Source: Candidatus Micrarchaeum acidiphilum ARMAN-2 | GTDB lineage: Archaea; Micrarchaeota; Micrarchaeia; Micrarchaeales; Micrarchaeaceae | DNA length: 64,000 bases | Assembly (NCBI GenBank): GCA_009387755.1 | Contig: GG697240.1 | Span: forward strand, 126,001 to 190,000 | Direction: 5' to 3' | Shown here: piece after piece, positions 1 through 64,000 of the stretch | How positions within the stretch are numbered: position 1 is the first letter of the stretch | How the letters are laid out: each line of letters opens with the position of its first letter | Translations under genes and position numbers: made by a program | Notes under the pieces: generated by a model | Told to the model about the DNA's origin: nothing | The model's input: only the letters and a program-made list of their open reading frames with translations | The model's database searches: none

Positions 1-1
1 T

Positions 2-469
2 GAGGACTATTTCGGCAAGTTTGAGCTTTCCTATTCCGAAGTTGAGTCTGGGGTGGCTGCAATGCCGATGAGCGCAGAGGAAACCGTAGCAGGCGCAAAG
101 AACAGGGCGCTAAGGGCGTTGGAAAAGTTCAAAGGATATGATTATGCGGTCGGAGCTGAAGGGGGTGTGGAAAAGACGCAGTTTGGAATGATGGTGTGCA
201 ACTATGTCGTAATAATGGACAAATACGGCAAGGTAGGGGTAGGCGGAGGAACCGAATTCATCATTCCGAAATACATGGAAGCCAGGCTTGCAAAAGGCGA
301 GGAGCTGAGTGAAATCATAGACGAGCTGATGGGCATTGAGGGAACCAAATATTCGGGAGGGGCAATAGGCGCCCTGACGAAGGGAATGGTGGGAAGGGAT
401 GAGACTTTCAGGATCGCCACGCATTTTGCACTGATACCGTTTGTGAATGCAGAGCTATTTAGAAAGTAA
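2..469 (+). CDS. Inosine/xanthosine triphosphatase, YjjX/DUF84 family (5' partial)
   Basis: The frame is open from the left edge and ends in TAA, so the true start lies outside the window. Residues after the first internal ATG (base 53) follow the YjjX/DUF84 pattern: PMSAEETVAGAKNRA, a YAVGAEGGVE strand, a late KYSGGAIGALTKG loop and a terminal LIPFVNAELF. These proteins hydrolyse noncanonical purine nucleotides (ITP, XTP) in the cytosol, cleaning the nucleotide pool. The codons before base 53 encode a compatible EDYFGKFELSYSEVESGV, so the ATG at 53 is internal. The next gene is 149 bp downstream behind an AT-rich promoter-like stretch. Confidence 0.85.
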   Translation, partial: EDYFGKFELSYSEVESGVAAMPMSAEETVAGAKNRALRALEKFKGYDYAVGAEGGVEKTQFGMMVCNYVVIMDKYGKVGVGGGTEFIIPKYMEARLAKGEELSEIIDELMGIEGTKYSGGAIGALTKGMVGRDETFRIATHFALIPFVNAELFRK

Positions 470-519
470 TGCGCCCGTTGCAGCAGTGCGATTTTAAGGC
501 GTAGCTTATTCTAGGAGGA

Positions 520-585
520 ATAGATTATTATATTATTTATATAACAATAATAATATAATATTTATAATATTTAAATCAAATCACA
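520..585 (+). promoter_or_regulatory. AT-rich promoter region before the oxidoreductase
   Basis: The 149-base gap holds a run of TAATAATATAATATTTATAATATTTAAATC-like A+T sequence (about 523-580) with several overlapping TATA-box candidates, followed by a purine-rich GGAAAGGGG at 602-610 that could serve as a ribosome binding site for the GTG start at 619. The exact box cannot be picked by eye. Confidence 0.45.
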
Positions 586-618
586 TAAAAAGTTGATTAT
601 TGGAAAGGGGCGAGCGCA

Positions 619-1614
619 GTGGAGAAGCTTACTTATGGAATAATAGGTCTTGGACATATTGCCGAGAAGGCATATCTTAAGGCGGCAGGGTATGCTGCAG
701 GAGCCGAGCTAATTGCGGTGTGTGACAAGGATAAATCAAGACTTGCTTTGGCAGATGGTCTTGGAGTAAGCACGTATTCCAACTATGGTGATATGATTGC
801 CAAGGAAAAACCGGATTTTATAGTTGCGCTTACGCCGCATAACGAATATCATGATATTATCAAGGCTGCAGCCAGACGTGGGATAGGCGTATTCAAGGAA
901 AAGCCGCTCGGGCGCGACTTGAAGGAGGCAAAACGCTTTGTTGCTCTTGCAGAGAAGAACGAAATAAAGCTTGGAGTAGGTTTGCAGCGCAGATTCAGCA
1001 GCCTCAACAGAAACTTTGAGAGCATGAAAAATGCGATATCCGGGATATTCTTTGTAGAAGGCAAGTACACCATGCACGTTGACAATCCTGGCGAGGGATG
1101 GCGCGGGCAAAAAAGCCTCGCTGGAGGCGGCTGCATAATAGACATGGGATATCATATGCTAGACATGCTCATATGGTATTTTGGCATGCCGGAGTATGTA
1201 CACGCGTATATTAGCACGGCAGCTATGCCGAAGACGAATTATGACGCTGAGGACACTGCGCTTGTAAGCTTTAAGTATGGGAATGGGGCATACGGATCTG
1301 TGACCATATCTAGGTATTACTACCCGAAAACAGAATATGTAAAGGCCGTTGGCAATAACTTTGTAGGCGCCCTTGAAAGGGAAAGCGCAGAGTTGATAAA
1401 CAAGGACGGCAGAGTTGTGAAGCGGATGGACTACAAGTATGACATGGTGAACCTGGCGGCAGTGCAGATTGACAATTTCTGCAGGTTGATAAAAGGCGAT
1501 AAGAATGCGGTTGACTTGATTCCGGATAACCTCAGGGTTATGTCACTGATAGACGCAATTTATGCATCGGCCAACAAGGGCAGGTATGTCAAGGTAAACC
1601 ATGCGGGGGTGTAA
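619..1614 (+). CDS. Gfo/Idh/MocA-family NAD(P)-dependent oxidoreductase
   Basis: A 331-aa cytosolic protein with a GTG start preceded by a purine-rich GGAAAGGGG. The N-terminal Rossmann fold is clear: GIIGLGHIA at residues 7-15 binds the dinucleotide. EKP at 94-96 carries the lysine conserved in this family, and GGGCIIDMGYHMLD at 169-182 holds the Asp and His of the catalytic site. The C-terminal half fits the family's alpha/beta substrate domain. Members oxidise or reduce sugars, inositols or similar polyols; the substrate cannot be read from sequence. The IscU-like gene follows without a gap, so the two are probably cotranscribed, although no functional link between them is obvious. Confidence 0.88.
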   Translation: MEKLTYGIIGLGHIAEKAYLKAAGYAAGAELIAVCDKDKSRLALADGLGVSTYSNYGDMIAKEKPDFIVALTPHNEYHDIIKAAARRGIGVFKEKPLGRDLKEAKRFVALAEKNEIKLGVGLQRRFSSLNRNFESMKNAISGIFFVEGKYTMHVDNPGEGWRGQKSLAGGGCIIDMGYHMLDMLIWYFGMPEYVHAYISTAAMPKTNYDAEDTALVSFKYGNGAYGSVTISRYYYPKTEYVKAVGNNFVGALERESAELINKDGRVVKRMDYKYDMVNLAAVQIDNFCRLIKGDKNAVDLIPDNLRVMSLIDAIYASANKGRYVKVNHAGV

Positions 1615-1620
1615 TTGATA

Positions 1621-2007
1621 ATGGAAGGCAGCAGTTTTAGTTTATGGTCTATCGAAAAGCTTGGCAATATAAAGAACAGAGGTAAGCCTGCAAAATTCAA
1701 TGCGAGCGCCAACCTGGAAAACACGATGTGCGGGGACGATGTCACAGTTTATCTCAGTATACAGGACAATAGAATAAAAGATGCATCGTTCGAAGGGGAG
1801 GGCTGTTCAGCAACAGTAGCCGCTGCGGACGCACTAATGGAGTTCATAAAGAGCAAGGAAGTGGATGAAGTGGTGTCATTTGGAAGTGATTTCATGGAGA
1901 GCCTGCTAAACGTGAAGATCGAGCCTTCGCGCAGCAGGTGTGTCAATCTGGGGCTCAGGGCGGTAAAGGCGGCGATAGCAGAATATTCCAAGAGCGCAAC
2001 ATCTTGA
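1621..2007 (+). CDS. IscU/SufU/NifU-N iron-sulfur cluster scaffold
   Basis: A 128-aa protein of the IscU/NifU N-terminal family, which assembles [2Fe-2S]/[4Fe-4S] clusters and passes them to apoproteins. All three cluster-ligand cysteines are present with the usual surroundings: ENTMCGDDVTV (C37), GEGCSATVAAADAL (C62) and RSRCVNLGL (C107). The ATG at 1621 is preferred; a TTG at 1615, directly after the upstream TAA, would add two residues. No cysteine desulfurase or HscAB homologue is nearby. The gene is probably in one transcript with the oxidoreductase. Confidence 0.88.
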   Translation: MEGSSFSLWSIEKLGNIKNRGKPAKFNASANLENTMCGDDVTVYLSIQDNRIKDASFEGEGCSATVAAADALMEFIKSKEVDEVVSFGSDFMESLLNVKIEPSRSRCVNLGLRAVKAAIAEYSKSATS

Positions 2008-2027
2008 TGATTTTACGGGTGTAATAT

Positions 2028-2717
2028 ATGGCAGATATTGAATTTGAAACCAAGAAGGAAAAGATAAAGAAGGTATATGAAAAATTGACCAAGGTCCTCC
2101 AGACTGAGGAGATAGTGCTAGTTGGCGGTTCGGCAATGCTGCTAACTGCGGATCACGAAAGAAAATTAAACGATCTTGACGTTGCAGTGCCCCCGAAGGC
2201 ACTTGTTGGCGTACCTGACACGCTTGCGCATGAGATGGGTTTCGAGATGTTTATGGATGGTCCCAAACTTATGACACTGACTGACACGGAGACAGGGCTT
2301 GAGGCAGAGGTCAGCGCAAAAAATTGCGGAAATCTAAATGCAAAGCTCGGCCTTCCAAAGTATACCGAGGAGAAGCCCACAATATTGGGCTTGGATTTGT
2401 GGAAGGTAATAAGAGACTCAGTAATTGTCGATGAAATCAGGACTCCTTCGCCATTCCACCAAGTTTTAATGAAATATAACCTATGGAGATTCAGAGGTGA
2501 TGGCAAGATATCCGGGCAGAAGGACGCGGAGGACATCAAGAAGCTGCTTGCATTTTATTATAAGGGCAGTTTGAGCATGTTTTACAATTCCTTCAACGAT
2601 AGGGACCTGGTCAATAGCAACGTAGATGCAAAACAGTTCAAGTTGGATATGGAGTTGATCTCTGGCATTGCATCTGAAAGAGATATGGCCGGACAGATGG
2701 AAAATAACAAAGCATAG
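2028..2717 (+). CDS. Nucleotidyltransferase-fold protein of unknown role
   Basis: A 229-aa protein. Residues 29-38 (IVLVGGSAML) and 48-52 (NDLDV) form the G-G-S...D-x-D signature of the polymerase-beta-like nucleotidyltransferase fold, the only firm domain call. Nucleotide transfer to RNA, protein or a small molecule is typical of the fold, but no substrate domain is recognisable here. The gene opens a four-gene same-strand set (aaRS-like, dTMP-kinase-like, deaminase-like) with gaps of 13-22 bp and one overlap, suggesting one transcript. It is not a MNT/HEPN pair. Confidence 0.6.
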   Translation: MADIEFETKKEKIKKVYEKLTKVLQTEEIVLVGGSAMLLTADHERKLNDLDVAVPPKALVGVPDTLAHEMGFEMFMDGPKLMTLTDTETGLEAEVSAKNCGNLNAKLGLPKYTEEKPTILGLDLWKVIRDSVIVDEIRTPSPFHQVLMKYNLWRFRGDGKISGQKDAEDIKKLLAFYYKGSLSMFYNSFNDRDLVNSNVDAKQFKLDMELISGIASERDMAGQMENNKA

Positions 2718-2730
2718 AGGCGATTGTCGC

Positions 2731-3954
2731 ATGTATAAGGAAAACGCATTGTATGAAATGCTTGATGATTGCACTTATATCGGAACCTCGAAGGACCGGA
2801 TAAAGCTTTCGAGTCTAGAAGAGAAAGAGCATTTTATAATACCGTTTACGTACATAAACCTGACGCACATGGCGCTCAATGTTTTTAGCGTCGCATCCAT
2901 GCTTAGTTCGGCCGGGCACCAAGTTTCAATATTGTTGCACGACAACAACGTACTGTCATATAAGACCTCGACCCGGGCGGTGTTTCCGTCTAGTGTTCTG
3001 TCCGTTGAAAGGTACTCCGAATACCTAGTCGAGGAGATAACTGGTCTGCTCAAGATATTGGGAGCGAACATGTCAAATATTTCAATAATCAAGTCCTCCG
3101 ACACGTGGTATTACCTTGCAAAGAACAAGTTTGACCTTCTAAACTTCTATTACCAGCTGGGAAACATAAGCCTCAGCCCGAAGAGTACTGACAAAGCGCT
3201 ATACAGTACATTCTACCACGTAATACAGAGGCCTTTGGATATGTACGCAATAAATAACTTTTCAAAGATATTCGGCAGCAAGTTTAAGGATCCGAAGTTT
3301 GTTATAGTGCTGGGCAACAGGGCGGAATCCTATATAAAGATTGGCGAAGCGATGCAGAATAGGTACTCGTACTACAAGGGTTTGAAGATACCTGTGGTGC
3401 TTAGATTAAAAGACATACCGATGTTTATGTACGACAAGAAGATGCCGAGCCAGCAGATGAATTACGAGGAACTGTATTCTGTGATAAAAGCCCTCAGGAT
3501 TGACGAGAGGGATAAGGCTAAATTCGTAAACAACTTTATATTGCCATTTGAAAAGTTCTTAAAATACCAGAACATCATTAGAAGCGATCTGGGGTTGAAA
3601 ACCAAGAAGCTTACCGACAGGACCATAGCTGATTATTTTTACGCGATGTATAGGATATTTGACAGGCTTCTAGAAAAGGTTGACTTGTCGGAGAACAGGG
3701 AAGAGATCAGCATAAAGACAAGCGAATATTTCAACCAGATTAGGAGCATAATCACGCACAAGGCGATACTGAAAATCCTGCCGCTTTGCGACGGGGCTAA
3801 TAAGGTCTCGGATATAGCGAAGAAATCGAACATGAATATAGCAAATGTCAGCGCTTATATCAACAAGATGAGGGCTGCAGGCATTGTAACTACTGACCAG
3901 AAGCCCAAAATTAGGTTCAGCAGCATCGTGATAAATTCGGATGTATTTTCATGA
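2731..3954 (+). CDS. Degenerate class I aminoacyl-tRNA synthetase-like (TyrRS/TrpRS-type) protein with C-terminal winged helix
   Basis: Taken from the ATG at 2731, 13 bp after the upstream stop (407 aa); an upstream ATG at 2668 would overlap the previous gene. Residues 34-75 resemble the HUP nucleotide-binding core of TyrRS/TrpRS, with YINLTHMAL where a HIGH motif (HLGH) belongs, then SAGHQVSILLHDNN like the 'G..v..llaD' strand. LKILGAN...IIKSSDTW (108-126), FYHVIQRPLDMY (161-172), VIVLGNRAE (191-199) and KKMPSQQM (236-243) occupy the places of the family's Ser/Asp region, 'QpaD' helix and KMSKS loop. Both ATP signatures are altered, so canonical tRNA charging is doubtful. Residues about 345-400 look like a winged helix. 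The fold call is by pattern only and its function is unknown. Confidence 0.5.
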   Translation: MYKENALYEMLDDCTYIGTSKDRIKLSSLEEKEHFIIPFTYINLTHMALNVFSVASMLSSAGHQVSILLHDNNVLSYKTSTRAVFPSSVLSVERYSEYLVEEITGLLKILGANMSNISIIKSSDTWYYLAKNKFDLLNFYYQLGNISLSPKSTDKALYSTFYHVIQRPLDMYAINNFSKIFGSKFKDPKFVIVLGNRAESYIKIGEAMQNRYSYYKGLKIPVVLRLKDIPMFMYDKKMPSQQMNYEELYSVIKALRIDERDKAKFVNNFILPFEKFLKYQNIIRSDLGLKTKKLTDRTIADYFYAMYRIFDRLLEKVDLSENREEISIKTSEYFNQIRSIITHKAILKILPLCDGANKVSDIAKKSNMNIANVSAYINKMRAAGIVTTDQKPKIRFSSIVINSDVFS

Positions 3955-3976
3955 GGTTTTGCTTATAGGTGTTCAT

Positions 3977-4624
3977 ATGCCTTTTATAGTAGTAGAGGGA
4001 GTTAATGGAGCTGGAAAAACAGTAGCGTCTAGCAAGCTTGCGGAGGCTCTCGGAAATGCACAGATTGTCAAGACCCCAATGCCGGGGTTTCTTGAGGAGC
4101 TGAAGGAGTATTTTGTCAGGAACCAGGAAAATATTGTGGCCAGAGTGACGTTCTTCGACGCTGCTACAAAGCACACCTGTGATTTGATAAGGGATATGCT
4201 TTGCAGGGACCCCAACAGATTTGTCATTGCTGACAGATACTGGTATTCTACAATGGCTTCCCACCTAGCTTATGACAGGGTATTCAACGGATCCAAAAGC
4301 AGGGATGAGATAATCGAGATAATGAACATTTCAAAAAAGTACTTCATCAGGCCAGACTTGGTGATACTGATTGATGTGGACCCAGAAGAGAGGCGCAGGA
4401 GGATAGCGCTGAGGAAGGACGGAAGAGATGATGCTTGGCATACGGAAAACGCAGATGAAAGGCTATTTGTTGCGTTCAAGGAAGAGTATGAGAAGGTATT
4501 TGACGATCTTAGGAAGGATGGTACAAAAATTCTAAAAGTGAATAATACGAGGACGGAGATCGACCAGACCGCCGAGATAATACGCAAGGCTACCGGTATA
4601 ATGTTAAAGAGGAATACTGCATGA
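3977..4624 (+). CDS. Thymidylate kinase-like P-loop nucleotide kinase
   Basis: A 215-aa cytosolic kinase. VEGVNGAGKT at residues 6-15 is a Walker A loop, DRYWYST at 86-92 is the DRx motif of dTMP kinases, and an arginine-rich LID (RRRRIALRKDGRDD) lies near 139-152. dTMP kinases convert dTMP to dTDP. The ATG at 3977 has an AGGTG ribosome binding site 6 bases upstream; an earlier ATG at 3941 would sit inside the preceding gene. Its stop overlaps the deaminase start by ATGA, so the two are translationally coupled. It could be the housekeeping tmk or a specialised paralogue serving the cluster. Confidence 0.75.
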   Translation: MPFIVVEGVNGAGKTVASSKLAEALGNAQIVKTPMPGFLEELKEYFVRNQENIVARVTFFDAATKHTCDLIRDMLCRDPNRFVIADRYWYSTMASHLAYDRVFNGSKSRDEIIEIMNISKKYFIRPDLVILIDVDPEERRRRIALRKDGRDDAWHTENADERLFVAFKEEYEKVFDDLRKDGTKILKVNNTRTEIDQTAEIIRKATGIMLKRNTA

Positions 4625-5187
4625 GCACCAAGATAAAATTTGGATCCGAAAAGGCCGCCGAGACAGAAAAGTTTATCCCGGAATGCGTCAGTCTTGCTAG
4701 GAAGAGCGACTGCAACGAATCCAACTACGGCGCAGTAATAGTATATGAAGGGAAGGTGGTCGGCTCGGGATACAACCACATACCGGAAGTGCTTGCGGGC
4801 GAGTATACCTGCAAAGCCTGCCCGCGCAGAAATGTGGAGCTCCATGGCGGAGTGGGATTCGAACTGTGCGTAACTATTCATGCCGAGGAGGCCGCAATAC
4901 AGGACTTTTACGCCAGGAACGGCTTCAACAAAGAACTGCTTTCCAAGTCTACTATGATAGTTGAGAGGTTGAACAAGAATGGAGAGTTGAGTGTATTCAA
5001 CAGCGAATTTGTGCCGTATTGCACGAAATGCGCAGGAGAAGTATACAAAGCCGGGCTGAAGGAGGTTATTTATCACAGGTCTGACGGTTTTATGTCTTTC
5101 AGCCCAAAGGAGCTTGTGCTTGACTCCGTTGCAAGCCTCGCCACAAACTGGCGCAGGCAAATATCCGAATTTACAAAAAAGGATTAG
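4621..5187 (+). CDS. CMP/dCMP deaminase-family zinc protein
   Basis: A 188-aa cytidine/deoxycytidylate deaminase-fold protein. HAE at residues 87-89 supplies one zinc ligand and the catalytic glutamate. PYCTKC at 132-137 supplies two cysteine ligands in a P-x-C-x-x-C form, one residue longer than the usual P-C-x-x-C. GAVIVYEGKVVGSGYNHIP at 37-55 is the first beta hairpin of the fold. dCMP deaminases make dUMP for thymidylate synthesis, which would pair naturally with the adjacent kinase. RNA-editing or riboflavin-type deaminases share the fold, so the substrate is open. Confidence 0.78.
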   Translation: MSTKIKFGSEKAAETEKFIPECVSLARKSDCNESNYGAVIVYEGKVVGSGYNHIPEVLAGEYTCKACPRRNVELHGGVGFELCVTIHAEEAAIQDFYARNGFNKELLSKSTMIVERLNKNGELSVFNSEFVPYCTKCAGEVYKAGLKEVIYHRSDGFMSFSPKELVLDSVASLATNWRRQISEFTKKD

Positions 5188-5193
5188 GCAGAC

Positions 5194-5814
5194 TTATCTG
5201 GATTTTAGCAGCCCGGCAGCTTTTTTTGCATATGTTCTGGCTATTGGGCCGTAGTCAACGCCGTGCATTTTATAGTATTTTTCGGTAGGCATGGACTTGT
5301 TATATTCTTTTTCTCCGGATATTCCAAGCCTTTCTACTAATTTAAGTATTTTCGATTTTGACTTGCCCTCTATTTCCATCGAGTATGGAAGGCGCGGAAA
5401 TTTGTCTATTGTTATGTTCATGCCGTTGAGTTCGTATTCGTCCCTGTCGCTCTCAAAATAGTCGTATTCAGAATAGGGTATGATTTTGTGGATTATCCTT
5501 GCTGTGGTGGCGAAATCGCTTACTGAAACCTCGTGCTCAAACCTGTTCCTGATGTCTTTTCCTATCTGCTCCTTAAGCGTAAGGGTGGTGCGCTTTCCGT
5601 CGGTACGAACACGTACCCATGTGGTTCTGTAGCTCTTTGCGCTTCTTTTTCCAGATATGTAGCCATTGATTGACCTGCTCGATATCTTTGTAACCTGGAA
5701 GTCGAATCGCCTGAAGTGGTATCTGCCCACAAGCTTCGCACCGGCCTTGCGAAGGCTGGTCTCTGCCTGCGCTTTTTTTATCCCAAAAAGGTTTATTTCG
5801 ATTTCGCGGGGCAT
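5194..5814 (-). CDS. CYTH-domain protein (class IV adenylate cyclase / triphosphatase superfamily)
   Basis: A 206-aa protein starting at the ATG at 5814; longer frames would run back into the tRNA-Ala gene. Residues 4-8 (EIEIN) stand in for the ExExK signature, with Asn in place of Lys, followed by WVRVRTDG, TTLTLKEQ and SMEIEG strands that build the CYTH tunnel. Members hydrolyse triphosphates such as inorganic triphosphate or thiamine triphosphate, or cyclise ATP; the activity cannot be assigned here. The start lies 26 bases after the 3' end of tRNA-Ala on the same strand, so the mRNA may be released by tRNA 3' processing. Confidence 0.75.
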   Translation of the reverse strand: MPREIEINLFGIKKAQAETSLRKAGAKLVGRYHFRRFDFQVTKISSRSINGYISGKRSAKSYRTTWVRVRTDGKRTTLTLKEQIGKDIRNRFEHEVSVSDFATTARIIHKIIPYSEYDYFESDRDEYELNGMNITIDKFPRLPYSMEIEGKSKSKILKLVERLGISGEKEYNKSMPTEKYYKMHGVDYGPIARTYAKKAAGLLKSR

Positions 5815-5840
5815 TGAACCACTGCTCTTAGAAGAAAATG

Positions 5841-5932
5841 TGGACTCTGCGGGATTTTCATGCATTTTGCGCATTTTGAACCCGCAACCTCCTGCATGCC
5901 ATGCAGGCGCGCTACCGTTGCGCCAAGAGCCC
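5841..5932 (-). tRNA. tRNA-Ala(GGC) with a 20-nt intron in the T loop
   Basis: The 92-base gene folds as GGGCTCT/AGAGTCC acceptor, GCGC D stem, CCTGC/GCAGG anticodon stem with loop ATGGCAT (anticodon GGC), and GCGGG/CCCGC T stem, discriminator A. The T loop is interrupted by 20 bases (5855-5874). These form a bulge-helix-bulge: central helix TTCA/TGAA, 3-nt bulges AAA and AAT, inner helix TGC/GCA. Cutting after the second base of each bulge leaves a 7-nt TTCAAAT loop, placing the intron at 59/60. CCA is not encoded. Confidence 0.9.
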
Positions 5933-5938
5933 ACGAAA

Positions 5939-6166
5939 TTATACTGGGGATACGAATATTATATTCCCTCCGCGGAGCAGGATCGTGCCGAGCTTTGCCT
6001 TGAGCTCTCCGTTGGCATCAAGCTCTTCGGCGTTGTCAAGCACTATGTTCATATGCGCATCGAAAGAAGTCACTTTGCCCCGGATGTTGAGGTTGTTCTT
6101 CAATCTTATCAGAACCTGCTGGCTTATTACCCTGTTTAGCAAGTCAAATGGTCTTTCTTGTTGCAT
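5939..6166 (-). CDS. Archaeal LSm (Sm-like) RNA-binding protein
   Basis: A 75-aa Sm-fold protein, normal size for archaeal LSm. Sm1 is LIRLKNNLNIRGKVTSFDAHMNIVLDNAEE and Sm2 is TILLRGGNIIFV near residues 61-72. Such proteins form rings that bind U-rich RNA ends and act in RNA chaperoning and tRNA or sRNA processing. The ATG at 6166 is preferred to a TTG at 6178. It sits at the downstream end of the RNA polymerase operon, 37 bases after rpoA'', and its stop is 6 bases before the tRNA-Ala 5' end. Confidence 0.9.
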   Translation of the reverse strand: MQQERPFDLLNRVISQQVLIRLKNNLNIRGKVTSFDAHMNIVLDNAEELDANGELKAKLGTILLRGGNIIFVSPV

Positions 6167-6203
6167 TTTATACACCAAAGTTTAGCGTTTCATGGGCTGC
6201 TAA

Positions 6204-7247
6204 TCAACTTATCCCTTTTATTTTCTTGAGGTCCTCGTTCTTTATCACTAGCTTGACCCTTCCAGTTCCTACCTTTATCTGCTTCCCGATAAGTATGTTC
6301 TCTGCGACGCCTTTCAGCTCGTCTACCTCCCCGAATATGCTGGCATTGACGAAGTGCTTGACCGTCTCCTCGTAAGCGGCCCGTGCGAAGACAGATGCCT
6401 TCTCCCCTGCGATGCCATGCCTGCCTGCGCTTCTGATTGCGCCGTTGTATGTCATTGTGTCGGCGAGCAGAGACACGTGCCTGAAGCTCACAGTAAAGCC
6501 CTCGTTTTCTATTGTGCTCTTGAGCTCATTGGCTATCATGTTCCTTGCCGCCTCTACCCCGTAAACTTTGAACACGTCAAAAAGGTTGTTGCTGTACAGC
6601 CTGTCCTTGTCCACGCCTTCGACATTTATTATTTCAGGCATATTGCTGCCGTTTGTGGTTATGTAGAATGTTCCGTCATCGTCCTGCTGTACTGACGCCT
6701 TAAGTATTCCCTGCACGCCCATTACGGCAGTATTCCTTATGTTTACAAAGGTTGTCCTTATCGCCTTTATGTCCTTCTTTGACTTGTATTTTATGGAGAG
6801 ATCATTGCCCGCGGCTGAAACCTCCACCTCTGGGAACTTTGAGGATATCTTGCCCACTATGAAGCGCAGCGTGGTATCATAGAGATCAAGTTTTTCCTTG
6901 TCAAACTGGAGCTGCATGGTCGCTGTCTTGAGGTCTTCTGAAAATTTAGATATTAGCGATCTCACCTTCACTTCCTCAATCCTGTGCCTCAGCTCTTTGG
7001 CCTTGTTGTAGTCCTTTTCGTCCTTCTTCTCGAGCCTTATAACCATTATAGGACTCTTCTGCTTCTTTCTTGCGTCTATTATCTCCAGTATTCTTGGCAG
7101 TCCGGTGACCACAGTAGAGGCTATGCCTGCGCTGTGGAAGGTCCTCAATACCATCTGCGTTGAGGGCTCGCCGAATGACTGGGCAGCTACCACACCCACT
7201 GGCTCTCCGGAAACTACTTCAAACGATGATTCCTTTTTATTTGGCAT
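6204..7247 (-). CDS. rpoA2: DNA-directed RNA polymerase subunit A'' (Rpo1C)
   Basis: A 347-aa subunit equal to the C-terminal third of bacterial beta'. [28 protein letters not shown] near the N-terminus is the trigger-loop region, followed by [19 protein letters not shown], which is invariant in A''. It completes the active site with A' and the clamp. The ATG at 7247 has an AGGTGAAT ribosome binding site; the frame extends to 7277 but would overlap rpoA'. The A'/A'' junction is at the usual archaeal split point and no intein is present. Confidence 0.97.
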
Positions 7248-7260
7248 AACATTCACCTGT

Positions 7261-9795
7261 TTATTCGTTCTTTGCAAGTTCCATGGTCGGGTCTACGCCG
7301 TCTCCGCCGTACAGCGTCTGTATAAGGGCGCCGCTGGCATCCCTTACGCTCAAATCCTTGTCAACATAGAAGTCCTGCATTGCATTTATGAGCCTTCTTT
7401 GCATGTATCCGCTTACTGCAGTGACTAGAGATTTCGTCATTGCAGAGTCCCTTGATCCCATTGCGTGCATGAACATCTGCCTGGGCTCCATTCCGTCGAA
7501 GAAGCACGAAGTCACAAAGCCCTTCGCCTCCGGATTCTTGTCGTTCTTCTTGAAGTATGGCAGAACCCTGCCAGAGTATCCGCGCGTAGGCCTTCCGCCT
7601 CTGACCGACTGCTGGCCCAGGAACATGCTCATTTGTACCATGTTGAGTATGTTTCCCCTTGCGCCTATGGACGCCATCAGGTACGCGTTGTTTTTCTCGT
7701 CGAGAACCTTGCTAAGCGCCTTGCTCGCGGTGTTCCTTGCCTGGCTGAGCTGGGCCTGCAGCAGCATTTCCAGCGTCTGCTTCTTTGTATAACCGGGAAG
7801 CGGCTCTAGCTTGCCGTCCTTGTAGCTTTTCATGAGCTCGTATGCCTTTGTTTCGGCGTCCTTTATTATCTCAGCCTTCTCCCTGTTTACCTGCTCTGAG
7901 TTGTAGTAGTCCTTGACGCTTATGGTCAGCCCGTGCAGGTATGCCACGCGAAGCGCCAGCTTGTTGACTCTCAGTATGAACTGCTCGGTAACTTCTGGGC
8001 CGTAGTCGACGAAAAGCTTGCGTATGAGCTTGGCGCCCTCCTTTCCTATTATCTTGTCGTCTATTATTCCTTCCTCCAAAACGCCGTTCTTTATCACGAC
8101 CTTTCCCCTGCTGGCCTTGCTTTCGAAGTTTATGCCCTTCGGAAGCAGCATTGAGAATATCGCCTTGCCGGAATAGGAGCCGTCTCTTTCTGCCTTCGGC
8201 AGCTCGTATATCCCTACATTTGAAAGCATCCTGCACGACTCCTCCTTGGAGAAGTAGGCATTGTCTTTCGTAAGCAGGTATATCCCGGCAATCTCGTCCT
8301 CTTCAGAGAATATTATAGGTTGTCCGTCCCTCGGCGAAAGCACGAGGTACTTTGGCTGCATCAGGTACCTGGCCTCGGCCTGGGCCTCCAAGGTTTGCGG
8401 CACGTGAAGGTTCATTTCATCGCCGTCGAAATCGGCGTTGTAAGGATACGCTATTGAAACGTGCAGGCGAAGGGTCTTGCCTGGAAGCACTTTTACCCTG
8501 TGCGCCATTATCGAAAGCCTGTGCAGCGTCGGCTGCCTGTTGAACAGCACTATGTCATTGTCTATTAGCTGCCTTTCAAGCACGTATCCCGGCTCGACTT
8601 CTTTTAGCAGCTCCTCCCTATTGAGATCCGACACCCTCTTCCTCATCCCGTCTTTTGTTATCACATTTACAACAGTGGGATACTCCTTGTTCTCCAGGAA
8701 TTTCTTTGCGGCGTCAATGTTCCACTTCGTAACATATACCGGCACTGTCAGGTTTTCCGCCATCTTTATCGGTATGCCGACCTGGTTTACAGTAAGGCTT
8801 GAGTCCGATGAAATCACAGTCCTTGCCGAGAAGTTCACCCTCTTTCCGCTGAGGTTGTACCTGAGCCTGCCCTCCTTGCCCTTGAGCCTCTGCGCTATGG
8901 TCTTCAGAGGCCTTGTGCTCCTGTGCCTAGCTACCGGCACGCCCGGCGTCTCGTTGTTGAAGTACGTGGTAACGTGATACTGCAGAAGTTCCCAGAGGTC
9001 GTCGATTATTATCTGCGGAGCGCCTGCGTCTATGTCCTGCTCTAGCCTTTGGTTTATTCTCATTATTTCCACTAGCTTGTGCGTCAGGTCGTCTTCGCTC
9101 CTTTCTCCGGATTCCAGCGTTATTGAAGGCCTGACGTTTACCGGGGGCACCAGCAGCGCGGTAAGTACGAACCACTCCGGCCTCGCGGCCTTTGCGTCCA
9201 TGTTGAACATTTTGAGGTCCTCGTCGGTTATCCCTGAAAGCCAGTCGCGGATTTCGTCCGGCTTCATCTTGTTGCCCTCAAGATAAAAGAATGTCGGCCT
9301 TTCGAACTTGAGCTTTCTTTTTGGAGCTCCGCAGTGCGGGCATTTTTTCACAGTCTTGAGCTTTTTCAGCACGCCGCCAAGGACTGCGTTCTTCTCTATT
9401 TCGTGCTGCTCGTCCTCGCTGTCGCTTACCACTAGGCTCTTCATGGCTTCTTTTGCCTCGCTTATCTGGTCTTCTCCGAGCAGTATGCGGTGGCAGCTCT
9501 CGCATGTTGACTGGAGCATGAAGTATATGCTCTTGGCAAATTCCGGGTGTATGACAGGCCTTATTAGCTCAAGATGGCCGAAGTGGCCTGTGCAGCTTTT
9601 GGCCCTGCCGCCGCAGGTCTTGCATTTCAGACCTGGGTCTATGACGCCCAGCCTCTGGTCCACGAGCCCTCCGTCTATTGGGTAGCCGTCCTCGTTGTAG
9701 GTATCAGGCACTATGAGCTTGGCCACGCTCATCTTCTTTATCATTTCGGGACTTATCGAGGTAAATTTTATATATTCTATTGTTTCTGCCTGCAA
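7261..9795 (-). CDS. rpoA1: DNA-directed RNA polymerase subunit A' (Rpo1N)
   Basis: An 844-aa catalytic subunit. A zinc site is formed by C58, C61, C68 and H71 ([14 protein letters not shown]), a second CPHC lies at 152-155, and the Mg-binding [15 protein letters not shown] starts at residue 453. Intact bridge-helix and switch regions ([16 protein letters not shown] near 316-331) argue for a functional enzyme. It is the fourth gene in the same-strand series H-B''-B'-A'-A'', with 10 bases after rpoB' and 13 before rpoA''. Confidence 0.97.
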
Positions 9796-9805
9796 TCAAA
9801 CACCT

Positions 9806-11638
9806 TCAATCGCTTTTTAGCCTCGATCTCGCAAGTATGTGCATAGACTTGAGCTCGTCAAGCAGCAGCTTGAACGCATAGCTTATTTCTATTTCTTCGA
9901 GATCGTTCCCGCCGCACAGCGGGCATATCGGGATATTCTTTATGTAATCATAATAGCCTATGTCCCCGCAGTTTTTGCATATCCACACAGGTGCCTTGTC
10001 GCTTTGGTCCAGCATGCGCTCCTTTATTAGGAGGCTGGCACCGTAGCCCACCAGTGCGTCCCTTTCCATCTCCCCGAATTTGAGGCCGCCCTTCCTCGGC
10101 TTGCCCTCTGTCGGCTGCCTGGTCAGTATCTGCACGGGCCCTCTGCTCCTCACCTGCAGCTTCAAGCTCACCATGTGCCATAGCCTGTGGTAATAGACAA
10201 CTCCTGTGAACAGCTTCGATTCGAAGCGCTTACCTGTCCTGCCGTCGTAAAGCGTCTCGTCTCCGAACTTGTCGAACCCGTACTCGGTCAGTATTTTGCC
10301 GTATTCGTCCACGAGCTCCTTGCCGTTTTTCGAGAATGCGGAGCCATCGAACTTTGTTCCCTTCAGGGATGCCGCCTTTGCGCCGAGCATCTCAAGCATG
10401 TGTCCATAGGTCATCCTGTTTGGCAGGCCTATCGGATTGAGCAGCATGTCTGGGATTATTCCGTCTTTTGTGAACGGCATGTCTTCCTGATTCACTATGA
10501 GCGCAACTACGCCCTTCTGGCTCTGCCTGCTGGCAAACTTGTCCCCTATTTCAGGCACTTTGTTGCTTCTTACCCTGACCTTGACTATCTTGGTCGCGCC
10601 GGTGGTTTCGCTGAACATCACATTGTCTACGGTCCCAACCTCGCCGGACCTGAGGTCCACTGAATTGTCGCGGCTCTTCTCTTCGCCCACACCAAAGCTG
10701 GTCTGTTCTTCTAGGAACCTTGGCGGTGAGACCTTGCCGATGATTATATCGCCTTCGTTGACATCCATTTCCGGCTCTACTATGCCGTCTTCGCCGAGTT
10801 TTGCATAAGCGTGCTCTCCCCTGTAGCCTTCAGTAGTCGCCGCAGGTATCACGAACCTGTCCTTCTGGCCTCCAGGGTACCTGCGCTCTTCGTCGGAGTA
10901 TGTCCTGAAGAACGTGCTTCTGCCGAGTCCGCGGTCTACCGCGGCTCTGTTTATTACAACCGCGTCCTTCATATTGTACCCGTAGTATGTGCTTAGCGCG
11001 ACAACCAGATTCTGACCGTTGGGGTGCCTGTTGAGCTTCATTGTGCGGTAGGTTATGCTGTTTATTATTGGCTCCTGTGGGTAATGCAGCAGGTATCCTC
11101 TTGCGTCATACCTCATGTTGAAGTTGGTTGCGTATAGACCCTGAGCCTGCTTCATGAAGTTCCACGCTATTGCGTGCCTTCCCATGTTGTTGAACTCGGG
11201 GAAAACGCTGCTGTTAACCGTAACGCCAAACATCAGCGACGGGTCTATTTCTAGATGTGTGGTTTTTTCGGTAATCTCTGATTCATTTATCGCGACCAGG
11301 GCGTTTTCTTCCTCCTCTGCATCCAGATATTCTATTATGCCCCTCCTGACGAGGTAGTTGAAGTCTATTTCCCTGCTTTTGAGCTTCGATGAAATTTCTT
11401 CGGTGTACCTGCTTTTGCCTTTTTCCACCACGATGTAGGGCTTTCTTGCCCTGCCCCTGTCGGCATTTATGTGCACTTCGTTGAGCTTCTTGAAATACGC
11501 TACGTTGACCTCCCCGGATATTATGCCGAGCCTTCTGTTCTTCCTTATTTCCTCGGCAAAGGCGGCGCCGTCCTTGACCTCGCCCATGGCCCTGCCATCA
11601 AGATAAACTTTGCAATTGTTTTCACTCAAAATATTCAC
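9806..11638 (-). CDS. rpoB1: DNA-directed RNA polymerase subunit B' (C-terminal half of Rpo2)
   Basis: A 610-aa subunit corresponding to the C-terminal half of the second-largest polymerase subunit. It has the hybrid-binding GDKFASRQSQKGV segment, the IGLPNRMTYGHMLEMLGAKA motif and a zinc site near the C-terminus (CKNCG...CPLCGG). The GEMERDALVGYGA segment is typical of archaeal B'. The split into B'' and B' is seen in many Euryarchaeota and DPANN, whereas Crenarchaeota keep one B gene. It follows rpoB'' by 21 bases on the same strand. Confidence 0.97.
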   Translation of the reverse strand: MNILSENNCKVYLDGRAMGEVKDGAAFAEEIRKNRRLGIISGEVNVAYFKKLNEVHINADRGRARKPYIVVEKGKSRYTEEISSKLKSREIDFNYLVRRGIIEYLDAEEEENALVAINESEITEKTTHLEIDPSLMFGVTVNSSVFPEFNNMGRHAIAWNFMKQAQGLYATNFNMRYDARGYLLHYPQEPIINSITYRTMKLNRHPNGQNLVVALSTYYGYNMKDAVVINRAAVDRGLGRSTFFRTYSDEERRYPGGQKDRFVIPAATTEGYRGEHAYAKLGEDGIVEPEMDVNEGDIIIGKVSPPRFLEEQTSFGVGEEKSRDNSVDLRSGEVGTVDNVMFSETTGATKIVKVRVRSNKVPEIGDKFASRQSQKGVVALIVNQEDMPFTKDGIIPDMLLNPIGLPNRMTYGHMLEMLGAKAASLKGTKFDGSAFSKNGKELVDEYGKILTEYGFDKFGDETLYDGRTGKRFESKLFTGVVYYHRLWHMVSLKLQVRSRGPVQILTRQPTEGKPRKGGLKFGEMERDALVGYGASLLIKERMLDQSDKAPVWICKNCGDIGYYDYIKNIPICPLCGGNDLEEIEISYAFKLLLDELKSMHILARSRLKSD

Positions 11639-11659
11639 CGCGTGTTTTAGCTTATAGAA

Positions 11660-13120
11660 TCATAACAGCTTGAGCTCCTTCAGCTTGCCCTCGAGAAGCT
11701 GGTGGTCTGCGCCGACCGTGACCTTAGACATTAGGGCCAGGTATCGCGTAAGGCCGACCTCTATTCCTTCCGGAGTTTCGCTTATGCAGATCTTGCCGAG
11801 GTGGGTTCCGTGCACGTCCCTTGCCTTAAAGTGCGGGTGCCTCTTTGCCAGAGGTGATTTGACCCTGCGTATGTGGGCCACGCTGCTTGCGAAGTTGAAC
11901 CTGTCAAGAACCTGCGATACGCCAGTCTGCCCTGCAGGCCAGGAACCAGTGCTCATCGAGTACAGGATCTTTTCAGTAAGCGTGTCGGGATTTATGTTGG
12001 TCTTTACTGCAAGCTTCCTGCCCCTGGCTGTTGTGCGCTCCACATGGTATTTTATGTCCTTTACGAAAGCCTTGAAAGCAGTATTGAAAAGCTCCTCCAT
12101 CAGGTCCCCTGCCAGCTTGACTCTCTTGTTGGCGTAGTGGTCCTTGTCGTCGCTCTTTACATAGTTGTATGCGACCATCGATGTGCGCTCTGCCATCCTG
12201 ACCAGATACAGCGCCTTGTCCGCGCGGGACTGCGGAGTTGTGCCAAGATGCGGAAGTATGTAAGTGTCAAGCTGCATCTCGGCCCTCTTTTCCTGGTAGG
12301 TCTGCGCCTGGTTGGGGGCCGTTATCTTTCCCAGCTCTGACATGGCCTCGGCGCTCGAAAGGTCCTTTGCCTTGCTGAGCTCTATGTTCAGCAGGAAATC
12401 GTTCTTTACCTCCCTGTTTGTTATAAGGTCAAGCATCTCCTTGGACTGCATGCCCAGCGCCCTGAGGACCATTACAAGGTTGAGCTCCTTGCTGAGCGTA
12501 GGGAACATTATTGTAAATATTCCGTACTCGTCCCTTGTTATCGTGCATTTTGCCCTGAAGTTTAGCGTTGTAGAGAAGACCTTGGTTACTGTCTCGTTCT
12601 TCTCCTTCGTAGTCATCATCTTGTTTGGAGCAAGATCTTCTATGCCGACAAGAACTCTCTCTGTGCCCTTTATTATGAAGTAGCCGCCCGGATCGTCAGG
12701 GTCCTCCCCCTCCTCTATGAGCTGCTGCGGAGACATGTTTTTTGTGTAGCAGAGGTTGCTCCTAACCATGACCGGCATCTCGCCAACATACGCATCGCCG
12801 CTGGAGTCTGCCTTGGCTATGCCGCTTATCAGCGGAGTATACGAGATATACATTGGCGCGGAGTAGGTAAAGTTTCTGACCTGGGCCTCGTGTGGCATTA
12901 TCATCCTTGTGGAGCTGTCTGATTCTATGACCACTGGCTGCTCCAGCCTTATCCTCTCGAGCTTTATCGCAAAGTCGGACACCTCCGGCTCTATTATGCT
13001 CTGGTTTTCCACGATCCTGTTTATGCCTACGCTTATGAACCTGTTGTAGCTGTCTATCTGCTGCTGGGCTATGGAAGTTGATTCAATATACGCCTGTATT
13101 ATTTCGTGCGAATCGCTCAT
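11660..13120 (-). CDS. rpoB2: DNA-directed RNA polymerase subunit B'' (N-terminal half of Rpo2)
   Basis: A 486-aa subunit corresponding to the N-terminal half (protrusion, lobe, fork). Diagnostic stretches include GGYFIIKGTERVLVGIEDLAPN, HLGTTPQSRADKALYL and the fork region HPHFKARDVHGTHLGKICISETPEG near the C-terminus, which ends at the usual split point. It starts with ATG 22 bases after rpoH. The protein has normal length, with no internal insertion. Confidence 0.97.
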   Translation of the reverse strand: MSDSHEIIQAYIESTSIAQQQIDSYNRFISVGINRIVENQSIIEPEVSDFAIKLERIRLEQPVVIESDSSTRMIMPHEAQVRNFTYSAPMYISYTPLISGIAKADSSGDAYVGEMPVMVRSNLCYTKNMSPQQLIEEGEDPDDPGGYFIIKGTERVLVGIEDLAPNKMMTTKEKNETVTKVFSTTLNFRAKCTITRDEYGIFTIMFPTLSKELNLVMVLRALGMQSKEMLDLITNREVKNDFLLNIELSKAKDLSSAEAMSELGKITAPNQAQTYQEKRAEMQLDTYILPHLGTTPQSRADKALYLVRMAERTSMVAYNYVKSDDKDHYANKRVKLAGDLMEELFNTAFKAFVKDIKYHVERTTARGRKLAVKTNINPDTLTEKILYSMSTGSWPAGQTGVSQVLDRFNFASSVAHIRRVKSPLAKRHPHFKARDVHGTHLGKICISETPEGIEVGLTRYLALMSKVTVGADHQLLEGKLKELKLL

Positions 13121-13142
13121 ATTACCACAACGCCGTAAACTT

Positions 13143-13406
13143 TTACAGGCTGTCTATAACATACCGGTAGTATATGTACTTTCCGGTCATATCATTCCTA
13201 TGTATGGCTATAAGTTGACCTGGTTGTGCGTTAAGTTTTACTGCCTGGGGGTCGCTTTTTAGTATTTTCGGAAACTTTTCAAGGCTTATTCCGTACTTCT
13301 TGGCAATCTTCTTAGCTTCTGCGGCGTCAACTAGTTCGTGCTTTACCAATAAATCGAGTGAGTTTTTCTCAGAGACCAATAGCTCACCAAATAGGGTTAC
13401 AGACAT
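13143..13406 (-). CDS. rpoH: DNA-directed RNA polymerase subunit H (Rpo5)
   Basis: An 87-aa subunit from the ATG at 13406; the longer frame would run through the promoter. The core LVKHELVDAAEAKKIAKKYGI, the FPKILKSDPQA segment and the YIYYRYVID tail match archaeal Rpo5/eukaryotic RPB5 C-terminal domain, part of the downstream DNA jaw. It is the first gene of the RNA polymerase operon, as in most archaea. A short N-terminal extension (LFGELLVSEKNSLD) is present. Confidence 0.93.
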   Translation of the reverse strand: MSVTLFGELLVSEKNSLDLLVKHELVDAAEAKKIAKKYGISLEKFPKILKSDPQAVKLNAQPGQLIAIHRNDMTGKYIYYRYVIDSL

Positions 13407-13427
13407 CTGCGCATTAATATTGCACAA

Positions 13428-13442
13428 AAAGTAATAAATAGG
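13428..13442 (-). promoter_or_regulatory. TATA box of the RNA polymerase operon
   Basis: On the minus strand CCTATTTATTAC lies 25-36 bases before the rpoH ATG, the distance expected for a TATA box feeding a leaderless or very short-leader transcript. No other box is seen in the 78-base gap to the Toprim gene. Confidence 0.55.
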
Positions 13443-13484
13443 TTTGCTACGATTGCGGTTACCTGCCGCCAAAGGCGCAACGCG

Positions 13485-13868
13485 TCAAAATTCTGAGCCA
13501 AGCAGTATGGATCTTGCCCTTTGACCTATCTGCTCGACTGAAATGCAGCCCAGCATCTTTAACAGCCTTTTCCCGGACTCGGTGTCTATCCTGCACCCGG
13601 GATAGTGGGTGTGTATTATCTCGATTGCCTTTCTTTCCTTGTCCTCTCCGCCCTTGTCCATGTCCATTAGCAGGTAAAAGGTTTTTCCGTTGCGCAGGCT
13701 GCAGTCGATTGTGTTGGAAAACTTCGTGTAGGGTATGGCGTCTATTCCGAGGCCTTTTAGCACTTCTATGTCGTGCTTGCCTTCTACGATTACCGTGCCT
13801 TCCGTGAGCAGATCGAATAGGTTTTGGAGCGATTTTTTGTCAGATTTGGCTTTTCTGAATCGATCCAT
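13485..13868 (-). CDS. Toprim-domain protein (UPF0292-like)
   Basis: About 127 aa from the ATG at 13868, chosen because a TTATTAAATT box lies about 20-30 bases upstream; an alternative ATG at 13934 would add 22 residues. GTVIVEGKHDIEVLKGLG carries the Toprim glutamate and LLMDMDKGGED the DxD metal ligands. Small stand-alone Toprim proteins of this type are widespread in archaea, related to DnaG and RNase M5, and bind nucleic acid, but their role is not settled. It lies just upstream of the RNA polymerase operon on the same strand with its own promoter. Confidence 0.75.
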   Translation of the reverse strand: MDRFRKAKSDKKSLQNLFDLLTEGTVIVEGKHDIEVLKGLGIDAIPYTKFSNTIDCSLRNGKTFYLLMDMDKGGEDKERKAIEIIHTHYPGCRIDTESGKRLLKMLGCISVEQIGQRARSILLGSEF

Positions 13869-14023
13869 AAAAATCAAATCCAATTTAATAAGCGCAAGAT
13901 ATTTACGCTTATCCGGAATTTCGTGCATTGGCATAGTTCTGCGCGCATTTTGACAGCAGTTTGATCGTTTTTATCTTTTCCGGAGAGAGGCCGTGAGAAA
14001 TGCGGCTTGGCCTGCTGCTTGGT

Positions 14024-14141
14024 TGACGGGGGCGGGATTTGAACCCGCGACCTCTAGATTTCTCTTCATAGCTTTTAAGCTCGTAACTCATAATGCTGTG
14101 CATATGAGTCTAGCGCTCTAACCAGGCTGAGCTACCCCGCC
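14024..14141 (-). tRNA. tRNA-Met(CAT), elongator type, with a 43-nt intron at 37/38
   Basis: The gene has GGCGGGG/CCCCGTC acceptor (one G-T pair), GCTC/GAGC D stem, CTAGA/TCTAG anticodon stem, GCGGG/CCCGC T stem with TTCAAAT loop, and discriminator A. Loop bases CTCATA give anticodon CAT. The insert after base 37 spans 14060-14102. G1-C72 rather than the A1-U72 of archaeal initiators, and an intron in the anticodon loop, both point to elongator tRNA-Met; a lysidine/agmatidine-type tRNA-Ile(CAT) is a less likely alternative. No encoded CCA. Confidence 0.88.
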
Positions 14142-14162
14142 GCAAAAACCGAATTAATAAGG

Positions 14163-14182
14163 TTAAAAAGTTATAAATATAT
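14163..14182 (+). promoter_or_regulatory. TATA box upstream of the small membrane protein
   Basis: GTTATAAATATAT at about 14170-14182 is a strong archaeal TATA box; a TTAAAAAG just before it may extend it. Predicted initiation near 14200 leaves a short leader before the ATG at 14218. Confidence 0.5.
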
Positions 14183-14217
14183 GATGCGGCGATTGTGCTA
14201 TTGGTTAACGGTGTCGG

Positions 14218-14613
14218 ATGCATGCCATGCAGGATAAATCCATTCGTGTTAAAAGTGATGCAGGCAGACAGGGATTAAGCGCAGACATTTTGAGGGCAGG
14301 CCAGGATCAGAAGAAAAAGGAGCTTGGCGCCAGCCTTCTGCGCACTGAAGAAGAAACCCCGCTTCGTGGAAAGGCCGGCAGGGCCAGAAGCTTCGTCAGG
14401 AGCAGGGCACTCCCATTTATAGACAGAAACAAGAAGATGCTTGCCTTGATATTCCTTGAAATGGATCTTATACCTTCGGCGGCTGCGGCAAACGCGGTCT
14501 TTGGCTTGCACGCACTGACTGCCGCTGCTGTGCTGCTCGCGGCTGCGCCAGGATATCTGATAGAATATGGATTTTTGTCGGGATTGGTAAAAATACTTGG
14601 CAAATTTGTCTAA
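14218..14613 (+). CDS. Small hypothetical membrane protein
   Basis: A 131-aa protein (or 128 aa from the ATG at 14227). Residues 1-75 are charged and lysine/arginine rich, probably cytosolic; residues about 80-128 form two hydrophobic segments rich in alanine and leucine separated by a short turn (AAPGYLIEYG). I recognise no family. It sits alone between two tRNA genes transcribed away from each other, with its own TATA box. Support comes from the promoter, codon pattern and hydrophobic profile only. Confidence 0.45.
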   Translation: MHAMQDKSIRVKSDAGRQGLSADILRAGQDQKKKELGASLLRTEEETPLRGKAGRARSFVRSRALPFIDRNKKMLALIFLEMDLIPSAAAANAVFGLHALTAAAVLLAAAPGYLIEYGFLSGLVKILGKFV

Positions 14614-14645
14614 ACGGCAAAGTGTTGTACGTGCCGCAGCGTATG

Positions 14646-14653
14646 CTATAAAT
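14646..14653 (+). promoter_or_regulatory. TATA box of tRNA-Leu(TAG)
   Basis: CTATAAAT is centred about 29 bases before the mature tRNA 5' end, the normal archaeal spacing. Confidence 0.55.
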
Positions 14654-14678
14654 TCTTTGTTTTACAATCCTTTGTGCT

Positions 14679-14764
14679 GCAGGGGTTGCAGAGCATGGTC
14701 AAATGCGACGGGTTTAGGGCCCGTTCCCGTAGAGGGTTCGAGAGTTCAAATCTCTCCCCCTGCA
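14679..14764 (+). tRNA. tRNA-Leu(TAG)
   Basis: An 86-base type II tRNA with GCAGGGG/CCCCTGC acceptor, ACGGG/CCCGT anticodon stem, loop TTTAGGG (anticodon TAG), a long variable arm (TCCCGTAGAGGGTTC), GAGAG/CTCTC T stem with TTCAAAT loop, discriminator A. No intron and no encoded CCA. Its 3' end is the integration site of the element that follows: a 28-base near copy of bases 14737-14765 occurs at 19066-19093. Confidence 0.95.
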
Positions 14765-14765
14765 T
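14737..14765 (+). repeat. attL: 3' end of tRNA-Leu(TAG)
   Basis: The left att copy covers the end of the variable arm, the T arm and the acceptor strand. It matches 19066-19093 except that it has five consecutive C where the right copy has four. Similarity continues loosely beyond (CTCAAAAT against ATTAAAAT). Confidence 0.88.
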
Positions 14766-14850
14766 CTCAAAATCACGACGACAGAGCAGGGTTCGGAAAT
14801 CCCGTAGGCAAATCTTCAGAAGGGAAGATTTCAGCGGATTCTCCGAGACA

Positions 14851-15633
14851 TTGAAGGATACTTCATTGAAAGTATCTTGGCACCAGTTACAGCAGTTGCA
14901 GTCTATTCTCCACAAGACGCAAACCAAGAGGTTTGCGGGAAAGAGAAAGACACCCAAATACGGAACATTATCAAAGGCTTTCACTGATGGCCAGCTGACG
15001 CAGTTCTTACATGCGGTAGACAGCGACAAGTTTCGCCTATTGTTTTCGTACCAAGCGCAGCTGGGACTAAGGATAGGCGAAGCGGTCAGGGTAAGCCTCA
15101 ACAGCATAAACTTCGAGACGCGGGAACTTATCCTAAAGACGGAAAAAGCGCAGGTGATAGATACCTTGCTTATACCGGTTCCGTTGTTCAAGGAGACCTT
15201 AGCTTTTATTGAGCGGCATAAAGGCGAGATAGAAGCAGCGCAGGGTTATCTGTTCTATGCAGACAAGCTGCGAACCAAGCGGCCTGAGCCTTATATTGAG
15301 CAGAACTACGTCCGCAACAGGTTCAGGCACTACATAGTCTTAGCAGGATTGGATGAAGTCTATGATACCTCAGACGAGTCTATCCCAGATAGGGGCGTAA
15401 GGCATCTCCATAGGCTAACCACGCATAGCCTAAGGCACTATGCCATTACTCGCTTTGCCAAGCAGACAAATGGGAATCTGGTGCTTACCAGCAGGTTCGC
15501 AAGGCACAGCGATCCTAGCACCACGATGACTTATATAACCACACGAAAAGAGGAGCTATACAAGGAGATAGACAACGCCTTTGGTTTGGGCGAAGCAGTT
15601 GGCCTGAAATCTAAATTGACTAGAAATGTCTAA
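14851..15633 (+). CDS. Tyrosine recombinase (integrase) of the tRNA-Leu element
   Basis: The frame stays open back through the tRNA, but the first usual start codon after the att core is TTG at 14851, giving 260 aa; this start is uncertain. The catalytic set is complete: QLGLRIGEAVRVS (first Arg), THSLRHYAITRFA (HxxR), ARHSDPSTTMTYITT (His and nucleophilic Tyr). Such enzymes cut and rejoin att sites by a 3'-phosphotyrosine link. Unlike SSV-type integrases, the gene is not visibly split between the two ends. On a circular form the reading frame upstream of att is closed by a TAG at 19015-19017, so expression probably starts inside the element. Confidence 0.9.
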   Translation: MKDTSLKVSWHQLQQLQSILHKTQTKRFAGKRKTPKYGTLSKAFTDGQLTQFLHAVDSDKFRLLFSYQAQLGLRIGEAVRVSLNSINFETRELILKTEKAQVIDTLLIPVPLFKETLAFIERHKGEIEAAQGYLFYADKLRTKRPEPYIEQNYVRNRFRHYIVLAGLDEVYDTSDESIPDRGVRHLHRLTTHSLRHYAITRFAKQTNGNLVLTSRFARHSDPSTTMTYITTRKEELYKEIDNAFGLGEAVGLKSKLTRNV

Positions 15634-15636
15634 AGT

Positions 15637-16032
15637 CTATCTTTTTCTGTAGCCAAAGATTTTGTCATATTCTTCATGGTCTATTATATCCAGCACGTCT
15701 AGCCAGATTGAGAGTATCTCGACCTCTGTGTCCTCCCTCTGCGGTTGCTTTATTGTGTAGATCATGCGCCAAGCTCCTGAGAGATTAACCTTCCACAGGT
15801 TCGTAACTTCATAGAGCGAGATATACTTCTGAGCCACATTCTTTTTTGGTATGTGAATTCCGTAGTCATAATCAACCTTCAATATTGCTATCTTGTTGTC
15901 TATTGACTTAAGGAGCGTTTGGTGAAATGAGTCTGTTATGCCTTTTGCAGCGTCCTCCGCAACTTTCTTCTTTAGTGCTAGGTAAGCGTCTTTTGCATCC
16001 CCTAAAAGCTTTATTGAAACGCGTTTCTCCAC
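15637..16032 (-). CDS. RelE/ParE-superfamily toxin-like protein
   Basis: A 131-aa protein starting at GTG 16032 (TTG 16035 also possible), 7 bases after the partner's stop. The core follows RelE-like toxins: SIKLLGDAKDAYLALKKKV near the N-terminus, then LWKVNLSGAWRMIYTI in the middle and an acidic VEILSIWLDVLDIIDHEEYDKIFGYRKR tail, the form common in archaeal homologues. Family members usually cleave mRNA on the ribosome. It converges on the recombinase with 3 bases between the stops. Confidence 0.75.
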   Translation of the reverse strand: MEKRVSIKLLGDAKDAYLALKKKVAEDAAKGITDSFHQTLLKSIDNKIAILKVDYDYGIHIPKKNVAQKYISLYEVTNLWKVNLSGAWRMIYTIKQPQREDTEVEILSIWLDVLDIIDHEEYDKIFGYRKR

Positions 16033-16039
16033 CAAAACA

Positions 16040-16306
16040 TCACATCGGTAAACCTTCCTGCTCGGCCTTCTCCAGCTTCTTGCTAGGGTTGAATGTCCAG
16101 ATGAAACCCTTCTTAGTTTCAAGCACCATCCCCCGCTTCTCCATGTAGTCAAGCGCAAGGTTCAGGGTCGAGCGCATTACACCAGTCTGCAATCTGGCCA
16201 GTATCTGGTTCCTGCTGACTGGGTTATTGGCCTTCTTTACTACCTCCTCTATAGCCAGTATGGTCTTAAGCGTAGGATAATGGACGACTTCCTTTTGAAT
16301 TTGCAT
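16040..16306 (-). CDS. Winged-helix DNA-binding protein, probable antitoxin/regulator of the RelE-like gene
   Basis: An 88-aa protein. Residues 30-65 (NPVSRNQILARLQTGVMRSTLNLALDYMEKRGMV) read as a helix-turn-helix followed by a wing (LETKKGFIWTFNPSKK). Its stop lies just before the toxin start on the same strand, so the pair is probably coexpressed. Gene order (regulator first) and size fit a toxin-antitoxin module, in which this protein would neutralise the toxin and repress the promoter. That role is inferred from position. Confidence 0.6.
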   Translation of the reverse strand: MQIQKEVVHYPTLKTILAIEEVVKKANNPVSRNQILARLQTGVMRSTLNLALDYMEKRGMVLETKKGFIWTFNPSKKLEKAEQEGLPM

Positions 16307-16943
16307 TATGTAACACCTAATAAGTATATACCCTAATAGATATATAAGTCTTTCTACACATTTGGGGGTCTCTCTACATGGCCAAAATTCCTCTACATGA
16401 CTTTGGCAATCCGTGTAGAGGAAAGCCTCGACGACAGCCCAAAAAACCCGTTTTTTGTCGAGGGACTACTGCACATCATTATTTTAGCGTTTCATGTAGA
16501 GACGCCATGTAGAGTCTCCAACTAAAGACCCTCAAGCGACTAAAGACCTTCCGCCCAAAAGGTCTTTAGTAAGCCCTCTGACGACAAGCCAAATTTAGCC
16601 CTAATTTCACGATGGTCTTCTAACCATCAAAGAAGGCGCAGACCTCTTTAGTTGAGGTCTTAAGTAGCCTCCGCCCGCCCCAAAGACACCTTCGGTGTCG
16701 CTCGGCGGGCTACGGCTATTTACATTAATGGACGCCCCAAAGGCTTGTTTTGGAGTGGGGCAAAACAAGCCACTTGCTGGGTTGCCAGCTTACAGGCAGT
16801 TGTGCCGCTAGCCCACGTGAGGAGTAGCTCCGAACGTGCTGGCGTAGTTTAAGGGATAGGGTTACCGCTGCAATTGCTGAATTTGACTGAAATATCAATA
16901 AATTTAAACCTTGATATGTTAATTACTAATAAGTTGGTCTACA
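16307..16943. other. Repeat-rich noncoding region of the element (candidate replication origin or structured RNA)
   Basis: This 637-base stretch has no plausible gene. It carries an iterated CTCTACATG motif in both orientations (16372, 16391; reverse 16493, 16506; variants 16354 and 16412), ACTAAAGACC copies (16521, 16539; reverse 16561), and perfect hairpins: GACCTC/GAGGTC at 16641-16659, GACACC/GGTGTC within a larger GCCCGCC/GGCGGGC arm at 16673-16710, and GGCTTGTTTTG/CAAAACAAGCC at 16742-16771. The last 50 bases are an AT-rich promoter (AATAAATTTAAACC near 16896) for the next gene. Iterons next to hairpins resemble a plasmid origin. Confidence 0.55.
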
Positions 16944-18314
16944 ATGTTGCATAAAAACAGTTGGCTTATAACCACAGTAATCATAGAGATAGTTACTATC
17001 TTTGTTATCGGATTTATAATAAGTTTTAATCCTCTCGGTCTAGCCAATTTTAAATACGCATATTACTTAGGTGGTATAGTAGGCTGCATACCATTTGCAT
17101 ACTTTTTATTTAGATTTAGAGAATTTGACATTATAAAAGGTGATGCACCAAGTAAAATTCCAATAAATGTTCAGGCACTTATAGCATATCTTATGCCGAT
17201 ATGTCCATTACTGCTATTTTATGTTATTTTAGTACCTCTTCATATAGATTACTTTATTCCCCAAACCGTACTATCTCTCATAGTTGCTATTGTTGGAGGA
17301 GTAATAGACGCTATTATACTTTTTGGTAATTTCTTTAGAAAACATCTAACTGCAACTATTTTTGCAATTATAGGTATAGGTCTAGCCTATGCCTTTACTA
17401 AAGGCAGTATAAGCGCAGAATATAATATTATATTAGCATTACCGCTTGTCTTAGCAGGAATATACGTAGGCGCAGCTGCTATTGTACCAATATTTACCGT
17501 AGCACAGAGAAAAAATCTTATCAAACTGGCTGGGATGGGATTCGTATCTTTTGTTTTTATTTTGGCGGCGTTTTTTACTAACAATATAGCTTCGGATCCT
17601 TCTTTTTCACTAAGCTTAGAGAATCCTACCGGATTGCTTTATACTAGTTTTTTGACGCTTGGTTTAAGCCTATTTATCTTTAGTATAATTGCATTTATTT
17701 TGACTGTAGTCAATCTAGAAAATAAAAAGCCAGAATCTGATTATAAAGGATCAAAAGCGGATGAGATAGAGAGCCAGCATTTGATTCCTACAGCCAAGAC
17801 GATGACAAACGTAAAGGACAACTTTTCATATTATCTGTCCTTCTTACCGATGTGGCCTACAGAAAATCTAATTGAACCAGACGGACTAGAATCATTGTTA
17901 AGCAATTCAACTCATTGGTGGGATATTGAACCACTGAAATTAAATATACTCTCTGGTGTTAGTAAGGAAATAACCAATAATGTTAATGCGATGAAGAATA
18001 TTGATCTTCTAATAAGTAAATTGAATAAACTAGCTAAACAATTGATCGTAGATTATATTGCTTTTTATAAAGAAATGCAGAAACAAACACATGATAACGT
18101 TCTCATTTTGGCAGTATTTAATACTCTTATTGGTTATAGTAAATATTATTGGCCAAATATTCATAATAAAATCTATACGGACAGAGAATTACAAAATAAA
18201 TTTACTAAAATAATGAAATCTATAAGCCGAAATAAGCAAGTTAAGAAATTTCAATCCTCCCTTGATAAAGCCAAGGACTTCAGAATACTGATTGATGGGT
18301 TAGATAGTGATTAG
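16944..18314 (+). CDS. Polytopic membrane protein of the element, unknown function
   Basis: A 456-aa protein. Residues 1-265 contain about eight hydrophobic helices beginning with LITTVIIEIVTIFVIGFII; residues 270-456 are soluble and helical, with a THWWDIEPLKLN segment and a lysine-rich end. I recognise no family. Base use is strikingly AT-rich (ATA, TTA, AAA, AAT codons), unlike the flanking chromosome, which supports foreign origin. The next membrane gene starts directly after its stop. Confidence 0.75.
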   Translation: MLHKNSWLITTVIIEIVTIFVIGFIISFNPLGLANFKYAYYLGGIVGCIPFAYFLFRFREFDIIKGDAPSKIPINVQALIAYLMPICPLLLFYVILVPLHIDYFIPQTVLSLIVAIVGGVIDAIILFGNFFRKHLTATIFAIIGIGLAYAFTKGSISAEYNIILALPLVLAGIYVGAAAIVPIFTVAQRKNLIKLAGMGFVSFVFILAAFFTNNIASDPSFSLSLENPTGLLYTSFLTLGLSLFIFSIIAFILTVVNLENKKPESDYKGSKADEIESQHLIPTAKTMTNVKDNFSYYLSFLPMWPTENLIEPDGLESLLSNSTHWWDIEPLKLNILSGVSKEITNNVNAMKNIDLLISKLNKLAKQLIVDYIAFYKEMQKQTHDNVLILAVFNTLIGYSKYYWPNIHNKIYTDRELQNKFTKIMKSISRNKQVKKFQSSLDKAKDFRILIDGLDSD

Positions 18315-18872
18315 TTGATCTCAAACAGTCTAATACTTTGGATTTCAGTACCATTTTTGGGTTTCCAAGTTACACTTTACGAATTGCTATTTGACAGATT
18401 CTTCAAAAAGAGATTCGATATTTTTAACGAGGCGATTAAAAAATATATTAAAGGTGATGTAAATAAATTTATTGCGGAACTTAAAAAACAAAACAAGAAA
18501 AAGTCCAATACTAACTCTATAATCGACGCAATAAATATTCGTGCAGACGCTTTGAGCGAATTAAATAATTTGAGGGCGAAGCGATATAATCTTACCAACC
18601 TAGCAAAATTTAGCTATCTCTTAATAGGTGCCTCTGCTTTCTTTGGCTTGCTCGCTTCCGGTGTAATAATCCAAAGGCCATTTTTATTTAGCCTTCCTGT
18701 ATCGAATGTTGGTTCAGTCGATGCGCTTGACATTCTATTTATGGCTAGTGTTCTGCTTTTGTTTTATCTAGGGTATAGCTTTCTAGACCTAAATCATCTA
18801 CTAGAAAAATATGAAAAAGAAGGAACGCTTTCCGAGATAATCGCTGAAATAAACGAGGCTAACGAAGAATGA
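18315..18872 (+). CDS. Small membrane protein of the element, partner of the upstream membrane gene
   Basis: A 185-aa protein with TTG start immediately after the upstream TAG; no ATG occurs in the first part of the frame. A hydrophobic segment at 4-24 is followed by a lysine-rich cytosolic domain (about 28-95) and two helices at about 97-115 and 135-160, then a short acidic tail. No family is recognisable. Zero spacing implies translation coupled to the 456-aa gene, so the two may form one complex, for example in element maintenance, exclusion or transfer; none of these is shown. Confidence 0.65.
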   Translation: MISNSLILWISVPFLGFQVTLYELLFDRFFKKRFDIFNEAIKKYIKGDVNKFIAELKKQNKKKSNTNSIIDAINIRADALSELNNLRAKRYNLTNLAKFSYLLIGASAFFGLLASGVIIQRPFLFSLPVSNVGSVDALDILFMASVLLLFYLGYSFLDLNHLLEKYEKEGTLSEIIAEINEANEE

Positions 18873-18873
18873 G

Positions 18874-18931
18874 CATATAAGTTTCTGCTTAGGGTTCAGA
18901 TATTTCGCATATCTGAACCGTGCTTGCTTAT
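18874..18931. repeat. Nested inverted repeat with related 14-bp palindrome downstream
   Basis: GGTTCAGATAT (18892-18902), a 5-base loop TTCGC and ATATCTGAACC (18908-18918) form a perfect 11-bp stem; ATATAAG at 18874-18880 and CTTATAT at 18925-18931 extend it. GGTTCAGATGAACC at 18955-18968 reuses the same half-site. This could be a terminator of the membrane genes or a binding site for the recombinase or a regulator. Confidence 0.6.
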
Positions 18932-19065
18932 ATAGCTTGCTGGGCAATAATTTATGGTTCAGATGAACCGGATGGGGCTTAGAATCTTGTGTTGTTTTTG
19001 GTGTGAAATATGGCTAGAAATATAGGCGTGAAACAGCTAGGAAACACTCTCAAACCCCTAGCGCC

Positions 19066-19093
19066 TTCGAGAGTTCAAATCTCTCCCCTGCAT
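19066..19093 (+). repeat. attR: partial copy of the tRNA-Leu(TAG) 3' end
   Basis: TTCGAGAGTTCAAATCTCTCCCCTGCAT-like bases match attL apart from one missing C. No acceptor 5' strand or anticodon arm precedes it, so it is a tRNA fragment left by integration. Confidence 0.88.
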
Positions 19094-19378
19094 ATTAAAA
19101 TTGCTGATCATGGGCAGGGCGGAAATACAAAAATATTTCTGCTTCGCAAGTCGGATTTGGCAGGTGCTTGGATTACGTTCTTCGCAACCTGGGCTTTTGC
19201 AGCTTCTGCTCGTGGCGCAGGCAGTTTAATTTTTACTGCTTATTGCGCCAAATAAAAAGCAGCAATAAAAATGCTAGCTCAGAATTAGTACCATGAACAT
19301 TAGGGCTTGGAAAATGGCGCCGATGTACATGGCTTGCAAGCCTTTGGCCCAGACAAAATAAATTTTCGGTAGATAAAT

Positions 19379-19720
19379 ATGGACGGATACGCTGAATATG
19401 ATAATTTTAGCAGGTTGGATATAAGAGTTGGCGAAATAAAGTCAGTAGAGGTTTTTTCTGAGGCCAAAAAGCCCGCCTACAAGCTCTACATATTTTTTGG
19501 AGATGAAATAGGGATAAAGAAGTCTTCAGCGCAGATAAGAAACTACAGCGTCGACGAACTGGTCGGCAGGAAGGTCATAGCAGTGGTAAATTTCAAACCG
19601 AAGCAGGTTGCAAACTTTGTATCTGAAGTGCTAGTGCTCGGGGCCATTACGGATGAGGGTGTAAAGCTGCTTGGAGTCGACGACCCGGGCGGCGTGAAGC
19701 CTGGGTGCAGGATAGGTTAG
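19379..19720 (+). CDS. CsaA-like tRNA-binding (EMAP/Trbp111 OB-fold) protein
   Basis: A 113-aa single OB-fold protein. FSRLDIRVGEIKSVE near residues 10-24 and VVNFKPKQVANFVSEVLVLGA at about 63-83 are diagnostic of the tRNA-binding domain found in CsaA, Trbp111 and the C-terminus of some MetRS. It binds the outer corner of tRNA as a dimer. It may serve as a free tRNA-binding partner of MetRS. The amino-acid permease starts 3 bases after its stop, suggesting one transcript. Confidence 0.9.
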   Translation: MDGYAEYDNFSRLDIRVGEIKSVEVFSEAKKPAYKLYIFFGDEIGIKKSSAQIRNYSVDELVGRKVIAVVNFKPKQVANFVSEVLVLGAITDEGVKLLGVDDPGGVKPGCRIG

Positions 19721-19723
19721 TGC

Positions 19724-21091
19724 ATGTATGGGTTAAAGCGGACGATAACGCTGTTTGATGCAGTAATGATAAATCTCGGCGCAATAATAGGCGCGGGCAT
19801 ATTTGTAATAATAGGCATCGCGATAGGGGATGCTGGGCCATCGATTTTTATCTCGATATTCGTATCCGCCATTGTAGCCATGTTTACGGGAATATGCTTT
19901 TCTAGGATAGCCATGAGTGTGGCCAAGGAGGGCGGCGCATATGAGTATGCAAAAAGCGCCCTTTCGCCGTTTGCCGGCTTTGTCGGCGGATGGATGTGGA
20001 TGTTTGGGAACATAATAGCAATAGCCGCGGTGTCGCTGAGCCTTGGAGGGTATGCGAATGTGCTGCTTGGAACGTCTTTCCCAAAGGTCGCGTTCGCAGT
20101 TGGTACGATTCTGGCGTTCGCACTGGTCAACATTTACGGGATAAAGAATTCGGCAAAGACGATAACGTTCCTTGTGCTGATAAACATAGTTGTGCTTGTT
20201 GCCTTCATAGCGTTTGGGATCGGGGCATTCAGGATTGTAAATTTTGCCGATATGTTCCCGAATGGGATTGGGGGAACCTTGCTCGGCGCGTCGATAATAT
20301 TCTTTGCCTTTACGGGTTTCTCGAGAGTCACCACAATAGGCGAGGAGGTAATAGACCCTGAGCGCACCATACCAAGGGCCATTATCATATCTATAGCAAT
20401 TTCCACGGCGTTTTACATCGCAATAGGGCTAGTTGCCGTCGGTCTTGTTCCGTATGGCGTGCTGGCGCATTCATCTGCGCCGCTTTCCATCGCCATAGCG
20501 GTGCTGCACAACAACTTGCTCGGCTCGCTGATAGCTTTGGGCGGTGTAACCGCTACTGCAGGCGTCACGTTCACAGGCATACTCGGGGTTTCTAGAGTTT
20601 TTTTCGCAATGGGACGCGACAGGGAGCTGCCGGGTTTTTTGGGTTCGATAGATAAGTTCTCTACGCCGAGAAATGCCATAGTAGTTACCGTTGCACTCAG
20701 CATTGTATTCATGGTGCTCGTGTCATTTGGCACCATAGTGGAGGCATCCAACTCTGCGATACTCATTGCATACGGGATAGTTGATATCGCTGCGTTGAAC
20801 GTTGCATTAAAGGAAGACCGCTCTGGCAAGCACAGCTTCATATATTCGCGCAGGTTCGTAGCTGTGCCAGTGCTTGCGCTCGCTAGCATCGGAATGCTGC
20901 TCGCATACTTGATTGGGGAGGGATTTTCGATAGCCTTTGGGCTTGCCGTTGCCGCGATGCTGTTCTATGCATTCAGGACAATCCTGTCGAATAACAAGAT
21001 AGTGAAGCCCGCAACTGCGGTTGTGCCAAAGCATAGCGAAGTAAGAACTTTTGGCAGGATTGCTTTAAGATTTTTACATCAAAAGAGATAA
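19724..21091 (+). CDS. APC-superfamily amino-acid permease
   Basis: A 455-aa integral membrane protein with about 12 helices. The first helix carries NLGAIIGAGIFVIIGIAIGDAGP, the unwound substrate-binding segment of APC transporters, and the sixth contains IIFFAFTGFSRVTTIGEEV with the second conserved break. It imports or exchanges amino acids using an ion gradient; the substrate cannot be read. It is closely spaced with the CsaA-like gene upstream and the proton ATPase 10 bases downstream, so the ATPase may supply the driving gradient. A second APC permease lies at 54953-56272. Confidence 0.92.
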   Translation: MYGLKRTITLFDAVMINLGAIIGAGIFVIIGIAIGDAGPSIFISIFVSAIVAMFTGICFSRIAMSVAKEGGAYEYAKSALSPFAGFVGGWMWMFGNIIAIAAVSLSLGGYANVLLGTSFPKVAFAVGTILAFALVNIYGIKNSAKTITFLVLINIVVLVAFIAFGIGAFRIVNFADMFPNGIGGTLLGASIIFFAFTGFSRVTTIGEEVIDPERTIPRAIIISIAISTAFYIAIGLVAVGLVPYGVLAHSSAPLSIAIAVLHNNLLGSLIALGGVTATAGVTFTGILGVSRVFFAMGRDRELPGFLGSIDKFSTPRNAIVVTVALSIVFMVLVSFGTIVEASNSAILIAYGIVDIAALNVALKEDRSGKHSFIYSRRFVAVPVLALASIGMLLAYLIGEGFSIAFGLAVAAMLFYAFRTILSNNKIVKPATAVVPKHSEVRTFGRIALRFLHQKR

Positions 21092-21101
21092 GGGTTGGTC
21101 G

Positions 21102-23501
21102 ATGCAGGACAGCAGGGAATACAAAAAAATGACAGCCGCGGATGCTCTGAAAAGCCTTAAGAGCTCGAGAGACGGTCTTTCCGATCCTGAGGCTGCAAGG
21201 AGGCTTGGAGAATACGGCCGCAACGAGATTACTGAGAAGAAGAAGAACTATTACCTGATGTTCATAAAGAAGTTCTACGGACCTGTACAGCTTCTGCTGT
21301 GGCTTGTAGTCATTCTGTCTTACATACTTAATCACATGCGCGATTTCTACATAGTCATTGCCCTGCTGCTACTTAATGCGATAGTTGGATTCGTTGAGGA
21401 ATACCGCGCCGACAAGTCCATTGAGGCGCTGAAGGGAAGGCTTGCACAAAAGGCCCGGGTGCTTAGGGATGGAAAGTGGACCGAGCTAAAGGCCGCTTCG
21501 CTTGTCCCGGGAGATATAATAAGGGTAAGGATGGGCGACATAGTCCCGGCAGACACAAAGATACTCGAGTCGCAGGGCATGGAAACTGATGAATCCTCGA
21601 TAACCGGGGAATCGCTGCCGGTGTCGAAGGCCGTGGGCGACGTCGCCTATGATGGCTCTATTGTAAAGCGGGGCGAAGCCACGTGCCTGGTCATAAATAC
21701 AGGATACGGCACGCTGTACGGAAAAACGGCCAGACTTGTCGAGAAGGCCAAGCCTAAATCGCATCTTGAAGCTACTATAATGGAGATAGTCAAGTACCTG
21801 GTTGCAGGAGATGCAGTGGTGCTGGTAGTGATGTTCGTATACGGATATTACGTTGTGCACGAAACTCTGGCCACAATGCTGCCGTTCCTGCTGGTCATGT
21901 TTATAGCATCCGTGCCTGTGGCGCTGTCCGCTGCATTTACGGTGTCGATGGCGCTCGGGACCGAAAAGCTCGCGCGCAAGTCTATATTGACAACAAGGCT
22001 CGAGGCGATAGAAGATACCTCAAACATGAATGTGCTCTGCATGGACAAAACAGGCACCATTACTAAGAACAAGATAACCGTAAAGGACATATTCGCTACA
22101 GGGTGCAGCAGGGACGAGCTGCTCAGGTACGCTGCAGAGGCTTCCAGAGAAGACGACAAGGACCAGATCGACATGTCGATAATAAGCTATGTCAAGCCCA
22201 TGAAAATAAGGCTGGGCACTCAGACAAAGTTCTCGCCTTTTGATTCGTCCACAAAAAGAACAGAGGCCGTGGTAAAGGACGGCAGGTCCTCATATGAGGT
22301 TACAAAAGGCGCCGCGCATGTTGTAACTGAGTTGTGCAAGCTCAAGGGCAAGGAACGGCAGAATGCCGACAGGAAGATTGTTGATTTCGCTGGACTGGGC
22401 TACAGGACAATAGCGGTTGCAAAGAAGCAGGGTGGTTCGCAATGGAAGTTTATGGGCCTTATAGCGCTGTACGACGAGCCTCGCGGGGACGCGCACGAGC
22501 TTGTCATGGAGCTGCACGACCTTGGGATATCTACCAAGATGATAACCGGCGACAACATCGCGGTCGCGAAGCAGATTGCGGGCGAGGTCGGCATGGGCAC
22601 CAACATAGTAGACGCAAAGGTGCTCAGGGGCAAAAAGATAGGCGAGGTCCAAAAGGACATATTGGACGCGAATGGATTTTCCGATGTGTATCCCGAAGAC
22701 AAGTACACCATAGTCAAAGCTCTGCAGGCGAAGGGTCTGATCGTTGGGATGACTGGCGACGGAGTAAACGATGCTCCAGCCCTTAAGCAGGCAGAGGTAG
22801 GCATAGCGGTGTCAAACGCCACAGATGTGGCAAAGGATGCCGCGGCGCTGGAGCTTACAAGGAACGGCATTGAGGTAATAGTTAATGCAGTCAAGGAAAG
22901 CAGGAGGATATTCGAGAGGATGGCGACCTACGCCATGGTGAAAATCGTAAAGGTGTTCCAGATAATAGGCTTCATAGCGATAGCGTTCATAGTATTCAGG
23001 ATAATCCCGATAGTCCCGTTTCTGCTTATACTGCTCATATTTACAAACGACATAGTCAACATATCGATATCGACTGATAATGTGATGTATTCAAAGAAGC
23101 CGGACGTATGGAAGATACGCGCGCTGGTGACGACCTCCGCAGTGATGGGAGCGATGCTCATAGTGCCGGCGCTGGCATTGATACCGATAGAGCTCGGAGT
23201 GCTCGGGCTCACGGTAGCGCAGTTGCAGGCGTCTGCGTTCCTGATCTTCGACATAACGGACCAGTTTACCATAATGAACGTCAGGTCCAAGTCCTGGTTC
23301 TGGAAGTCAAAGCCCAGCAATTTCCTGCTCGGCGCGTCGGCCTTCGGCATACTTGTCGGCCTTATATTCACGTCAAACGGGATATTCATGGCCAAGCTCG
23401 GCCTGCTGCCGATACTTATAGTGGTTGCACTCTCGGTGGTGTTTTTCCTTATCAATGACGTGCTAAAAATAGCCCTGTTCAGGCACTTCGGCATAAAGTA
23501 G
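21102..23501 (+). CDS. Plasma-membrane proton-efflux P-type ATPase (type IIIA)
   Basis: A 799-aa pump. TGES appears in the actuator domain (SSITGESLPVSK), the phosphorylation motif DKTGTITKN is near residue 315, and MTGDGVNDAPALKQAEVGIAV forms the hinge. The fourth helix region IASVPVALSAAFTVSMALG is typical of PMA1-like proton ATPases rather than calcium or heavy-metal pumps. In archaea such pumps are mainly known from acidophiles. The long regulatory C-terminal tail of plant and fungal enzymes is absent. The ion is inferred from the family. Confidence 0.92.
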   Translation: MQDSREYKKMTAADALKSLKSSRDGLSDPEAARRLGEYGRNEITEKKKNYYLMFIKKFYGPVQLLLWLVVILSYILNHMRDFYIVIALLLLNAIVGFVEEYRADKSIEALKGRLAQKARVLRDGKWTELKAASLVPGDIIRVRMGDIVPADTKILESQGMETDESSITGESLPVSKAVGDVAYDGSIVKRGEATCLVINTGYGTLYGKTARLVEKAKPKSHLEATIMEIVKYLVAGDAVVLVVMFVYGYYVVHETLATMLPFLLVMFIASVPVALSAAFTVSMALGTEKLARKSILTTRLEAIEDTSNMNVLCMDKTGTITKNKITVKDIFATGCSRDELLRYAAEASREDDKDQIDMSIISYVKPMKIRLGTQTKFSPFDSSTKRTEAVVKDGRSSYEVTKGAAHVVTELCKLKGKERQNADRKIVDFAGLGYRTIAVAKKQGGSQWKFMGLIALYDEPRGDAHELVMELHDLGISTKMITGDNIAVAKQIAGEVGMGTNIVDAKVLRGKKIGEVQKDILDANGFSDVYPEDKYTIVKALQAKGLIVGMTGDGVNDAPALKQAEVGIAVSNATDVAKDAAALELTRNGIEVIVNAVKESRRIFERMATYAMVKIVKVFQIIGFIAIAFIVFRIIPIVPFLLILLIFTNDIVNISISTDNVMYSKKPDVWKIRALVTTSAVMGAMLIVPALALIPIELGVLGLTVAQLQASAFLIFDITDQFTIMNVRSKSWFWKSKPSNFLLGASAFGILVGLIFTSNGIFMAKLGLLPILIVVALSVVFFLINDVLKIALFRHFGIK

Positions 23502-23504
23502 CGT

Positions 23505-24566
23505 CTATTTTATCAGCTTGAGCACGCCTCCGCCTATGGACTGGTACGCCTCGCACGCTGTCCACTGGTTCGGCTCCTCGCCCTTCTCTATGGACCTGCG
23601 GACCTCTTCTGCAGTTTCGTTGTGCCACATGCCGGACAGGTCGTAGTCGTAATCGCGTATGTTTCCTACTTTCCTGTCCCACATTATCGATGGATACACG
23701 TTCCCGAAGCTGTCAAGGAAAAGCGATGCCTCGAGGCTCCTGCTCCGCATCGGCTGCTTGCCAGTCCTCGCGAACTCCGCCAGCTTTTTGATGAACATGT
23801 TTTCCATTACTATCATCGGAGAGGGTGATGGTTTTCTTGCCTTCATTAGCCAGCCGATCTCCCCGGCTATGGCGGAGTTGTCCGGAGTCACAGGTGTTCC
23901 TGAATTGCCATAATAGTTTGATGACAGCTGCCCGAGGTTTATGTGGAAGTCGTTTGGCGTTATGCCGCCTACTTCGCCCATTACCTCGGTAACGGTTCTG
24001 GGCAGGCTTCCCTGGTTGAATCTGCTTATCGTGTATCCGAATACAACATTAAGATTCCTATAGGTGCGTGAGAGCTTTTTTATGCCTTTGAACATCTCTA
24101 TTGCCCGGTCGTAGTTTCCTGGTACGCCGCGGACTTTGTCATGCATTTCCCTGTATCCGTCAAGGCTTATGGTAATTACTATTTTTGGTATTCCGGTCTT
24201 GGCTATTTCTTCCAGCTTCTTGAGGACCATGTCCCTGCTGCAGAGCGAATTGGTGGGCATAGTAAGCAGGTAGAGGCCTTTGTTGTTTTCATGGAACGCC
24301 TTCACTATCTCCACTATGTCGGACCTTAGGAATGGCTCGCCCCCCGTTATTTCTATCCATTTGAAATGGCCGTTCTTCCTGGCGAATTCCCTTATCTCGT
24401 CTATCCTCAGCTCGTCCTTAGGCTTCATCTGCCAGATGTTGCAGGTCAGGCACCTGGACTGGCACCAATAGGTTATCGCGAAATTGAGCTTGTACGGCCG
24501 GTCAAGCTTGGAAAAGTTGCTTTTTAGCACCGTTGCTGCAAGCCCTGCGAATTTTAAATTTGCCAA
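23505..24566 (-). CDS. Radical SAM protein
   Basis: A 353-aa protein with TTG start. YWCQSRCLTCNIW places C35, C39 and C42 as the CxxxCxxC ligands of the [4Fe-4S] cluster; EITGGEPFLR near 72-81 is the SAM-binding GGE motif. The C-terminal part lacks a full SPASM cysteine set, having only one cysteine (TACEAYQS). Members cleave SAM to a 5'-deoxyadenosyl radical and modify peptides, cofactors or tRNA; the substrate is unknown. It converges on the ATPase with 3 bases between the stops. Confidence 0.88.
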   Translation of the reverse strand: MANLKFAGLAATVLKSNFSKLDRPYKLNFAITYWCQSRCLTCNIWQMKPKDELRIDEIREFARKNGHFKWIEITGGEPFLRSDIVEIVKAFHENNKGLYLLTMPTNSLCSRDMVLKKLEEIAKTGIPKIVITISLDGYREMHDKVRGVPGNYDRAIEMFKGIKKLSRTYRNLNVVFGYTISRFNQGSLPRTVTEVMGEVGGITPNDFHINLGQLSSNYYGNSGTPVTPDNSAIAGEIGWLMKARKPSPSPMIVMENMFIKKLAEFARTGKQPMRSRSLEASLFLDSFGNVYPSIMWDRKVGNIRDYDYDLSGMWHNETAEEVRRSIEKGEEPNQWTACEAYQSIGGGVLKLIK

Positions 24567-24688
24567 TATAGCACCAAAGCATTAATTAATATGCCTTTAT
24601 AATATCTTTTAACAGATATTTATAATTGCACCTCGCAGCATTGGCGCATTCTGTTGGGCTTTTTATGGACCTGTAATGGTTGGTTGCT

Positions 24689-26134
24689 ATGGCTGAAGAA
24701 ATAAAGAAGATAAACGAGTTTTTGTGGGAAATAGAGAAGAATGACACGCGCAACATGAATGTGCCTGTAAACATATATGCAAATGAGACCATATTGAACA
24801 TGATGCAGAAGGACAGGACTTTGCTTCAGGCGAAGAATGCGTCCACGCTCCCACATATAGTCAAGGCAATGCTCGTTATGCCGGACGGGCACGAGGGATA
24901 CGGATTCCCGGTCGGAGGAGTTGCTGCATTTGACGCTAACGAAGGGATAATATCGCCCGGAGCAATAGGGTTTGACATAAACTGCGGGGTCAGGCTGATA
25001 AAGACAAACATGGACATCAAGGAGGTTGCACCAAAGCTTCCCAAGCTTATGGACAGACTTTTCGCAAACGTTCCAAGCGGGGTTGGCAGCAAGATAAAGC
25101 TCGGCTTCACTAAAGGCGATCTTGAGAAAGTAGCCGTTGAAGGGGTAGGATACATAATAGGCAAAGGCTTCGGCTTTCCAGATGACGCGGAAAGGATTGA
25201 GGAAAACGGCTGCATGATGGGCGCAAACCCGGACAAGGTCTCGAAGCTTGCAAAGGACCGCGGTGTGCAGCAGCTCGGCACCCTTGGCGCCGGCAACCAT
25301 TTCCTAGAGGTCCAGAAGGTCGACAGGATACTTGACGAAAAGACCGCCAAGGCGTTCGGCCTGCAGAAGGACGAAGTGGTGATAATGGTCCACAGCGGAT
25401 CCAGAGGCTACGGGCACCAGGTCTGCAGCGACTACCTCAGAACGCTGAACGATTACCTTCTGGCCAACAACATAACGCTTGTGGACCCTGAGCTCAGCTA
25501 CGCTTACATAGGCTCGAAGGAGGCAAACGACTACCTAGATGCGATGAAGTGCGCGGTGAACTTTGCATTCACCAACAGGCAGATAATGACCGCTTCGATA
25601 AGGAAAAGCTTCGAGGAGGTGTTTTCAAAAAGCGCAGACATGCTGGGCATGGAAATAGTCTACGACGTAGCGCACAACATTGCAAAGCTTGAGGAGCACG
25701 AAGTGGACGGAAAGCGCATGAAGCTTTACGTGCACAGGAAGGGCGCGACAAGAGCCTTCGGGCCGGGCAATCCCGAGGTGACAAAGATTTACAGGGAGTA
25801 CGGGCAGCCCGTGCTTATACCGGGAAGCATGGGATCCGCAAGCTACGTCCTTTCCGGAAGGGCAGAGGCCATGCGCGAAACGTTCGGGTCCTCGTGCCAC
25901 GGCTCTGGCAGAGTGATGTCAAGGCATCAGGCGATAAGGGAGATACCCGCATCCAAGACCTTGGGAGACCTTGACAGGAAGCACATAGAAGTCAGGGTAA
26001 GGAGCAAGAAGCTCATAAGTGAGGAAGCGGAATGGGCCTACAAGAATGTTGATGACGTTGTCGCCAGCATAGCAGGGGCCAAGATATCCAATATCGTTGC
26101 CAGGCTCGTGCCGGTTGGAGTAGCGAAAGGCTGA
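24689..26134 (+). CDS. rtcB: tRNA-splicing ligase RtcB
   Basis: A 481-aa ligase from the ATG at 24689. LVMPDGHEGYGFPVGGVAAF, GAIGFDINCGVRL, LGAGNHFLEVQ, HSGSRGYGHQV and VYDVAHNIAKLEEH carry the conserved Asp, Cys and His ligands for manganese and the guanylated-histidine region lies near the C-terminus (SSCHGSGRVMSR). RtcB joins 2',3'-cyclic phosphate and 5'-OH ends, completing removal of tRNA introns; three intron-bearing tRNAs are in this window. A TTG 9 bases upstream is a possible alternative start. No intein. Confidence 0.96.
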   Translation: MAEEIKKINEFLWEIEKNDTRNMNVPVNIYANETILNMMQKDRTLLQAKNASTLPHIVKAMLVMPDGHEGYGFPVGGVAAFDANEGIISPGAIGFDINCGVRLIKTNMDIKEVAPKLPKLMDRLFANVPSGVGSKIKLGFTKGDLEKVAVEGVGYIIGKGFGFPDDAERIEENGCMMGANPDKVSKLAKDRGVQQLGTLGAGNHFLEVQKVDRILDEKTAKAFGLQKDEVVIMVHSGSRGYGHQVCSDYLRTLNDYLLANNITLVDPELSYAYIGSKEANDYLDAMKCAVNFAFTNRQIMTASIRKSFEEVFSKSADMLGMEIVYDVAHNIAKLEEHEVDGKRMKLYVHRKGATRAFGPGNPEVTKIYREYGQPVLIPGSMGSASYVLSGRAEAMRETFGSSCHGSGRVMSRHQAIREIPASKTLGDLDRKHIEVRVRSKKLISEEAEWAYKNVDDVVASIAGAKISNIVARLVPVGVAKG

Positions 26135-26185
26135 GCGCATCAAAAGTGTTTAAAGCTTTTGTATCTCATGTGTAAATGTGATTTG

Positions 26186-26596
26186 ATGGCAAAATCAAAT
26201 TCAAAGCGTGTAAAAAAGTCCAACCCGCTCGCTTTCGGGTTTGAATTCGTAGGCAGCATAATATACATAATGCTGCTGTTCCTGGTGCTGGGATCCAACA
26301 GCGGGTCAAGCGCATCTTCGTCGCTGCTGGCTTCGGCAACCTTGCTATGGCTTCCGCTGCTGTTCGCTGCCGCAGTAATAAGCACGGTGATGCTGTTCTT
26401 CCTTAGCTTCTCGAACTTCATGCAGAACAACTTTATGCAGAGGGCAGCAGGCTGCGCCGCAGTAGTGGGCGGATTCTCACTTGTTGCGCTGTCAGTAAGC
26501 AATGCGCTCTACATATGGATAGCTGTGATCGGCTTCATAATTGCAATATTCGGAGTTGCCTTCTCTATGGGAGGGCAGAAGGAAGCCGGAATGTGA
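26186..26596 (+). CDS. Small hypothetical membrane protein (four helices)
   Basis: About 136 aa from the ATG at 26186; a GTGTTTAAAGC box at 26144-26154 is correctly placed for a leaderless start there. A basic N-terminus (MAKSNSKRVKKS) is followed by four hydrophobic segments at about 17-37, 48-72, 88-105 and 107-127. No family recognised. It follows rtcB by 51 bases but appears to have its own promoter. Confidence 0.6.
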   Translation: MAKSNSKRVKKSNPLAFGFEFVGSIIYIMLLFLVLGSNSGSSASSSLLASATLLWLPLLFAAAVISTVMLFFLSFSNFMQNNFMQRAAGCAAVVGGFSLVALSVSNALYIWIAVIGFIIAIFGVAFSMGGQKEAGM

Positions 26597-26611
26597 ACGC
26601 GGGATTGCAGC

Positions 26612-27163
26612 TCATCCCTTAGAAGGGCTGGATACTGAAAGGGCCATTGAGCCGGGGACCTTTGTCCCTATGCCATGGTCTCCGAAGTCGACCACATGGA
26701 ATTCGTTTGGAATGCCGAGCGATGCGCATATCCTGTCTATTTCCAAAAGAAGGGATTTTTTTAGGTACAGCTGCAGGTTGAACCTGTCTGATATGGGCAT
26801 TTTTATTTTAGAGTTAAGCTTGAGCCAGGACATCCCGTTTTCTGGCGTTTCTACCTGAAATACAATATCCAGGTCGCTGTCATTCGCAAGCGGCTTGCCC
26901 TTTACCCTGCCGCCTACAAGCAGCAGCTCGACCTTTCCGCAGTCTAGGCCATATTTGTGCATGAGTAATGAGTAGGCGCTTGCTATGCTTTCAGCCGCAG
27001 TGGGCAGCTTTTCGTATATGTGTCTGAATTTGGCTGCGGTAGCCTCTATTTCTGGGGATTTCTCTCTGTCCAGACGCAGCATAAGCGCGGCTATGCCTGC
27101 TCCCTGCTTTGCCTCCCCTTCGCCAAGCGCTCTGGCCGTGGCGAAATCTGCAGCGCGTTGCAT
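26612..27163 (-). CDS. Nucleotidyltransferase (MNT-like) domain protein
   Basis: A 183-aa protein. An N-terminal helical part (residues 1-70) precedes LLLVGGRVKGKPLANDSDLDIVF at about 81-103, a G-G-x-V-x-G...S-D-L-D signature of polymerase-beta-fold nucleotidyltransferases. The C-terminal third (RFNLQLYLKKSLLLEIDRICASLG) supplies the third carboxylate region. Substrate unknown; no HEPN partner is adjacent. Confidence 0.7.
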   Translation of the reverse strand: MQRAADFATARALGEGEAKQGAGIAALMLRLDREKSPEIEATAAKFRHIYEKLPTAAESIASAYSLLMHKYGLDCGKVELLLVGGRVKGKPLANDSDLDIVFQVETPENGMSWLKLNSKIKMPISDRFNLQLYLKKSLLLEIDRICASLGIPNEFHVVDFGDHGIGTKVPGSMALSVSSPSKG

Positions 27164-27273
27164 TGTACCATTAAGTAGTCTGTATTTCCAGATTATTAAG
27201 CTTTGCGGAATGGGTTCGGCTATTGCTATTGCACTCAGAAAAATTTAAATCCCTTGGCTTCAAAGGAGTCTTG

Positions 27274-27984
27274 ATGGAGCTTGTTTTGGACAGGCTGGGA
27301 AGAGGGGCGGTCATAGGCCACAGGGGCTACCCGCAGGTCTACCCTGAGAACACGATAGCCTCGTTTGTTGCCGCCCTGAAGGCTGGAGCAGACTTCGTGG
27401 AGCTGGACGTCCAGAGAACAGTGGATGACCAGATAGTTGTATTCCATGACAACAGCCTTAAGAGGCTGCTGCGCCTGGACTCAAACATAAGCGGCATGAC
27501 CTGGAATGCACTCAGGACACACAGGATAGATGGCCATGGCATACCCACGCTTGCCAGTGCGCTGAAGGCGATAAGCAGGTTCGGAGAAGGCGCAGGAGTG
27601 CTGATAGAGATAAAGCACCCCGCGGACACCCAGTATGTCCTTGATGTAGTGAAGGAAAGCGGTATGAAGGGCAGGGTGGCCATTATAAGCTTTCACGGCA
27701 GCGCCTTGAGCATAGATGCCGGCATACCTACCGGGCTGCTTTACATGAGGAGGAATAGAAAGATAGAGTTTGCAGGCATAAATGGATCTGAGATCATCCT
27801 GCCTCAGTACAAGCATTTAACCAGAAGCAGCGTGGAAAAGGCGCACATGCTCGGGTTGAAGGTTGTTACATGGACCGTAGATACAAAGGAGGAAATGGAG
27901 AATGCATGGATGCTTGGAGTGGACGGAATAATAACCGACAACCCCAAGCTCGGAAGGGAAACCTTCGAACTCCTCAGAAGGTAG
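27274..27984 (+). CDS. Glycerophosphodiester phosphodiesterase
   Basis: A 236-aa GDPD-family TIM-barrel enzyme. The ATG at 27274 has AAGGAG 6 bases upstream. GHRGYPQVYPENTIASF holds the catalytic His and Glu, FVELDVQRTVDDQIVVFHDNSLKRL the metal ligands and second His, and GVLIEIK the third site; WTVD and GVDGIITDNP complete the barrel. It hydrolyses glycerophosphodiesters to glycerol phosphate and an alcohol, and in archaea probably recycles lipid head groups. Confidence 0.92.
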   Translation: MELVLDRLGRGAVIGHRGYPQVYPENTIASFVAALKAGADFVELDVQRTVDDQIVVFHDNSLKRLLRLDSNISGMTWNALRTHRIDGHGIPTLASALKAISRFGEGAGVLIEIKHPADTQYVLDVVKESGMKGRVAIISFHGSALSIDAGIPTGLLYMRRNRKIEFAGINGSEIILPQYKHLTRSSVEKAHMLGLKVVTWTVDTKEEMENAWMLGVDGIITDNPKLGRETFELLRR

Positions 27985-28054
27985 GTCCTTAAATTGCGCG
28001 GCTGACCTGCGCATTTCCTTATATGTTTCTGCACAAATAGTATTAGGTGGTTTT

Positions 28055-28444
28055 TTGGCTGAGGGCATAATAAAGGTAAGAAGCGAGAAGAATTTCGACG
28101 CGGTGCTTGGATCTGTCCTGGATTCGATAAGAGGGCGCGGCATCAAGATATTCGGAATAATAGACCACAGGAAGAATGCAGAGGAAGCGGGCATGGAACT
28201 GGGGAATTCGACTCTTGTAATTTTCGGCAACCCGAAGGCCGGGACAAAACTCATGCAAGACAGCATAGGTATATCAATAGACCTGCCGATGCGCATACTC
28301 GTGTCCGGGGCAGACGGCGACGTCACCGTGAGCTACTATAATCCGCTTTACCTGGCAAAGAGGCACGATCTCAAGGATTCGCTGGATGCTATAAATTCTA
28401 TAAGCGGCCTGATGTACGACATAGCAAAGGAGGCCAAGGCCTGA
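28055..28444 (+). CDS. DUF302-family protein
   Basis: A 129-aa protein with TTG start and AGGTGG ribosome binding site. KNFDAVLGSVLDSIRGRGIKIFGIIDH, the LVIFGNPKAGTKLMQ central motif and the LPMRILV strand are characteristic of DUF302, a small alpha/beta domain common in bacteria and archaea. Function is unsettled; members occur beside redox and stress genes. Confidence 0.85.
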   Translation: MAEGIIKVRSEKNFDAVLGSVLDSIRGRGIKIFGIIDHRKNAEEAGMELGNSTLVIFGNPKAGTKLMQDSIGISIDLPMRILVSGADGDVTVSYYNPLYLAKRHDLKDSLDAINSISGLMYDIAKEAKA

Positions 28445-28465
28445 ATTGCAATATGGCGCCCGCGG

Positions 28466-29392
28466 CTATTTGGCCTTGAGCGTATAAAGGTATATGACAC
28501 CAAGCACCAATGCGGCAATCGCGACTATGTCTCCAGGCTGCAAGGCGCTTATGAATGTGCCGTAGAGTATTGCAAGCCATACTATGTCAAGCTCAGGAAT
28601 GCTGTATATTATTTCCTTGTCTATGACCTTCTTTATGCCGCGCAGGTATTTGGTGTAAGAATAGCTGAGGAAGCCGAATGAAAATGGTATTGCTATCAGA
28701 ACTCCTGCAATTGCGGATACGCCAAGTGACTGAGGAGTAACTTTAAAGCCGTATGCAAATACGGCAACCAAAGTCACTAGTGCCTCTATTACCGAGATCC
28801 ACATCCACTTGCTAGGTATCGATTCCCTTTCGTAGCTAACCCTTACTGAAAGCATTCCCCCTATCGCGTAGAAAAGCGCAGCCACAAGGCCCATTGCCAC
28901 GCTGAAAATGTTGACTAGGCTCGGAGAGGAGGCATTGAAGGATATGTAAAGGTAGATTACGCTGCCGAGCAGCACAAGCACTGCGACCAGGATTCCGACG
29001 AACCTTTTTGCGGAAGAGGCAAGGGCATGCAGGTTTTTGCCATCGAAAAGAAATAGGAGCACGCTAAGGTACGAAATGGCGTAAACCACCAGCAGACTTT
29101 TGGAATTCACTACGCTGAAAAGGGCTATGTTGCCTATGGCGTAGAGTATCCCGGTAAGCACGTCCCATTTTTTCGGCAGGCGCCTTATTTTGCTGGAGTT
29201 CAAGATTCCGACAAGCAGGGCGATAACAGATGAGACAATAAAGACGATGAGGAGCGTGCTGGCATAGTTGCTGCCGTAAAAGCTTATGCTTTCGGCTATG
29301 AAAAAGGCCCAGAATGCGTATGCTATCGAGGAGCACAGCGGCAGCGCTATAAGGAACTTCATGCTTTTGCTGAGTTTTTTATTGCGTTTCAA
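28466..29392 (-). CDS. DMT-superfamily (EamA-like) transporter
   Basis: A 308-aa protein with about ten hydrophobic helices in two similar halves, the second beginning near residue 160 (SPSLVNIFSVAMGLVAALFYAIGG). Size and the helix ending in LGVIYLYTL match drug/metabolite transporters. Substrate unknown. The TTG start at 29392 lies 22-32 bases after a GGTTATAAATTCGG box, which suggests a leaderless transcript; ATG 29362 is an alternative. Confidence 0.75.
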   Translation of the reverse strand: MKRNKKLSKSMKFLIALPLCSSIAYAFWAFFIAESISFYGSNYASTLLIVFIVSSVIALLVGILNSSKIRRLPKKWDVLTGILYAIGNIALFSVVNSKSLLVVYAISYLSVLLFLFDGKNLHALASSAKRFVGILVAVLVLLGSVIYLYISFNASSPSLVNIFSVAMGLVAALFYAIGGMLSVRVSYERESIPSKWMWISVIEALVTLVAVFAYGFKVTPQSLGVSAIAGVLIAIPFSFGFLSYSYTKYLRGIKKVIDKEIIYSIPELDIVWLAILYGTFISALQPGDIVAIAALVLGVIYLYTLKAK

Positions 29393-29511
29393 TTTGAATA
29401 CCCGCAGGCCGAATTTATAACCCTAGAATTTTGATATTATATATTATATTATTTTGGCTTTGGCTGTGGTGCAGAAGTACGTCACTACAATTAGCCAGTG
29501 GAGAATAGATG

Positions 29512-29585
29512 CGCCCTTGCCGGGATTTGGACCCGGATCACAGGCTCCGCAAGCCCGCGTTCTATCCAAGTTATACTACAAGGGC
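29512..29585 (-). tRNA. tRNA-Arg(GCG)
   Basis: A 74-base tRNA: GCCCTTG/CAAGGGC acceptor, CGGGC/GCCTG anticodon stem with loop TTGCGGA (anticodon GCG), CCGGG/CCCGG T stem with TCCAAAT loop, discriminator G. No intron, no encoded CCA. Confidence 0.93.
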
Positions 29586-29735
29586 ACCTGCCTTTTACTT
29601 AGTATCCGCAATCAAATTATTTATTAGTGATTGATTGCACGGTACCTGCAGCTGCTGGCGCAGCAAAGCAAAAGGTTTATAATTTGCTTTGAGATATTTT
29701 GCATATATTTGCGCGGCGGCGCAGCTGGGATTCGG

Positions 29736-30810
29736 ATGTATCACACATATCTTACCATACTCATACCTGCGATAGTGGCAGCGGTAGTGACGTATATCGG
29801 AATCAAGTTTACCATGGGCTACATGATGGACTCTGGAGTAACAGCAATGGACCATAACAAGAAGAAGCCGGTTAAGCTTGCAAGCGGTGTTGGCATATCT
29901 GTTGCTTTCGGCCTGACACTGGGGCTCCTTGTCTACATTTTTGGAGCGAGCTTCCCAACGCCGCAGCACCCTATATACCAGCCCATAAAGATGCAGATAC
30001 TGATAGACCTTTTCGGAATCATGCTTTCCATATTGCTTATATCAGTGGTCGGCCTGCTGGACGACATAAATGTGCGCGCGCGAGATGGTGCAGGCCACCG
30101 ACATGAAGGACACCAAAAAGGGGATGAAGCAGTGGCAAAAGCCTGTGCTAACCTTGCTGGGTGCCATACCTCTTATGGTGATAAATGCAGGCGTGCCGCT
30201 TGTAAGGGTGCCGTTCATAGGTACCATAAACCTTGGCATCGTGTATCCGCTGATAGTGATACCGCTTGCAGTGGTGTTCGCAGCAAACGCGTTTAACCTT
30301 CTTGGGGGATTCGACGGCATAGCCACAGGCACTGGGCTCATAGCAAGCCTTGCACTGCTGCTGTACAGCGTGGCGTTCGGAGTTGGTACGTCGGGATACC
30401 TGGGCACGATGGTGGCTGCGGTGCTGTCAGCATGCCTGATAGTGATGTTCGCGTTTAACGTTTACCCGGCCAAGGTCATACCCGGAGACAGCTTTACGTA
30501 CGGTGTTGGCGCTGCTCTGGCAGGGGTCATGATACTGGGCAGTATGGAATCATTTGGCCTTATAATAATATTTCCCTGGCTCGTAGAGTTCATACTGCAC
30601 CTCAGGAAGAAGTTCAAGGTGCGCGACCTCGGAATACTCCAGAAGGACATGACTTTCAAGGCACCATACGGCAAGAAGATCTACAGCTGGACCCACCTTA
30701 TAATGAACTTGAAGAGGTGCAGGGAGTGGGAGGTTTCGATGTACATGTGGTTCATAGAGATCGGTTTTGTGGCGCTGGCTTTCGGCCTCAAGTTCCTAAA
30801 TCTGCTTTGA
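29736..30810 (+). CDS. GT4-family polyprenyl-phosphate glycosyl-1-phosphate transferase (MraY/WecA/AglH-like), frameshifted
   Basis: Two frames together make one enzyme. The first part (from ATG 29736) gives five hydrophobic helices ending in SVVGLLDDINVRA; the second, one base out of phase from about 30070, continues with DMKDTKKGMKQWQKP and NAFNLLGGFDGIATGTG, the family's catalytic Asn/Asp loop. The break falls in GTGCGCGCGCGAG. Removing one base gives a 357-aa protein of normal length. The family transfers GlcNAc-1-P-type sugars to a lipid carrier, the first step of N-glycan assembly. The frameshift may be a sequencing error, a recent mutation or recoding. Confidence 0.78.
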
Positions 30811-30860
30811 CCGCACAAAAGGAATAATAATATTCGATTTGAAGTCTTAGCGCGATATTT

Positions 30861-32156
30861 ATGATAACAACCAGGTATGTAAGGGAACACATAGACGAGA
30901 TAAAGAAGTCTCTGGAAAAAAGGAAAAGCGACTATCCGATAGACGAGCTTATCAGCATAGACGCAGAATGGCGTGCCGCAAAGACGGAGCTGCAGGCGCT
31001 GCTGACAAGGAGGAACAAGGAAAGCCTAGTAATATCATCCATGAAGAAGGAGGGCAGAGACGCAAGCGAGAAAATAGAAGAGATAGGAAGGATAAAGGAG
31101 GATATAGAAGGCCTTGAAGCTGCTATAGTAACTTACGAGGACAGGATAAACAGGCTGCTTTGGAACATGCCGAACATACTCCATGAGTCCGTGCCATATG
31201 GGAAGGATGACAGCGAAAACGTCGAGATAAGGAAGTGGGGGGACACCGGGAAGAGGATATCTAAGACTCATGAAGAGGTCTTGGAAAAGCTTGGCATGCT
31301 CGAGATGCAGAAGGCAGCAGAGGTTTCCGGAGCCAGGTTCTACTACCTTATGGGCGACATGGTGCGGCTGGAACAGGCGCTTATAAGGTTTGCAATCGAC
31401 GAACTCTCCAAGAAGGGATACACTGTGGTGTCCCCGCCTTTCATGCTGAAGAAGGAGTATTACCGCGGGGCCACAGCTCTGGGCGACTTCGAGGAGCTGC
31501 TTTACAAGATAGCGGATCCGAACGAGGCCGCGGGCAGGAAGGACTACGAGAGGATAGAGAGCGAAACCTTCCTGATATCCACTTCCGAGCATGCAATAGC
31601 GGCCATGCACGCCGGGGATCTCTTCTCCGGAAAGGACCTGCCGCTTAAGTATGTAGGTATAAGCCCTTGCTTCAGGCGCGAGGCGGGAGCGCACGGAAAG
31701 GACACAAAGGGCATATTCAGGGTGCACCAGTTCTACAAGGTGGAGCAGTTCGTATTCAGCAGGGCCGACGAATCCTGGGGCTATTTCGACGAGCTGCTTG
31801 GCAATTCCGAAAGCATCTACAGGAAGCTCGGCATACCGCACAGAGTGGTAGACATATGCACCGGTGACATAGGAACGGTTGCGGCGAAGAAAAACGACAT
31901 AGAAGCGTACATGCCCAGCCAGGGCAGGTACAGGGAGGTTGTCTCCTGCTCCAACTGCACCGATTGGCAGGCAATGAGGCTGGACATAAAGTACGACGAC
32001 AAGGATGGCAGGCACTACGTGCACACCCTTAATTCCACCGCCATAGCCACCACCAGGACAATGGTAGCGATAATAGAGAACTACCTCAATGACGACGGCA
32101 GCATAACCGTGCCTAAAGCGCTTGTCCCGTACATGGGCAAAGATGTCATCAAATAA
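30861..32156 (+). CDS. serS: Seryl-tRNA synthetase
   Basis: A 431-aa class II synthetase of the ordinary type, not the methanogen variant. Residues 1-110 form the long antiparallel coiled-coil arm that contacts the tRNA-Ser variable loop. Motif 2 is GISPCFRREAGAHGKDTKGIFRVHQF (about 264-290), TSEH marks the serine pocket, and motif 3 is LNSTAIATTRTMVAI near the end. It charges tRNA-Ser. It starts 50 bases after the glycosyltransferase and is followed by aRF1. Confidence 0.97.
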   Translation: MITTRYVREHIDEIKKSLEKRKSDYPIDELISIDAEWRAAKTELQALLTRRNKESLVISSMKKEGRDASEKIEEIGRIKEDIEGLEAAIVTYEDRINRLLWNMPNILHESVPYGKDDSENVEIRKWGDTGKRISKTHEEVLEKLGMLEMQKAAEVSGARFYYLMGDMVRLEQALIRFAIDELSKKGYTVVSPPFMLKKEYYRGATALGDFEELLYKIADPNEAAGRKDYERIESETFLISTSEHAIAAMHAGDLFSGKDLPLKYVGISPCFRREAGAHGKDTKGIFRVHQFYKVEQFVFSRADESWGYFDELLGNSESIYRKLGIPHRVVDICTGDIGTVAAKKNDIEAYMPSQGRYREVVSCSNCTDWQAMRLDIKYDDKDGRHYVHTLNSTAIATTRTMVAIIENYLNDDGSITVPKALVPYMGKDVIK

Positions 32157-32259
32157 GAAGGTTTATAATTTTTTAATGCTCTTTTCATCTGCTGGTTTGC
32201 GACGCTATTTTGGTGCTCTGCGTGCCTTTGTACCCCGCAGCCTGATTATGGTAATTTGA

Positions 32260-33459
32260 ATGAAGAATGAATATGAGCTTAGGAAGGAACTCAAGCGCCT
32301 AGCGTCTGCCAGGGGCGGGGCTACCGAGCTCATAAGCATATACATGCCGCCAGGATACGCCATATCCGAGGAGATATCAAAGCTGAGGGACGAATACGGG
32401 CAGGCATCAAACATAAAATCGAAGAGCACGAGGCTCAACGTCCAGGGCGCCATAGACAAGATAATACAGTACATAAAGCTGTACAAGGAGCCGCCGCAGA
32501 ACGGGCTTGCGGTATTCTGCGGCAACATATCAGATGAGCAGTCCAAGCCCAACATACAGCTGTTCTCCATGGAGCCGCCGCAGCCGATAAAGGCAAACAT
32601 CTACAGGTGCGATTCTACATTTCTTCTTGAGCCTATAGAGGCGATGCTTGAGGCAAAGGATGTCTACGCGATGCTGGTGATGGACGGCAGGGATGGCACC
32701 ATAGCCCTGCTCAAGGGCACGCACCTTGTTGTAGAGAAGAAGGTAAAATCATTCGCGCACTCGAAGGTCCACAAAGGAGGACAGAGCGCCGCCAGATACG
32801 ACCGGGCAATAGGCGAAAGCATAGAGGACTATTACAAGTCCATAGCGGACACAATAAACGACCTGTTCATAAAGAACGATTTCAAGATAAAGGGCCTTAT
32901 AATAGGAGGGCCTGGCCCGTCCAAGGAGAACTTCGCGAAGTCGAAATACCTGAATTACCAGATAAAGATACTTGGGGTTTTCGACACAGGATACACTGAC
33001 GAGCACATGGGGATGAACGAGCTGCTTGAAAAATCGAAGGAAGTGCTGTCAGAGCAACAGGCGATACAGGAAAGAAAGATAATGGAAAGGTTCCTGAGCG
33101 AGGTGGCGCACGGCGGCCTCGCGACCTACGGATACGAGAACGTTAAAAAAGTCATGCAGAGCAACAACATCGCCAGGCTCATAGTTAGCGAAGACGCAGA
33201 CATATACGAAGTTTCATACAAGTGCAATACATGCAACTCGGAGTTCACCAGAATAGAGAATGGCAACGAGAGGCAGACAAAGCACGACGATGGGGGCAAC
33301 CTGGTAGTAGTCTCTGAGAAAGATGCTATAGAAGAGCTCATAGAGGACGCGCAGAAGGCAGGCGTTGAGGTGTCGTTCATTTCGGGGGACAGCCAGTATG
33401 GCAAGGAGCTGCTTTTGGGCTTCGGAGGAGTTGCGGCCATGCTGCGTTACAAGCAGTAG
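32260..33459 (+). CDS. prf1: Peptide chain release factor aRF1
   Basis: A 399-aa aRF1/eRF1 protein. NIKS at residues 51-54 reads the stop codon first base, GGQ near 172-174 (KVHKGGQSAARYDR) triggers peptide release, and the C-terminal domain keeps a CNTC zinc-type pair (KCNTCNSEFTR). It recognises all three stop codons on the archaeal ribosome. All three stops are used in this window. The length is normal. Confidence 0.97.
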   Translation: MKNEYELRKELKRLASARGGATELISIYMPPGYAISEEISKLRDEYGQASNIKSKSTRLNVQGAIDKIIQYIKLYKEPPQNGLAVFCGNISDEQSKPNIQLFSMEPPQPIKANIYRCDSTFLLEPIEAMLEAKDVYAMLVMDGRDGTIALLKGTHLVVEKKVKSFAHSKVHKGGQSAARYDRAIGESIEDYYKSIADTINDLFIKNDFKIKGLIIGGPGPSKENFAKSKYLNYQIKILGVFDTGYTDEHMGMNELLEKSKEVLSEQQAIQERKIMERFLSEVAHGGLATYGYENVKKVMQSNNIARLIVSEDADIYEVSYKCNTCNSEFTRIENGNERQTKHDDGGNLVVVSEKDAIEELIEDAQKAGVEVSFISGDSQYGKELLLGFGGVAAMLRYKQ

Positions 33460-33464
33460 GGCGT

Positions 33465-34064
33465 TCAGCTTATCTCAGAGGATATGCCGCATTCGGCCAG
33501 AAAGCCGGAATTTCCCTCCACATATAGCGAGTCCGGCTTTATTATTGTCCTGTTTGTGCTGCTGTAGTTTATGAATATGCTTGGGTGGGTGTAGCTGAAG
33601 TTCATGCACTGTGCGACAGACGCAGTGGTGTTGTACGCCTTGGCCGCAGAGCCCAGGCCGTCCAGGTAGGTGCAGCTAGTGCTGTTCAGGACGAAGAAGT
33701 ATATGGTGTCTGAGTTCCTGTGCAGTGTCTTGCTCTCCAGTATGCTTTCTATCAGTGCTGTGGAGCAGCCTATGGCTGGGCTGAGCTCGGTGCTGTTGTC
33801 AGCGGTTACATATATACCTACAAGCCCCGAGGATTTGAAGTTGTTTAGGAAAAGCGAGATACCGGCCTGCGAATTGTTCTTTGGCACATAGCCATACACT
33901 ATTGCGCCGGCTATCGCTATTATTATTATGACAATGCCGATTGCAGCCGCGTATTTCCTGCCCTGGGATGCGGGCGCTGATTCCTGCGGCTTGCCCTGCC
34001 TTGGCCTTCCTGCAGAGCGCTTCTTCTGTTTTGGCTGCGCGTTTGCATCGTTGGGCTCTGCCAT
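33465..34064 (-). CDS. Membrane-anchored surface protein sharing a cysteine domain with the 722-aa neighbour
   Basis: A 199-aa protein: a lysine/proline-rich cytosolic N-terminus (1-36), one membrane helix (AAAIGIVIIIIAIAGAIVYGY, here 39-59), then an external domain with several NxS/T sequons and four cysteines. Its external part resembles the C-terminal domain of the upstream 722-aa protein: spacing of C..S-C..C..C and a shared 'PSIFINYSSTNRT' against 'PMIIINQTSNSSS' block. The gene follows the 722-aa gene by 12 bases on the same strand. Function unknown. Confidence 0.65.
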   Translation of the reverse strand: MAEPNDANAQPKQKKRSAGRPRQGKPQESAPASQGRKYAAAIGIVIIIIAIAGAIVYGYVPKNNSQAGISLFLNNFKSSGLVGIYVTADNSTELSPAIGCSTALIESILESKTLHRNSDTIYFFVLNSTSCTYLDGLGSAAKAYNTTASVAQCMNFSYTHPSIFINYSSTNRTIIKPDSLYVEGNSGFLAECGISSEIS

Positions 34065-34076
34065 GCTTACACCGTA

Positions 34077-36245
34077 TCAGTTTTGCAGCGAATATTTGAC
34101 TATTCCGGACAGGTAGCAGCTGTTGCCTTCTGCAGGCTCTCCGGACGCATAGAGCACTGTGCCGTAAAGCCCTTTGTATGATATAGACGAAGAATTGCTG
34201 GTCTGATTTATTATTATCATGGGGTCGTTTGAAGCAAGCATCTTGTTGTAGCATGCAGTGCCGCTCAGATTGCCAGAAATGTCGCTGATTGCGCACGAGT
34301 AATTAGATACCAGTGCAGATATGACCAGCTTGTGGGCAGCGGTGAGGTTGCTGAGCACCGAATCAGCGCATTCGCTGGAGAGACTTGTCGGCCTGCCGAA
34401 CACAGATATGGAGTTTGAAGTGAGGTTTGGTATGCCGGTGCTTCCTATGCTGACGTTCGCCTTTGGCACTGCTATCGCGAGCACCACGGTGTTGCTGGAC
34501 TTAAGCGCAGAAGCAAAGGAGCTTAGCGGCATGAACGAGTTTGCGCTCGCCGCGACGGCAAATGTGACAGAGGCGTATACGAGATCAAGTATGACCAGCA
34601 GTATTATGAGATAGATCCACGCCCTGAGAACCCTCTTGCTGTGCCTTATCTTCTTCTTCCTGCTGAGCCTGCCGTATGTGAGCATGTAGAACACTGCAAT
34701 CAGTATCACGCCTATGAGGAAAGAGAACAGCGCTGCGTAGAGGGGAGCCGCAGACTCCTTTGAGGGTATGGTTGAACTGGATCCGTAGAGCAGCGAGGAA
34801 ACGAATCCGCCGTCGAACGTCTTTACGAATGCAGGCAGGCTTATCGGGGATGAAGAAGTTATGTTTGAATGCACTGCGTCAAGCATGCCCTTTATCCTAT
34901 AAAGCTGCGAGTTGTTGACCTGGCCCTGCATCTCGGCGTTTATCCTCTGCTGCTGCACAGAGAGCGATGCTATTGACGACGGAGGCACCTGGTAGTTGAG
35001 CTGGTCGTAGAGAAGCTCGACTGTGTTGTTGAACTGCTCGCCCTTTATTGGCGCGTAAAGCGCCTCGACTTTCGAATACGATGCGGAGAGGTTCTTAAGT
35101 GCGGATGCGAAGCTAGCGTTTGCGGACGTTATGTTCTGTTCTATGCCGGAGGACTTTATATTGGAGAACTCGGCCTCGAATGCGGCAAGGCTGTTATCCA
35201 GGGATGAATTGCTTATCCTGCCTGAGAGGTAGGTCGCGTTTGCAAGCGTGGAGTTGTATATTGGAGTGCTGTAGTTCAGGAATGCGTCAAACATGGCGGT
35301 TTCCTCCGCAATCATTACAGGCTGGACATAGGAATCTGCAGTGCTTACTGCCGAGTCGCTAAATGCCTTTGCGCTCGAATTTGAAAGCGGAAGCGATGAT
35401 AGAGAGGAGAGCGTTGTCTGTATGTTGGCCAGCTTTGTTGAATTGAATGACGTTGCCTCGCAGTATCCGAAGTCTACGCAGTAGTACGGCGCCTGGCTGG
35501 GTATATAGTCGCTGCATGAAGCCAGAAGGCCGACCGAGAAGTTTGACGGCAGCGGGAACAGCGGATTCTGGGGCAGAGACCTGGATACCGAGGATACATT
35601 GGCAACCTCGTCTGCCAGCGCAGGGAGCAGACCTCCTATGTTGCTCTTGTTGAGCCTTGAAAGCATTGAGAAATATGCGTTGTAGCTTGAATTAAGCTCG
35701 TTGTAATGCGATGAGAAATTCATTATTGCCTCGCCGAACGGGCCTGTCACGCCGCCGGTCTCTGAGAAGGGATTGCCAGACCTGCGACCACAGTTCGGAA
35801 CAGCAAGGCACGACTGGCAGTTGTTTGCTATGGTGCACGTGAATACGTCAAGCCCTGTCTCTACAAGGCAGTCTGCCAACGGCGGCTGCGCCTGGCTCCT
35901 GTAGGATTGCATTGATGATGTGAGCAGGGCCACAAGAGTTGCATTGGGATAGTATTTGTTGACTAGGTAAGGGTGCAGTATTGCGTATGCCGACGAGTCG
36001 TTGAGCACCAGCGAGAACCCGTTGGTGTCGTTCATAAGAATGTACTTGCCGGACGGAAGCTTTATCAGTGAGTAGTTGTTTCCGGAGTAAGTAAAGTTCG
36101 AGAAGCTCGACGAACTTATCACTGAGTTGGATATGTAGGTCGACAGGTATGATCTCGCAGTCACAGGAGTGTTTGATGTTCCTGACGCGGCTGCAATGGA
36201 TATTGCAGAGATGAACAGCAGTATTGCCAAGAAGGCCTTTGACAT
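34077..36245 (-). CDS. Large surface protein with signal peptide and two internal membrane helices
   Basis: A 722-aa protein. Residues 1-20 are a signal peptide (AFLAILLFISAISIAAASG). The external part to about residue 490 is rich in Asn, Ser and Thr with many N-glycosylation sequons and a cysteine cluster (CTIANNCQSCLAVPNCGRR). Two helices follow (about 497-517 and 540-565), separated by a basic loop (RLSRKKKIRHSKRVLR), then a second external domain with cysteines related to the next gene. The ATG has an AGGTG site and a TTTTATAAACC box about 30 bases upstream. No known family; probably an envelope component. Confidence 0.65.
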   Translation of the reverse strand: MSKAFLAILLFISAISIAAASGTSNTPVTARSYLSTYISNSVISSSSFSNFTYSGNNYSLIKLPSGKYILMNDTNGFSLVLNDSSAYAILHPYLVNKYYPNATLVALLTSSMQSYRSQAQPPLADCLVETGLDVFTCTIANNCQSCLAVPNCGRRSGNPFSETGGVTGPFGEAIMNFSSHYNELNSSYNAYFSMLSRLNKSNIGGLLPALADEVANVSSVSRSLPQNPLFPLPSNFSVGLLASCSDYIPSQAPYYCVDFGYCEATSFNSTKLANIQTTLSSLSSLPLSNSSAKAFSDSAVSTADSYVQPVMIAEETAMFDAFLNYSTPIYNSTLANATYLSGRISNSSLDNSLAAFEAEFSNIKSSGIEQNITSANASFASALKNLSASYSKVEALYAPIKGEQFNNTVELLYDQLNYQVPPSSIASLSVQQQRINAEMQGQVNNSQLYRIKGMLDAVHSNITSSSPISLPAFVKTFDGGFVSSLLYGSSSTIPSKESAAPLYAALFSFLIGVILIAVFYMLTYGRLSRKKKIRHSKRVLRAWIYLIILLVILDLVYASVTFAVAASANSFMPLSSFASALKSSNTVVLAIAVPKANVSIGSTGIPNLTSNSISVFGRPTSLSSECADSVLSNLTAAHKLVISALVSNYSCAISDISGNLSGTACYNKMLASNDPMIIINQTSNSSSISYKGLYGTVLYASGEPAEGNSCYLSGIVKYSLQN

Positions 36246-36349
36246 AGTCGCACCTAGTTATATTTTCAGATAAGGTTTATAAAACTAATGCAATAAACGC
36301 GTTGATTTGCGTCTATGCTCCATGCATAGCTCACGCATGTAGAAGATAA

Positions 36350-36383
36350 ATACAAAAAGAAAAAGGGAGAGGCAAAAGCCTCC
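36350..36383 (-). terminator. Hairpin and T-run after the S-layer gene
   Basis: On the minus strand GAGGC-TTTT-GCCTC (36369-36382) is followed by CCCTTTTTCTTTTTG. It lies 25 bases after the S-layer stop. A T-rich run is what archaeal termination needs; the hairpin may stabilise the mRNA end. Confidence 0.6.
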
Positions 36384-36407
36384 AAATCCGTGTAGTTGCT
36401 AATGCGT

Positions 36408-39404
36408 TTAGCTGCTTGCCTTCGCGTACAGGTCCTGTATGAAGGTGTTGGCTGCTGCCGTTGTCTGGTTGGCGTAGTATCCTGCTACCAGGATCTTGTT
36501 TCCATACGCCTGCGCTATCGGACCAGCCTGCGGTGTTATGCTTATGTTGTAGGACTTCTGCAGTGACGCGCTCAGGGTGTTTACGTATCCGCTTCCCACC
36601 AGTATGAGTGAGGAAGACGGGTTCGCCTGGCTGTCCAGTACCACCAATGCTGTTGATGTTCCTGGGTGCGTTATGTTCTGCAGAGACACTTCCTGTTCTG
36701 CTGTTGACACCGAAGGTATTGCGGTCAGGTTGCTTATGCCGGATATCGAATACGCTGCATTGCTCACACTGATCTTTGCGGTCACGTTTGCTATGCTCAC
36801 GTTCGGTATGTTGGTTGCCTGGCCTATGCCATACGGGCCGAATGTCTTGAAGTGCTTGGATACTGCAGTAACGTTGTACGGACCTACTGCGAACTCCAAT
36901 GTGTCATAGCCTTTTGCCATGTCCACTGTCAGGCTGCGCGCACCTATGCTTGCGACCTTGCTGCCGCGCTCGGTCATAAAGCCAGTGCCGACCTTTATTG
37001 CAGAGTTGCCGCTATTTAGTGTTGTTGGTGTGTATGTCATGTTGTTGCCAGAGAAGCCACTGCTTGAGTAGTTCAGGTCGAACAGTGCAGAGCCGCCGTT
37101 AGGCGCGCTTGTGCTGTTGACTATCGCAAACCCTAGCGAGTCGTTCACGCTGGTTCCTGACACTGCCACTTCGCTGAGTGAGTACGTTCCAAGAGAGAAC
37201 TGGGTGGTGCCGACAGGTGCTGCGTTCGAGGTGAACACGAAGTCGCTTGTTGGCAGACCGTTCTGCTGGTTGTACAGCACGTCTGGCAAAGCTGTGCTCA
37301 GACCCATTGTGTGGCTTGCCCTGGTGTACAGCAATCCCGGACCAAGGGACTCTAGCTCGGCTATGGGGGTGGCGTTCGTCCCTCCTGTAACCTGCACGTT
37401 GATGAAAGGTATTGCTTCCGTCAACTTTATGCTGGTCACGTTGTAGAACGCGTCGCTCAGAGATACTGTGGTGTTAGCCGTATAGGTGCTGCCGAATGTG
37501 TAGGACGTGCTCGTTTGCGATGACGAAGGCGCTGTGCCATATGTGTATCCCTTCACTGTTACCGTGAGCGGGTTCTGCGTCAGGAACTTGCTAAGATTGA
37601 AGTTGCCTGGTGCGCCGCTTGCTGCTGATAGGGTTATTTCTGATGGGGTGTTGCTCGGCGAGTTTGCCTGCACATTGAGCTCGTACGGTGTCAGCACGTA
37701 GGTTGCGGTGTTGTTCACGTTTCCAAGGTAGCTGAACGCGTTGGATATGCTGCTCGACACTGTCATCACCTGCGACGGCTCTGTCAGGTTCTTTATCTGC
37801 TCTCCGTCAACAGCGCTCGACCCTCCAGTTCCGAGGTTCTGGTATGTCTCGGTGTTGTATGAGGATGTCACTGATATCGGATCGTAGTTTCCGCTAGACA
37901 GCGTTGGCCCTACAAAGGTTATCTTGTAGACCGCCGGGTTTGTCAGGAACGAGAAGCTCTGTCCCTGCGACAGCGCTACCGGGCTTGTGTTGTATATTTC
38001 TATGCCCTGGAGCTCGTTTGGCAGTCCAGAAGATGAGGACGCGTTTGTCCACAGCAGATCCACTGTCCATCCTGGGCTCAATGTCTTGTTGAACTTCTGT
38101 CCGCTGGTGAAGTTGAACACGTTGGAGTACAGCTTTACCTTTGCGTACTTCTCGTATGCGTACAATCCCGCGAATGTGCTGCTTACGCTCACGTACAGCT
38201 TGTGTCCAGATACGTTGAATATCTGAGGCGTTGAGTTCGGGTATATTGACGTTACGTTTGTCAGTGCACCATTATAGTATATATTGAATGCAGCCGCGCT
38301 CACTGCGTTGCCGTTAGGCTGACCAAGGTCCATAAGCCTTACTGTGAATGGACCGCTTGATACATTCTGGCCTACGTACAGAGTTGTTTTGTTTGTCAAT
38401 GAGGATGCGACTTCAAGTTTGCCGCCAGTTAATGTTGCTGTGCTTGAAACTGTGCCTGTCGGCATTGTTGCATTTATTATTGTCCAGTTCTGCCCCAGAA
38501 GCTGGAACGCTGCTGTATTTATTGTGTTGGTAGTTGTTCCGCTTACGTGTATTGGTATCGGCTTTGTGAAGCTGACCTGGTATGCACCGCCTGCGTCCAA
38601 AAGCTGGAATGCAGAAACGTTGCTTTCCTGGTTGAATACCGGGAATCCAGTAAGCCACAGATATTCGTTCTCGCCATATGTGCCGTAGTTGCTAAGCAAT
38701 GCAGGCAGCTGCGAGTTTGATACCCTCAGTATGTTGTCCTCGCTGTTTGCCGTGAATGAGGTGAAGCTCACTCCGCCCCCGTTGTTTGCTGGAGTTACCG
38801 CGACGCTTGTTGGTACGCCGACGCCTGTGTACGGGCTTGCGGCCGGGCTTGTGTCAGTAGATGTAGTCTCAGGGTATGCGTACTGGGTTGATGCGCCAGA
38901 CTGCAAAGACTTTGAGTACTGTGGCACTCCTAGCCTTATTGGCCTGTGGGTTGATGCGCCAGACTGCAAAGACTTTGAGTACTGTGGCACTCCTAGCCTT
39001 ATTGCCCTGTTTATTACGGATCCTATGAGAGCCTGGAACGTGTATGTTCCGCTTACGTATGCGGAGCTTGACTCGTTTAGGAAGACCTGCTGGTTTGAAA
39101 GCACATAGTTGCTCGATGTCACCACCGGGTGCAGTACTGCTTTCGCCTGGGTCATGTTCACTGATGCCGTGACTGGCACCGATGCGTATGCGAGGTTCGC
39201 TATTGCAGCCGCGATGTTTGCCGCTGCTATTCCGTCGGAAGGCTTTGCCCCCGAACCTAGAACCACTTGAACCTGAGGTTGTCCGCTATTGTTTATAATA
39301 GGGATGCTCTGGAATGTTATTGGGCCTGCGAACGCAAGTCCTGCTCCTAACAAAGCTGCGCCTGCTACGACAGCTGCTATCCTCTTCACGTTTATGCTCT
39401 TCAT
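36408..39404 (-). CDS. S-layer protein
   Basis: A 998-aa secreted protein with a signal peptide (VKRIAAVVAGAALLGAGLAFAG). The N-terminal SGQPQVQVVLGSGAKPSDGIAAANIAAAIANLAY matches the N-terminal domain of methanococcal-type S-layer proteins, and the C-terminal LILVGSGYVN...NKILVAGYYANQTTAAANTFI matches the C-terminal domain. The long middle is Ser/Thr/Asn-rich with many sequons, consistent with glycosylation. It forms the paracrystalline cell wall. A 21-residue tandem duplication occurs near residues 132-173. Its own TATA box and terminator suggest a strong single-gene transcript. Confidence 0.9.
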   Translation of the reverse strand: MKSINVKRIAAVVAGAALLGAGLAFAGPITFQSIPIINNSGQPQVQVVLGSGAKPSDGIAAANIAAAIANLAYASVPVTASVNMTQAKAVLHPVVTSSNYVLSNQQVFLNESSSAYVSGTYTFQALIGSVINRAIRLGVPQYSKSLQSGASTHRPIRLGVPQYSKSLQSGASTQYAYPETTSTDTSPAASPYTGVGVPTSVAVTPANNGGGVSFTSFTANSEDNILRVSNSQLPALLSNYGTYGENEYLWLTGFPVFNQESNVSAFQLLDAGGAYQVSFTKPIPIHVSGTTTNTINTAAFQLLGQNWTIINATMPTGTVSSTATLTGGKLEVASSLTNKTTLYVGQNVSSGPFTVRLMDLGQPNGNAVSAAAFNIYYNGALTNVTSIYPNSTPQIFNVSGHKLYVSVSSTFAGLYAYEKYAKVKLYSNVFNFTSGQKFNKTLSPGWTVDLLWTNASSSSGLPNELQGIEIYNTSPVALSQGQSFSFLTNPAVYKITFVGPTLSSGNYDPISVTSSYNTETYQNLGTGGSSAVDGEQIKNLTEPSQVMTVSSSISNAFSYLGNVNNTATYVLTPYELNVQANSPSNTPSEITLSAASGAPGNFNLSKFLTQNPLTVTVKGYTYGTAPSSSQTSTSYTFGSTYTANTTVSLSDAFYNVTSIKLTEAIPFINVQVTGGTNATPIAELESLGPGLLYTRASHTMGLSTALPDVLYNQQNGLPTSDFVFTSNAAPVGTTQFSLGTYSLSEVAVSGTSVNDSLGFAIVNSTSAPNGGSALFDLNYSSSGFSGNNMTYTPTTLNSGNSAIKVGTGFMTERGSKVASIGARSLTVDMAKGYDTLEFAVGPYNVTAVSKHFKTFGPYGIGQATNIPNVSIANVTAKISVSNAAYSISGISNLTAIPSVSTAEQEVSLQNITHPGTSTALVVLDSQANPSSSLILVGSGYVNTLSASLQKSYNISITPQAGPIAQAYGNKILVAGYYANQTTAAANTFIQDLYAKASS
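38884..39009. repeat. 63-bp perfect-frame tandem duplication inside the S-layer gene
   Basis: Two copies of a 63-base unit (38884-38946 and 38947-39009) differ at a single base. Each encodes 21 residues, RLGVPQYSKSLQSGAST plus flanks, so the frame is kept. The near identity indicates a recent duplication. Confidence 0.95.
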
Positions 39405-39455
39405 TCTATCACGTAAACGTTTTGTATTTTAAACGTTGTGAATAACATAAAATGA

Positions 39456-39470
39456 AAAGTATTTAAAGCT
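39456..39470 (-). promoter_or_regulatory. TATA box of the S-layer gene
   Basis: On the minus strand GCTTTAAATACTTTT lies about 55-65 bases before the S-layer ATG, leaving a leader of about 30 bases that contains two AACGTTTA repeats and a GTGAT ribosome-binding-like element. Confidence 0.5.
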
Positions 39471-39758
39471 TTTGACATGATTAAAATTTGTTTTATACGT
39501 TTACCTTCAAAGTTCGTTGATTGTCAGTTATTACTACTTCCATTGACGAATCATGCCCTCTGAGGCGTTTGCAGGCATTTTCTGCCTGCCGTATCTCAAA
39601 TTTTGGCTGCGTCAAATCCTGCTTTGAAGTGGCCACGAAGATTCCCTTTTGAGCACTTCGGACCTGCGCTTCCTATTATAGTATATAATAGAGCATGGCT
39701 ATTTATTGCTTTTTCCAAGGCATAAGGAATGTCGCGTATTCCGTATCCGGACAGCAAA
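39471..39758. other. Intergenic region between divergent S-layer and hypothetical genes
   Basis: About 290 bases with no gene or tRNA. It holds one clear structure, a perfect 19-base palindrome CTATTATAGTATATAATAG at 39673-39691. A TATA box for the rightward gene (CCTTATATATC) follows at about 39759-39769. Nothing else is recognisable. Confidence 0.5.
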
Positions 39759-39798
39759 CCTTATATATCTGGTTGCTGCCATGGTTTCCTGTGATTTT

Positions 39799-40719
39799 AT
39801 GGCAACTGCCAAGAATAAGCAGGACTGGTACAAAGGCATGGAAGCAGATATAAGAGATGCGGTTGGGTCGGCAAAGGCCGAGGAGAGTAGGCTAAGCCAT
39901 AAGCTGCATTTCGGGGTTAAAAATCTTGGTTCTGAGATCCTTGCGTCTTACTCGAATAAGCTCGCCAGCCTGGCCGCAGGTATTATTGAAAAGGAGTCGA
40001 ATGGCAGCGAGAACACGAAACTGCAGTTTGAACTCCTTATGAGACTGTACCGCTATGGGAACAAATCGGAAAGGGATTATTTCGAAAAATATGATTTGGA
40101 AGAGCATTTCAGGCATTATGGCGACGCAAAGTACCTGTCGAGCTATTATGACGCATATTATTTAGATAGAGAGGGCCTTGACATTGATCTGCTGCACGGT
40201 CTGGTAGAACGCACGAGAGTTGGAGCTGACGAGTGCAAGTCCGGCTACGACCTTTATTATATTACTCCTTTGGGATACCATGTCGCCAGCATGATTGATC
40301 TTAGAACATTGGCGGAGTCTAAGTACGATGGCAGGCTCGTGGATGACCTTGAAAAGGCCTTTGACAGGATAAGCAGGGTGCGCATGCTGTTTATGGATGA
40401 AGTAAAGTTGTTCGTCACGCCGAGGAAAGAGGTCGTTGACCTTGTAAAGAAGGTTTTGGCAGATGCAGGCTCGGCCGTAAAGAAAGACCTGAATAGCATC
40501 GAATCTGACAAGCTTGATTACTTGACTGCGCGCAAGGTCGAGGATTTCATGGTTAAAGTGGAGAACACAATAAACCAGATCACTAGGGAGTATTCGGAAG
40601 CAGACATGGATGAGGTGCAGAAGGAGCACGCATTGAACTTTAGAAGCTGGGTTTCCGAGATATACGAGAGTGTGTCCGGCGACAAACTTGTGCTGCTCAA
40701 CGACATTTTAAGACGTTAG
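39799..40719 (+). CDS. Hypothetical helical cytosolic protein
   Basis: A 306-aa protein from the ATG at 39799 (an in-frame ATG at 39781 would add six residues; a TATA box CCTTATATATC is about 25-40 bases upstream). It is almost all alpha-helical, strongly charged, with heptad-like stretches at about 230-290 and no membrane segment or signal. I recognise no domain. It stands alone between the S-layer and oligosaccharyltransferase genes, with a hairpin-terminator candidate after its stop. Confidence 0.6.
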   Translation: MATAKNKQDWYKGMEADIRDAVGSAKAEESRLSHKLHFGVKNLGSEILASYSNKLASLAAGIIEKESNGSENTKLQFELLMRLYRYGNKSERDYFEKYDLEEHFRHYGDAKYLSSYYDAYYLDREGLDIDLLHGLVERTRVGADECKSGYDLYYITPLGYHVASMIDLRTLAESKYDGRLVDDLEKAFDRISRVRMLFMDEVKLFVTPRKEVVDLVKKVLADAGSAVKKDLNSIESDKLDYLTARKVEDFMVKVENTINQITREYSEADMDEVQKEHALNFRSWVSEIYESVSGDKLVLLNDILRR

Positions 40720-40813
40720 TAAGTACTCGGCGAATTTGATCGGGGCTGGGCTGGCAGTAACATTGGCGCGCATCTTATTTGCTGCAGGGCCGCTCCGAAT
40801 GCCATGAAATTGT

Positions 40814-40860
40814 GAGGCTGACCTAGACTCGGTAGGCCTCTTTCGCGCCTTTTTATTTTC
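40814..40860 (+). terminator. Hairpin and T-rich run after the helical protein gene
   Basis: GAGGC...GCCTC with inner ACC/GGT pairs (40814-40840) is followed by TTTCGCGCCTTTTTATTTTCGCTTTT. It lies about 95 bases after the stop; it could instead be part of a small RNA. Confidence 0.4.
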
Positions 40861-40959
40861 GCTTTTATCTCCATGTTGCGAGTTTATGCCTAAATCCGCA
40901 AAGCATTAAATAATTTTGTTAATCTAAGTCTTTCTGACTTCTGCTAAACTGTAGCCACG

Positions 40960-43308
40960 GTGAACTTTTTGGAACAGGCCCCCGAAACCTCTATTGCAGA
41001 CGCACCGCCACAGCGTCAGCAGCCCCCAGTTAAGAAGGGCGGGGTTTCTGCGATGCTGACGAAGAGGAACATAGCGGTATTGGCCGCCATGGTCGTCATA
41101 GTTGTGCTCGGAATATATTTCAGGAACGGCATGCTCCGCTTTACAGGCTTCTTCGAGCCTGACGGATTTTTCCACTACGCTGTAATGAGGGCTGCGGCTG
41201 CGCATGCATTTGCCATACCGCAGTATCTCAGCATATCGGGTTTTCCATTTCACAACGCCGTAACCCAGGCCCTGGGCGACTACTATGTGACTATATACCC
41301 ATACATGCTTCTGCATCCTTTCGGCGTAAGCTACTACACTATAATGAGGCTCATTGCGCCCTTCTTCGGGGTGCTCGACATAATAGGAGTGTTCTTTCTG
41401 ATGCGGTACTTTTCCAAGAGCAACTTCCTGGGCCTGCTGGGCGCATTTTTCATAGCCATATCTGCAGGCAACATAGCCAGGACCGCGGCACTTGTCTACA
41501 GGGGTGACGGTTTCATATCGATATTCATGCTTATAACCATAGCTTTTGTCCTGATGTCCTATAGGGCTGAGGACGCAAAGCGCAAGTGGCTCTACGCGTT
41601 GGCGGCAAACCTTGTGCTCGGATTCTCCATGATGATATGGAGCGGCGCGCCGTATGAGACCATGGTCTATATATTCTCTATCATGATGGTTACTGCATAC
41701 GGATTCGTTACCGCGAACAGGACCATGCTGAAAAGCTCGGTGGTGCTCACCGTCGCCCTAATCCTAGAATTCGCGATACAACACATTTGGATGGCACTTG
41801 GCGTCCTGAGGAACGCCGAAGCACTCTCGAGCCCGAACTTCTTGATCTTTTATCTGCCTACGCTCATCGGAGCTGTTGCAGCCTGGTACCTTGTAGAGAA
41901 CAGGGGCAAGTTCAGCAGCCTTACCTTAAATGCGACTACAAGGGCAAGAGTGCTTTTTGGGGTTGTTGTAGTTGCGGTAATACTTGCAGTAGTGCTGTTT
42001 GGAAGTTATCTGGGCAGCATTGCCAGTGGGGGAGGACTTATAGCTGCAAGCAGCGGGCTCCAGAAGAGCATAAAGGAGCTTGCGCCGCCCACATTCAAGT
42101 TTATATGGGGCAGCTTCACCTTCCAGATATTTCTGGCTCCTCTTGGGGCGGCAATGTACCTGCTCTTCGCCAACAGACTTGGCAACCTGGATTATATAAA
42201 GCATAGGAGATTCGACATAAACATTAACCCTGTCTTTCTCGTGTTTTTAAGCTATCTTATTGTAACCGGGTACCTACAGGCAAATGCCATAAGGTACAAC
42301 TCCCTCTTCTCGCTCCCGGTGGCAGTATTCTCGGCCTACGCAGTGTATTCGGTGTCCATGCTACTGTATAACAGGCTGAAGGAAGAGGGCTATGACAAGA
42401 GGGTCACATCCAGGCGCAGCATAGCCTTCTATGCAGCCTCTGGAATAATAATCGCAATGGTGCTGACAAACCTGTATTACACGTACCTGACTAACCTGTC
42501 AAGCGTGCCGGCTGATGACATAAACCCGCAGTTCCTCCAGGCAATGACATGGATGAAGGACAATACGCCTGCTAATGCAACTGTACTTGCCCTGTGGCCC
42601 GACGGAAGCGTTGTGGAGGGATGGGCAAACAGGACCAGTGCGATGGACAGCGTGGCAGGGCAGAACGGCACGCTGATAGCAGGATTTGCAAGGTTCCTGC
42701 TAAACAGCTCGCCTGACACACAGTATCTCTACGCGGCGCACAGACCCGAATACCTTGTTGCGAGGGGCTACTGGTTCAGCGAACTCAGCGGCATAGCAAC
42801 CGAAGCGGGATTCTTAAACGCTACAGCAGTAGCGAATCTTTACGGATACAACACCTTCACCGGCGTGCATGTTACAAATCCCACAAATTACACACGCGCC
42901 TTTGAACTCAGTTCTTCGCAGCCGCCGTACTACAAAGGCATCGTCCTTACAAACTCGACAAATGCATCGGATGTCGTGGGTGCCATCAGCAGCGGGAACA
43001 GCAACAGGTTCGTGCCGGTGGCTCACGTCCTGTTTTACAACGAACAGACTGATGCATACGAAATTTTCAACTATACAAAGCCGCATGCGGCCAATTTCAC
43101 CATAGCGCTCTATTACACAAATTCAAGCATAACTGGAGCTGCATTATTCGGCGCCGTCCTGCCATTTTCTAATTTCTTCAAGCTGACAACACTGTGCAGC
43201 TATAGCAGCTGCAGCTACGGACAGGGCACCAACGTGTCCATGAAGATGATATATATGAACAGCGACACTAGGATATATCGCATATATTACAACCAGACGG
43301 CCCCGTAA
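40960..43308 (+). CDS. aglB: AglB/STT3-type oligosaccharyltransferase
   Basis: A 782-aa membrane enzyme that moves a lipid-linked glycan onto Asn in NxS/T of secreted proteins. It has a proline-rich cytosolic start, about 12 helices and a C-terminal external domain from about residue 510. FFEPDGFFHY near residues 62-71 is the first acidic motif. The signature usually written WWDYG appears as LWPDGSVVEGWANRTSAMD, lacking the second Trp and the Tyr. GTG start. With S-layer, GT2 and GT4 genes nearby it belongs to the glycosylation set. The symbol reflects family, not a tested activity. Confidence 0.87.
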   Translation: MNFLEQAPETSIADAPPQRQQPPVKKGGVSAMLTKRNIAVLAAMVVIVVLGIYFRNGMLRFTGFFEPDGFFHYAVMRAAAAHAFAIPQYLSISGFPFHNAVTQALGDYYVTIYPYMLLHPFGVSYYTIMRLIAPFFGVLDIIGVFFLMRYFSKSNFLGLLGAFFIAISAGNIARTAALVYRGDGFISIFMLITIAFVLMSYRAEDAKRKWLYALAANLVLGFSMMIWSGAPYETMVYIFSIMMVTAYGFVTANRTMLKSSVVLTVALILEFAIQHIWMALGVLRNAEALSSPNFLIFYLPTLIGAVAAWYLVENRGKFSSLTLNATTRARVLFGVVVVAVILAVVLFGSYLGSIASGGGLIAASSGLQKSIKELAPPTFKFIWGSFTFQIFLAPLGAAMYLLFANRLGNLDYIKHRRFDININPVFLVFLSYLIVTGYLQANAIRYNSLFSLPVAVFSAYAVYSVSMLLYNRLKEEGYDKRVTSRRSIAFYAASGIIIAMVLTNLYYTYLTNLSSVPADDINPQFLQAMTWMKDNTPANATVLALWPDGSVVEGWANRTSAMDSVAGQNGTLIAGFARFLLNSSPDTQYLYAAHRPEYLVARGYWFSELSGIATEAGFLNATAVANLYGYNTFTGVHVTNPTNYTRAFELSSSQPPYYKGIVLTNSTNASDVVGAISSGNSNRFVPVAHVLFYNEQTDAYEIFNYTKPHAANFTIALYYTNSSITGAALFGAVLPFSNFFKLTTLCSYSSCSYGQGTNVSMKMIYMNSDTRIYRIYYNQTAP

Positions 43309-43388
43309 TCGCAGAAAGCGAACAGATGCACATGTATTAAAAGCTTGCGCAGAGAAACATTTGTGTACCGTTACAAACGCGTGATAGC

Positions 43389-44639
43389 TTGTTTTTCCAG
43401 TTTACAACCTTTAGGATTGAAGCCCTGATAGTATACTCGTCCATAATATTCGGGCTGCTTACCGCAGTATACTACGCGGTCAACATGCGCAGGTCGCTGC
43501 AGTATTCGCCGAAAAGGAAACGTCCGGCCCCGGGAAGCAAGTCCGACGTTACCATTGTCATACCCGTGTACAATGAAAATCCGGACATCTTCCGCAACTG
43601 CGTAGCCTCGGCTGCCAGGCAGGGAACCAAGCTGATAGTCGTGGGAGACTCCGGACCGGAGCCGTACAGGGCCATAACAGAAGAAAACGGCGGCACCTTT
43701 ATCCATAGGAAGGTGAGAGACGGCAAGAGGTCAGCGCTGACTACCGGCGTCAACAGCCTTGACACGAAGTACGTCATGTTCCTTGACAGCGACACTGTGC
43801 TGCCGGACAACGCGGTGGAAAGCATGCTCTCCATGTTCGACGAGCGCACAGGCGGAGTCGGGGCAGGGGTCTCTGTGAGGCTGAGGAACGACTGGGTATC
43901 ATATTCATCAGAATTCTTTGAAAAGCTCAAGGAAGTCATGACTAGGGCGCTCTCGGCTTCTGGGGCCGTGATGGTGCTGGACGGCAGGTGCGCGATGTAC
44001 AGGGTTTCCGCAATAAAGGAATTCATGAATTCGGAGGAATACCTGCACAACAGCATCCTAGGGGTAAGGAGCATCCTTGCCGAGGACAGGCACATAACCA
44101 GCCATGTTGCAAAGCTCGGATACAGGCTTGTTGTTGACTACAACGTCTTCGTAAAGACAGAGGCGCAGAAGAGCTTTGTGCTGCTGTGGAAGCAGATGAC
44201 AAGGTGGACGCGCGCGGGCTACATGTACTTCGCAAAGGAGATCATGGACGGCACCTACAGGAAAAGGGGCGCGTTCTACGCGTTTGAGATGTTCTACATG
44301 TACCTGCTTCCGATAATAATAATCGCGTTCACTGCAGTAAGGCTCTATTTTTACCTGGGCCACGGTTTCGGCGCCGACTTCACTCGTGAAATCTACGTTT
44401 TGGGAAGGGTGTTCAGGCTTGGCATGGGCGCATTCGACAGTAGGTTCGTTGTATATATTGGCGTGCAGGTCCTTGACTTCCTTGCCATATTGGGATTCGG
44501 CCTTGCAATATATGTCAGGGTTGGCGCAAAGAAGCTGCGCACGTTCATGCTCGGGGGCGTTGCACTTCTTGTAATGATGTTCGCATCCTTCTACGGGCTC
44601 ATGACGGTATGGAAGCAGAAGGACTGGCTTACCAGATAG
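43389..44639 (+). CDS. Membrane GT2 glycosyltransferase (processive, hyaluronan/cellulose-synthase-like)
   Basis: A 416-aa protein with one N-terminal helix, a GT-A domain and about four C-terminal helices. VTIVIPVYNE opens the nucleotide-sugar site, FLDSDTVLP is the DxD motif, LAEDRHIT provides the catalytic ED, and QMTRWTRAGY is the QxxRW motif of processive enzymes. It likely polymerises or adds a sugar at the membrane, perhaps an exopolysaccharide or an extension of the N-glycan. The TTG start is 81 bases after the oligosaccharyltransferase stop. Confidence 0.88.
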   Translation: MFFQFTTFRIEALIVYSSIIFGLLTAVYYAVNMRRSLQYSPKRKRPAPGSKSDVTIVIPVYNENPDIFRNCVASAARQGTKLIVVGDSGPEPYRAITEENGGTFIHRKVRDGKRSALTTGVNSLDTKYVMFLDSDTVLPDNAVESMLSMFDERTGGVGAGVSVRLRNDWVSYSSEFFEKLKEVMTRALSASGAVMVLDGRCAMYRVSAIKEFMNSEEYLHNSILGVRSILAEDRHITSHVAKLGYRLVVDYNVFVKTEAQKSFVLLWKQMTRWTRAGYMYFAKEIMDGTYRKRGAFYAFEMFYMYLLPIIIIAFTAVRLYFYLGHGFGADFTREIYVLGRVFRLGMGAFDSRFVVYIGVQVLDFLAILGFGLAIYVRVGAKKLRTFMLGGVALLVMMFASFYGLMTVWKQKDWLTR

Positions 44640-44687
44640 CCCGCGGCCAAGACAAGCTATTAAATTATAATTGTGCTATTTTTTATT

Positions 44688-46274
44688 ATGGACGCGCTAG
44701 GGCTTCTTGTATCGCTCATAATCGACACCTCTGCATCTTGGCTCAGGATGTTTGCGGCTCTGTTCATATCAGTTATAGTGAGCATATTTGTAGGGATATG
44801 GGCGGCTAGGTCGCGCGGGGCCGAACGCGTGATAATACCGATCCTTGACATATTCCAGACGCTTCCGATACTTGCATTCTTCCCTTTTGTAATATTCGTG
44901 GTAGTCGCAACGCTGCCCGGCATGATAGGCATTAACGCGGCAGTCATATTTCTGATAGTAACCAGCATGGTATGGAATATAACTTTCGGGGTCTACGAAT
45001 CGATAAAGGCCATGCCGAAGGAGTTCCTCGAGGTCGCTAGTCTGTACCGCATGGGGCTGCTTGACAGGCTGCGCAGGATATTCATACCCGCAACCATGCC
45101 AAGGGTTGTGGAGCAGTCCGTGCTTTCGTGGTCCATAGGGCTTTTCTACCTTGTTACCAGCGAGATATTCTCGACTGGAAACGCCAACTATGCGGTAAAA
45201 TATGGAATAGGAGTAGCAATAACCAAGTTCGCGCTCAGCGGCAATACCGAGGCGTATGCGCTTGCCCTTGCGGTCTTCATAGCCTTCGTAATTGCAACTA
45301 GGTTCCTTTTCTTCATGCCGCTCGAGAGGCGCTACAGCAGGTACATGAAAAGCGCATCCAAGCAGGGCGGGGCAATAGCAAAGATGATAACCTTCGCCAA
45401 GAGAAGGATATTCACTGCGCAGCGCAGGCCGGGCACAGGAGCACCGAAACCTGAAAAGCCGCGCATGCAAAAGAGTGCAGCCGTTCGGCCCGTCGATAAA
45501 GTTCCGAAAGAGGAAAGGCTGGGCAGGAATTATAGAGCGTTTTACTATGCTGTTGCGCTGGCTGTGCTCGCTGCGGTTTTGTCATACCTGTATTTGTATT
45601 ACCCGCAGCTGCTCGGATACGAGGCGCTGGCGCTGATGTCGCTTGTTGTTTCCTTCACTAGGGTGTGGGGCGTTTTCGCAATCATACTTGCAATTGCGCT
45701 GCCGCTGTGCGCATACCTAGTATTCATATCAAAGCACCAGAACACCTACCTGCTCGTATTTCAGGTCGTCGCTTCAATACCCGCAACAATACTGCTGCCA
45801 GTTCTGGTAGTTGCCCTTGAGGGATACCCTCTTCACAGCGAGCTTGTCGCGATAGTGGTATATTTCCTCAGCGGGATATGGTACGTGATATTCAGCATAA
45901 TAGCAAGCACCAGGACGCTTTCCCCGAGCGTGCTTGAGGTAAAGAAGCTTTTCGGGATCAAAGGCACCACGGCATTCAGGAAAATATATCTAATGGCCAT
46001 GCTGCCCGGCGTCATAACCGGGGCCGTGACTGGCATAGCCGCCGAATGGAACGCCAGCATAGTGGCAGAATACTTCACCAGCACGGCCATAGGCAATGGT
46101 GCCGTCATAACCGCAGTGCATACAGGCATAGGCAGGCTGCTCGACGTATCGCTTGGCACGGGCAACCTGACGCTCATGCTTATAGCCCTGCTTAACCTCA
46201 CAGTAATGATAATACTGATAAATAAGTTTGTCTGGAAAAGGTTTTATAAGAAAATTGAAAAGGTGTACGAGTAG
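44688..46274 (+). CDS. ABC importer permease with two fused permease domains (NitT/TauT type)
   Basis: A 528-aa protein from the ATG at 44688; a TTAAATTATAA box centred 23 bases upstream suggests a leaderless mRNA. Two homologous permease halves (about 1-210 and 285-525) each carry an EAA-type coupling loop (EFLEVASLYRMGLLDRLRRIFIPATMP; KLFGIKGTTAFRKIYLMAMLPG). A basic linker rich in Lys, Arg and Pro joins them. The two domains probably form the whole channel. No substrate-binding protein is nearby. The ATPase starts 6 bases after the stop. Confidence 0.87.
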   Translation: MDALGLLVSLIIDTSASWLRMFAALFISVIVSIFVGIWAARSRGAERVIIPILDIFQTLPILAFFPFVIFVVVATLPGMIGINAAVIFLIVTSMVWNITFGVYESIKAMPKEFLEVASLYRMGLLDRLRRIFIPATMPRVVEQSVLSWSIGLFYLVTSEIFSTGNANYAVKYGIGVAITKFALSGNTEAYALALAVFIAFVIATRFLFFMPLERRYSRYMKSASKQGGAIAKMITFAKRRIFTAQRRPGTGAPKPEKPRMQKSAAVRPVDKVPKEERLGRNYRAFYYAVALAVLAAVLSYLYLYYPQLLGYEALALMSLVVSFTRVWGVFAIILAIALPLCAYLVFISKHQNTYLLVFQVVASIPATILLPVLVVALEGYPLHSELVAIVVYFLSGIWYVIFSIIASTRTLSPSVLEVKKLFGIKGTTAFRKIYLMAMLPGVITGAVTGIAAEWNASIVAEYFTSTAIGNGAVITAVHTGIGRLLDVSLGTGNLTLMLIALLNLTVMIILINKFVWKRFYKKIEKVYE

Positions 46275-46280
46275 ATTGCC

Positions 46281-47039
46281 ATGGCCGCGCTCATAGACGT
46301 CAGGGACATCGTCTTTTCTTACGGCAGCTCCACGATACTGAACAATGTGTCTATGGAGGCGCCTGACGGGCAGTTCGTGGCTGTGATAGGGCCTTCCGGG
46401 TGCGGGAAAAGCACGCTGCTCAGGATAATAGCCGGGCTGATAAAGCCCAATTCCGGCGTTGTGCTGTACAGCGGCAAGGAGGTGACAGCCCCGATAAGGG
46501 ATATGTCGTTCGTTTTCCAGGACTTCGCGCTGCTGCCATGGCTGACGAACAGGGAGAACGTTGAGCTCGGCTTATACAACTTCGATCTTACGGATGATGA
46601 AAAGGAGGCAAAGGCCAACGAAATGCTTGGGAGGATGGGGCTCGGCGGCTTCGAGGAATCTTACCCCAACGCATTGAGCGGCGGGATGAAGCAGAGGGTG
46701 GGCATAGCCAGGGCCATAATATCTAGCCCGAGAGTGCTGCTCATGGATGAACCATTCAGCTCCCTCGACGCGCTTACGGCGGAATCCCTGAGAAGCGAGG
46801 TTATGGAGATGCTGCTAAACAAGGACATATCAGTAAACTGCATAGTAATGATAACCCACAATGTTGAAGAGGCTGTGGAGATGGCGGACAGGATAGTGGT
46901 GCTTTCCGACAAGCCCTCAGTTGTAAAAGGAGTTAAGGAGGTAACGCTCAAGCGCCCCAGGAATACGCATTCCAGGGATTTCGTTAGGGTTATGGATGAG
47001 GTATACGGAATGCTTACGCGCAAGGCTGGCACTGCCTGA
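46281..47039 (+). CDS. ABC importer ATP-binding protein (NitT/TauT type)
   Basis: A 252-aa ATPase: Walker A GPSGCGKST near 37-45, Q loop FVFQDFALLPW, signature LSGGMKQRVGIARAI and Walker B VLLMDEPFSSLDA followed by the switch His (ITHNVEEA). The sequence resembles nitrate, taurine and aliphatic-sulfonate importers. It is coupled to the fused permease. Archaeal members often carry a C-terminal AAA-associated domain; here that domain appears as a separate gene on the other strand. Confidence 0.93.
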   Translation: MAALIDVRDIVFSYGSSTILNNVSMEAPDGQFVAVIGPSGCGKSTLLRIIAGLIKPNSGVVLYSGKEVTAPIRDMSFVFQDFALLPWLTNRENVELGLYNFDLTDDEKEAKANEMLGRMGLGGFEESYPNALSGGMKQRVGIARAIISSPRVLLMDEPFSSLDALTAESLRSEVMEMLLNKDISVNCIVMITHNVEEAVEMADRIVVLSDKPSVVKGVKEVTLKRPRNTHSRDFVRVMDEVYGMLTRKAGTA

Positions 47040-47519
47040 TTACTTTATGTACCACTCGTCCTTTTTTGACCTGTATTTAAGAAGCTTCAGCCTGATGCCC
47101 CATTTCATTAGGTATTCGCGGATATCGTGCTCGTTCTGGGCGGGATCGTAGCTTGCAGGCATTCCAAGCTCGGACAGCTTTTCGGCCAGCTCTGCAGTGG
47201 TCATGGCCTTGTTCTCCTCGACCAGCCTGAGCACGGTTTTGAAAGGCTCCATGGATGGCAGCTTCTCCCTTGCGTTTGATAAGAAGGCGCTGCGCGTTAT
47301 CGGAGGCTGAGGCTGCTGCTTGAACCTTACCGTGCCGCCGTTTTCCTCTGTATAGCCCAGCATCTCGCACGCCTTGAGAAGCGGGAGCAGGTCGTCTATC
47401 TGCTCGTTGGTCTCATCAGCCAGGGCTGACATGCTTATTGAGCCTTCGTATTCGCCGATTATTTTGAGCACTCCCTTTATTTTGGTTATTCCGACGCCGG
47501 TGGGAAACATTTCAGGCAT
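47040..47519 (-). CDS. Stand-alone AAA-associated C-terminal domain of a NitT/TauT ABC ATPase
   Basis: A 159-aa protein. The N-terminal half (FPTGVGITKIKGVLKIIGEYEG, SMSALADETNEQIDDLLPLLKACEMLGY) is a winged helix like the domain normally fused behind nitrate/sulfonate ABC ATPases; the second half (TVLRLVEENKAMTTAELAEKL) repeats a helix-turn-helix-like unit. It converges on the ATPase gene and their stops abut at 47039/47040. It may regulate the transporter as a separate subunit; that is inference from the family. Confidence 0.72.
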   Translation of the reverse strand: MPEMFPTGVGITKIKGVLKIIGEYEGSISMSALADETNEQIDDLLPLLKACEMLGYTEENGGTVRFKQQPQPPITRSAFLSNAREKLPSMEPFKTVLRLVEENKAMTTAELAEKLSELGMPASYDPAQNEHDIREYLMKWGIRLKLLKYRSKKDEWYIK

Positions 47520-47625
47520 GATCTATCCTTGTAGATATTTGCCTGACAAAGCTTTTAAAGCTTGGGAATGTTCTGCCTGCAACGCCTTGAAAAGGGTTTT
47601 GCACGCCTTGCAGCATGGCTGCGCG

Positions 47626-48231
47626 TCAGTTGTACAATGGGGCTGCAGTTGCATTTGAGAAGGGTTTTGTGCCTATGGTGAGCAGCACCATCTCGTTTCC
47701 GAGGCACATTGGCGGGCCTATGCTGAGCCAGTATGTGCCTTCCTGCGCGGCGATCGATGCGGATATGCGCGCGGTATAGCTGTATTCCTTGTTGGGGCCC
47801 ATCGGATCGGAAACAGGGGATATTTCAACAGAAATTCCAGGGTGCGAATTTGACACGTTTGCCTTCGATGAGCCTGATATGGGAGTGTGATAAAACGTTG
47901 CGGTGTTGTTGACAGTTGCGTTTGGAGGGTATATTATGCTTCTGGACGTGGGCGGGCCTGTCCTTGTGCTTACGTTTATGCTGCCGCTGGAGCCAGGGAG
48001 CAGGACGAAGTCCTTATAGCCAGAAACATTGTATTCGTAAAGCCCCGATATGCCGGTTATGTTAGAGCTTATCTGGTAGAATAGGGCCGGGCACAGCATT
48101 GTTGGCAGCTTGCCCGGAAGCACTTCGGCAGCAGCAGACTGCGACTGCAGCTGCGGCTTGTACGCGAGCAGCAAGGCAGCCAGTACAACCAGCACGACAA
48201 AAGCTGCAAGCAGTGCATAGAGCGCCTTCAT
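47626..48231 (-). CDS. Signal-anchored extracellular protein, unknown function
   Basis: A 201-aa protein. Residues 3-25 form a membrane anchor (ALYALLAAFVVLVVLAALLLAY); the rest is external, rich in Ser, Asn and Thr with sequons, and probably all beta. Two cysteines (C47 and one in PPMCLGNE) could form a disulfide. No family recognised. It is 15 bases downstream of the spermidine-synthase-like gene on the same strand. Confidence 0.6.
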   Translation of the reverse strand: MKALYALLAAFVVLVVLAALLLAYKPQLQSQSAAAEVLPGKLPTMLCPALFYQISSNITGISGLYEYNVSGYKDFVLLPGSSGSINVSTRTGPPTSRSIIYPPNATVNNTATFYHTPISGSSKANVSNSHPGISVEISPVSDPMGPNKEYSYTARISASIAAQEGTYWLSIGPPMCLGNEMVLLTIGTKPFSNATAAPLYN

Positions 48232-48246
48232 AGAATCTCCGCAGTT

Positions 48247-49005
48247 TTATATTTCCCTCATTGATATAAATCCCTTTCTGACCGTGTCGCTTATTCCGGC
48301 CGCGGCAGAAGATTGTGAGATCTTGGACGCTATTTCGGCCCTGTCCATGAGCTTTGACAGCAGGAGTATCTTGTTGCCCATGGTCTGCGTGTCCAGCATG
48401 TATGTCTTGAACTCCTTTTTCAGCATTGCGGTGTACTGGTCCAGGTTCTTTATTCCCTTTGTGCCCACGGTGTAGTTTATCGCGGCTATGCCGTCGTCAG
48501 AAAGCGCTGCGGAGAGGCTTTCCACGAATCCATGGCTTAGGAACTGGTCCGGCATCTCGTCGTTTATGTACGGGTCCGATATTATTATGTCGTACGCCTT
48601 CCTGGCATCCGACAGCAGCACGGCTCCGTCGCCGATCATGACGTTCGCCTCGACTTTTCCGCCAAGGAAGACCTCTGCAGCCTTAAGCATGTCTTCGTCT
48701 ATTTCCATGACGTCTATTGGTAGGCTGTGTCCGTACATCTTTCTAAGCTGGTATACTACGGTTCCTCCTCCAAGGCCTATAAGCAGCACCTTGGGGGAGA
48801 GGTACATGCCCGGAAGCGCGGTAAAGTAGTCCCAGTAGCCTCCGGACATGGTAGCGCCTTTTATTATGCGCGAGAATATCGTGTTGTTGTAAAGAAGTAT
48901 CATTTCGTTGCCGCGCTGGATTATGCGTATGGAATGCCCTGCGCGGTCTATGCTGAATACCTTTCTGCCGCCGAGGAATTCGCCTATTTTTCCGAATATG
49001 CTCAA
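48247..49005 (-). CDS. Spermidine-synthase-like aminopropyl/methyltransferase-fold protein
   Basis: A 252-aa protein with TTG start and GAGGT 8 bases upstream. After a beta-rich N-terminal piece, VLLIGLGGGTVVYQLRKMY (about 73-91) is the nucleotide-binding glycine motif, VMEIDEDMLKAAEVFLG the second strand with its acidic ligand, and YDIIISDPYI the catalytic D-x-Y-like motif. Spermidine synthases transfer an aminopropyl group to putrescine; many archaeal relatives have other amine acceptors or are plain methyltransferases. No SAM decarboxylase is present in the window. Confidence 0.75.
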   Translation of the reverse strand: MSIFGKIGEFLGGRKVFSIDRAGHSIRIIQRGNEMILLYNNTIFSRIIKGATMSGGYWDYFTALPGMYLSPKVLLIGLGGGTVVYQLRKMYGHSLPIDVMEIDEDMLKAAEVFLGGKVEANVMIGDGAVLLSDARKAYDIIISDPYINDEMPDQFLSHGFVESLSAALSDDGIAAINYTVGTKGIKNLDQYTAMLKKEFKTYMLDTQTMGNKILLLSKLMDRAEIASKISQSSAAAGISDTVRKGFISMREI

Positions 49006-49020
49006 TGCATTACCTCTTTA

Positions 49021-49539
49021 TTACCACGGAACTTCCTTGAGCCTGAGCCTGTGGGCGCCCATGTTCGTGAGCACGTGCAGCGCGCCGGTAAGGATTATTA
49101 TGAAGACGATGCCATACAAGTCAGGAAGATGCCCAAGAGGGAATGCTGCAAGCATTGCGAAGATGAAGAAGCCATACTGGTCCAGCACAGGCACCTGCGC
49201 GCCGGGATTGTGGCCCATTCTTCTCTTCATAAAGCTTCCGAACAGGTCGCCAAATATGGCGCCAGCTGTGAGAGCAACCGCAATTGCAAGCATGTAGGGG
49301 AAGAACGGCGCCTCTATTGCGCCTGCCAGCACTCCGCACACGGCTCCAGAAACCGTGCCCCTTATGGTCTTGTGGTCGCCGAATACCCGCTTTCCGCGCA
49401 GCTTACGGCCCATGTCAAGGGGCCTTCCACCGCCGAAGATAACAGGGGCCCCGTTTGCTGCGTACGCTGGAAATATGTATATTATCGGGTATATTATAGT
49501 TCCAAAAAGCCATCCTAGCAATAAAACACCGCTATCCAA
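49021..49539 (-). CDS. carS: CDP-archaeol synthase (CarS/DUF46)
   Basis: A 172-aa integral membrane enzyme that joins CTP and digeranylgeranylglyceryl phosphate to give CDP-archaeol, the activated archaeal lipid. FGGGRPLDMGRKLRGKRVFGDHKTIRG holds the conserved charged loop and GDLFGSFMKRRMG the second. About five helices. The TTG at 49539 overlaps the alaS stop by eight bases; GTG at 49527 is an alternative. Placement between alaS and a transferase gene suggests a housekeeping operon. Confidence 0.88.
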   Translation of the reverse strand: MDSGVLLLGWLFGTIIYPIIYIFPAYAANGAPVIFGGGRPLDMGRKLRGKRVFGDHKTIRGTVSGAVCGVLAGAIEAPFFPYMLAIAVALTAGAIFGDLFGSFMKRRMGHNPGAQVPVLDQYGFFIFAMLAAFPLGHLPDLYGIVFIIILTGALHVLTNMGAHRLRLKEVPW

Positions 49540-52210
49540 GCCTGCCTTCTGCCATCCTCCTTGACCCGCCGCCGGTGAACTTGAGACTGTGTTCCGAAGC
49601 GTATGCCCCGACGAAGTCCAGTGCCCCGTCTTTGCACTCGGAACCTGACACTGCCACAACGTCACCCTGGTGGTTGAAGAGCAGGGCAACGGAATCCTTT
49701 CTTGAGTCGGCTATCCTGGTTGCTATGGCCCTGAGCAGCTGCCTGTCATACTGCAGCTTTGCGACTATTCTGCTGCCGGGCTTTGCAAGCAGTCTCTCAG
49801 ACTCAAGAGAGGCTATGGCCGTCTCCAGTTCAGAAATATGGCTCCTGTATTTTTCCAATTCTGCAAGCTTTGCCTTGATGCGAGGCGTGATGCCGGCTGC
49901 GTCAGCGCCAAAAGTCCCGGCAATTTCGCCTATTGACGCCTCCATGCCTTTTATGTAATCCTCGGCCGCAATGCCGGCCACGTACTCTATGCGGTCTATG
50001 CCGTCGTGGATTCTGTAAGATCCTGTTATCTTTATCAGGCCGATCTCTGATTCCCTGCCCATGAGGTGCAGGCCCCCGCAGGCTTCCGCATCTATGAGCT
50101 TTCCGTCCAGGTCGCGTATTTCGACTATGCGCAGCACTCCAGAGGGCATCCCATGACCCTGGTATATCGAAAAGCCGAAGCTCTCCTCGGCCTCCTTGCG
50201 CTTCATCTCATGCATAGTGACTTTTATGCCGTGCAGTATGAAGCCGTTGGCAGTGCTTTCTATCTCTTTTATCTGCCTGTCTGAAAGCTTTTCGTAGTGC
50301 GCGATGTCTATGTGTGCTTTTGTCGCGCTCTTTTTTGCGCCTTCCTGCCATGCGTGCTTGCCGAGCACCGCCCTGGCCGCAGCGCTGACAAGGTGCGTTG
50401 CGGTATGGTGCGCCATGAGCCTCAGCCTCCTTTCCCTGTCCACCTCGCAATGCACCTTTGAACCTTTGGAAGGCAGCGGAGATCCCTTTACCTCGTGAAC
50501 TATAACGCCGCCTATGTTCTGCACGTCCGTCACCTCAAGGCCCCCTATCCTGCCGTGATCCGCCTCCTGGCCGCCGCTCTCTGCGTAGAATGGCGTCCTG
50601 TCGAGTACAACAAAGCCGTTTTCCGCCTTGACGACCGTGGCTTCCGCCTTTTCAGCGAACGAATAGAACAGCTTTTCTGTGGGCTTGATGCCCTCGGTGC
50701 CTATGTCCAGCTTCTTTTGCTTCTTTTCCTTTTCTACGAAGTCCCCTTTCAATATCTTAGAATAGGCAGTCTCCGGAATTTCTATTTTTATGCCCTTTTC
50801 TGCGGCAACCGCAGAAATGAACTCTGGAGTTATCCCGTTGCTCTCGTACATCGTGTTGAGCGTCTTTGCGTCTATTGCACTGGTGCCATGGCTCTTTTCG
50901 AGCAGCGACCCGACAATTCTGCGGGCCTGGGCGCGAGTTGCCGAGTACCTGGACCGCTCCAGCTCTATTATCTTTGCGGCTTCGGGTATGCTTTCGGCCA
51001 TGTCGCCGTATGTTGATTTGAGGTCACTTGCGGTTATCTCCATAAGGTGCTGCATGTCGAACTTCAGCTTGTACCTCTCGGAAAAATCGAATATCCTCCT
51101 AAGCAGTATCCTTAGGTTGTATCCGCCCCCGACGTTGCTCGGCAGTGCGCCGTCGCTTATTGCGAACAAGAAGGTCCTGGCGTGGTCAGCTATGGCGTAC
51201 AGCGCCTGGTTTGGAAGTATGATTTCGTTGTACTCGCGCTCCGATATGCCGGCAGCCCTGGCAACTTCAAGCTCGGTTTCCTGGCGGCGATTCTCTTCGC
51301 TCAGGTCTATCTCGGCAAGCTTGCCTGCCATCCTAGAATAGAGTTCTGCATTTGGTTCGACTCCGGTTGAATCGTAAAGGTATTTAAGCTCGTTTGCGAA
51401 CACCGGGTCGTAAGCAGTCTGTGCACCGGAGGCGTACCACATCAGCCTTTCGAAGCCCCATCCGACATCGACGACCTTGCCCTTCAGCTCTGATACCTTT
51501 CCGGAAGAATACTCGAACTCTGTAAATACGCTGTTGACGAGCTCCAGGCCGTTCGCAAAGCTCTCTATGCAGGGCCCGAATTCCGAGAAGTCGCCCATTG
51601 CCCATATGTCCTCGGTATAGGTGAGCGCCTCCTTCTTCACCTTCAGCACCTTTGTGAGGAAGTCGTAGTTCAGCCTTATCGTCTCGTTCCTCCAGTACCC
51701 TTCCTTGGGGTAGTTGAACGCAAGCTGGCCTGCCATCATGAACGACGTGAAGTGCCTGCCGGTTACCCCGACGTTTGGCACGTCGTTGAACCTGAGGCAC
51801 ATCTGAGGCACTATGAGGGGATTGTATGGGTATTCAAAGTTCACCCTGCCGTTTTCTATCCTCTGGAAGTCCTGGATGCTTGCTATGGTAAAATATAGGT
51901 CCTGCCTCCATCTGCTCACCACGGGATAGCGCTCTGCCATCGAATGGCCGCGCTTCTTGAAGAAGTCCGCAAAGGTGCTCCAGAACTCTCCGTACTTCAC
52001 CGCCGATGGCTTTGCCTTCATGAACGAATAGGGCTCGTGCTCTGAGTCGCCGCAGAGCTCCCTGTCCGGATCCGCGGTCCAAAAGCCCTTGCCGCAGATC
52101 CTGCACTTCTTCCGCTGGAAGCCCTCCTCCTCAAAGAGATCCGCAAAGTAGTACTTCTTGTAGTCCTTTGAAAATTCCTTCAGTAGCTGCGATTTTTCCG
52201 GCACTGTCAC
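49532..52210 (-). CDS. alaS: Alanyl-tRNA synthetase
   Basis: An 892-aa class II synthetase of archaeal type. An N-terminal zinc-like element (CRICGKGFWTADPDRELCGD) precedes the catalytic core with FTIASIQDF and NVGVTGRHFTSFMM; the editing domain carries HHTATHL and CGGLHLMG zinc ligands, and a C-terminal coiled coil and C-Ala domain follow. The GTG at 52210 starts directly after the nuclease stop (52213), so the two genes are coupled. It charges tRNA-Ala, including the intron-bearing tRNA-Ala in this window. Confidence 0.96.
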   Translation of the reverse strand: MTVPEKSQLLKEFSKDYKKYYFADLFEEEGFQRKKCRICGKGFWTADPDRELCGDSEHEPYSFMKAKPSAVKYGEFWSTFADFFKKRGHSMAERYPVVSRWRQDLYFTIASIQDFQRIENGRVNFEYPYNPLIVPQMCLRFNDVPNVGVTGRHFTSFMMAGQLAFNYPKEGYWRNETIRLNYDFLTKVLKVKKEALTYTEDIWAMGDFSEFGPCIESFANGLELVNSVFTEFEYSSGKVSELKGKVVDVGWGFERLMWYASGAQTAYDPVFANELKYLYDSTGVEPNAELYSRMAGKLAEIDLSEENRRQETELEVARAAGISEREYNEIILPNQALYAIADHARTFLFAISDGALPSNVGGGYNLRILLRRIFDFSERYKLKFDMQHLMEITASDLKSTYGDMAESIPEAAKIIELERSRYSATRAQARRIVGSLLEKSHGTSAIDAKTLNTMYESNGITPEFISAVAAEKGIKIEIPETAYSKILKGDFVEKEKKQKKLDIGTEGIKPTEKLFYSFAEKAEATVVKAENGFVVLDRTPFYAESGGQEADHGRIGGLEVTDVQNIGGVIVHEVKGSPLPSKGSKVHCEVDRERRLRLMAHHTATHLVSAAARAVLGKHAWQEGAKKSATKAHIDIAHYEKLSDRQIKEIESTANGFILHGIKVTMHEMKRKEAEESFGFSIYQGHGMPSGVLRIVEIRDLDGKLIDAEACGGLHLMGRESEIGLIKITGSYRIHDGIDRIEYVAGIAAEDYIKGMEASIGEIAGTFGADAAGITPRIKAKLAELEKYRSHISELETAIASLESERLLAKPGSRIVAKLQYDRQLLRAIATRIADSRKDSVALLFNHQGDVVAVSGSECKDGALDFVGAYASEHSLKFTGGGSRRMAEGRLG

Positions 52211-52212
52211 AC

Positions 52213-53085
52213 CTATAGCTTTTGCTGGGGCCACCAGACCTTGCACTCTTTTCCGAAGAACGCGCAGAACGGGCATTTCCATTTTTCTTCGAACGGCACA
52301 GGCAGAGCCTCGCGCTCGCCGTTCCAGTACTTGAGCGAAAATTCCATGGTCGAGTTGAACTCGCTTTCACTGTATTCGAACTTGTGCAGCTTGACGACCT
52401 TGCCGGTAAACTGGTTTATGTAGCGCAGGTAGAGCGTGTTGCCTATCTTGCCGATGCGCCTGCACTTTTCAAAGAACATGTCAGCCACTGCGTCGACGGT
52501 CATCATGCTCTTGTCCACTTCGATGGCGGCAAGCTGCCTCTGGAATTCGTCGGTTATCTTAAGCTTCTGCGTGTCATAGCTCCTCTTGAAATTCTTTTCG
52601 TTGTACTTGCCCTCGGCAATATCTGAAAGCATCTTCCTGTACACCATGACCTGTATCTTGTGCGTCTTCATCTGCGGCTCGGACGGCACCTTGTCAGTTG
52701 CCCGGGTCTTGTCCTCGAACACGACTACCTCGCCGTTCTTGAGCTCGAGCTCGTCTATCTTCCCGACCATCTTGTAGCCGTTTGCAGAGCCGTATATCGC
52801 GATCTCCCTGCTCTTTTTGTTCTCCTTCAGCGTGTCTATGGCCACGCAGTTCGTGTACAGTATCTTGTACATCACGTCAGAATAAGACTTTGGTTGAAGT
52901 ATCACGGGCACGTTGGACTCCTTCTCGAGGTCCTGGTGCATCGCAAGCCCCTTCTTTATTTCCGCGGTTATCTTGGGGCCTACAATGTAGTTCAGCTCCA
53001 TCTGCTTTTCGCACCAGTACTGGGATGCGATATCCGTAACCCGGATCGAGTTCTTGTGGAGTCTTTGCAACGCGTTCAAAATCAT
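52213..53085 (-). CDS. Exo5-like PD-(D/E)XK single-strand DNA exonuclease with Fe-S cysteines
   Basis: A 290-aa nuclease. RVTDIASQYWCEKQMEL at about 15-31 is the opening signature of the Exo5/Dem1 branch of the Cas4/AddB-like nucleases. GKIDELELKNGEVVVFEDKTRAT holds the D...E-x-K catalytic residues, and HKIQVMVYRKML is the conserved QxxxY-type helix. The C-terminal CPFCAFFGKEC plus the early WCEK cysteine give the four ligands of a [4Fe-4S] cluster. Such enzymes degrade single-stranded DNA in repair. No cas genes or CRISPR repeats are nearby, so Cas4 is unlikely. Confidence 0.78.
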   Translation of the reverse strand: MILNALQRLHKNSIRVTDIASQYWCEKQMELNYIVGPKITAEIKKGLAMHQDLEKESNVPVILQPKSYSDVMYKILYTNCVAIDTLKENKKSREIAIYGSANGYKMVGKIDELELKNGEVVVFEDKTRATDKVPSEPQMKTHKIQVMVYRKMLSDIAEGKYNEKNFKRSYDTQKLKITDEFQRQLAAIEVDKSMMTVDAVADMFFEKCRRIGKIGNTLYLRYINQFTGKVVKLHKFEYSESEFNSTMEFSLKYWNGEREALPVPFEEKWKCPFCAFFGKECKVWWPQQKL

Positions 53086-53255
53086 CAGCCCGCCTACCTT
53101 TCTTCACAGCAAAAGCTCAGCGATTACCTCAATCATCACTGCATATCCTTTTGCAGCTATTTATTAAATATGTTTTTATTCACATTTGCGGCAAGGCGCA
53201 CATGTTCAGGAAAACTTTATAAAGATATAAAAAGATAGATTAGCGGTGCTTTGGA

Positions 53256-53765
53256 TTGGAAGACGATGCGGAGCATAAGTCCGGGACTTTGCCGTACTAC
53301 AAAACCAACAGGATTGCAGGGTCGGAGATAGACGTATTCGGGCCGCTTGCATTCTGGATAACGCTGCTTGTGATAGGGCTCATAATAGAGGTCGTTACAC
53401 CTGTAGTCGGGCCCAAGGGCTTTGTCGCAGACCTTAGGCAGATAGGCTACTACATAATATTCATACCCGGATCCATAGTGCTGCCGCTCATTGTGGCGAT
53501 ATGGATAGGCGACAGGGTTGGGCTGCACGAAAACAGCATCGGGGATTCCGTGAAGGTCGGCATACTCAATTCCGCATATGCCTCGCTGGTATATGGAATA
53601 GCGATATTCATAGTCTACCTGCTCATGTATTATACGGTTCCTGATCTTGCAAAGACCTTTTCGGTTGGCATGTTTATCGAGTTTCTAATAGGCTTGCCGG
53701 TTGCGATACTCTTAATACTCGTGCCGCTGATAGGCGCGCTGTCAAACGCAAGGAGAGGAGCCTAG
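53256..53765 (+). CDS. Hypothetical membrane protein (four helices)
   Basis: A 169-aa protein with TTG start; TTTATAAAGATATAAAAAG about 20-40 bases upstream is the likely promoter. A charged N-terminal 25 residues precede hydrophobic segments near 31-49, 67-87, 105-125 and 135-160. I recognise no family. It stands alone, divergent from the nuclease and convergent with the GTPase. Confidence 0.6.
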   Translation: MEDDAEHKSGTLPYYKTNRIAGSEIDVFGPLAFWITLLVIGLIIEVVTPVVGPKGFVADLRQIGYYIIFIPGSIVLPLIVAIWIGDRVGLHENSIGDSVKVGILNSAYASLVYGIAIFIVYLLMYYTVPDLAKTFSVGMFIEFLIGLPVAILLILVPLIGALSNARRGA

Positions 53766-53774
53766 CTGCCTGCA

Positions 53775-54944
53775 TCACTTCGCCGCGCTTACGATCTTTA
53801 TTATGTCGCCGTCCTTGAGCACGTAGGATTTCGAAAGCCTCATTTTTGTTACTGCGTCGACCGCATAAAGCATGTTTTTGCCGATGTCTGTGTGTATTGA
53901 GTTTGCCAGGTCCAGCGCGGTAGAGCCCTGCTTCATCAGCACCGCGTCAGGCAGTACGTTGCCGTAGTGGTCAGTGAACTTGTTCTCGTCCTCTACCGGA
54001 TATACCACTATGTTTTTGTCGATGTCGAATACTATCTTGTTTATGGCGTACTGCACGTTGTCGCCCATGCTCCCTATAAACTTCTTCATGTATTCGAGCG
54101 CCCTGCGCTGCTCCTCGGTTATGTCCTTCGCGGTAATGTTGAACGTCTTGTCGCCCTGAAAATAGTCTATTATGCCCTTCTGCGCGGCCTTGCGCAGCGC
54201 CAGCTCTATGGCCGCAGAGCACGGCACCACCTCGTCCTTGGACTTCTCCCTTAGCGACTTTATCGCGGCGGAGGGGTCGCCGATGTCAGCCTTGTTTGCT
54301 ATTACCATCACAGGCTTGGTTGCATCGAGCAGCGCAGTGGAGAACGCCCACACCCCGTACTCGTCCCAGTTTATCCGATTAGTAGACAGCGAGCATTTCG
54401 ACGCAATGTCCTCGACGGTATCTCTGTCTATCTTCAGGCTGGAGAATATTGATGCAAGGGCTGCTGCGCCGTCGTCGACCTTTGACAGTTTGTCCATGTG
54501 GCTGCCCAGGATCCCTGCTATCCATTCCGCAAGCTCGTTTTTTACCATTACTATGTCTTCGTAGGGATCGCAGTTTGTGCAGGGATTGCCGGAGGGATCC
54601 GTAGTTCCGCTTATGTCGACGACAAGCATCAGCGCATCGGCTGCGGCCATGTCGTTGAGAAACTGGTTGCCCATGCCCTTGCCCTCGTGCGCGTCTTCGA
54701 CCAGACCGGCTACATCGACCATATTCACGGGTATCATGCGCATGCCGTTGTGGCAAAGGGAGTTTCTTGGCTTGCACTTTGTGCCTATTTTTTTCTCAGC
54801 GCATTCCTTTATGGCGTACGCTACGCCCATATTCGGCTTTATGGTCGTGAACGGGTAGTTAGCAATCTGGACTTCGTGCATCGTGAGCGCTGAAAAAAGC
54901 GTGCTCTTGCCCTTGTTTGGCGCCCCCACTATTCCTATCATCAT
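53775..54944 (-). CDS. YchF/OBG-family GTP/ATPase
   Basis: A 389-aa protein from the ATG at 54944. GAPNKGKST at residues 7-15 is the P-loop, YPFTTIKPNMG the switch, VDVAGLVEDAHEGKGMGNQFL the G3 region, and VIANKAD the G4 motif; a C-terminal TGS domain ends in YVLKDGDIIKIVSA. This archaeal/eukaryotic YchF type carries a cysteine-rich insertion after the switch (CKPRNSLC). It binds ribosomes and hydrolyses ATP or GTP; the role is in translation control. It follows the permease gene by 8 bases. Confidence 0.93.
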   Translation of the reverse strand: MMIGIVGAPNKGKSTLFSALTMHEVQIANYPFTTIKPNMGVAYAIKECAEKKIGTKCKPRNSLCHNGMRMIPVNMVDVAGLVEDAHEGKGMGNQFLNDMAAADALMLVVDISGTTDPSGNPCTNCDPYEDIVMVKNELAEWIAGILGSHMDKLSKVDDGAAALASIFSSLKIDRDTVEDIASKCSLSTNRINWDEYGVWAFSTALLDATKPVMVIANKADIGDPSAAIKSLREKSKDEVVPCSAAIELALRKAAQKGIIDYFQGDKTFNITAKDITEEQRRALEYMKKFIGSMGDNVQYAINKIVFDIDKNIVVYPVEDENKFTDHYGNVLPDAVLMKQGSTALDLANSIHTDIGKNMLYAVDAVTKMRLSKSYVLKDGDIIKIVSAAK

Positions 54945-54952
54945 TTTTATCC

Positions 54953-56272
54953 CTATTTGAAAAGCTTTATCCTTGCCGGCTTCTTTCCCTTTACCTCGAG
55001 TATGAAGTAATATGCCATTATCAAAATAAATATTATCATTGCGCCTATGAGCAGGGACTGCCGCGGCATTCCTATCAGCAGGGCTATCAGGCCCACTATG
55101 GTAACTGCTTCTAGGTATGGATACCATGGGCTTAAGAAGCTTGGATTTGCCCTGGCCCTGCGATAGTGTATTACAGCAAAACTCGTAATTATGTATGAGA
55201 ATATAAGGCCAAAGTTGCTTATTGACGCTATGACATAGATGTTGCCGGAGAACAGCATTACCGCGGATATTGCGGCGGTGATTATGACTCCGTTTACTGC
55301 CACATCGGATTTCTTGTTGTACTTCCTGAATTCCTTTGGCAGCAGCCTGTCCACGCTTATCTGGTATATCGACCTTGAAGACGTGAGTATCATCGCGAGC
55401 GCGGCCGAAGTCGTGGCCAGCATCGCGCCTATGTCAACTATTGTCGACACCCATCCGGGCGCATGCGCATATCCCAGCGCAAATGACAGCGGGTCTGCAC
55501 TTATCCTGTATGCGGCAGCAGGCGCAAGCATCATCAATGCGACGTCAACCAACGAGTACAGTATTATGCTTATTATGACCGAGTAGACTATCGCTCTTGC
55601 AGCGCCTCTTGCGCCGTCCTTGACCCTGCTTGTGAAAGTCGATATGGACTGGAAGCCGGTGTATGCGAAGAATATCACAACGCTTGCGCCGAATATGCCA
55701 GCAAGGTCGGAGGGCGGAGACGAGAAATTGCCCAGAACTTTGGCGTGCGAAGTAGATAGAGCAAAAACCGCGGCAAACAGTATGAAGAAAAACAGTATGC
55801 TTATTTTTATTATCACTATGACGAAGTCGGCCTTCGCAGCCTTTTTTATGCCTATTATGTTGACGATTGAGAGCACGAGTATGAGCACAAGAGCAAGCGG
55901 CACCTGGTATGCGGTGCTCAGGCCTAGGAACGTAGCTAAATATGAACCGAAGCCGAGAGACACCGCCGAGACTGCAGTGGCAAAGCTGGTGTAGAGCAAA
56001 AGCCCGGTTATGAAGCCGAGCTGGCTGCCGAACGCCTCGTATGCATACGAATATGCTGCGCCCTTTGCATGGGGGAATATGGACCCCATCTCGCCCATCT
56101 GCAGGGCCATGAAAAGGGCTATTATTCCGACTATTACAAATGCCAGCAGTGAAAACGAGCCTGCGAGCGCGATGGCAGTGCCGCTGAGCACGAATATCCC
56201 GGCGCCTATTATTGCGCCTAGGGCGACGGACGTTGCCACAGGTATGCTTAATATATTTTTTTTGTCCATCAT
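54953..56272 (-). CDS. APC-superfamily amino-acid permease (second copy)
   Basis: A 439-aa protein with about 12 helices. SVALGAIIGAGIFVLSGTAIALAG is the first helix with its unwound segment, and GASVVIFFAYTGFQSISTF the sixth. It resembles the permease at 19724-21091 in layout but is clearly diverged, so it is likely to differ in substrate. Its start is close to an ATTATAAATTAGG box, suggesting a short leader. The GTPase follows on the same transcript. Confidence 0.9.
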   Translation of the reverse strand: MMDKKNILSIPVATSVALGAIIGAGIFVLSGTAIALAGSFSLLAFVIVGIIALFMALQMGEMGSIFPHAKGAAYSYAYEAFGSQLGFITGLLLYTSFATAVSAVSLGFGSYLATFLGLSTAYQVPLALVLILVLSIVNIIGIKKAAKADFVIVIIKISILFFFILFAAVFALSTSHAKVLGNFSSPPSDLAGIFGASVVIFFAYTGFQSISTFTSRVKDGARGAARAIVYSVIISIILYSLVDVALMMLAPAAAYRISADPLSFALGYAHAPGWVSTIVDIGAMLATTSAALAMILTSSRSIYQISVDRLLPKEFRKYNKKSDVAVNGVIITAAISAVMLFSGNIYVIASISNFGLIFSYIITSFAVIHYRRARANPSFLSPWYPYLEAVTIVGLIALLIGMPRQSLLIGAMIIFILIMAYYFILEVKGKKPARIKLFK

Positions 56273-56328
56273 TATAAATTAGGCGTGCATTATAAAAAGT
56301 ATAGCTGCACAATTTGTAGCTGCATCAT

Positions 56329-56414
56329 GCAGGGGTTGCAGAGCCTGGCCAAATGCGCGAGGTTCAGGGCCTCGTCCCGTAGAGGGTTCGTGAGTTCAAA
56401 TCTCACCCCCTGCA
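56329..56414 (+). tRNA. tRNA-Leu(CAG)
   Basis: An 86-base type II tRNA: GCAGGGG/CCCCTGC acceptor, CGAGG/CCTCG anticodon stem with loop TTCAGGG (anticodon CAG), long variable arm TCCCGTAGAGGGTTC identical to that of tRNA-Leu(TAG), GTGAG/CTCAC T stem. A TTATAAAAAGTATA box is 30-40 bases upstream. No intron. Confidence 0.94.
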
Positions 56415-56484
56415 CTGCCTCAATTATTTGGAGACTTTTTCACTTAAGTTAGAGTACAATCGCATAGAATTATAAAAAGTCTTA

Positions 56485-56503
56485 AATAAACATATTGTTT
56501 ATT
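56485..56503. promoter_or_regulatory. Palindromic operator candidate before the AbiE pair
   Basis: AATAAACATATTGTTTATT is a perfect 8-3-8 inverted repeat 8 bases before the antitoxin ATG and downstream of a TATAAAAA box (about 56471). AbiEi antitoxins repress their own promoters by binding inverted repeats, so this is a likely autoregulation site. Confidence 0.6.
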
Positions 56504-56511
56504 ATCTATAT

Positions 56512-57117
56512 ATGGATAGTTTAATAGAAAGGGTTAGGCGCGCAGTCGAAAACTCTCCAAACGGAATTGCCATGTTAGAAACTCTTGAAAGCCTGCAGCT
56601 CTGCGACAAATTTACCCTGAAAACAACGCTGAGCAGATTGGACAAGTCTGGCAGGATCATTCGGCTGAAGCGCGGTGTATACTCATCGAATCCGATAAAG
56701 GATGCTTTTGTAGCCGCACAAAGCACCTACGGCGGATATATAGGCTTTTCAAGTGCGCTATATGTGCACAAGCTGATTGCTGAACTTCCATTCCTTGTAA
56801 CCGTCGTCACAACGCATTTGTCGACCTTGAAGACTATTGGAGCGTATCAATTTAGAGCCGTTGCGATGAAAGAAAAGGCTATCGGATTTCAGAATGTCGG
56901 CGATCTGACAGTTTCTACCAGAGCGAAGACTCTGTTTGATTGCCTTTATCTAGAAAGGTATTCCATAGAGAGAGATAAGCTTATTGAGGTGTATAGATCA
57001 GCAAAATTAAGCCCCGGGGAATTAAGTGAATTCGATTTGTATGTGAAACGCTTTGTTTCAAAAAGAAGACGCGCCAAGTTTGACATGATAAAGGCAGATA
57101 TAACAGGTAGCGGTTGA
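56512..57117 (+). CDS. AbiEi-like antitoxin / transcriptional regulator
   Basis: A 201-aa protein. Residues 14-65 are a winged helix (SPNGIAMLETLESLQLCDKF, TLSRLDKSGRIIRLKRGVYSS), followed by the AbiEi-type domain with YGGYIGFSSALYVHKL and TRAKTLFDCLYLERYS. In type IV AbiE systems this protein represses the operon and counters the toxin without direct contact. It overlaps the toxin frame at the stop. It lies 97 bases after tRNA-Leu(CAG), a common place for foreign DNA. Confidence 0.78.
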   Translation: MDSLIERVRRAVENSPNGIAMLETLESLQLCDKFTLKTTLSRLDKSGRIIRLKRGVYSSNPIKDAFVAAQSTYGGYIGFSSALYVHKLIAELPFLVTVVTTHLSTLKTIGAYQFRAVAMKEKAIGFQNVGDLTVSTRAKTLFDCLYLERYSIERDKLIEVYRSAKLSPGELSEFDLYVKRFVSKRRRAKFDMIKADITGSG

Positions 57118-57122
57118 ATTTT

Positions 57123-57914
57123 ATGGAGCTTGATTTAGAGGTTTGCAGGGCGATTGCCATACGCTATGGGCTTCCACTCGAATTTGTATTCAAAGAGTTC
57201 CACCTAATGGATGTTATATCCCAAATAGCCACAATTACGATTCAAAAGCACAGCCTATTGGTGTTAAAGGGAGGCACTGCACTCAATAAGGCGTATCTGC
57301 AAAGGATGCAGAGGTTTTCTGAAGACGGTGACTTCGATCTTGTAACAAAGAACTCTGGCCAAGAACTTTACAGATTTAGCAAAAAACTTGCAAGTGAAAT
57401 AAATGGCTATGAGATTTCTGAGTTGCGCAGTGTGCAGTCCACAATGCAGTTTTACTGTATGTATATGACTCCGTTTGGCGGAAAAGATCATATCAGGATT
57501 GATATATCTTCAAAAAAGCTCCTGATCGCCAAGCCGCTGGTAAATGGGACGATAATTTCAGAGTTTACGCGCTCGTCTGTAAGTGGTATACCAATCTATT
57601 CCATAGAGGACTTGACCGCACGCAAGATGCATGCGCTCGCAAGCAGATCCGAAGGCAAGGACCTATATGATGTTCACATGGCACTGCCGATGTGCTCCAA
57701 TAAAGTACTAAAGAACGCAACAAAATTGATGCTTGAATCAGAGGGTGAAAAGGAAACGGTTGATTCATTCATGCAAAATTTAATAGTGCGCCTGAAGAGG
57801 AGTGATGCAAAGAAAATGCGCAATCTTACGAATCCATTCATACCAGCTGCAAGGAGGCCAAAAAGCTGGGAGGAGTTGAAGAACGACCTATTAGCAAGGT
57901 TAGAAGGCTTCTAA
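57123..57914 (+). CDS. AbiEii-family nucleotidyltransferase toxin
   Basis: A 263-aa protein from the ATG at 57123 (TTG 57114 overlaps the upstream stop). LVLKGGTALNKAYLQRMQRFSEDGDFDLV at about 46-74 is the DUF1814/AbiEii motif with G-G-T and D-x-D; DHIRIDISSKK gives the next acidic strand and YSIEDLTARKMHALASRSEGKDLYDV the conserved C-terminal block. Related toxins block translation by adding nucleotides to tRNA. A hairpin at 57956-57986 follows. Confidence 0.82.
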   Translation: MELDLEVCRAIAIRYGLPLEFVFKEFHLMDVISQIATITIQKHSLLVLKGGTALNKAYLQRMQRFSEDGDFDLVTKNSGQELYRFSKKLASEINGYEISELRSVQSTMQFYCMYMTPFGGKDHIRIDISSKKLLIAKPLVNGTIISEFTRSSVSGIPIYSIEDLTARKMHALASRSEGKDLYDVHMALPMCSNKVLKNATKLMLESEGEKETVDSFMQNLIVRLKRSDAKKMRNLTNPFIPAARRPKSWEELKNDLLARLEGF

Positions 57915-57955
57915 AAATGACTTTAATGGCAGGTTCGAGATTATAAATTTATCTC

Positions 57956-57986
57956 GCATGCCCATTGAATTCTTTCAACGGCATGC
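57956..57986. terminator. Hairpin after the AbiE operon
   Basis: GCATGCC-CA-TTGAA-TTCT-TTCAA-C-GGCATGC forms a 12-bp interrupted stem 42 bases after the toxin stop, preceded by a second palindrome CGAGAT/ATCTCG at 57936-57956. No long T run follows, so the terminator role is uncertain. Confidence 0.4.
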
Positions 57987-58034
57987 GGCCGTGCGCTGCG
58001 GCAAATTTATAAGCGTTTGCACGCATTTATAAGC

Positions 58035-58301
58035 GTGGCTGGGCTTTGCAAAAAGCAGAAAGGTGCAAAAGGCTCTTCTGAGCTGGTAATCCTTTTGCGG
58101 GCTGAAGGCAAGGAGACCCTGGAAATACCGATAAGAGGCTATGAGTTCACTGGTTCTGTAATAGGTGAGATGGAAAGAGGCTACGCGCAATCTCACGGAA
58201 TAGAAGTCGAGGACGTGGAAACAATGATAGGGGAAAGGGATTTCGTAGAGAAGCTAGCCTCAGAGCAAGACGATTCGGGAAGGCGCGTTGAAATAGACTA
58301 G
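58035..58301 (+). CDS. Small hypothetical protein
   Basis: An 88-aa protein from the GTG at 58035, placed about 25-30 bases after an AAATTTATAAGCG box and therefore probably leaderless; an upstream ATG at 58017 lies within a repeat of that box. The N-terminus is basic (KKQKGAKGSS), then ELVILLRAEGKETLEIPIRGYEF suggests a beta hairpin and the rest is acidic helix. No family recognised. Confidence 0.5.
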   Translation: MAGLCKKQKGAKGSSELVILLRAEGKETLEIPIRGYEFTGSVIGEMERGYAQSHGIEVEDVETMIGERDFVEKLASEQDDSGRRVEID

Positions 58302-58315
58302 CCAGGGCACTTATG

Positions 58316-58390
58316 CGGGCTCGGTGGGATTTGGACCCACGACTTAGAGGTTAAAAGCCTCCCACTCTGGCCAAACTGAGTTACGAGCCC
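58316..58390 (-). tRNA. tRNA-Lys(TTT)
   Basis: A 75-base tRNA: GGGCTCG/CGAGCCC acceptor, ACTC/GAGT D stem, GGAGG/CCTCT anticodon stem with loop CTTTTAA (anticodon TTT), GTGGG/CCCAC T stem with TCCAAAT loop, discriminator G. No intron, no encoded CCA. Confidence 0.94.
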
Positions 58391-58405
58391 ATGCTGAAAT
58401 CTTGA

Positions 58406-59239
58406 TTATACGGTGCTGCTTACGGCCCTTTCGACGTTCTTTATGTAGGGCTGGTTGCATACGCTTGCAGGCGTGTTATTTGTTATTCCGCATATCTGGG
58501 CGGTGAATATGTTAGCGCTGCCTATTTCCTCCTGCGCGGTGCTGGTGCTTGGATCTGAAAGCTTGGCTATTATCTGCTGCCATGTGTTTCCGTCAAGCAG
58601 CTGCGGGTCGACTTCTGCGCCGTCCTGCACTGATATGTTGCCGAAGTCTATGAAAGGTATGCCTCCGCGCTCCTGTGAAGGCAGCTTTGAAAAGTATTCA
58701 TCATATGCGGAGAACGTCAGGTTCTGTATCCTGTTAGGTGTCTGCAGCGCGTGATAGGTGTTTGTCTCGGTCTCGACAGGCTCGAAGGTTATTATGCTGC
58801 TGCTGTAGCTGGAGTTGAAAAACGTGAATGTTGGGGTGCTGGGGTATACGTCAGTCGCGCTTGAGGTCATGTAGTGCAGCAATGAAAAGTTGCCGAAACG
58901 CATCAGAGCGATTATCAGACCCCACCTTGTCGCAGCGCAGTAGGGGCAGAAGTCTGCGCCTACATATATGACTGCCGGCTTTCCGCCTATGAGCAGTACC
59001 TTTGTGTTGCCCGTAGCTATCGGGTAGCCGGACGCTGCGCCTATCCCTATCATGTTTGCCAAAGTGCTGTTATGCGCTATGGACTGGAGCGCAGCGATTG
59101 TGCCGGGGCTTACTGCCTGATTGTCGAAACTTATTAGGTTCTTGGCCTGCGGTGAAACCGTATTAGTGTATACGAGCGCTCCGACTATTATCAGTATTAT
59201 GACTATTGCTGCCAGATAGGTGGTCCTCCTCTTCTCCAT
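58406..59239 (-). CDS. DUF929-type membrane-anchored thioredoxin-like protein
   Basis: A 277-aa protein. Residues 8-25 are a signal anchor; the external domain starts with a helical region and then [24 protein letters not shown], placing a C98-P-Y-C101 redox pair on a thioredoxin-like strand-helix. PFIDFGN further on resembles the cis-proline region of the fold. The C-terminus has two more cysteines (ICGI, VCNQ). Archaeal DUF929 proteins share this layout. It probably handles disulfides outside the cell, useful for cysteine-bearing surface proteins. Confidence 0.78.
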
Positions 59240-59311
59240 ATGCTCACTTCTTAGTATTGATTCTTGAACTTATTTATATTTTTTGATGCTTTTACTGCTA
59301 TTTGGGAGAGG

Positions 59312-59758
59312 ATGAACAGGGTATACGAATTCATGTCAGGAGACCACAGGCGGCTCGACGCGCTGCTTGCAGAGGCAAGGGCTCTTTGCGGCTCTGGCAA
59401 TGCACAGGACGCGGCTTCCAAGTTTGAAGCCTTTAGGCAAGGGCTGCTAAGGCACATTGGCTGGGAGGAGTATATACTGTTTGGAATGGTTTACGAAGAG
59501 CTCAAAGACAGGGACGTGCTCATAATAGACGAACTAAAGCTGCAACACGCAAGGATACGCGAGGACCTTGAAGCCATAGGTGCAGCACCATGCAACAAGG
59601 CTTCAGAGACATTGATGAACGATCTTGCCGCCGTGCTTGATGCGCACGACAGGATGGAAGAGGAAGGATTTTACCCGTGGCTGGACGAAAGCCTGGACGA
59701 ATCCAAGATAGACGCAGCTATGGCTGCAATTAAAAAATCTATTGAGCCGAGGCCTTAG
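59312..59758 (+). CDS. Hemerythrin HHE-domain protein
   Basis: A 148-aa four-helix protein from the ATG at 59312, which has GGGAGAGG directly upstream. Histidine and acidic ligands of a di-iron site are in place: GDHRRLD, LRHIGWEEYILF, LQHARIREDL and DAHDRMEEEGFYPW. Such proteins bind oxygen or nitric oxide or handle iron. Its TAG stop lies inside the 3' acceptor strand of tRNA-His on the other strand, an eight-base overlap of convergent genes. Confidence 0.85.
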   Translation: MNRVYEFMSGDHRRLDALLAEARALCGSGNAQDAASKFEAFRQGLLRHIGWEEYILFGMVYEELKDRDVLIIDELKLQHARIREDLEAIGAAPCNKASETLMNDLAAVLDAHDRMEEEGFYPWLDESLDESKIDAAMAAIKKSIEPRP

Positions 59759-59838
59759 CCGGGATTTTCGCCGTATGGAATCGAACCCGGACTTGAGGAT
59801 CCACAGTCCTCCGTGCAAACCGCTACACCACTAAGGCC
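59751..59838 (-). tRNA. tRNA-His(GTG) with a 15-nt intron in the T loop
   Basis: The gene has the extra 5' G(-1) opposite C73, GCCTTAG/CTAAGGC acceptor, GTGT/GCAC D stem, GAGGA/TCCTC anticodon stem with loop CTGTGGA (anticodon GTG), and CCGGG/CCCGG T stem. Fifteen bases (59765-59779) interrupt the T loop in a bulge-helix-bulge: TTCG/CGAA central helix, bulges ATT and AAT, inner CC/GG closing ATAC. Cutting after the second base of each bulge gives TTCGATT, with the intron at 59/60, the same place as in tRNA-Ala. Confidence 0.9.
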
Positions 59839-59945
59839 CAGAATTGGCAATTTAGTATTATTCATAACGCACTATTTATATATTTTGATTCGATTTCTGC
59901 AAAATGGATTTTGGGCAGGTTTGGCTTCGGCGATGCACGGTTTTG

Positions 59946-60266
59946 CTATCCGCTGCGGATAAGCGATGCGCCGTAGACTCTTGGGCGCGACAAGGTCTCG
60001 ATGTTCATGTAGTTTCCCGTGAATACTACGGAAACGCCATCGGCAATTCCTGCTGCCTTCGCGCTTTCCTTCCATGCGGCCAAGGCAGAAGCGTTTTCGG
60101 GGGCATGTTGTGCCATATAACCGAAGGCTTCGACCTTCACCATATTCTGATACATTTGCAGCTGCGAAGACAGTCCATCCGCCATCGAAATGTCCATGGC
60201 GGCGTAGTGCATTAGCAGCATGCATGAGATTGACGTCACAGCTATAAGAAGCCCGTAGAAAGGCAT
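59946..60266 (-). CDS. Small membrane-anchored protein of the pilus operon
   Basis: A 106-aa protein with one N-terminal hydrophobic segment (LLIAVTSISCMLLMHYAAMD) and an external domain. It lacks a clear class III cleavage motif but its size, orientation and position at the end of the pilin gene series suggest a minor pilin or pilus assembly accessory. It starts 9 bases after the preceding gene. Confidence 0.6.
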   Translation of the reverse strand: MPFYGLLIAVTSISCMLLMHYAAMDISMADGLSSQLQMYQNMVKVEAFGYMAQHAPENASALAAWKESAKAAGIADGVSVVFTGNYMNIETLSRPRVYGASLIRSG

Positions 60267-60275
60267 TGAAACACC

Positions 60276-60659
60276 CTATCCGCACCCAGAAACGCATTCA
60301 ACGTAATGTTCCGCATCGTTTGCGATGAAGCATGACTGCTGTAGCTGCGCACATGCTGACGGATTGCCTGCCGATGCGGCCTTTCCGCCTATTGATACTG
60401 AAACATACGCAAGGTGATATACTGAAAGGGCATTTGACAGCAAGCTGCCTGCACAGCCGTGCCCAGAACCAAGAATGCACGACGTCAGCGTTGAGTTGTT
60501 GTATTGGTATTCCATTATGTCATAGAATGCATTGATGGCGCCTACCTGCGCGGGGCCCTGCTGCGAGGCGTGATATGCCGCATACGAATAGAACAATGCG
60601 GAAGAGATTAGGAATGCCGATGCCATAATCGCTTCTATTGTTGCTGCCTGGGCCTTCAC
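60276..60659 (-). CDS. Pilin-like protein
   Basis: A 127-aa protein with GTG start. KAQAATIEAIMASAFLISSALFYSYA resembles an archaeal pilin N-terminus (short basic leader, Gln, Glu at +5-like position, hydrophobic helix). The external part holds two cysteine pairs (CILGSGHGC; CAQLQQSC and CVSGC), which may form disulfides. It is 8 bases downstream of the 436-aa gene. Confidence 0.65.
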   Translation of the reverse strand: MKAQAATIEAIMASAFLISSALFYSYAAYHASQQGPAQVGAINAFYDIMEYQYNNSTLTSCILGSGHGCAGSLLSNALSVYHLAYVSVSIGGKAASAGNPSACAQLQQSCFIANDAEHYVECVSGCG

Positions 60660-60667
60660 ATTAGCAC

Positions 60668-61978
60668 CTATCTTATTTCTATTAATGAACCCTCGTAGTC
60701 TATGGTTTGGTTTGCAGCCGAGCCGGAGATTTCAACGGATATGTTTTGGAACTCGAGTTCAGAGCCCAGGCCGCATTCCATGAATGGATAATTCCCTGAA
60801 AGGGAGTAGTTGCATCCCTGTGGAACATATGTCTTTGAGGCATAAAGCGAACCAGACATTGAATTGTACATTGACATGGACTGCTGCAGCGTATCCTGCT
60901 CGCTCTGAGATATGCCTGTGCCGTTGTAATAGCCAAGTATCCCGTCAATAGAATTTAGGGACTGTATGTATTCGCCGTAGGTTGAAGCATTTACTATTCC
61001 GGTGGCATTTTTTCCCTGCATAGAAACTTGGAAGCCTGCTATTTGGGAAGAGCTTGAAGGAATGCCAGATACTGTAACGCTGCCGGCTTGTGTTCCATTT
61101 TGGTATGATAGGGGGCTTGACAGTCCATGCGAAGGCAGGTACGCCTTGAGCCTGGCAGTCGCGTTAATCACGATAAGCGATATGTTGTACCTGTAGTGCG
61201 GCTTGGGATTTGCCGAGTACAGGCTTGCAGGATAGTTGTTTTCATACACGCAGTAGGTTGCCGTCATTACTCCATGATTGTAGTAGCACGGATCTGAAAA
61301 TGTCCAGAAGTACCATTTGGCGCTTCCGCACTGCTGCTGTATCGAAAGCTGCCTGCCCATCCAGTTTATGTAGCTGCAATGGTTTGTTTCGGTCAGGTAT
61401 GTCAGGTTGCCAATCGGAGTTTCGTTGTACAACGCAGCCTCATAGCCGGGCTTTAGATAAGCGGAATATGCTTCAGTGCTTGTGCCTCCAGAGGATGAAT
61501 TCGCGTATACTGCTATGGAGCTTTCGTTGATTGCTCCGACATGGCTCAAGCCATTCCCGGAAACTTTGTACGATGCATGAATAGCCACAACTCCGGGATA
61601 TTCGGGCTTGAGATACGTGTAAAAAGTGGTAAAGCCACTGAGTGCATTGTCCGACAATGAGGCCTCGCTGACATACGCGCCGGGTGACGAGACCCTGACT
61701 TCCGCGGAGTAATTTTTAGGCGATATTATGGCTATCTCTATCTGGGACCATGAGCCGTACTGCATTGTCCTAGGTGCCAGCATGTACACCCTTACCTCGG
61801 ACGCCGAAGGAGCTGCCGCGTAATAGGTTGTGTTGGTGCCGTTTTCCGCGGTGGTTAAGGCGTTATATGATGCGCTTTGAAGCCCGGCAAAGTTTTCATA
61901 CAGAGCAATTATGCCTACCGAGAATGCGCTTACCGCCCCTAGCAGGAGCATGAACTCAAGACTCGTTTGCAATTTCAT
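60668..61978 (-). CDS. Large class III signal-peptide pilin-like adhesin
   Basis: A 436-aa protein. KLQTSLEFMLLLGAVSAFSVGII is a class III (QxSxEF) signal, cleaved by the EppA-type prepilin peptidase before Gln, leaving a hydrophobic assembly helix. The large external domain is rich in Ser, Tyr and Asn with sequons and several cysteines (CSYINW; CGSAKWYFW; CYYNHG). Its size suggests a tip or adhesive subunit rather than the major pilin. It overlaps the upstream pilin-like gene by 23 bases. Confidence 0.72.
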   Translation of the reverse strand: MKLQTSLEFMLLLGAVSAFSVGIIALYENFAGLQSASYNALTTAENGTNTTYYAAAPSASEVRVYMLAPRTMQYGSWSQIEIAIISPKNYSAEVRVSSPGAYVSEASLSDNALSGFTTFYTYLKPEYPGVVAIHASYKVSGNGLSHVGAINESSIAVYANSSSGGTSTEAYSAYLKPGYEAALYNETPIGNLTYLTETNHCSYINWMGRQLSIQQQCGSAKWYFWTFSDPCYYNHGVMTATYCVYENNYPASLYSANPKPHYRYNISLIVINATARLKAYLPSHGLSSPLSYQNGTQAGSVTVSGIPSSSSQIAGFQVSMQGKNATGIVNASTYGEYIQSLNSIDGILGYYNGTGISQSEQDTLQQSMSMYNSMSGSLYASKTYVPQGCNYSLSGNYPFMECGLGSELEFQNISVEISGSAANQTIDYEGSLIEIR

Positions 61979-62336
61979 TTTTCACACCTATGTACGCAAC
62001 AGTGCCATTTATGTACAGCATCCTTGAGATTTGCAGGCTTCCGGCAGAGCTCAGGTTCTTTGGCCCGTATAGGGCAGTCGTTTTTCCCTGACTCAGGTTG
62101 CCCTGTGACAGCATCGAAGTTGAGGTATTGGGCCCGGTTTCCTCGAGAAATATGATGTTCTGCAATTCCTCGGCGCGATTCAGCGCTGCCTGGCCCTGTA
62201 TTATGCCTGATGACATGCTGTGCTGCGCGCCCATTATGGCAGATGCCGCGAAAAGCGCCGCGGTTGAGAACGCCATTATGGCGACCAGCTCGTCGAGCAT
62301 CAGCAAGCCCTTTTTGTTTTTCATGTTGTCAGCCAT
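61956..62336 (-). CDS. Pilin-like protein
   Basis: A 126-aa protein from the ATG at 62336 (ATG 62324 gives 122 aa). A basic leader (MKNKKG) precedes LLMLDELVAIMAFSTAALFAASAIM, a pilin-like hydrophobic helix with an acidic residue near its start. The external part has NxS/T sequons. Overlaps with both neighbouring genes imply translation as part of one operon. Confidence 0.62.
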   Translation of the reverse strand: MADNMKNKKGLLMLDELVAIMAFSTAALFAASAIMGAQHSMSSGIIQGQAALNRAEELQNIIFLEETGPNTSTSMLSQGNLSQGKTTALYGPKNLSSAGSLQISRMLYINGTVAYIGVKNEIANES

Positions 62337-62532
62337 ATGAAATTTGGAATCCCGGATACATGATCTGCACCGGTGCGCCAAGCGCAGAGCCGTTGGATTG
62401 CAACTCGTGTGCTGCCGAGTATCCGGAATGCACTCCTGAAACCAGGCTCCCGAAAAACACCGCGGAGGCCAGCACGAAAGACGCCGAAACGGCAAGGGCT
62501 AGCAGGAGCGAAATCGAAATCTGCGCCATCAT
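62329..62532 (-). CDS. Very small pilin-like protein
   Basis: A 67-aa protein. MAQISISLLLALAVSASFVLASAVFF keeps the QxSxx pattern of class III signals, but with Ser where Glu is usual. Only about 40 residues remain outside the helix. ATGA overlap with the upstream pilin gene. It may be a minor pilin priming assembly. Confidence 0.58.
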   Translation of the reverse strand: MMAQISISLLLALAVSASFVLASAVFFGSLVSGVHSGYSAAHELQSNGSALGAPVQIMYPGFQISYG

Positions 62533-62921
62533 GGTGATGCACCCTGCAGCGTATAAGTGCCGTTGTAGTCGTATGACAGGTTTAGCTCTTCAGTAGAGCC
62601 GCTGCCTGCGCATACGCTGCTTGATATCTCAAGGTTGTAATCGGGCCTGAAGACGCTTTTTCCTATGGCTATGCTGCTTCCGTTTGCCACCGCAGTGCAT
62701 ATGCTCTTCGGGACGTATGCAGAGAACACGGAGTCGGGATACTGCATATGGTAGTCCAGCTTTGCAAAAAGCGAATTCAGGTACGCCTGCCCTGCTTCTG
62801 ACGAGTATCTTGAGGAGTAGGCAGAGTACGCGTATACCGCGGCCGCAAGCGAGGAAAGCGCTACTGCCATGTACACCATGAACTCGATTGATATCTGTGC
62901 CCTTGCGGTAATGCCCATCAC
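62529..62921 (-). CDS. Class III signal-peptide pilin
   Basis: A 130-aa protein; GTG 62921 and ATG 62918 are both possible starts. ARAQISIEFMVYMAVALSSLAAAVYAYSAY is a textbook class III signal with QxSxEF. The external 100 residues have two cysteines (SICTAV, SSVCAGS) and sequons. The start overlaps the preceding TGA as GTGA. Confidence 0.75.
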   Translation of the reverse strand: MMGITARAQISIEFMVYMAVALSSLAAAVYAYSAYSSRYSSEAGQAYLNSLFAKLDYHMQYPDSVFSAYVPKSICTAVANGSSIAIGKSVFRPDYNLEISSSVCAGSGSTEELNLSYDYNGTYTLQGASP

Positions 62922-63160
62922 CCTGTGGAGCTCAGGTTTTTAAGCTCTGATGCCAGCTTTGATGATACTGTTGAATTGCTGCCGTTGAAAAACATGTGCA
63001 CTGCAGTGCCCTTGAGCTGCGCTATCATCGCGAGCGCGATTATTATGACTATGCTGACCGCGGACAGCATCATCAGGTATTCCAGCGAGCCCTGGGCCTT
63101 GCCAGAGCGTAGCAGCAGCAGCGCCGTCCTTATCTGGTCCGTATACTGTGCGTATTCCAT
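62918..63160 (-). CDS. Class III signal-peptide pilin (short)
   Basis: An 80-aa protein with a long cytosolic leader (about 22 residues) before AQGSLEYLMMLSAVSIVIIIALAMIAQL, a QxSxEY class III signal. The external part is only about 30 residues. It starts 3 bases after the TadC-like gene. It is a candidate structural pilin. Confidence 0.75.
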   Translation of the reverse strand: MEYAQYTDQIRTALLLLRSGKAQGSLEYLMMLSAVSIVIIIALAMIAQLKGTAVHMFFNGSNSTVSSKLASELKNLSSTG

Positions 63161-63163
63161 CCT

Positions 63164-63946
63164 TTACACCCCTATAATATTAGCGGCCATGAGGGCCGCG
63201 GCGTCCATAGAAATGACTCCGAAAATTGAGAGCAGCACGGCTTTGAAGACGCCGGGCAACCGTTCTTTGCCGCGGCTGAAGGCGAATGATATGTAGTTCA
63301 CCAGGATTATGTAGGTTGCCGTTGCGTAGAAAAGCACTGACGCTGGGTATCCAGACGCGCCCGTGAACCGCAGTATGTTGATTGATATGCCGGCGAACGC
63401 CGGAAGGAAGACGGCGCTGCTAAGTGCGGTAATGCTCAGTGTGTTGCCCAGCGTGGCGCGCATCCTTCTTGAATGCGCGGACATTGACCTGTAGCTTTCC
63501 TCCAGCGACGCCAGAGGCTTCGACATGCTTATACCGCTTGCAAGCGACGCATTCGCTATTTCCAATGTGCTGCGCAGGAGCGCGGATCCTGTTTCAAAGC
63601 GTATCTCGTGGTCAATGCCGTTGTACATCTCGTATTTTGACACGGCATCAGACAAGCCGCGATAGAAGACGAACCTTGGATTAAGTGATATTTTAATTGC
63701 GGTTATGGTACTTTTGTAGTAAGCAGAGTTGCCGATTAGGCTCCTGAGAAACTCGTATGCATCTCTTTCTTCCCTGACCGCGATGCCGAGCTTTGGCCGT
63801 ATCGCCAGAATGTATCCCAGTGCATAGGCAGCGGCCAGTGCAGCGGCTGTCCAGAGGTCTCTTGCAAGCGCAAGGACAAGCGCTGCCGCTCCCAGCGCAA
63901 ACATCGCCGAAAGCCATGCCGCCTTGAAATTTTTGTTAGCCTTCAT
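63164..63946 (-). CDS. TadC/FlaJ-type pilus assembly membrane protein (T2SSF domain)
   Basis: A 260-aa protein with paired N-terminal helices (AWLSAMFALGAAALVLALA; LWTAAALAAAYALGYILAI), a cytosolic helical domain with SGISMSKPLASLEESYRSM, and three C-terminal helices. This is the platform protein that couples the secretion ATPase to pilin insertion. At 260 aa it is a half-size module; the partial gene overlapping its start may be its partner. Confidence 0.8.
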   Translation of the reverse strand: MKANKNFKAAWLSAMFALGAAALVLALARDLWTAAALAAAYALGYILAIRPKLGIAVREERDAYEFLRSLIGNSAYYKSTITAIKISLNPRFVFYRGLSDAVSKYEMYNGIDHEIRFETGSALLRSTLEIANASLASGISMSKPLASLEESYRSMSAHSRRMRATLGNTLSITALSSAVFLPAFAGISINILRFTGASGYPASVLFYATATYIILVNYISFAFSRGKERLPGVFKAVLLSIFGVISMDAAALMAANIIGV

Positions 63947-64000
63947 ATTTCCACATAAGTGATTTCACGAGTATGTACAATGCTGGCAGGGCCATGAGCA
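63936..64000 (-). CDS. 3' end of an upstream pilus gene (partial, cut by window edge)
   Basis: The last 20 codons read ALPALYILVKSLMWKYEG and stop at TAA (63936-63938), overlapping the start of the TadC-like gene by 11 bases. The hydrophobic helix before a short basic tail resembles the end of a second TadB/TadC-type protein. Too little is visible for a firm call. Confidence 0.6.
   Translation of the reverse strand, partial: LMALPALYILVKSLMWKYEG

What the first reader, a model, noticed from the sequence alone, without database searches (positions are those of the whole stretch)
2028..5187. Cluster of nucleotidyltransferase, aaRS-like protein, nucleotide kinase and deaminase
Four same-strand genes with short gaps or an ATGA overlap combine a polymerase-beta-fold nucleotidyltransferase, a class I aaRS-like protein, a dTMP-kinase-like protein and a CMP/dCMP-deaminase-like protein. 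I know no pathway with this set. The deaminase and kinase could make dUMP/dTDP, but the other two do not belong to thymidylate synthesis. A route to a modified nucleotide or an aminoacyl-nucleotide conjugate is possible; this is speculation from gene order.
Basis: partly seen in the sequence, partly recalled or inferred. Interest (0 to 1): 0.62.

Follow-up and report, generated by a model that had tools for sequence, protein, structure and literature searches.

The report
Archaeal synthetase-like gene regulator near nucleotide enzymes
In a tiny uncultivated archaeon, the gene that looks like a tRNA-charging enzyme has probably lost that job and carries a DNA-binding tail; in relatives it sits back-to-back with genes that appear to make and clean up an unusual nucleotide, so it is more likely a switch for that chemistry than one step of a four-gene pathway.

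Summary
The four genes are real, same-strand and tightly packed, and all four are under purifying selection. That protein models as a TyrRS-type class I domain (Foldseek E 8.6e-9; the top 50 PDB hits are all TyrRS or TrpRS), yet it has lost the HIGH and KMSKS motifs. The four-gene set occurs only in this genus. Outside it, NTase, kinase and deaminase homologues are scattered, and none lies near the aaRS-like gene except kinases. In all eight non-genus loci the aaRS-like/wHTH gene is head-to-head with a radical-SAM gene or operon. Seven are MoaA-like; the operons, where complete, also carry a nucleotide kinase, CYTH triphosphatase or TFS. The two families co-occur in 8 of 10 genomes each out of 148 (hypergeometric 4e-10, uncorrected for phylogeny). 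The window kinase belongs to the radical-SAM-operon kinase clade (98/94), apart from housekeeping dTMP kinases. This genome has such an operon 118 kb away; MoaC is absent. Best reading: a TyrRS-fold ligand sensor fused to a wHTH, regulating a radical-SAM/kinase/triphosphatase nucleotide module, here beside a paralogous kinase. Regulation, ligand and product are inferred. One four-enzyme pathway is not supported.

The parts
2028..2717 (+). Polymerase-beta-fold nucleotidyltransferase, 229 aa, MenT/DUF6036-like, with GGS...DLD active-site motif intact
   Evidence: DUF6036 E 1.4e-4; model pLDDT 86; Foldseek best hits MenT1 (2.5e-4) and JHP933 (7.8e-4); invariant R45, D49, D51, K149-Y-N, K165-D in A3
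2731..3954 (+). 407-aa protein: TyrRS-type class I domain (about residues 30-300) with degenerate HIGH and KMSKS, fused to a C-terminal wHTH (about 342-390); proposed ligand-sensing regulator
   Evidence: 10/148 relatives, 10/301 in the phylum
3977..4624 (+). TMK-like (deoxy)nucleotide kinase, a paralogue of the radical-SAM-operon kinases and not the housekeeping dTMP kinase
4621..5187 (+). dCMP/cytidine-deaminase-family protein with HAE and CxxC zinc motif plus an extra Cys-rich insert; ATGA overlap with the kinase
5194..5814 (-). CYTH-family protein, convergent neighbour, distant paralogue of the CYTH in the radical-SAM operon; reads EIEIN at the ExExK hallmark
1615..2007 (+). IscU/SufU-like scaffold gene immediately upstream, same strand; possibly co-transcribed
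   Evidence: gap of 20 bp to the NTase
619..1614 (+). GFO/IDH/MocA oxidoreductase, first gene of the uninterrupted same-strand run; AT-rich region 470-618 upstream

Best explanation
The locus is a small accessory operon of nucleotide metabolism with a built-in regulator. The 407-aa protein is a class I TyrRS-type fold that has lost its ATP-handling motifs and carries a C-terminal wHTH. It binds a small ligand, probably a nucleotide or aminoacyl/nucleotide product, in the old synthetase pocket, and uses the wHTH to control transcription. In relatives its target would be the divergently transcribed module of a MoaA-like radical-SAM enzyme, a TMK- or uridine-kinase-like kinase and a CYTH triphosphatase. 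That module would modify a nucleotide, phosphorylate it, and hydrolyse or limit the unusual triphosphate. In this genus the regulator gene lies instead in an operon with a kinase of the same clade, to which a dCMP-type deaminase and a MenT-like NTase have been added, while the radical-SAM operon lies 118 kb away. Shown: fold, wHTH, loss of motifs, linkage, divergence, co-occurrence, kinase clade, absence of MoaC. Inferred: DNA binding, regulation, the ligand, the modified nucleotide, and any role of the deaminase and NTase.
For: TyrRS-type fold: top 50 PDB hits are all TyrRS or TrpRS, best E 8.6e-9. C-terminal wHTH. HIGH and KMSKS positions are not conserved, while invariant residues T40/Y41, D71/N73 and S123/D124/W126 fall just after the first three parallel strands, i.e. 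the Rossmann pocket. Head-to-head with a radical-SAM gene or operon in 8 of 8 loci outside the genus (G059, G088, G147, G144, G121, G135, G092, G047), mostly 60-130 bp apart. Co-occurrence with the MoaA-like family in 8 genomes, 10 each of 148, P = 4e-10 before phylogenetic correction. Window kinase in a 98/94-supported clade with radical-SAM-operon kinases. Own-genome operon kinase/radical-SAM/CYTH/PfkB at C7:7.4-10.6 kb. MoaC absent in 13/13 genomes, so not molybdopterin. Known parallel: rSAM + nucleoside kinase + nucleoside triphosphatase make and resist 4'-thiothymidine in Photorhabdus (PMC12691670); an archaeal CYTH is a triphosphatase (PMC8233210).
Against: No DNA-binding site could be shown: intergenic regions are AT-rich and dyads are not discriminating. 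Profile-profile comparison with TyrRS/TrpRS sequences is not significant, so the fold claim rests on one AlphaFold model of moderate confidence (pLDDT 76, TM 0.4-0.5). In sister species G001 (71% complete) the radical-SAM gene is reduced to a 3' remnant and the operon kinase was not found at that locus, while the four-gene cluster is intact, so here the regulator does not depend on the radical-SAM enzyme. In the window the gene is co-directional with its neighbours, not divergent. In G047 the partner radical-SAM enzyme is of another family. The relatives are related to one another, so 8 of 8 is fewer than eight independent events.
Confidence: 0.5

Rival explanations
1. The aaRS-like protein is an enzyme: it forms an adenylate or transfers an aminoacyl group to a nucleotide or tRNA, with the wHTH binding nucleic acid, and it is a biosynthetic step of the radical-SAM/kinase module (a GluQ-RS-like or amide-forming role).
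For: The pocket rim is conserved. Linkage to biosynthetic genes is strong. Other Micrarchaeota carry clusters of active-looking TyrRS/TrpRS-type paralogues beside dehydrogenase, aminotransferase and RibD-like genes.
Against: HIGH and KMSKS are absent or unconserved in all rows. The wHTH and the head-to-head gene order are typical of regulators.
Confidence: 0.2
2. Ordinary pyrimidine deoxynucleotide salvage: the deaminase makes dUMP, the kinase makes dTDP, and the NTase and aaRS-like/wHTH genes are unrelated passengers of a short operon.
For: Kinase and deaminase overlap by ATGA. Families are TMK-like and dCMP-deaminase-like. NTase, deaminase and kinase homologues are scattered elsewhere. The deaminase family is common in the order (34/148).
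Against: The genome already has a housekeeping dTMP kinase next to a dCTP-deaminase-like gene. The window kinase groups with the radical-SAM-operon kinases, not with housekeeping dTMP kinases. The aaRS-like gene is linked to nucleotide-kinase operons elsewhere.
Confidence: 0.22
3. A defence or toxin-antitoxin-like island: the MenT-like NTase is a toxin or effector, and the kinase/deaminase/radical-SAM genes make or deplete antiviral nucleotides in a viperin-like way.
For: NTase model is closest to MenT1. The kinase matches PADLOC VakA (2.5e-14) and PDC-M51B (2.4e-22). Two radical-SAM proteins match pVip (1e-7 to 6e-17). Distribution is patchy: 10 of 148 genomes.
Against: The housekeeping dTMP kinase also matches VakA (5.6e-9) and PDC-M51B (1.1e-16), so those hits are not specific. 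The radical-SAM proteins score far better as MoaA-like than as viperin. The own-genome radical-SAM, the deaminase and the NTase have no PADLOC hit. No relative in viral contigs.
Confidence: 0.08

Closest known systems
BirA and NadR (enzyme-fold transcription regulators; from general knowledge)
   Same: A ligase or nucleotidyltransferase-type fold joined to a helix-turn-helix that controls genes for its own pathway
   Different: BirA is class II-aaRS-like with an N-terminal wHTH; NadR has a nucleotidyltransferase (HUP) domain and remains enzymatic. Here the fold is TyrRS-type class I, the wHTH is C-terminal, and catalytic motifs are lost
Tyrosyl-tRNA synthetase
   Same: Predicted fold and order of secondary structure
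   Different: No HIGH, no KMSKS, no significant sequence match, extra wHTH, patchy distribution (10/301); the genome has its own PF00579 synthetases elsewhere
4'-thiothymidine cluster thmABC of Photorhabdus (PMC12691670)
   Same: Radical-SAM enzyme + nucleoside kinase + nucleoside triphosphatase as a three-gene module
   Different: Bacterial; direct relatedness of the proteins was not tested; here the kinase is TMK-like and the triphosphatase CYTH
Viperin with viperin-associated kinase (pVip/VakA)
   Same: Radical-SAM enzyme paired with a TMK-like kinase
   Different: The radical-SAM family is MoaA-like with CX3CX9C and an extra C-terminal Cys set; the VakA match is not specific
GTP 3',8-cyclase MoaA
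   Same: Closest curated family of the radical-SAM partner (E about 1e-27 to 1e-31); C-terminal GG-containing tail
   Different: Scores 83-110 bits against cut-offs of 231-325; CX3CX9C instead of CX3CX2C; no MoaC in the genomes

Membership tests
Class I aminoacyl-tRNA synthetase (TyrRS/TrpRS) | HUP/Rossmann catalytic fold of the TyrRS type | tested here: met
   AF2 model plus Foldseek against PDB: E 8.6e-9, top 50 all TyrRS/TrpRS; model pLDDT only 76
Class I aminoacyl-tRNA synthetase (TyrRS/TrpRS) | HIGH and KMSKS signature motifs | tested here: not met
   Alignment of 10 members: position reads TPNY/NLTH; no Lys-rich loop conserved
Class I aminoacyl-tRNA synthetase (TyrRS/TrpRS) | Significant family sequence match | tested here: not met
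   No Pfam/NCBIfam aaRS hit; hhalign to 16 TyrRS/TrpRS-type sequences E 0.12
Enzyme-fold transcription regulator (BirA/NadR-like) | DNA-binding HTH fused to an enzyme-derived ligand domain | tested here: met
   wHTH hits at residues 342-390; whether it binds DNA was not testable
Enzyme-fold transcription regulator (BirA/NadR-like) | Binds operators of the linked pathway genes | not testable with these tools
   Head-to-head arrangement only; no distinctive operator found
Housekeeping dTMP kinase | Orthology to the cell's dTMP kinase | tested here: not met
   Separate from housekeeping kinases in the tree; housekeeping copy at C7:113769; below the TIGR00041 cut-off, 69.8 vs 83.25 bits
dCMP/cytidine deaminase family | HAE and CxxC zinc-binding active site | tested here: met
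   HAE..., PYCTKC, conserved in relatives; Pfam 43.4 bits vs cut-off 25; substrate not testable
MenT/AbiEii-type nucleotidyltransferase | Polymerase-beta fold with GS...DxD | tested here: met
   Model pLDDT 86, Foldseek MenT1 E 2.5e-4; GGS...DLD in sequence
MenT/AbiEii-type nucleotidyltransferase | Toxin paired with an antitoxin | tested here: inconclusive
   No obvious AbiEi-type antitoxin beside it; neighbours are an IscU/SufU-like gene and the aaRS-like gene
Viperin (pVip/VakA) system | Radical-SAM protein best matching viperin | tested here: not met
   MoaA models score far higher than viperin; own radical-SAM has no PADLOC hit

The most novel reading that the evidence does not exclude
A class of transcription regulator built from a decayed TyrRS-type synthetase plus a wHTH that senses the product of a MoaA-like radical-SAM/kinase/CYTH module making an undescribed modified nucleotide in Micrarchaeota, a convergent counterpart of the viperin-kinase and thionucleoside clusters.
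Probability: 0.3. Interest if true: 0.78.

Novelty: new variant of a known kind. Interest (0 to 1): 0.5.

Why it matters
If right, it adds a TyrRS-derived, class I member to the few transcription regulators made from ligase or synthetase folds. It also points to an uncharacterised nucleotide-modifying module (noncanonical CX3CX9C MoaA-like radical-SAM enzyme, kinase, triphosphatase) in genomes of about 1 Mb that lack the MoaC step of molybdopterin synthesis. A reduced DPANN archaeon keeping such a module, often alongside nucleotide-cleaning enzymes (HAM1, NUDIX, HD), would suggest it makes or tolerates an unusual nucleotide, which can be tested by metabolite analysis of one enzyme set.

Tried and rejected
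Four-gene pathway: rejected as a conserved unit; only G000 and G001 (same genus) have it, and the flanks checked there (RNA polymerase, LSm region, CYTH, IscU/SufU-like gene) are also syntenic, so that conservation is not informative. Aminoacylation by the 407-aa protein: disfavoured by lost motifs. Housekeeping dTMP synthesis: disfavoured by the separate dTMP kinase and dCTP-deaminase-like pair. Molybdopterin for the radical-SAM partner: rejected, MoaC absent in 13/13 genomes while the control search hits 11/14. Viperin system: rejected as membership; PADLOC kinase hits were shown to be non-specific with the housekeeping kinase as control. Virus or plasmid origin: no hits. Operator search: AT-rich dyads everywhere, nothing usable. 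hhalign against TyrRS/TrpRS sequences: no significant match (in one search two of the three targets were wrong ORFs). dN/dS for the window CYTH and RNA polymerase gene failed through wrong frame coordinates and is not used.
Full report
What is there. The four ORFs are at the stated coordinates on the + strand: NTase 2028-2717, aaRS-like 2731-3954, kinase 3977-4624, deaminase 4621-5187, with gaps of 13 and 22 bp and an ATGA overlap. Between this genome and its sister species G001 all four have dN/dS of 0.07-0.10, so they are genuine genes. The same-strand run starts at the GFO/IDH/MocA gene at 619 and includes an IscU/SufU-like gene, so the transcription unit may be longer than the finding says (inference from spacing). 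The genome is about 1.01 Mb in 8 contigs. Most of the related loci recovered by name belong to Candidatus Micrarchaeota, from the record titles; the window's own record is unnamed.

The proteins. The NTase gives a weak DUF6036 match. Its model (pLDDT 86) is closest to the MenT1 toxin and the H. pylori NTase JHP933, with modest TM-scores. The kinase is Thymidylate_kin (6.8e-16) but stays below the curated dTMP-kinase cut-off. The deaminase is dCMP/cytidine-deaminase family with HAE and CxxC motifs. The 407-aa protein has no aaRS hit in Pfam or NCBIfam, only a wHTH at its C-terminus. AlphaFold2 from nine homologues (pLDDT 76) followed by Foldseek against the PDB gives TyrRS as best hit (E 8.6e-9), and all of the 50 listed hits are TyrRS or TrpRS. 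The HIGH position reads TPNY/NLTH and no KMSKS is conserved. Sequence profiles do not reach significance against Micrarchaeota TyrRS/TrpRS-type sequences. Several of the invariant residues of the domain (T40, Y41, D71, N73, S123, D124, W126) lie right after beta-strands 1-3, where class I synthetases bind their ligand, which suggests that a ligand is still bound.

Neighbourhoods. The 407-aa family occurs in 10 of 148 relatives and in 10 of 301 genomes of the phylum. Only G000 and G001 show the window arrangement. In the other eight genomes the gene is head-to-head with a radical-SAM gene or operon. The listed contents are: G059 radical-SAM, CYTH, TMK-like kinase, TFS; G147 kinase, radical-SAM, CYTH, TFS; G088 radical-SAM and CYTH (contig end); G144 radical-SAM; G121, G135 and G092 radical-SAM and uridine-kinase-like gene, with a NUDIX gene next to the aaRS-like gene (in G092 the aaRS-like gene is split between two contigs); G047 TFS-like zinc-ribbon gene, a radical-SAM enzyme of another family (NF045502), and a TMK-like kinase. 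The radical-SAM family (A2) is MoaA-like but far below MoaA cut-offs. Its cluster motif is CX3CX9C, whereas a sister protein in G013, again in a kinase/radical-SAM/CYTH triad but without the aaRS-like gene, has CX3CX2C. A2 occurs in 10 of 148 relatives, 8 of them shared with the 407-aa family (P 4e-10 ignoring phylogeny). A scan of 84,980 species genomes found nine A2 loci in Micrarchaeota- or Marsarchaeota-labelled records plus two distant partial bacterial hits. MoaC is absent in 13 of 13 genomes tested.

The window genome's own module. G000 has the operon kinase/radical-SAM/CYTH/PfkB at C7:7.4-10.6 kb, 118 kb from the window cluster. It has four TMK-like matches, one at C6 being partial. 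The housekeeping dTMP kinase is at C7:113.8 kb beside a gene that reads as dCTP deaminase (the latter identified by eye). A maximum-likelihood tree places the window kinase with G001, G073 and G129 in a 98/94-supported clade, sister to the radical-SAM-operon kinases (96/86), the whole 10-row group 98/94, away from housekeeping kinases. In sister species G001 the radical-SAM gene survives only as a C-terminal remnant and no operon kinase was found at that locus, while CYTH and PfkB remain. Assembly error or the 71% completeness of that genome cannot be excluded.

The other two genes. Deaminase homologues occur in 34 and NTase homologues in 20 of 148 relatives. By the match coordinates no two of NTase, kinase, deaminase and aaRS-like gene lie within 5 kb of each other outside the genus, except kinases in the divergent operons. 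The nearest other case is a weak NTase match 5 kb from a housekeeping-type kinase in G025. Their membership in the same function is therefore unproven; they may be recent recruits to the operon.

Mechanism proposed. A decayed synthetase domain joined to a wHTH, head-to-head with a metabolic operon at 60-130 bp in most loci, is the usual anatomy of a pathway-specific regulator; BirA and NadR are precedents for enzyme folds serving as sensors (general knowledge). The module itself resembles the rSAM/kinase/triphosphatase set that makes and resists 4'-thiothymidine (PMC12691670), and an archaeal CYTH is a triphosphatase rather than a cyclase (PMC8233210). CYTH relatives in four further genomes sit beside HAM1-type nucleotide-cleaning enzymes. 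I put the regulator reading at 0.5. The enzyme rival (0.2) and the plain salvage rival (0.22) are not excluded. No biochemical step has been shown.

Limits. Most relatives are fragmented MAGs and several loci end at contig ends. The 8-of-8 count includes near-identical pairs (G059 and G088). The fold claim depends on a shallow alignment. One search was cut in output, so neighbourhood statements for three of those loci rest on match coordinates only.

Noticed in passing
L259:2748-9773 (G009) and L260/L261 (G007): Clusters with several TyrRS/TrpRS-type (PF00579) paralogues, some with altered HIGH, beside aminotransferase, zinc alcohol dehydrogenase, RibD-reductase-like and Glycos_transf_3 genes; looks like a biosynthetic cluster using synthetase paralogues.
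   Followed up: partly
L036:8827-9927, L016:10370-11401 and other A2 members: MoaA-like radical-SAM family with cluster motif CX3CX9C instead of CX3CX2C, extra C-terminal cysteines and a C-terminal SGGK tail.
   Followed up: partly
L246, L254, L255, L258: CYTH genes repeatedly beside HAM1-family NTPases, with HAD-type genes nearby in three, in four genomes; a possible nucleotide-cleaning cluster.
   Followed up: partly
window 5194-5814 (-): CYTH protein reads EIEIN where the CYTH hallmark is ExExK; close relatives at 47-49% exist in several genomes in unrelated contexts.
   Followed up: partly
L245:3864-4120: 3' remnant of the radical-SAM gene in sister species G001, flanks intact: recent decay of the operon there.
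   Followed up: yes
L017:6885-11465 (G047): Three neighbouring proteins ending in a KDGHHR/KDGTHR-type stretch, one fused to NUDIX, directly downstream of the aaRS-like/wHTH gene.
   Followed up: no
L037:6874-7905 and L138:4935-5972: 343-345 aa Lrp/AsnC-like HTH proteins near radical-SAM/kinase genes that lack the aaRS-like gene; a possible alternative regulator.
   Followed up: no

Follow-up and report, generated by a model that had tools for sequence, protein, structure and literature searches.

Bulge-helix-bulge (BHB) introns lying outside position 37/38 have been described in tRNA genes of the Thermoproteales, where similar introns in different tRNAs point to large-scale transposition (Fujishima et al. 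2010, followed here through the citing portions of PMC4033280 and PMC4090602). In the permuted tRNAs of Thermofilum pendens and Cyanidioschyzon merolae, whose halves are swapped, a BHB is found at exactly 59/60 (PMC3218864, in its accessible portion). The C. merolae pre-tRNA-Ile(UAU), one tRNA with three introns, carries an hBHBh' intron in its T-arm at 53/54 (PMC9602550, likewise). A further precedent is the splicing endonuclease of ARMAN-2. PDB entry 4FZ2 is named as this enzyme in the consulted part of PMC6379350, and a broad specificity reaching beyond 37/38 is reported there and in PMC12397907. According to the excerpt available from the latter, ARMAN-2 VSEN cleaves ARMAN-2 pre-tRNA-Cys(GCA), termed "BHL-type", in vitro, and pre-tRNA-Ile(UAU) is cleaved as well. 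Published work already covers BHB introns at sites other than 37/38, T-loop sites, the transposition of tRNA introns, and the ARMAN-2 enzyme. A literature search directed mostly at papers outside subscription found no T-loop introns of Micrarchaeota beyond the ARMAN-2 enzyme work.

The gene studied here is the single tRNA-His gene of Candidatus Micrarchaeum acidiphilum ARMAN-2, an archaeon placed in the Micrarchaeaceae by taxonomy, with a genome of 1.01 Mb. The gene lies in a 64,000-nt stretch of DNA (hereafter, the window) and is interrupted in its T-loop. We hold it to be very probable that the insert is an archaeal BHB tRNA intron, removed by EndA and RtcB, whose position at 59/60 follows from loop geometry and not from ancestry. 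The likeness to the Thermoproteales lies in the BHB intron outside 37/38 and in the resemblance between introns of different tRNAs, which holds here for Ala and Arg; the phylum and the EndA type are different, however, and no other intron of the genome is visibly akin to that of tRNA-His. With the permuted tRNAs it shares the exact site, but it is an ordinary intron in a gene of normal order. The C. merolae intron is alike in occupying the T-arm and unlike in its site, its eukaryotic host and its two companion introns. ARMAN-2 pre-tRNA-Cys(GCA) is handled by the same enzyme, and its T-loop site is deduced below; the His intron differs from it in length (15 versus 13 nt), in an inner helix of 2 bp, and in that its cleavage is a prediction.

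Structure of the interrupted tRNA-His gene

The tRNA-His(GTG) gene occupies positions 59751 to 59838 of the minus strand, as defined by its cloverleaf and by a match to the Rfam tRNA model RF00005. The first-pass annotation had delimited it exactly, provided that G-1 (59838) and the discriminator C73 are counted in. Exon 1 (tRNA positions -1 to 59) spans 59780 to 59838, with boundaries set by the BHB cut rule and by intronless orthologues; it is followed on the same strand by the 15-nt intron TCCATACGGCGAAAA at 59/60 (59765 to 59779) and by exon 2 (positions 60 to 73; 59751 to 59764). A TATA-like BoxA, TATATAAAT, can be assigned from the archaeal tRNA promoter rule about 35 to 46 nt upstream (59873 to 59884, minus strand), and a T-rich run downstream, ATTTTTTAA (59730 to 59738, minus strand), is likely to be the terminator. 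The gene is barely detected by the Rfam model (score 29.8 bits, cut-off 29) and receives no call from ARAGORN. A search of the whole genome gave this one tRNA-His match and no second, intact gene.

Read 5' to 3', the T-arm is CCGGG TTCG AT/T CC ATAC GG CGAA AA/T CCCGG, where slashes mark the cuts at 59/60. All stems of the tRNA are intact, the T-stem being CCGGG/CCCGG. The exon bases at positions 54 to 57 (TTCG; 59782 to 59785, minus strand) form a 4-bp central helix with the intron strand CGAA (59767 to 59770, minus strand), a pairing seen in folding and in the covariation of relatives described below, and 3-nt bulges, ATT and AAT, lie at the exon-intron junctions. This is the motif that the first-pass annotation had recognised, and the minimum-energy fold computed by RNAfold contains exactly this BHB, both in the 32-nt T-arm and in the 88-nt precursor. 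Since the inner helix comprises just 2 bp (CC/GG) closed by the loop ATAC, the motif appears to resemble a bulge-helix-loop more closely than a strict hBHBh'; several relatives have longer inner helices, as judged by eye. Removal of the insert yields a normal cloverleaf with the 7-nt T-loop TTCGATT. Folding energy was dropped as a proof of the motif, being not much better than that of shuffled sequences (z of -1.04 for the T-arm and -1.55 for the precursor). Moreover, shuffling the insert produced a complete 4/4 helix in 6242 of 200000 trials, or about 3%, so that the tRNA-His gene by itself is only suggestive.

Empty sites, covariation and history of the insert

tRNA-His was searched for in 85 genomes of the family, 56 of which gave a match and 55 a readable gene. 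The match in G057 was left out because it covers the T-arm part only and coincides with the pattern match of another tRNA. The 30 genomes that lack a readable tRNA-His, among them the sister species G074, include many incomplete ones and were not counted. A plain 7-nt T-loop, that is, an empty site, is present in 37 of the 55 readable genes (35 of 50 plus 2 of 5), while the remaining 18 have an insert of 13 to 41 nt at the same place. In five intronless orthologues (L200, L201, L202, L221 and L222) the T-loop is TTCGATT, identical to the predicted spliced product.

The 18 inserts had been collected by exon similarity and not by their ability to form a BHB. Nucleotide 55 and its intron partner are T-A in nine of them and C-G in the other nine, with zero exceptions (Fisher p 4e-5, uncorrected for relatedness); on the 11 distinct rows, the covariation score was reached by 1 of 500 shuffles. 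The complete 4/4 helix is found in 16 of the 18, as against a mean of 0.36 and a maximum of 5 in shuffled sets, and the pair at nucleotide 57 is lost (G-G) in two. The perfect covariation of nucleotide 55 with its partner argues that the helix is real. Altogether, the empty-site orthologues, the covariation and the presence of genes for EndA and RtcB in the genome support the view, put forward in the first-pass annotation, that the tRNA-His insert is an intron with a BHB.

Position 55 is usually pseudouridine. C55 is found in the tRNA-His of many relatives, and in several other tRNAs the T at this position is replaced by C or G, as in GGTCCAAATCC and GGTGCGAATCC (window positions 58315 to 58390 and 29511 to 29585; L011 and L015).

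On a quick EndA tree of 67 rows, in which 20 of 63 inner branches are open and which omits two of the 55 genomes (G025 and G056), presence or absence of the intron in tRNA-His requires at least seven changes, a count that does not separate gain from loss. The genus of ARMAN-2 groups with genera g10, g23 and g24 (SH-aLRT 94), and within this group all eight genomes of known state have short inserts of 13 to 16 nt. The carriers in g13, g27 and g15 have longer ones, of 22 to 41 nt.

Two other accounts of the insert bear on these data. Had it been retained in the mature molecule, the gene would specify an enlarged T-loop or be dead, as the silence of ARAGORN might suggest; yet this is the sole tRNA-His match of the genome and its stems are intact, orthologues occur both with and without the insert, and the pairing covaries. 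The insert-free form is the state of most relatives, and we regard retention as exceedingly improbable. The other account accepts the insert as an intron and has it kept by selection, in that it breaks up a tRNA gene used as a target by integrating elements, an idea of Randau and Soll as cited in PMC3293823. T-loop inserts are indeed frequent in the family and were repeatedly gained or lost, with the changes counted for His as an example; on the whole, we consider protection of this kind unlikely. The preferred reading, a BHB intron removed by splicing, also has a practical side, since common tRNA finders overlook genes with T-loop introns. More broadly, the intact and empty sites of this 85-genome family allow one to trace how tRNA introns are gained, lost and exchanged.

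Splicing enzymes and the position 59/60

Both enzymes expected to act on such an intron are encoded in the genome. EndA, contained in a 408-aa frame, is identical over 387 aa (100%) to PDB 4fz2, a sequence shared with 9w2k. The RtcB tRNA ligase is encoded in the window on the plus strand at 24827 to 26131, within a longer frame of 485 aa, and matches Pfam PF01139 with an E value of 1.7e-165. The tRNA-Cys(GCA) gene of the same genome has one insert, located in the T-loop. The substrate cleaved in vitro was therefore very probably the product of a T-loop intron gene, and the cleavage very probably took place at this class of site, as far as the available portion of PMC12397907 goes.

Processing of tRNA-His can be envisaged as follows. 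In the folded primary transcript, the T-stem would serve as outer helix and nucleotides 54 to 57 would be paired to the intron, with a 3-nt bulge on either side. EndA, an enzyme of the three-unit (epsilon2) type, would then cut between nucleotides 2 and 3 of each bulge and release 15 nt, after which RtcB would join the exons into a tRNA with the 7-nt T-loop TTCGATT. Splicing along these lines presumably takes place in the cell.

The same model suggests why the intron sits at 59/60. If the T-stem is the outer helix and a 5' spacer is lacking, a 7-nt loop would supply four paired bases and two bulge bases before the cut, and one bulge base after it. The sole BHB-compatible cut in such a loop would fall after loop nucleotide 6, which is 59/60 in the T-loop and corresponds to 37/38 in the anticodon loop. 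Among 14 parsed anticodon-loop introns, seven show the corresponding 4/4 helix in its strict form, so that the geometric rule is a tendency rather than a law. Permuted tRNAs joined at 59/60 in Thermofilum and C. merolae (PMC3218864, in part) fit the geometric reading, while the 53/54 intron of C. merolae (PMC9602550, in part) implies that the T-arm can accommodate introns elsewhere when different helices are formed. Recurrence of 59/60 would accordingly call for no common ancestor: a shared site needs no shared descent where loop geometry largely fixes it.

T-loop introns of other tRNAs and their spread

The first-pass annotation had counted two tRNAs interrupted at 59/60. The other case, tRNA-Ala(GGC), is borne out (5841 to 5932, minus strand, with a 20-nt T-loop intron at 5874 to 5855, site 59/60), but the count was too low: at least seven tRNAs of the genome have T-loop inserts, namely His, Ala, Arg-TCT, Arg-TCG, Arg-CCT, Cys-GCA and Leu-CAA, the last recognised with a relaxed motif only. 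Two of them, tRNA-Cys(GCA) (L044, G000:C5:53263, where G000 is the genome of the window) and tRNA-Arg(CCT) (L050, C7:287575), are absent from the 40 Rfam matches and were recovered by pattern search, not by the Rfam tRNA model. Bare motif patterns found no more in the genome than in a backward control (10 versus 10; 40 versus 56) and are thus no evidence alone, the separation being made by the tRNA context. Pattern matches L045 and L142 were rejected as not tRNA-like.

The first-pass annotation had further read the common position in His and Ala as a sign of shared origin, by transposition or by reverse splicing into a favoured site of the T-loop. When the tRNAs of the genome and its relatives were scanned and the introns compared, as it had proposed, those of tRNA-Ala and the three tRNA-Arg (TCT, TCG and CCT) proved clearly alike, forming one family by sequence. 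The His intron, however, resembles none of the Ala, Cys, three Arg and Leu introns above shuffle level once the BHB bases are set aside; those of Cys and Leu likewise stand alone in the genome. The inner sequences of His (TCCATACGG) and Ala (ATGCGCAAAATGCA) were matched equally well by 1195 of 2000 shuffles, and on this ground common descent of the two was rejected; the shortness of these sequences restricts the power of the comparison to reveal an ancient homology. The identical position, the kinship of the Ala and Arg introns and the raised similarity between introns of one genome described below do speak for a single mobile intron; against it are the unrelated inner parts, the different lengths (15 and 20 nt), and the 13- to 16-nt inserts in tRNA-His of the grouped genera g10, g23 and g24, which probably place the origin of the His intron before that of its genus. 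With the position itself probably set by geometry, we find it very unlikely that the introns of His and Ala arose from one ancestor. Movement between tRNA genes, as such, is supported for Ala and Arg in this genome and, across the family, most clearly for Ala and Cys in genus g26 (below), not for His and Ala.

For the family as a whole, insert sequences were obtained directly by pattern and BLAST searches. Among the matches listed (82 inserts), same-genome pairs from tRNAs for different amino acids have a mean identity of 0.494, against 0.429 on permutation, a value as high being reached in 1 of 5000, although base composition may account for part of the excess. An identity of 0.8 is found in 7 of 63 same-genome pairs; the corresponding figures are 15 of 2345 for pairs from different genera and 12 of 77 for pairs from different species within a genus. 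For most of 80 inserts (again among the matches listed) the search pattern demanded GAA, which biases their helix score of 77/80; this bias is absent only from the 18 inserts of the His set and the 33 valid inserts of the Ala set. The Ala set derives from 53 loci, 52 of them parsed (G077 was not); 18 are intronless, and 31 of the 33 valid inserts have the 4/4 helix. G016 was misparsed, and its insert is not among the 33.

In genus g26, the tRNA-Ala(GGC) of G079 and G080 combines T-loop TTCAAA with introns of 30 and 27 nt, while that of G075, G076 and G082 combines TTCGAA with a short intron. The Ala intron is nearly the same as the genome's own Cys intron in G075 (12 of 13 bases) and G076 (13 of 16), as counted by eye. 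In genus g24, ATTGCGAAAA is common to the Cys and His introns. The g26 exchange perhaps resembles gene conversion of the T-arm, and the concomitant change at exon position 57 fits copying at the DNA level somewhat better than reverse splicing. T-loop introns might then pass between tRNA genes by such conversion, the His intron being one resident lineage; both the g26 and the g24 likenesses would be explained, but no donor is visible for the ARMAN-2 tRNA-His intron, and, position 57 being paired with the intron, a later compensatory change could also account for the altered base. Besides, TTCGAAT is present in Ala of intronless genomes too (G020, G066 and G067). We entertain DNA-level transfer tentatively, at slightly less than even chances. 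With the same reserve, the Micrarchaeaceae T-arm may be pictured as an exchangeable cassette, in which conversion between tRNA genes for different amino acids adds, removes and overwrites introns at 59/60, taking base 57 along; if so, introns would evolve in concert within a genome and not with their own tRNA.

In the sister species G074, the introns of Arg-TCT and Arg-CCT (L225 and L226) are identical; in the genome of the window they differ. Many relatives (L232, L237, L246, L251, L263 and others) have a tRNA, taken here to be Ser(GGA), that seemingly has two introns, in the anticodon loop and in the T-loop. Judged by its recurrent ending, GCTGAATATCC, the latter is possibly the best conserved of the family's T-loop introns among the matches listed; it gave no pattern match in the genome of the window. 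Finally, L041 (G000:C7:112864-112935), a degraded tRNA-like copy scoring 27.3 bits, under the Rfam cut-off, lies near tRNA-Glu(TTC) at C7:113639 and looks like a tRNA-Glu pseudogene.
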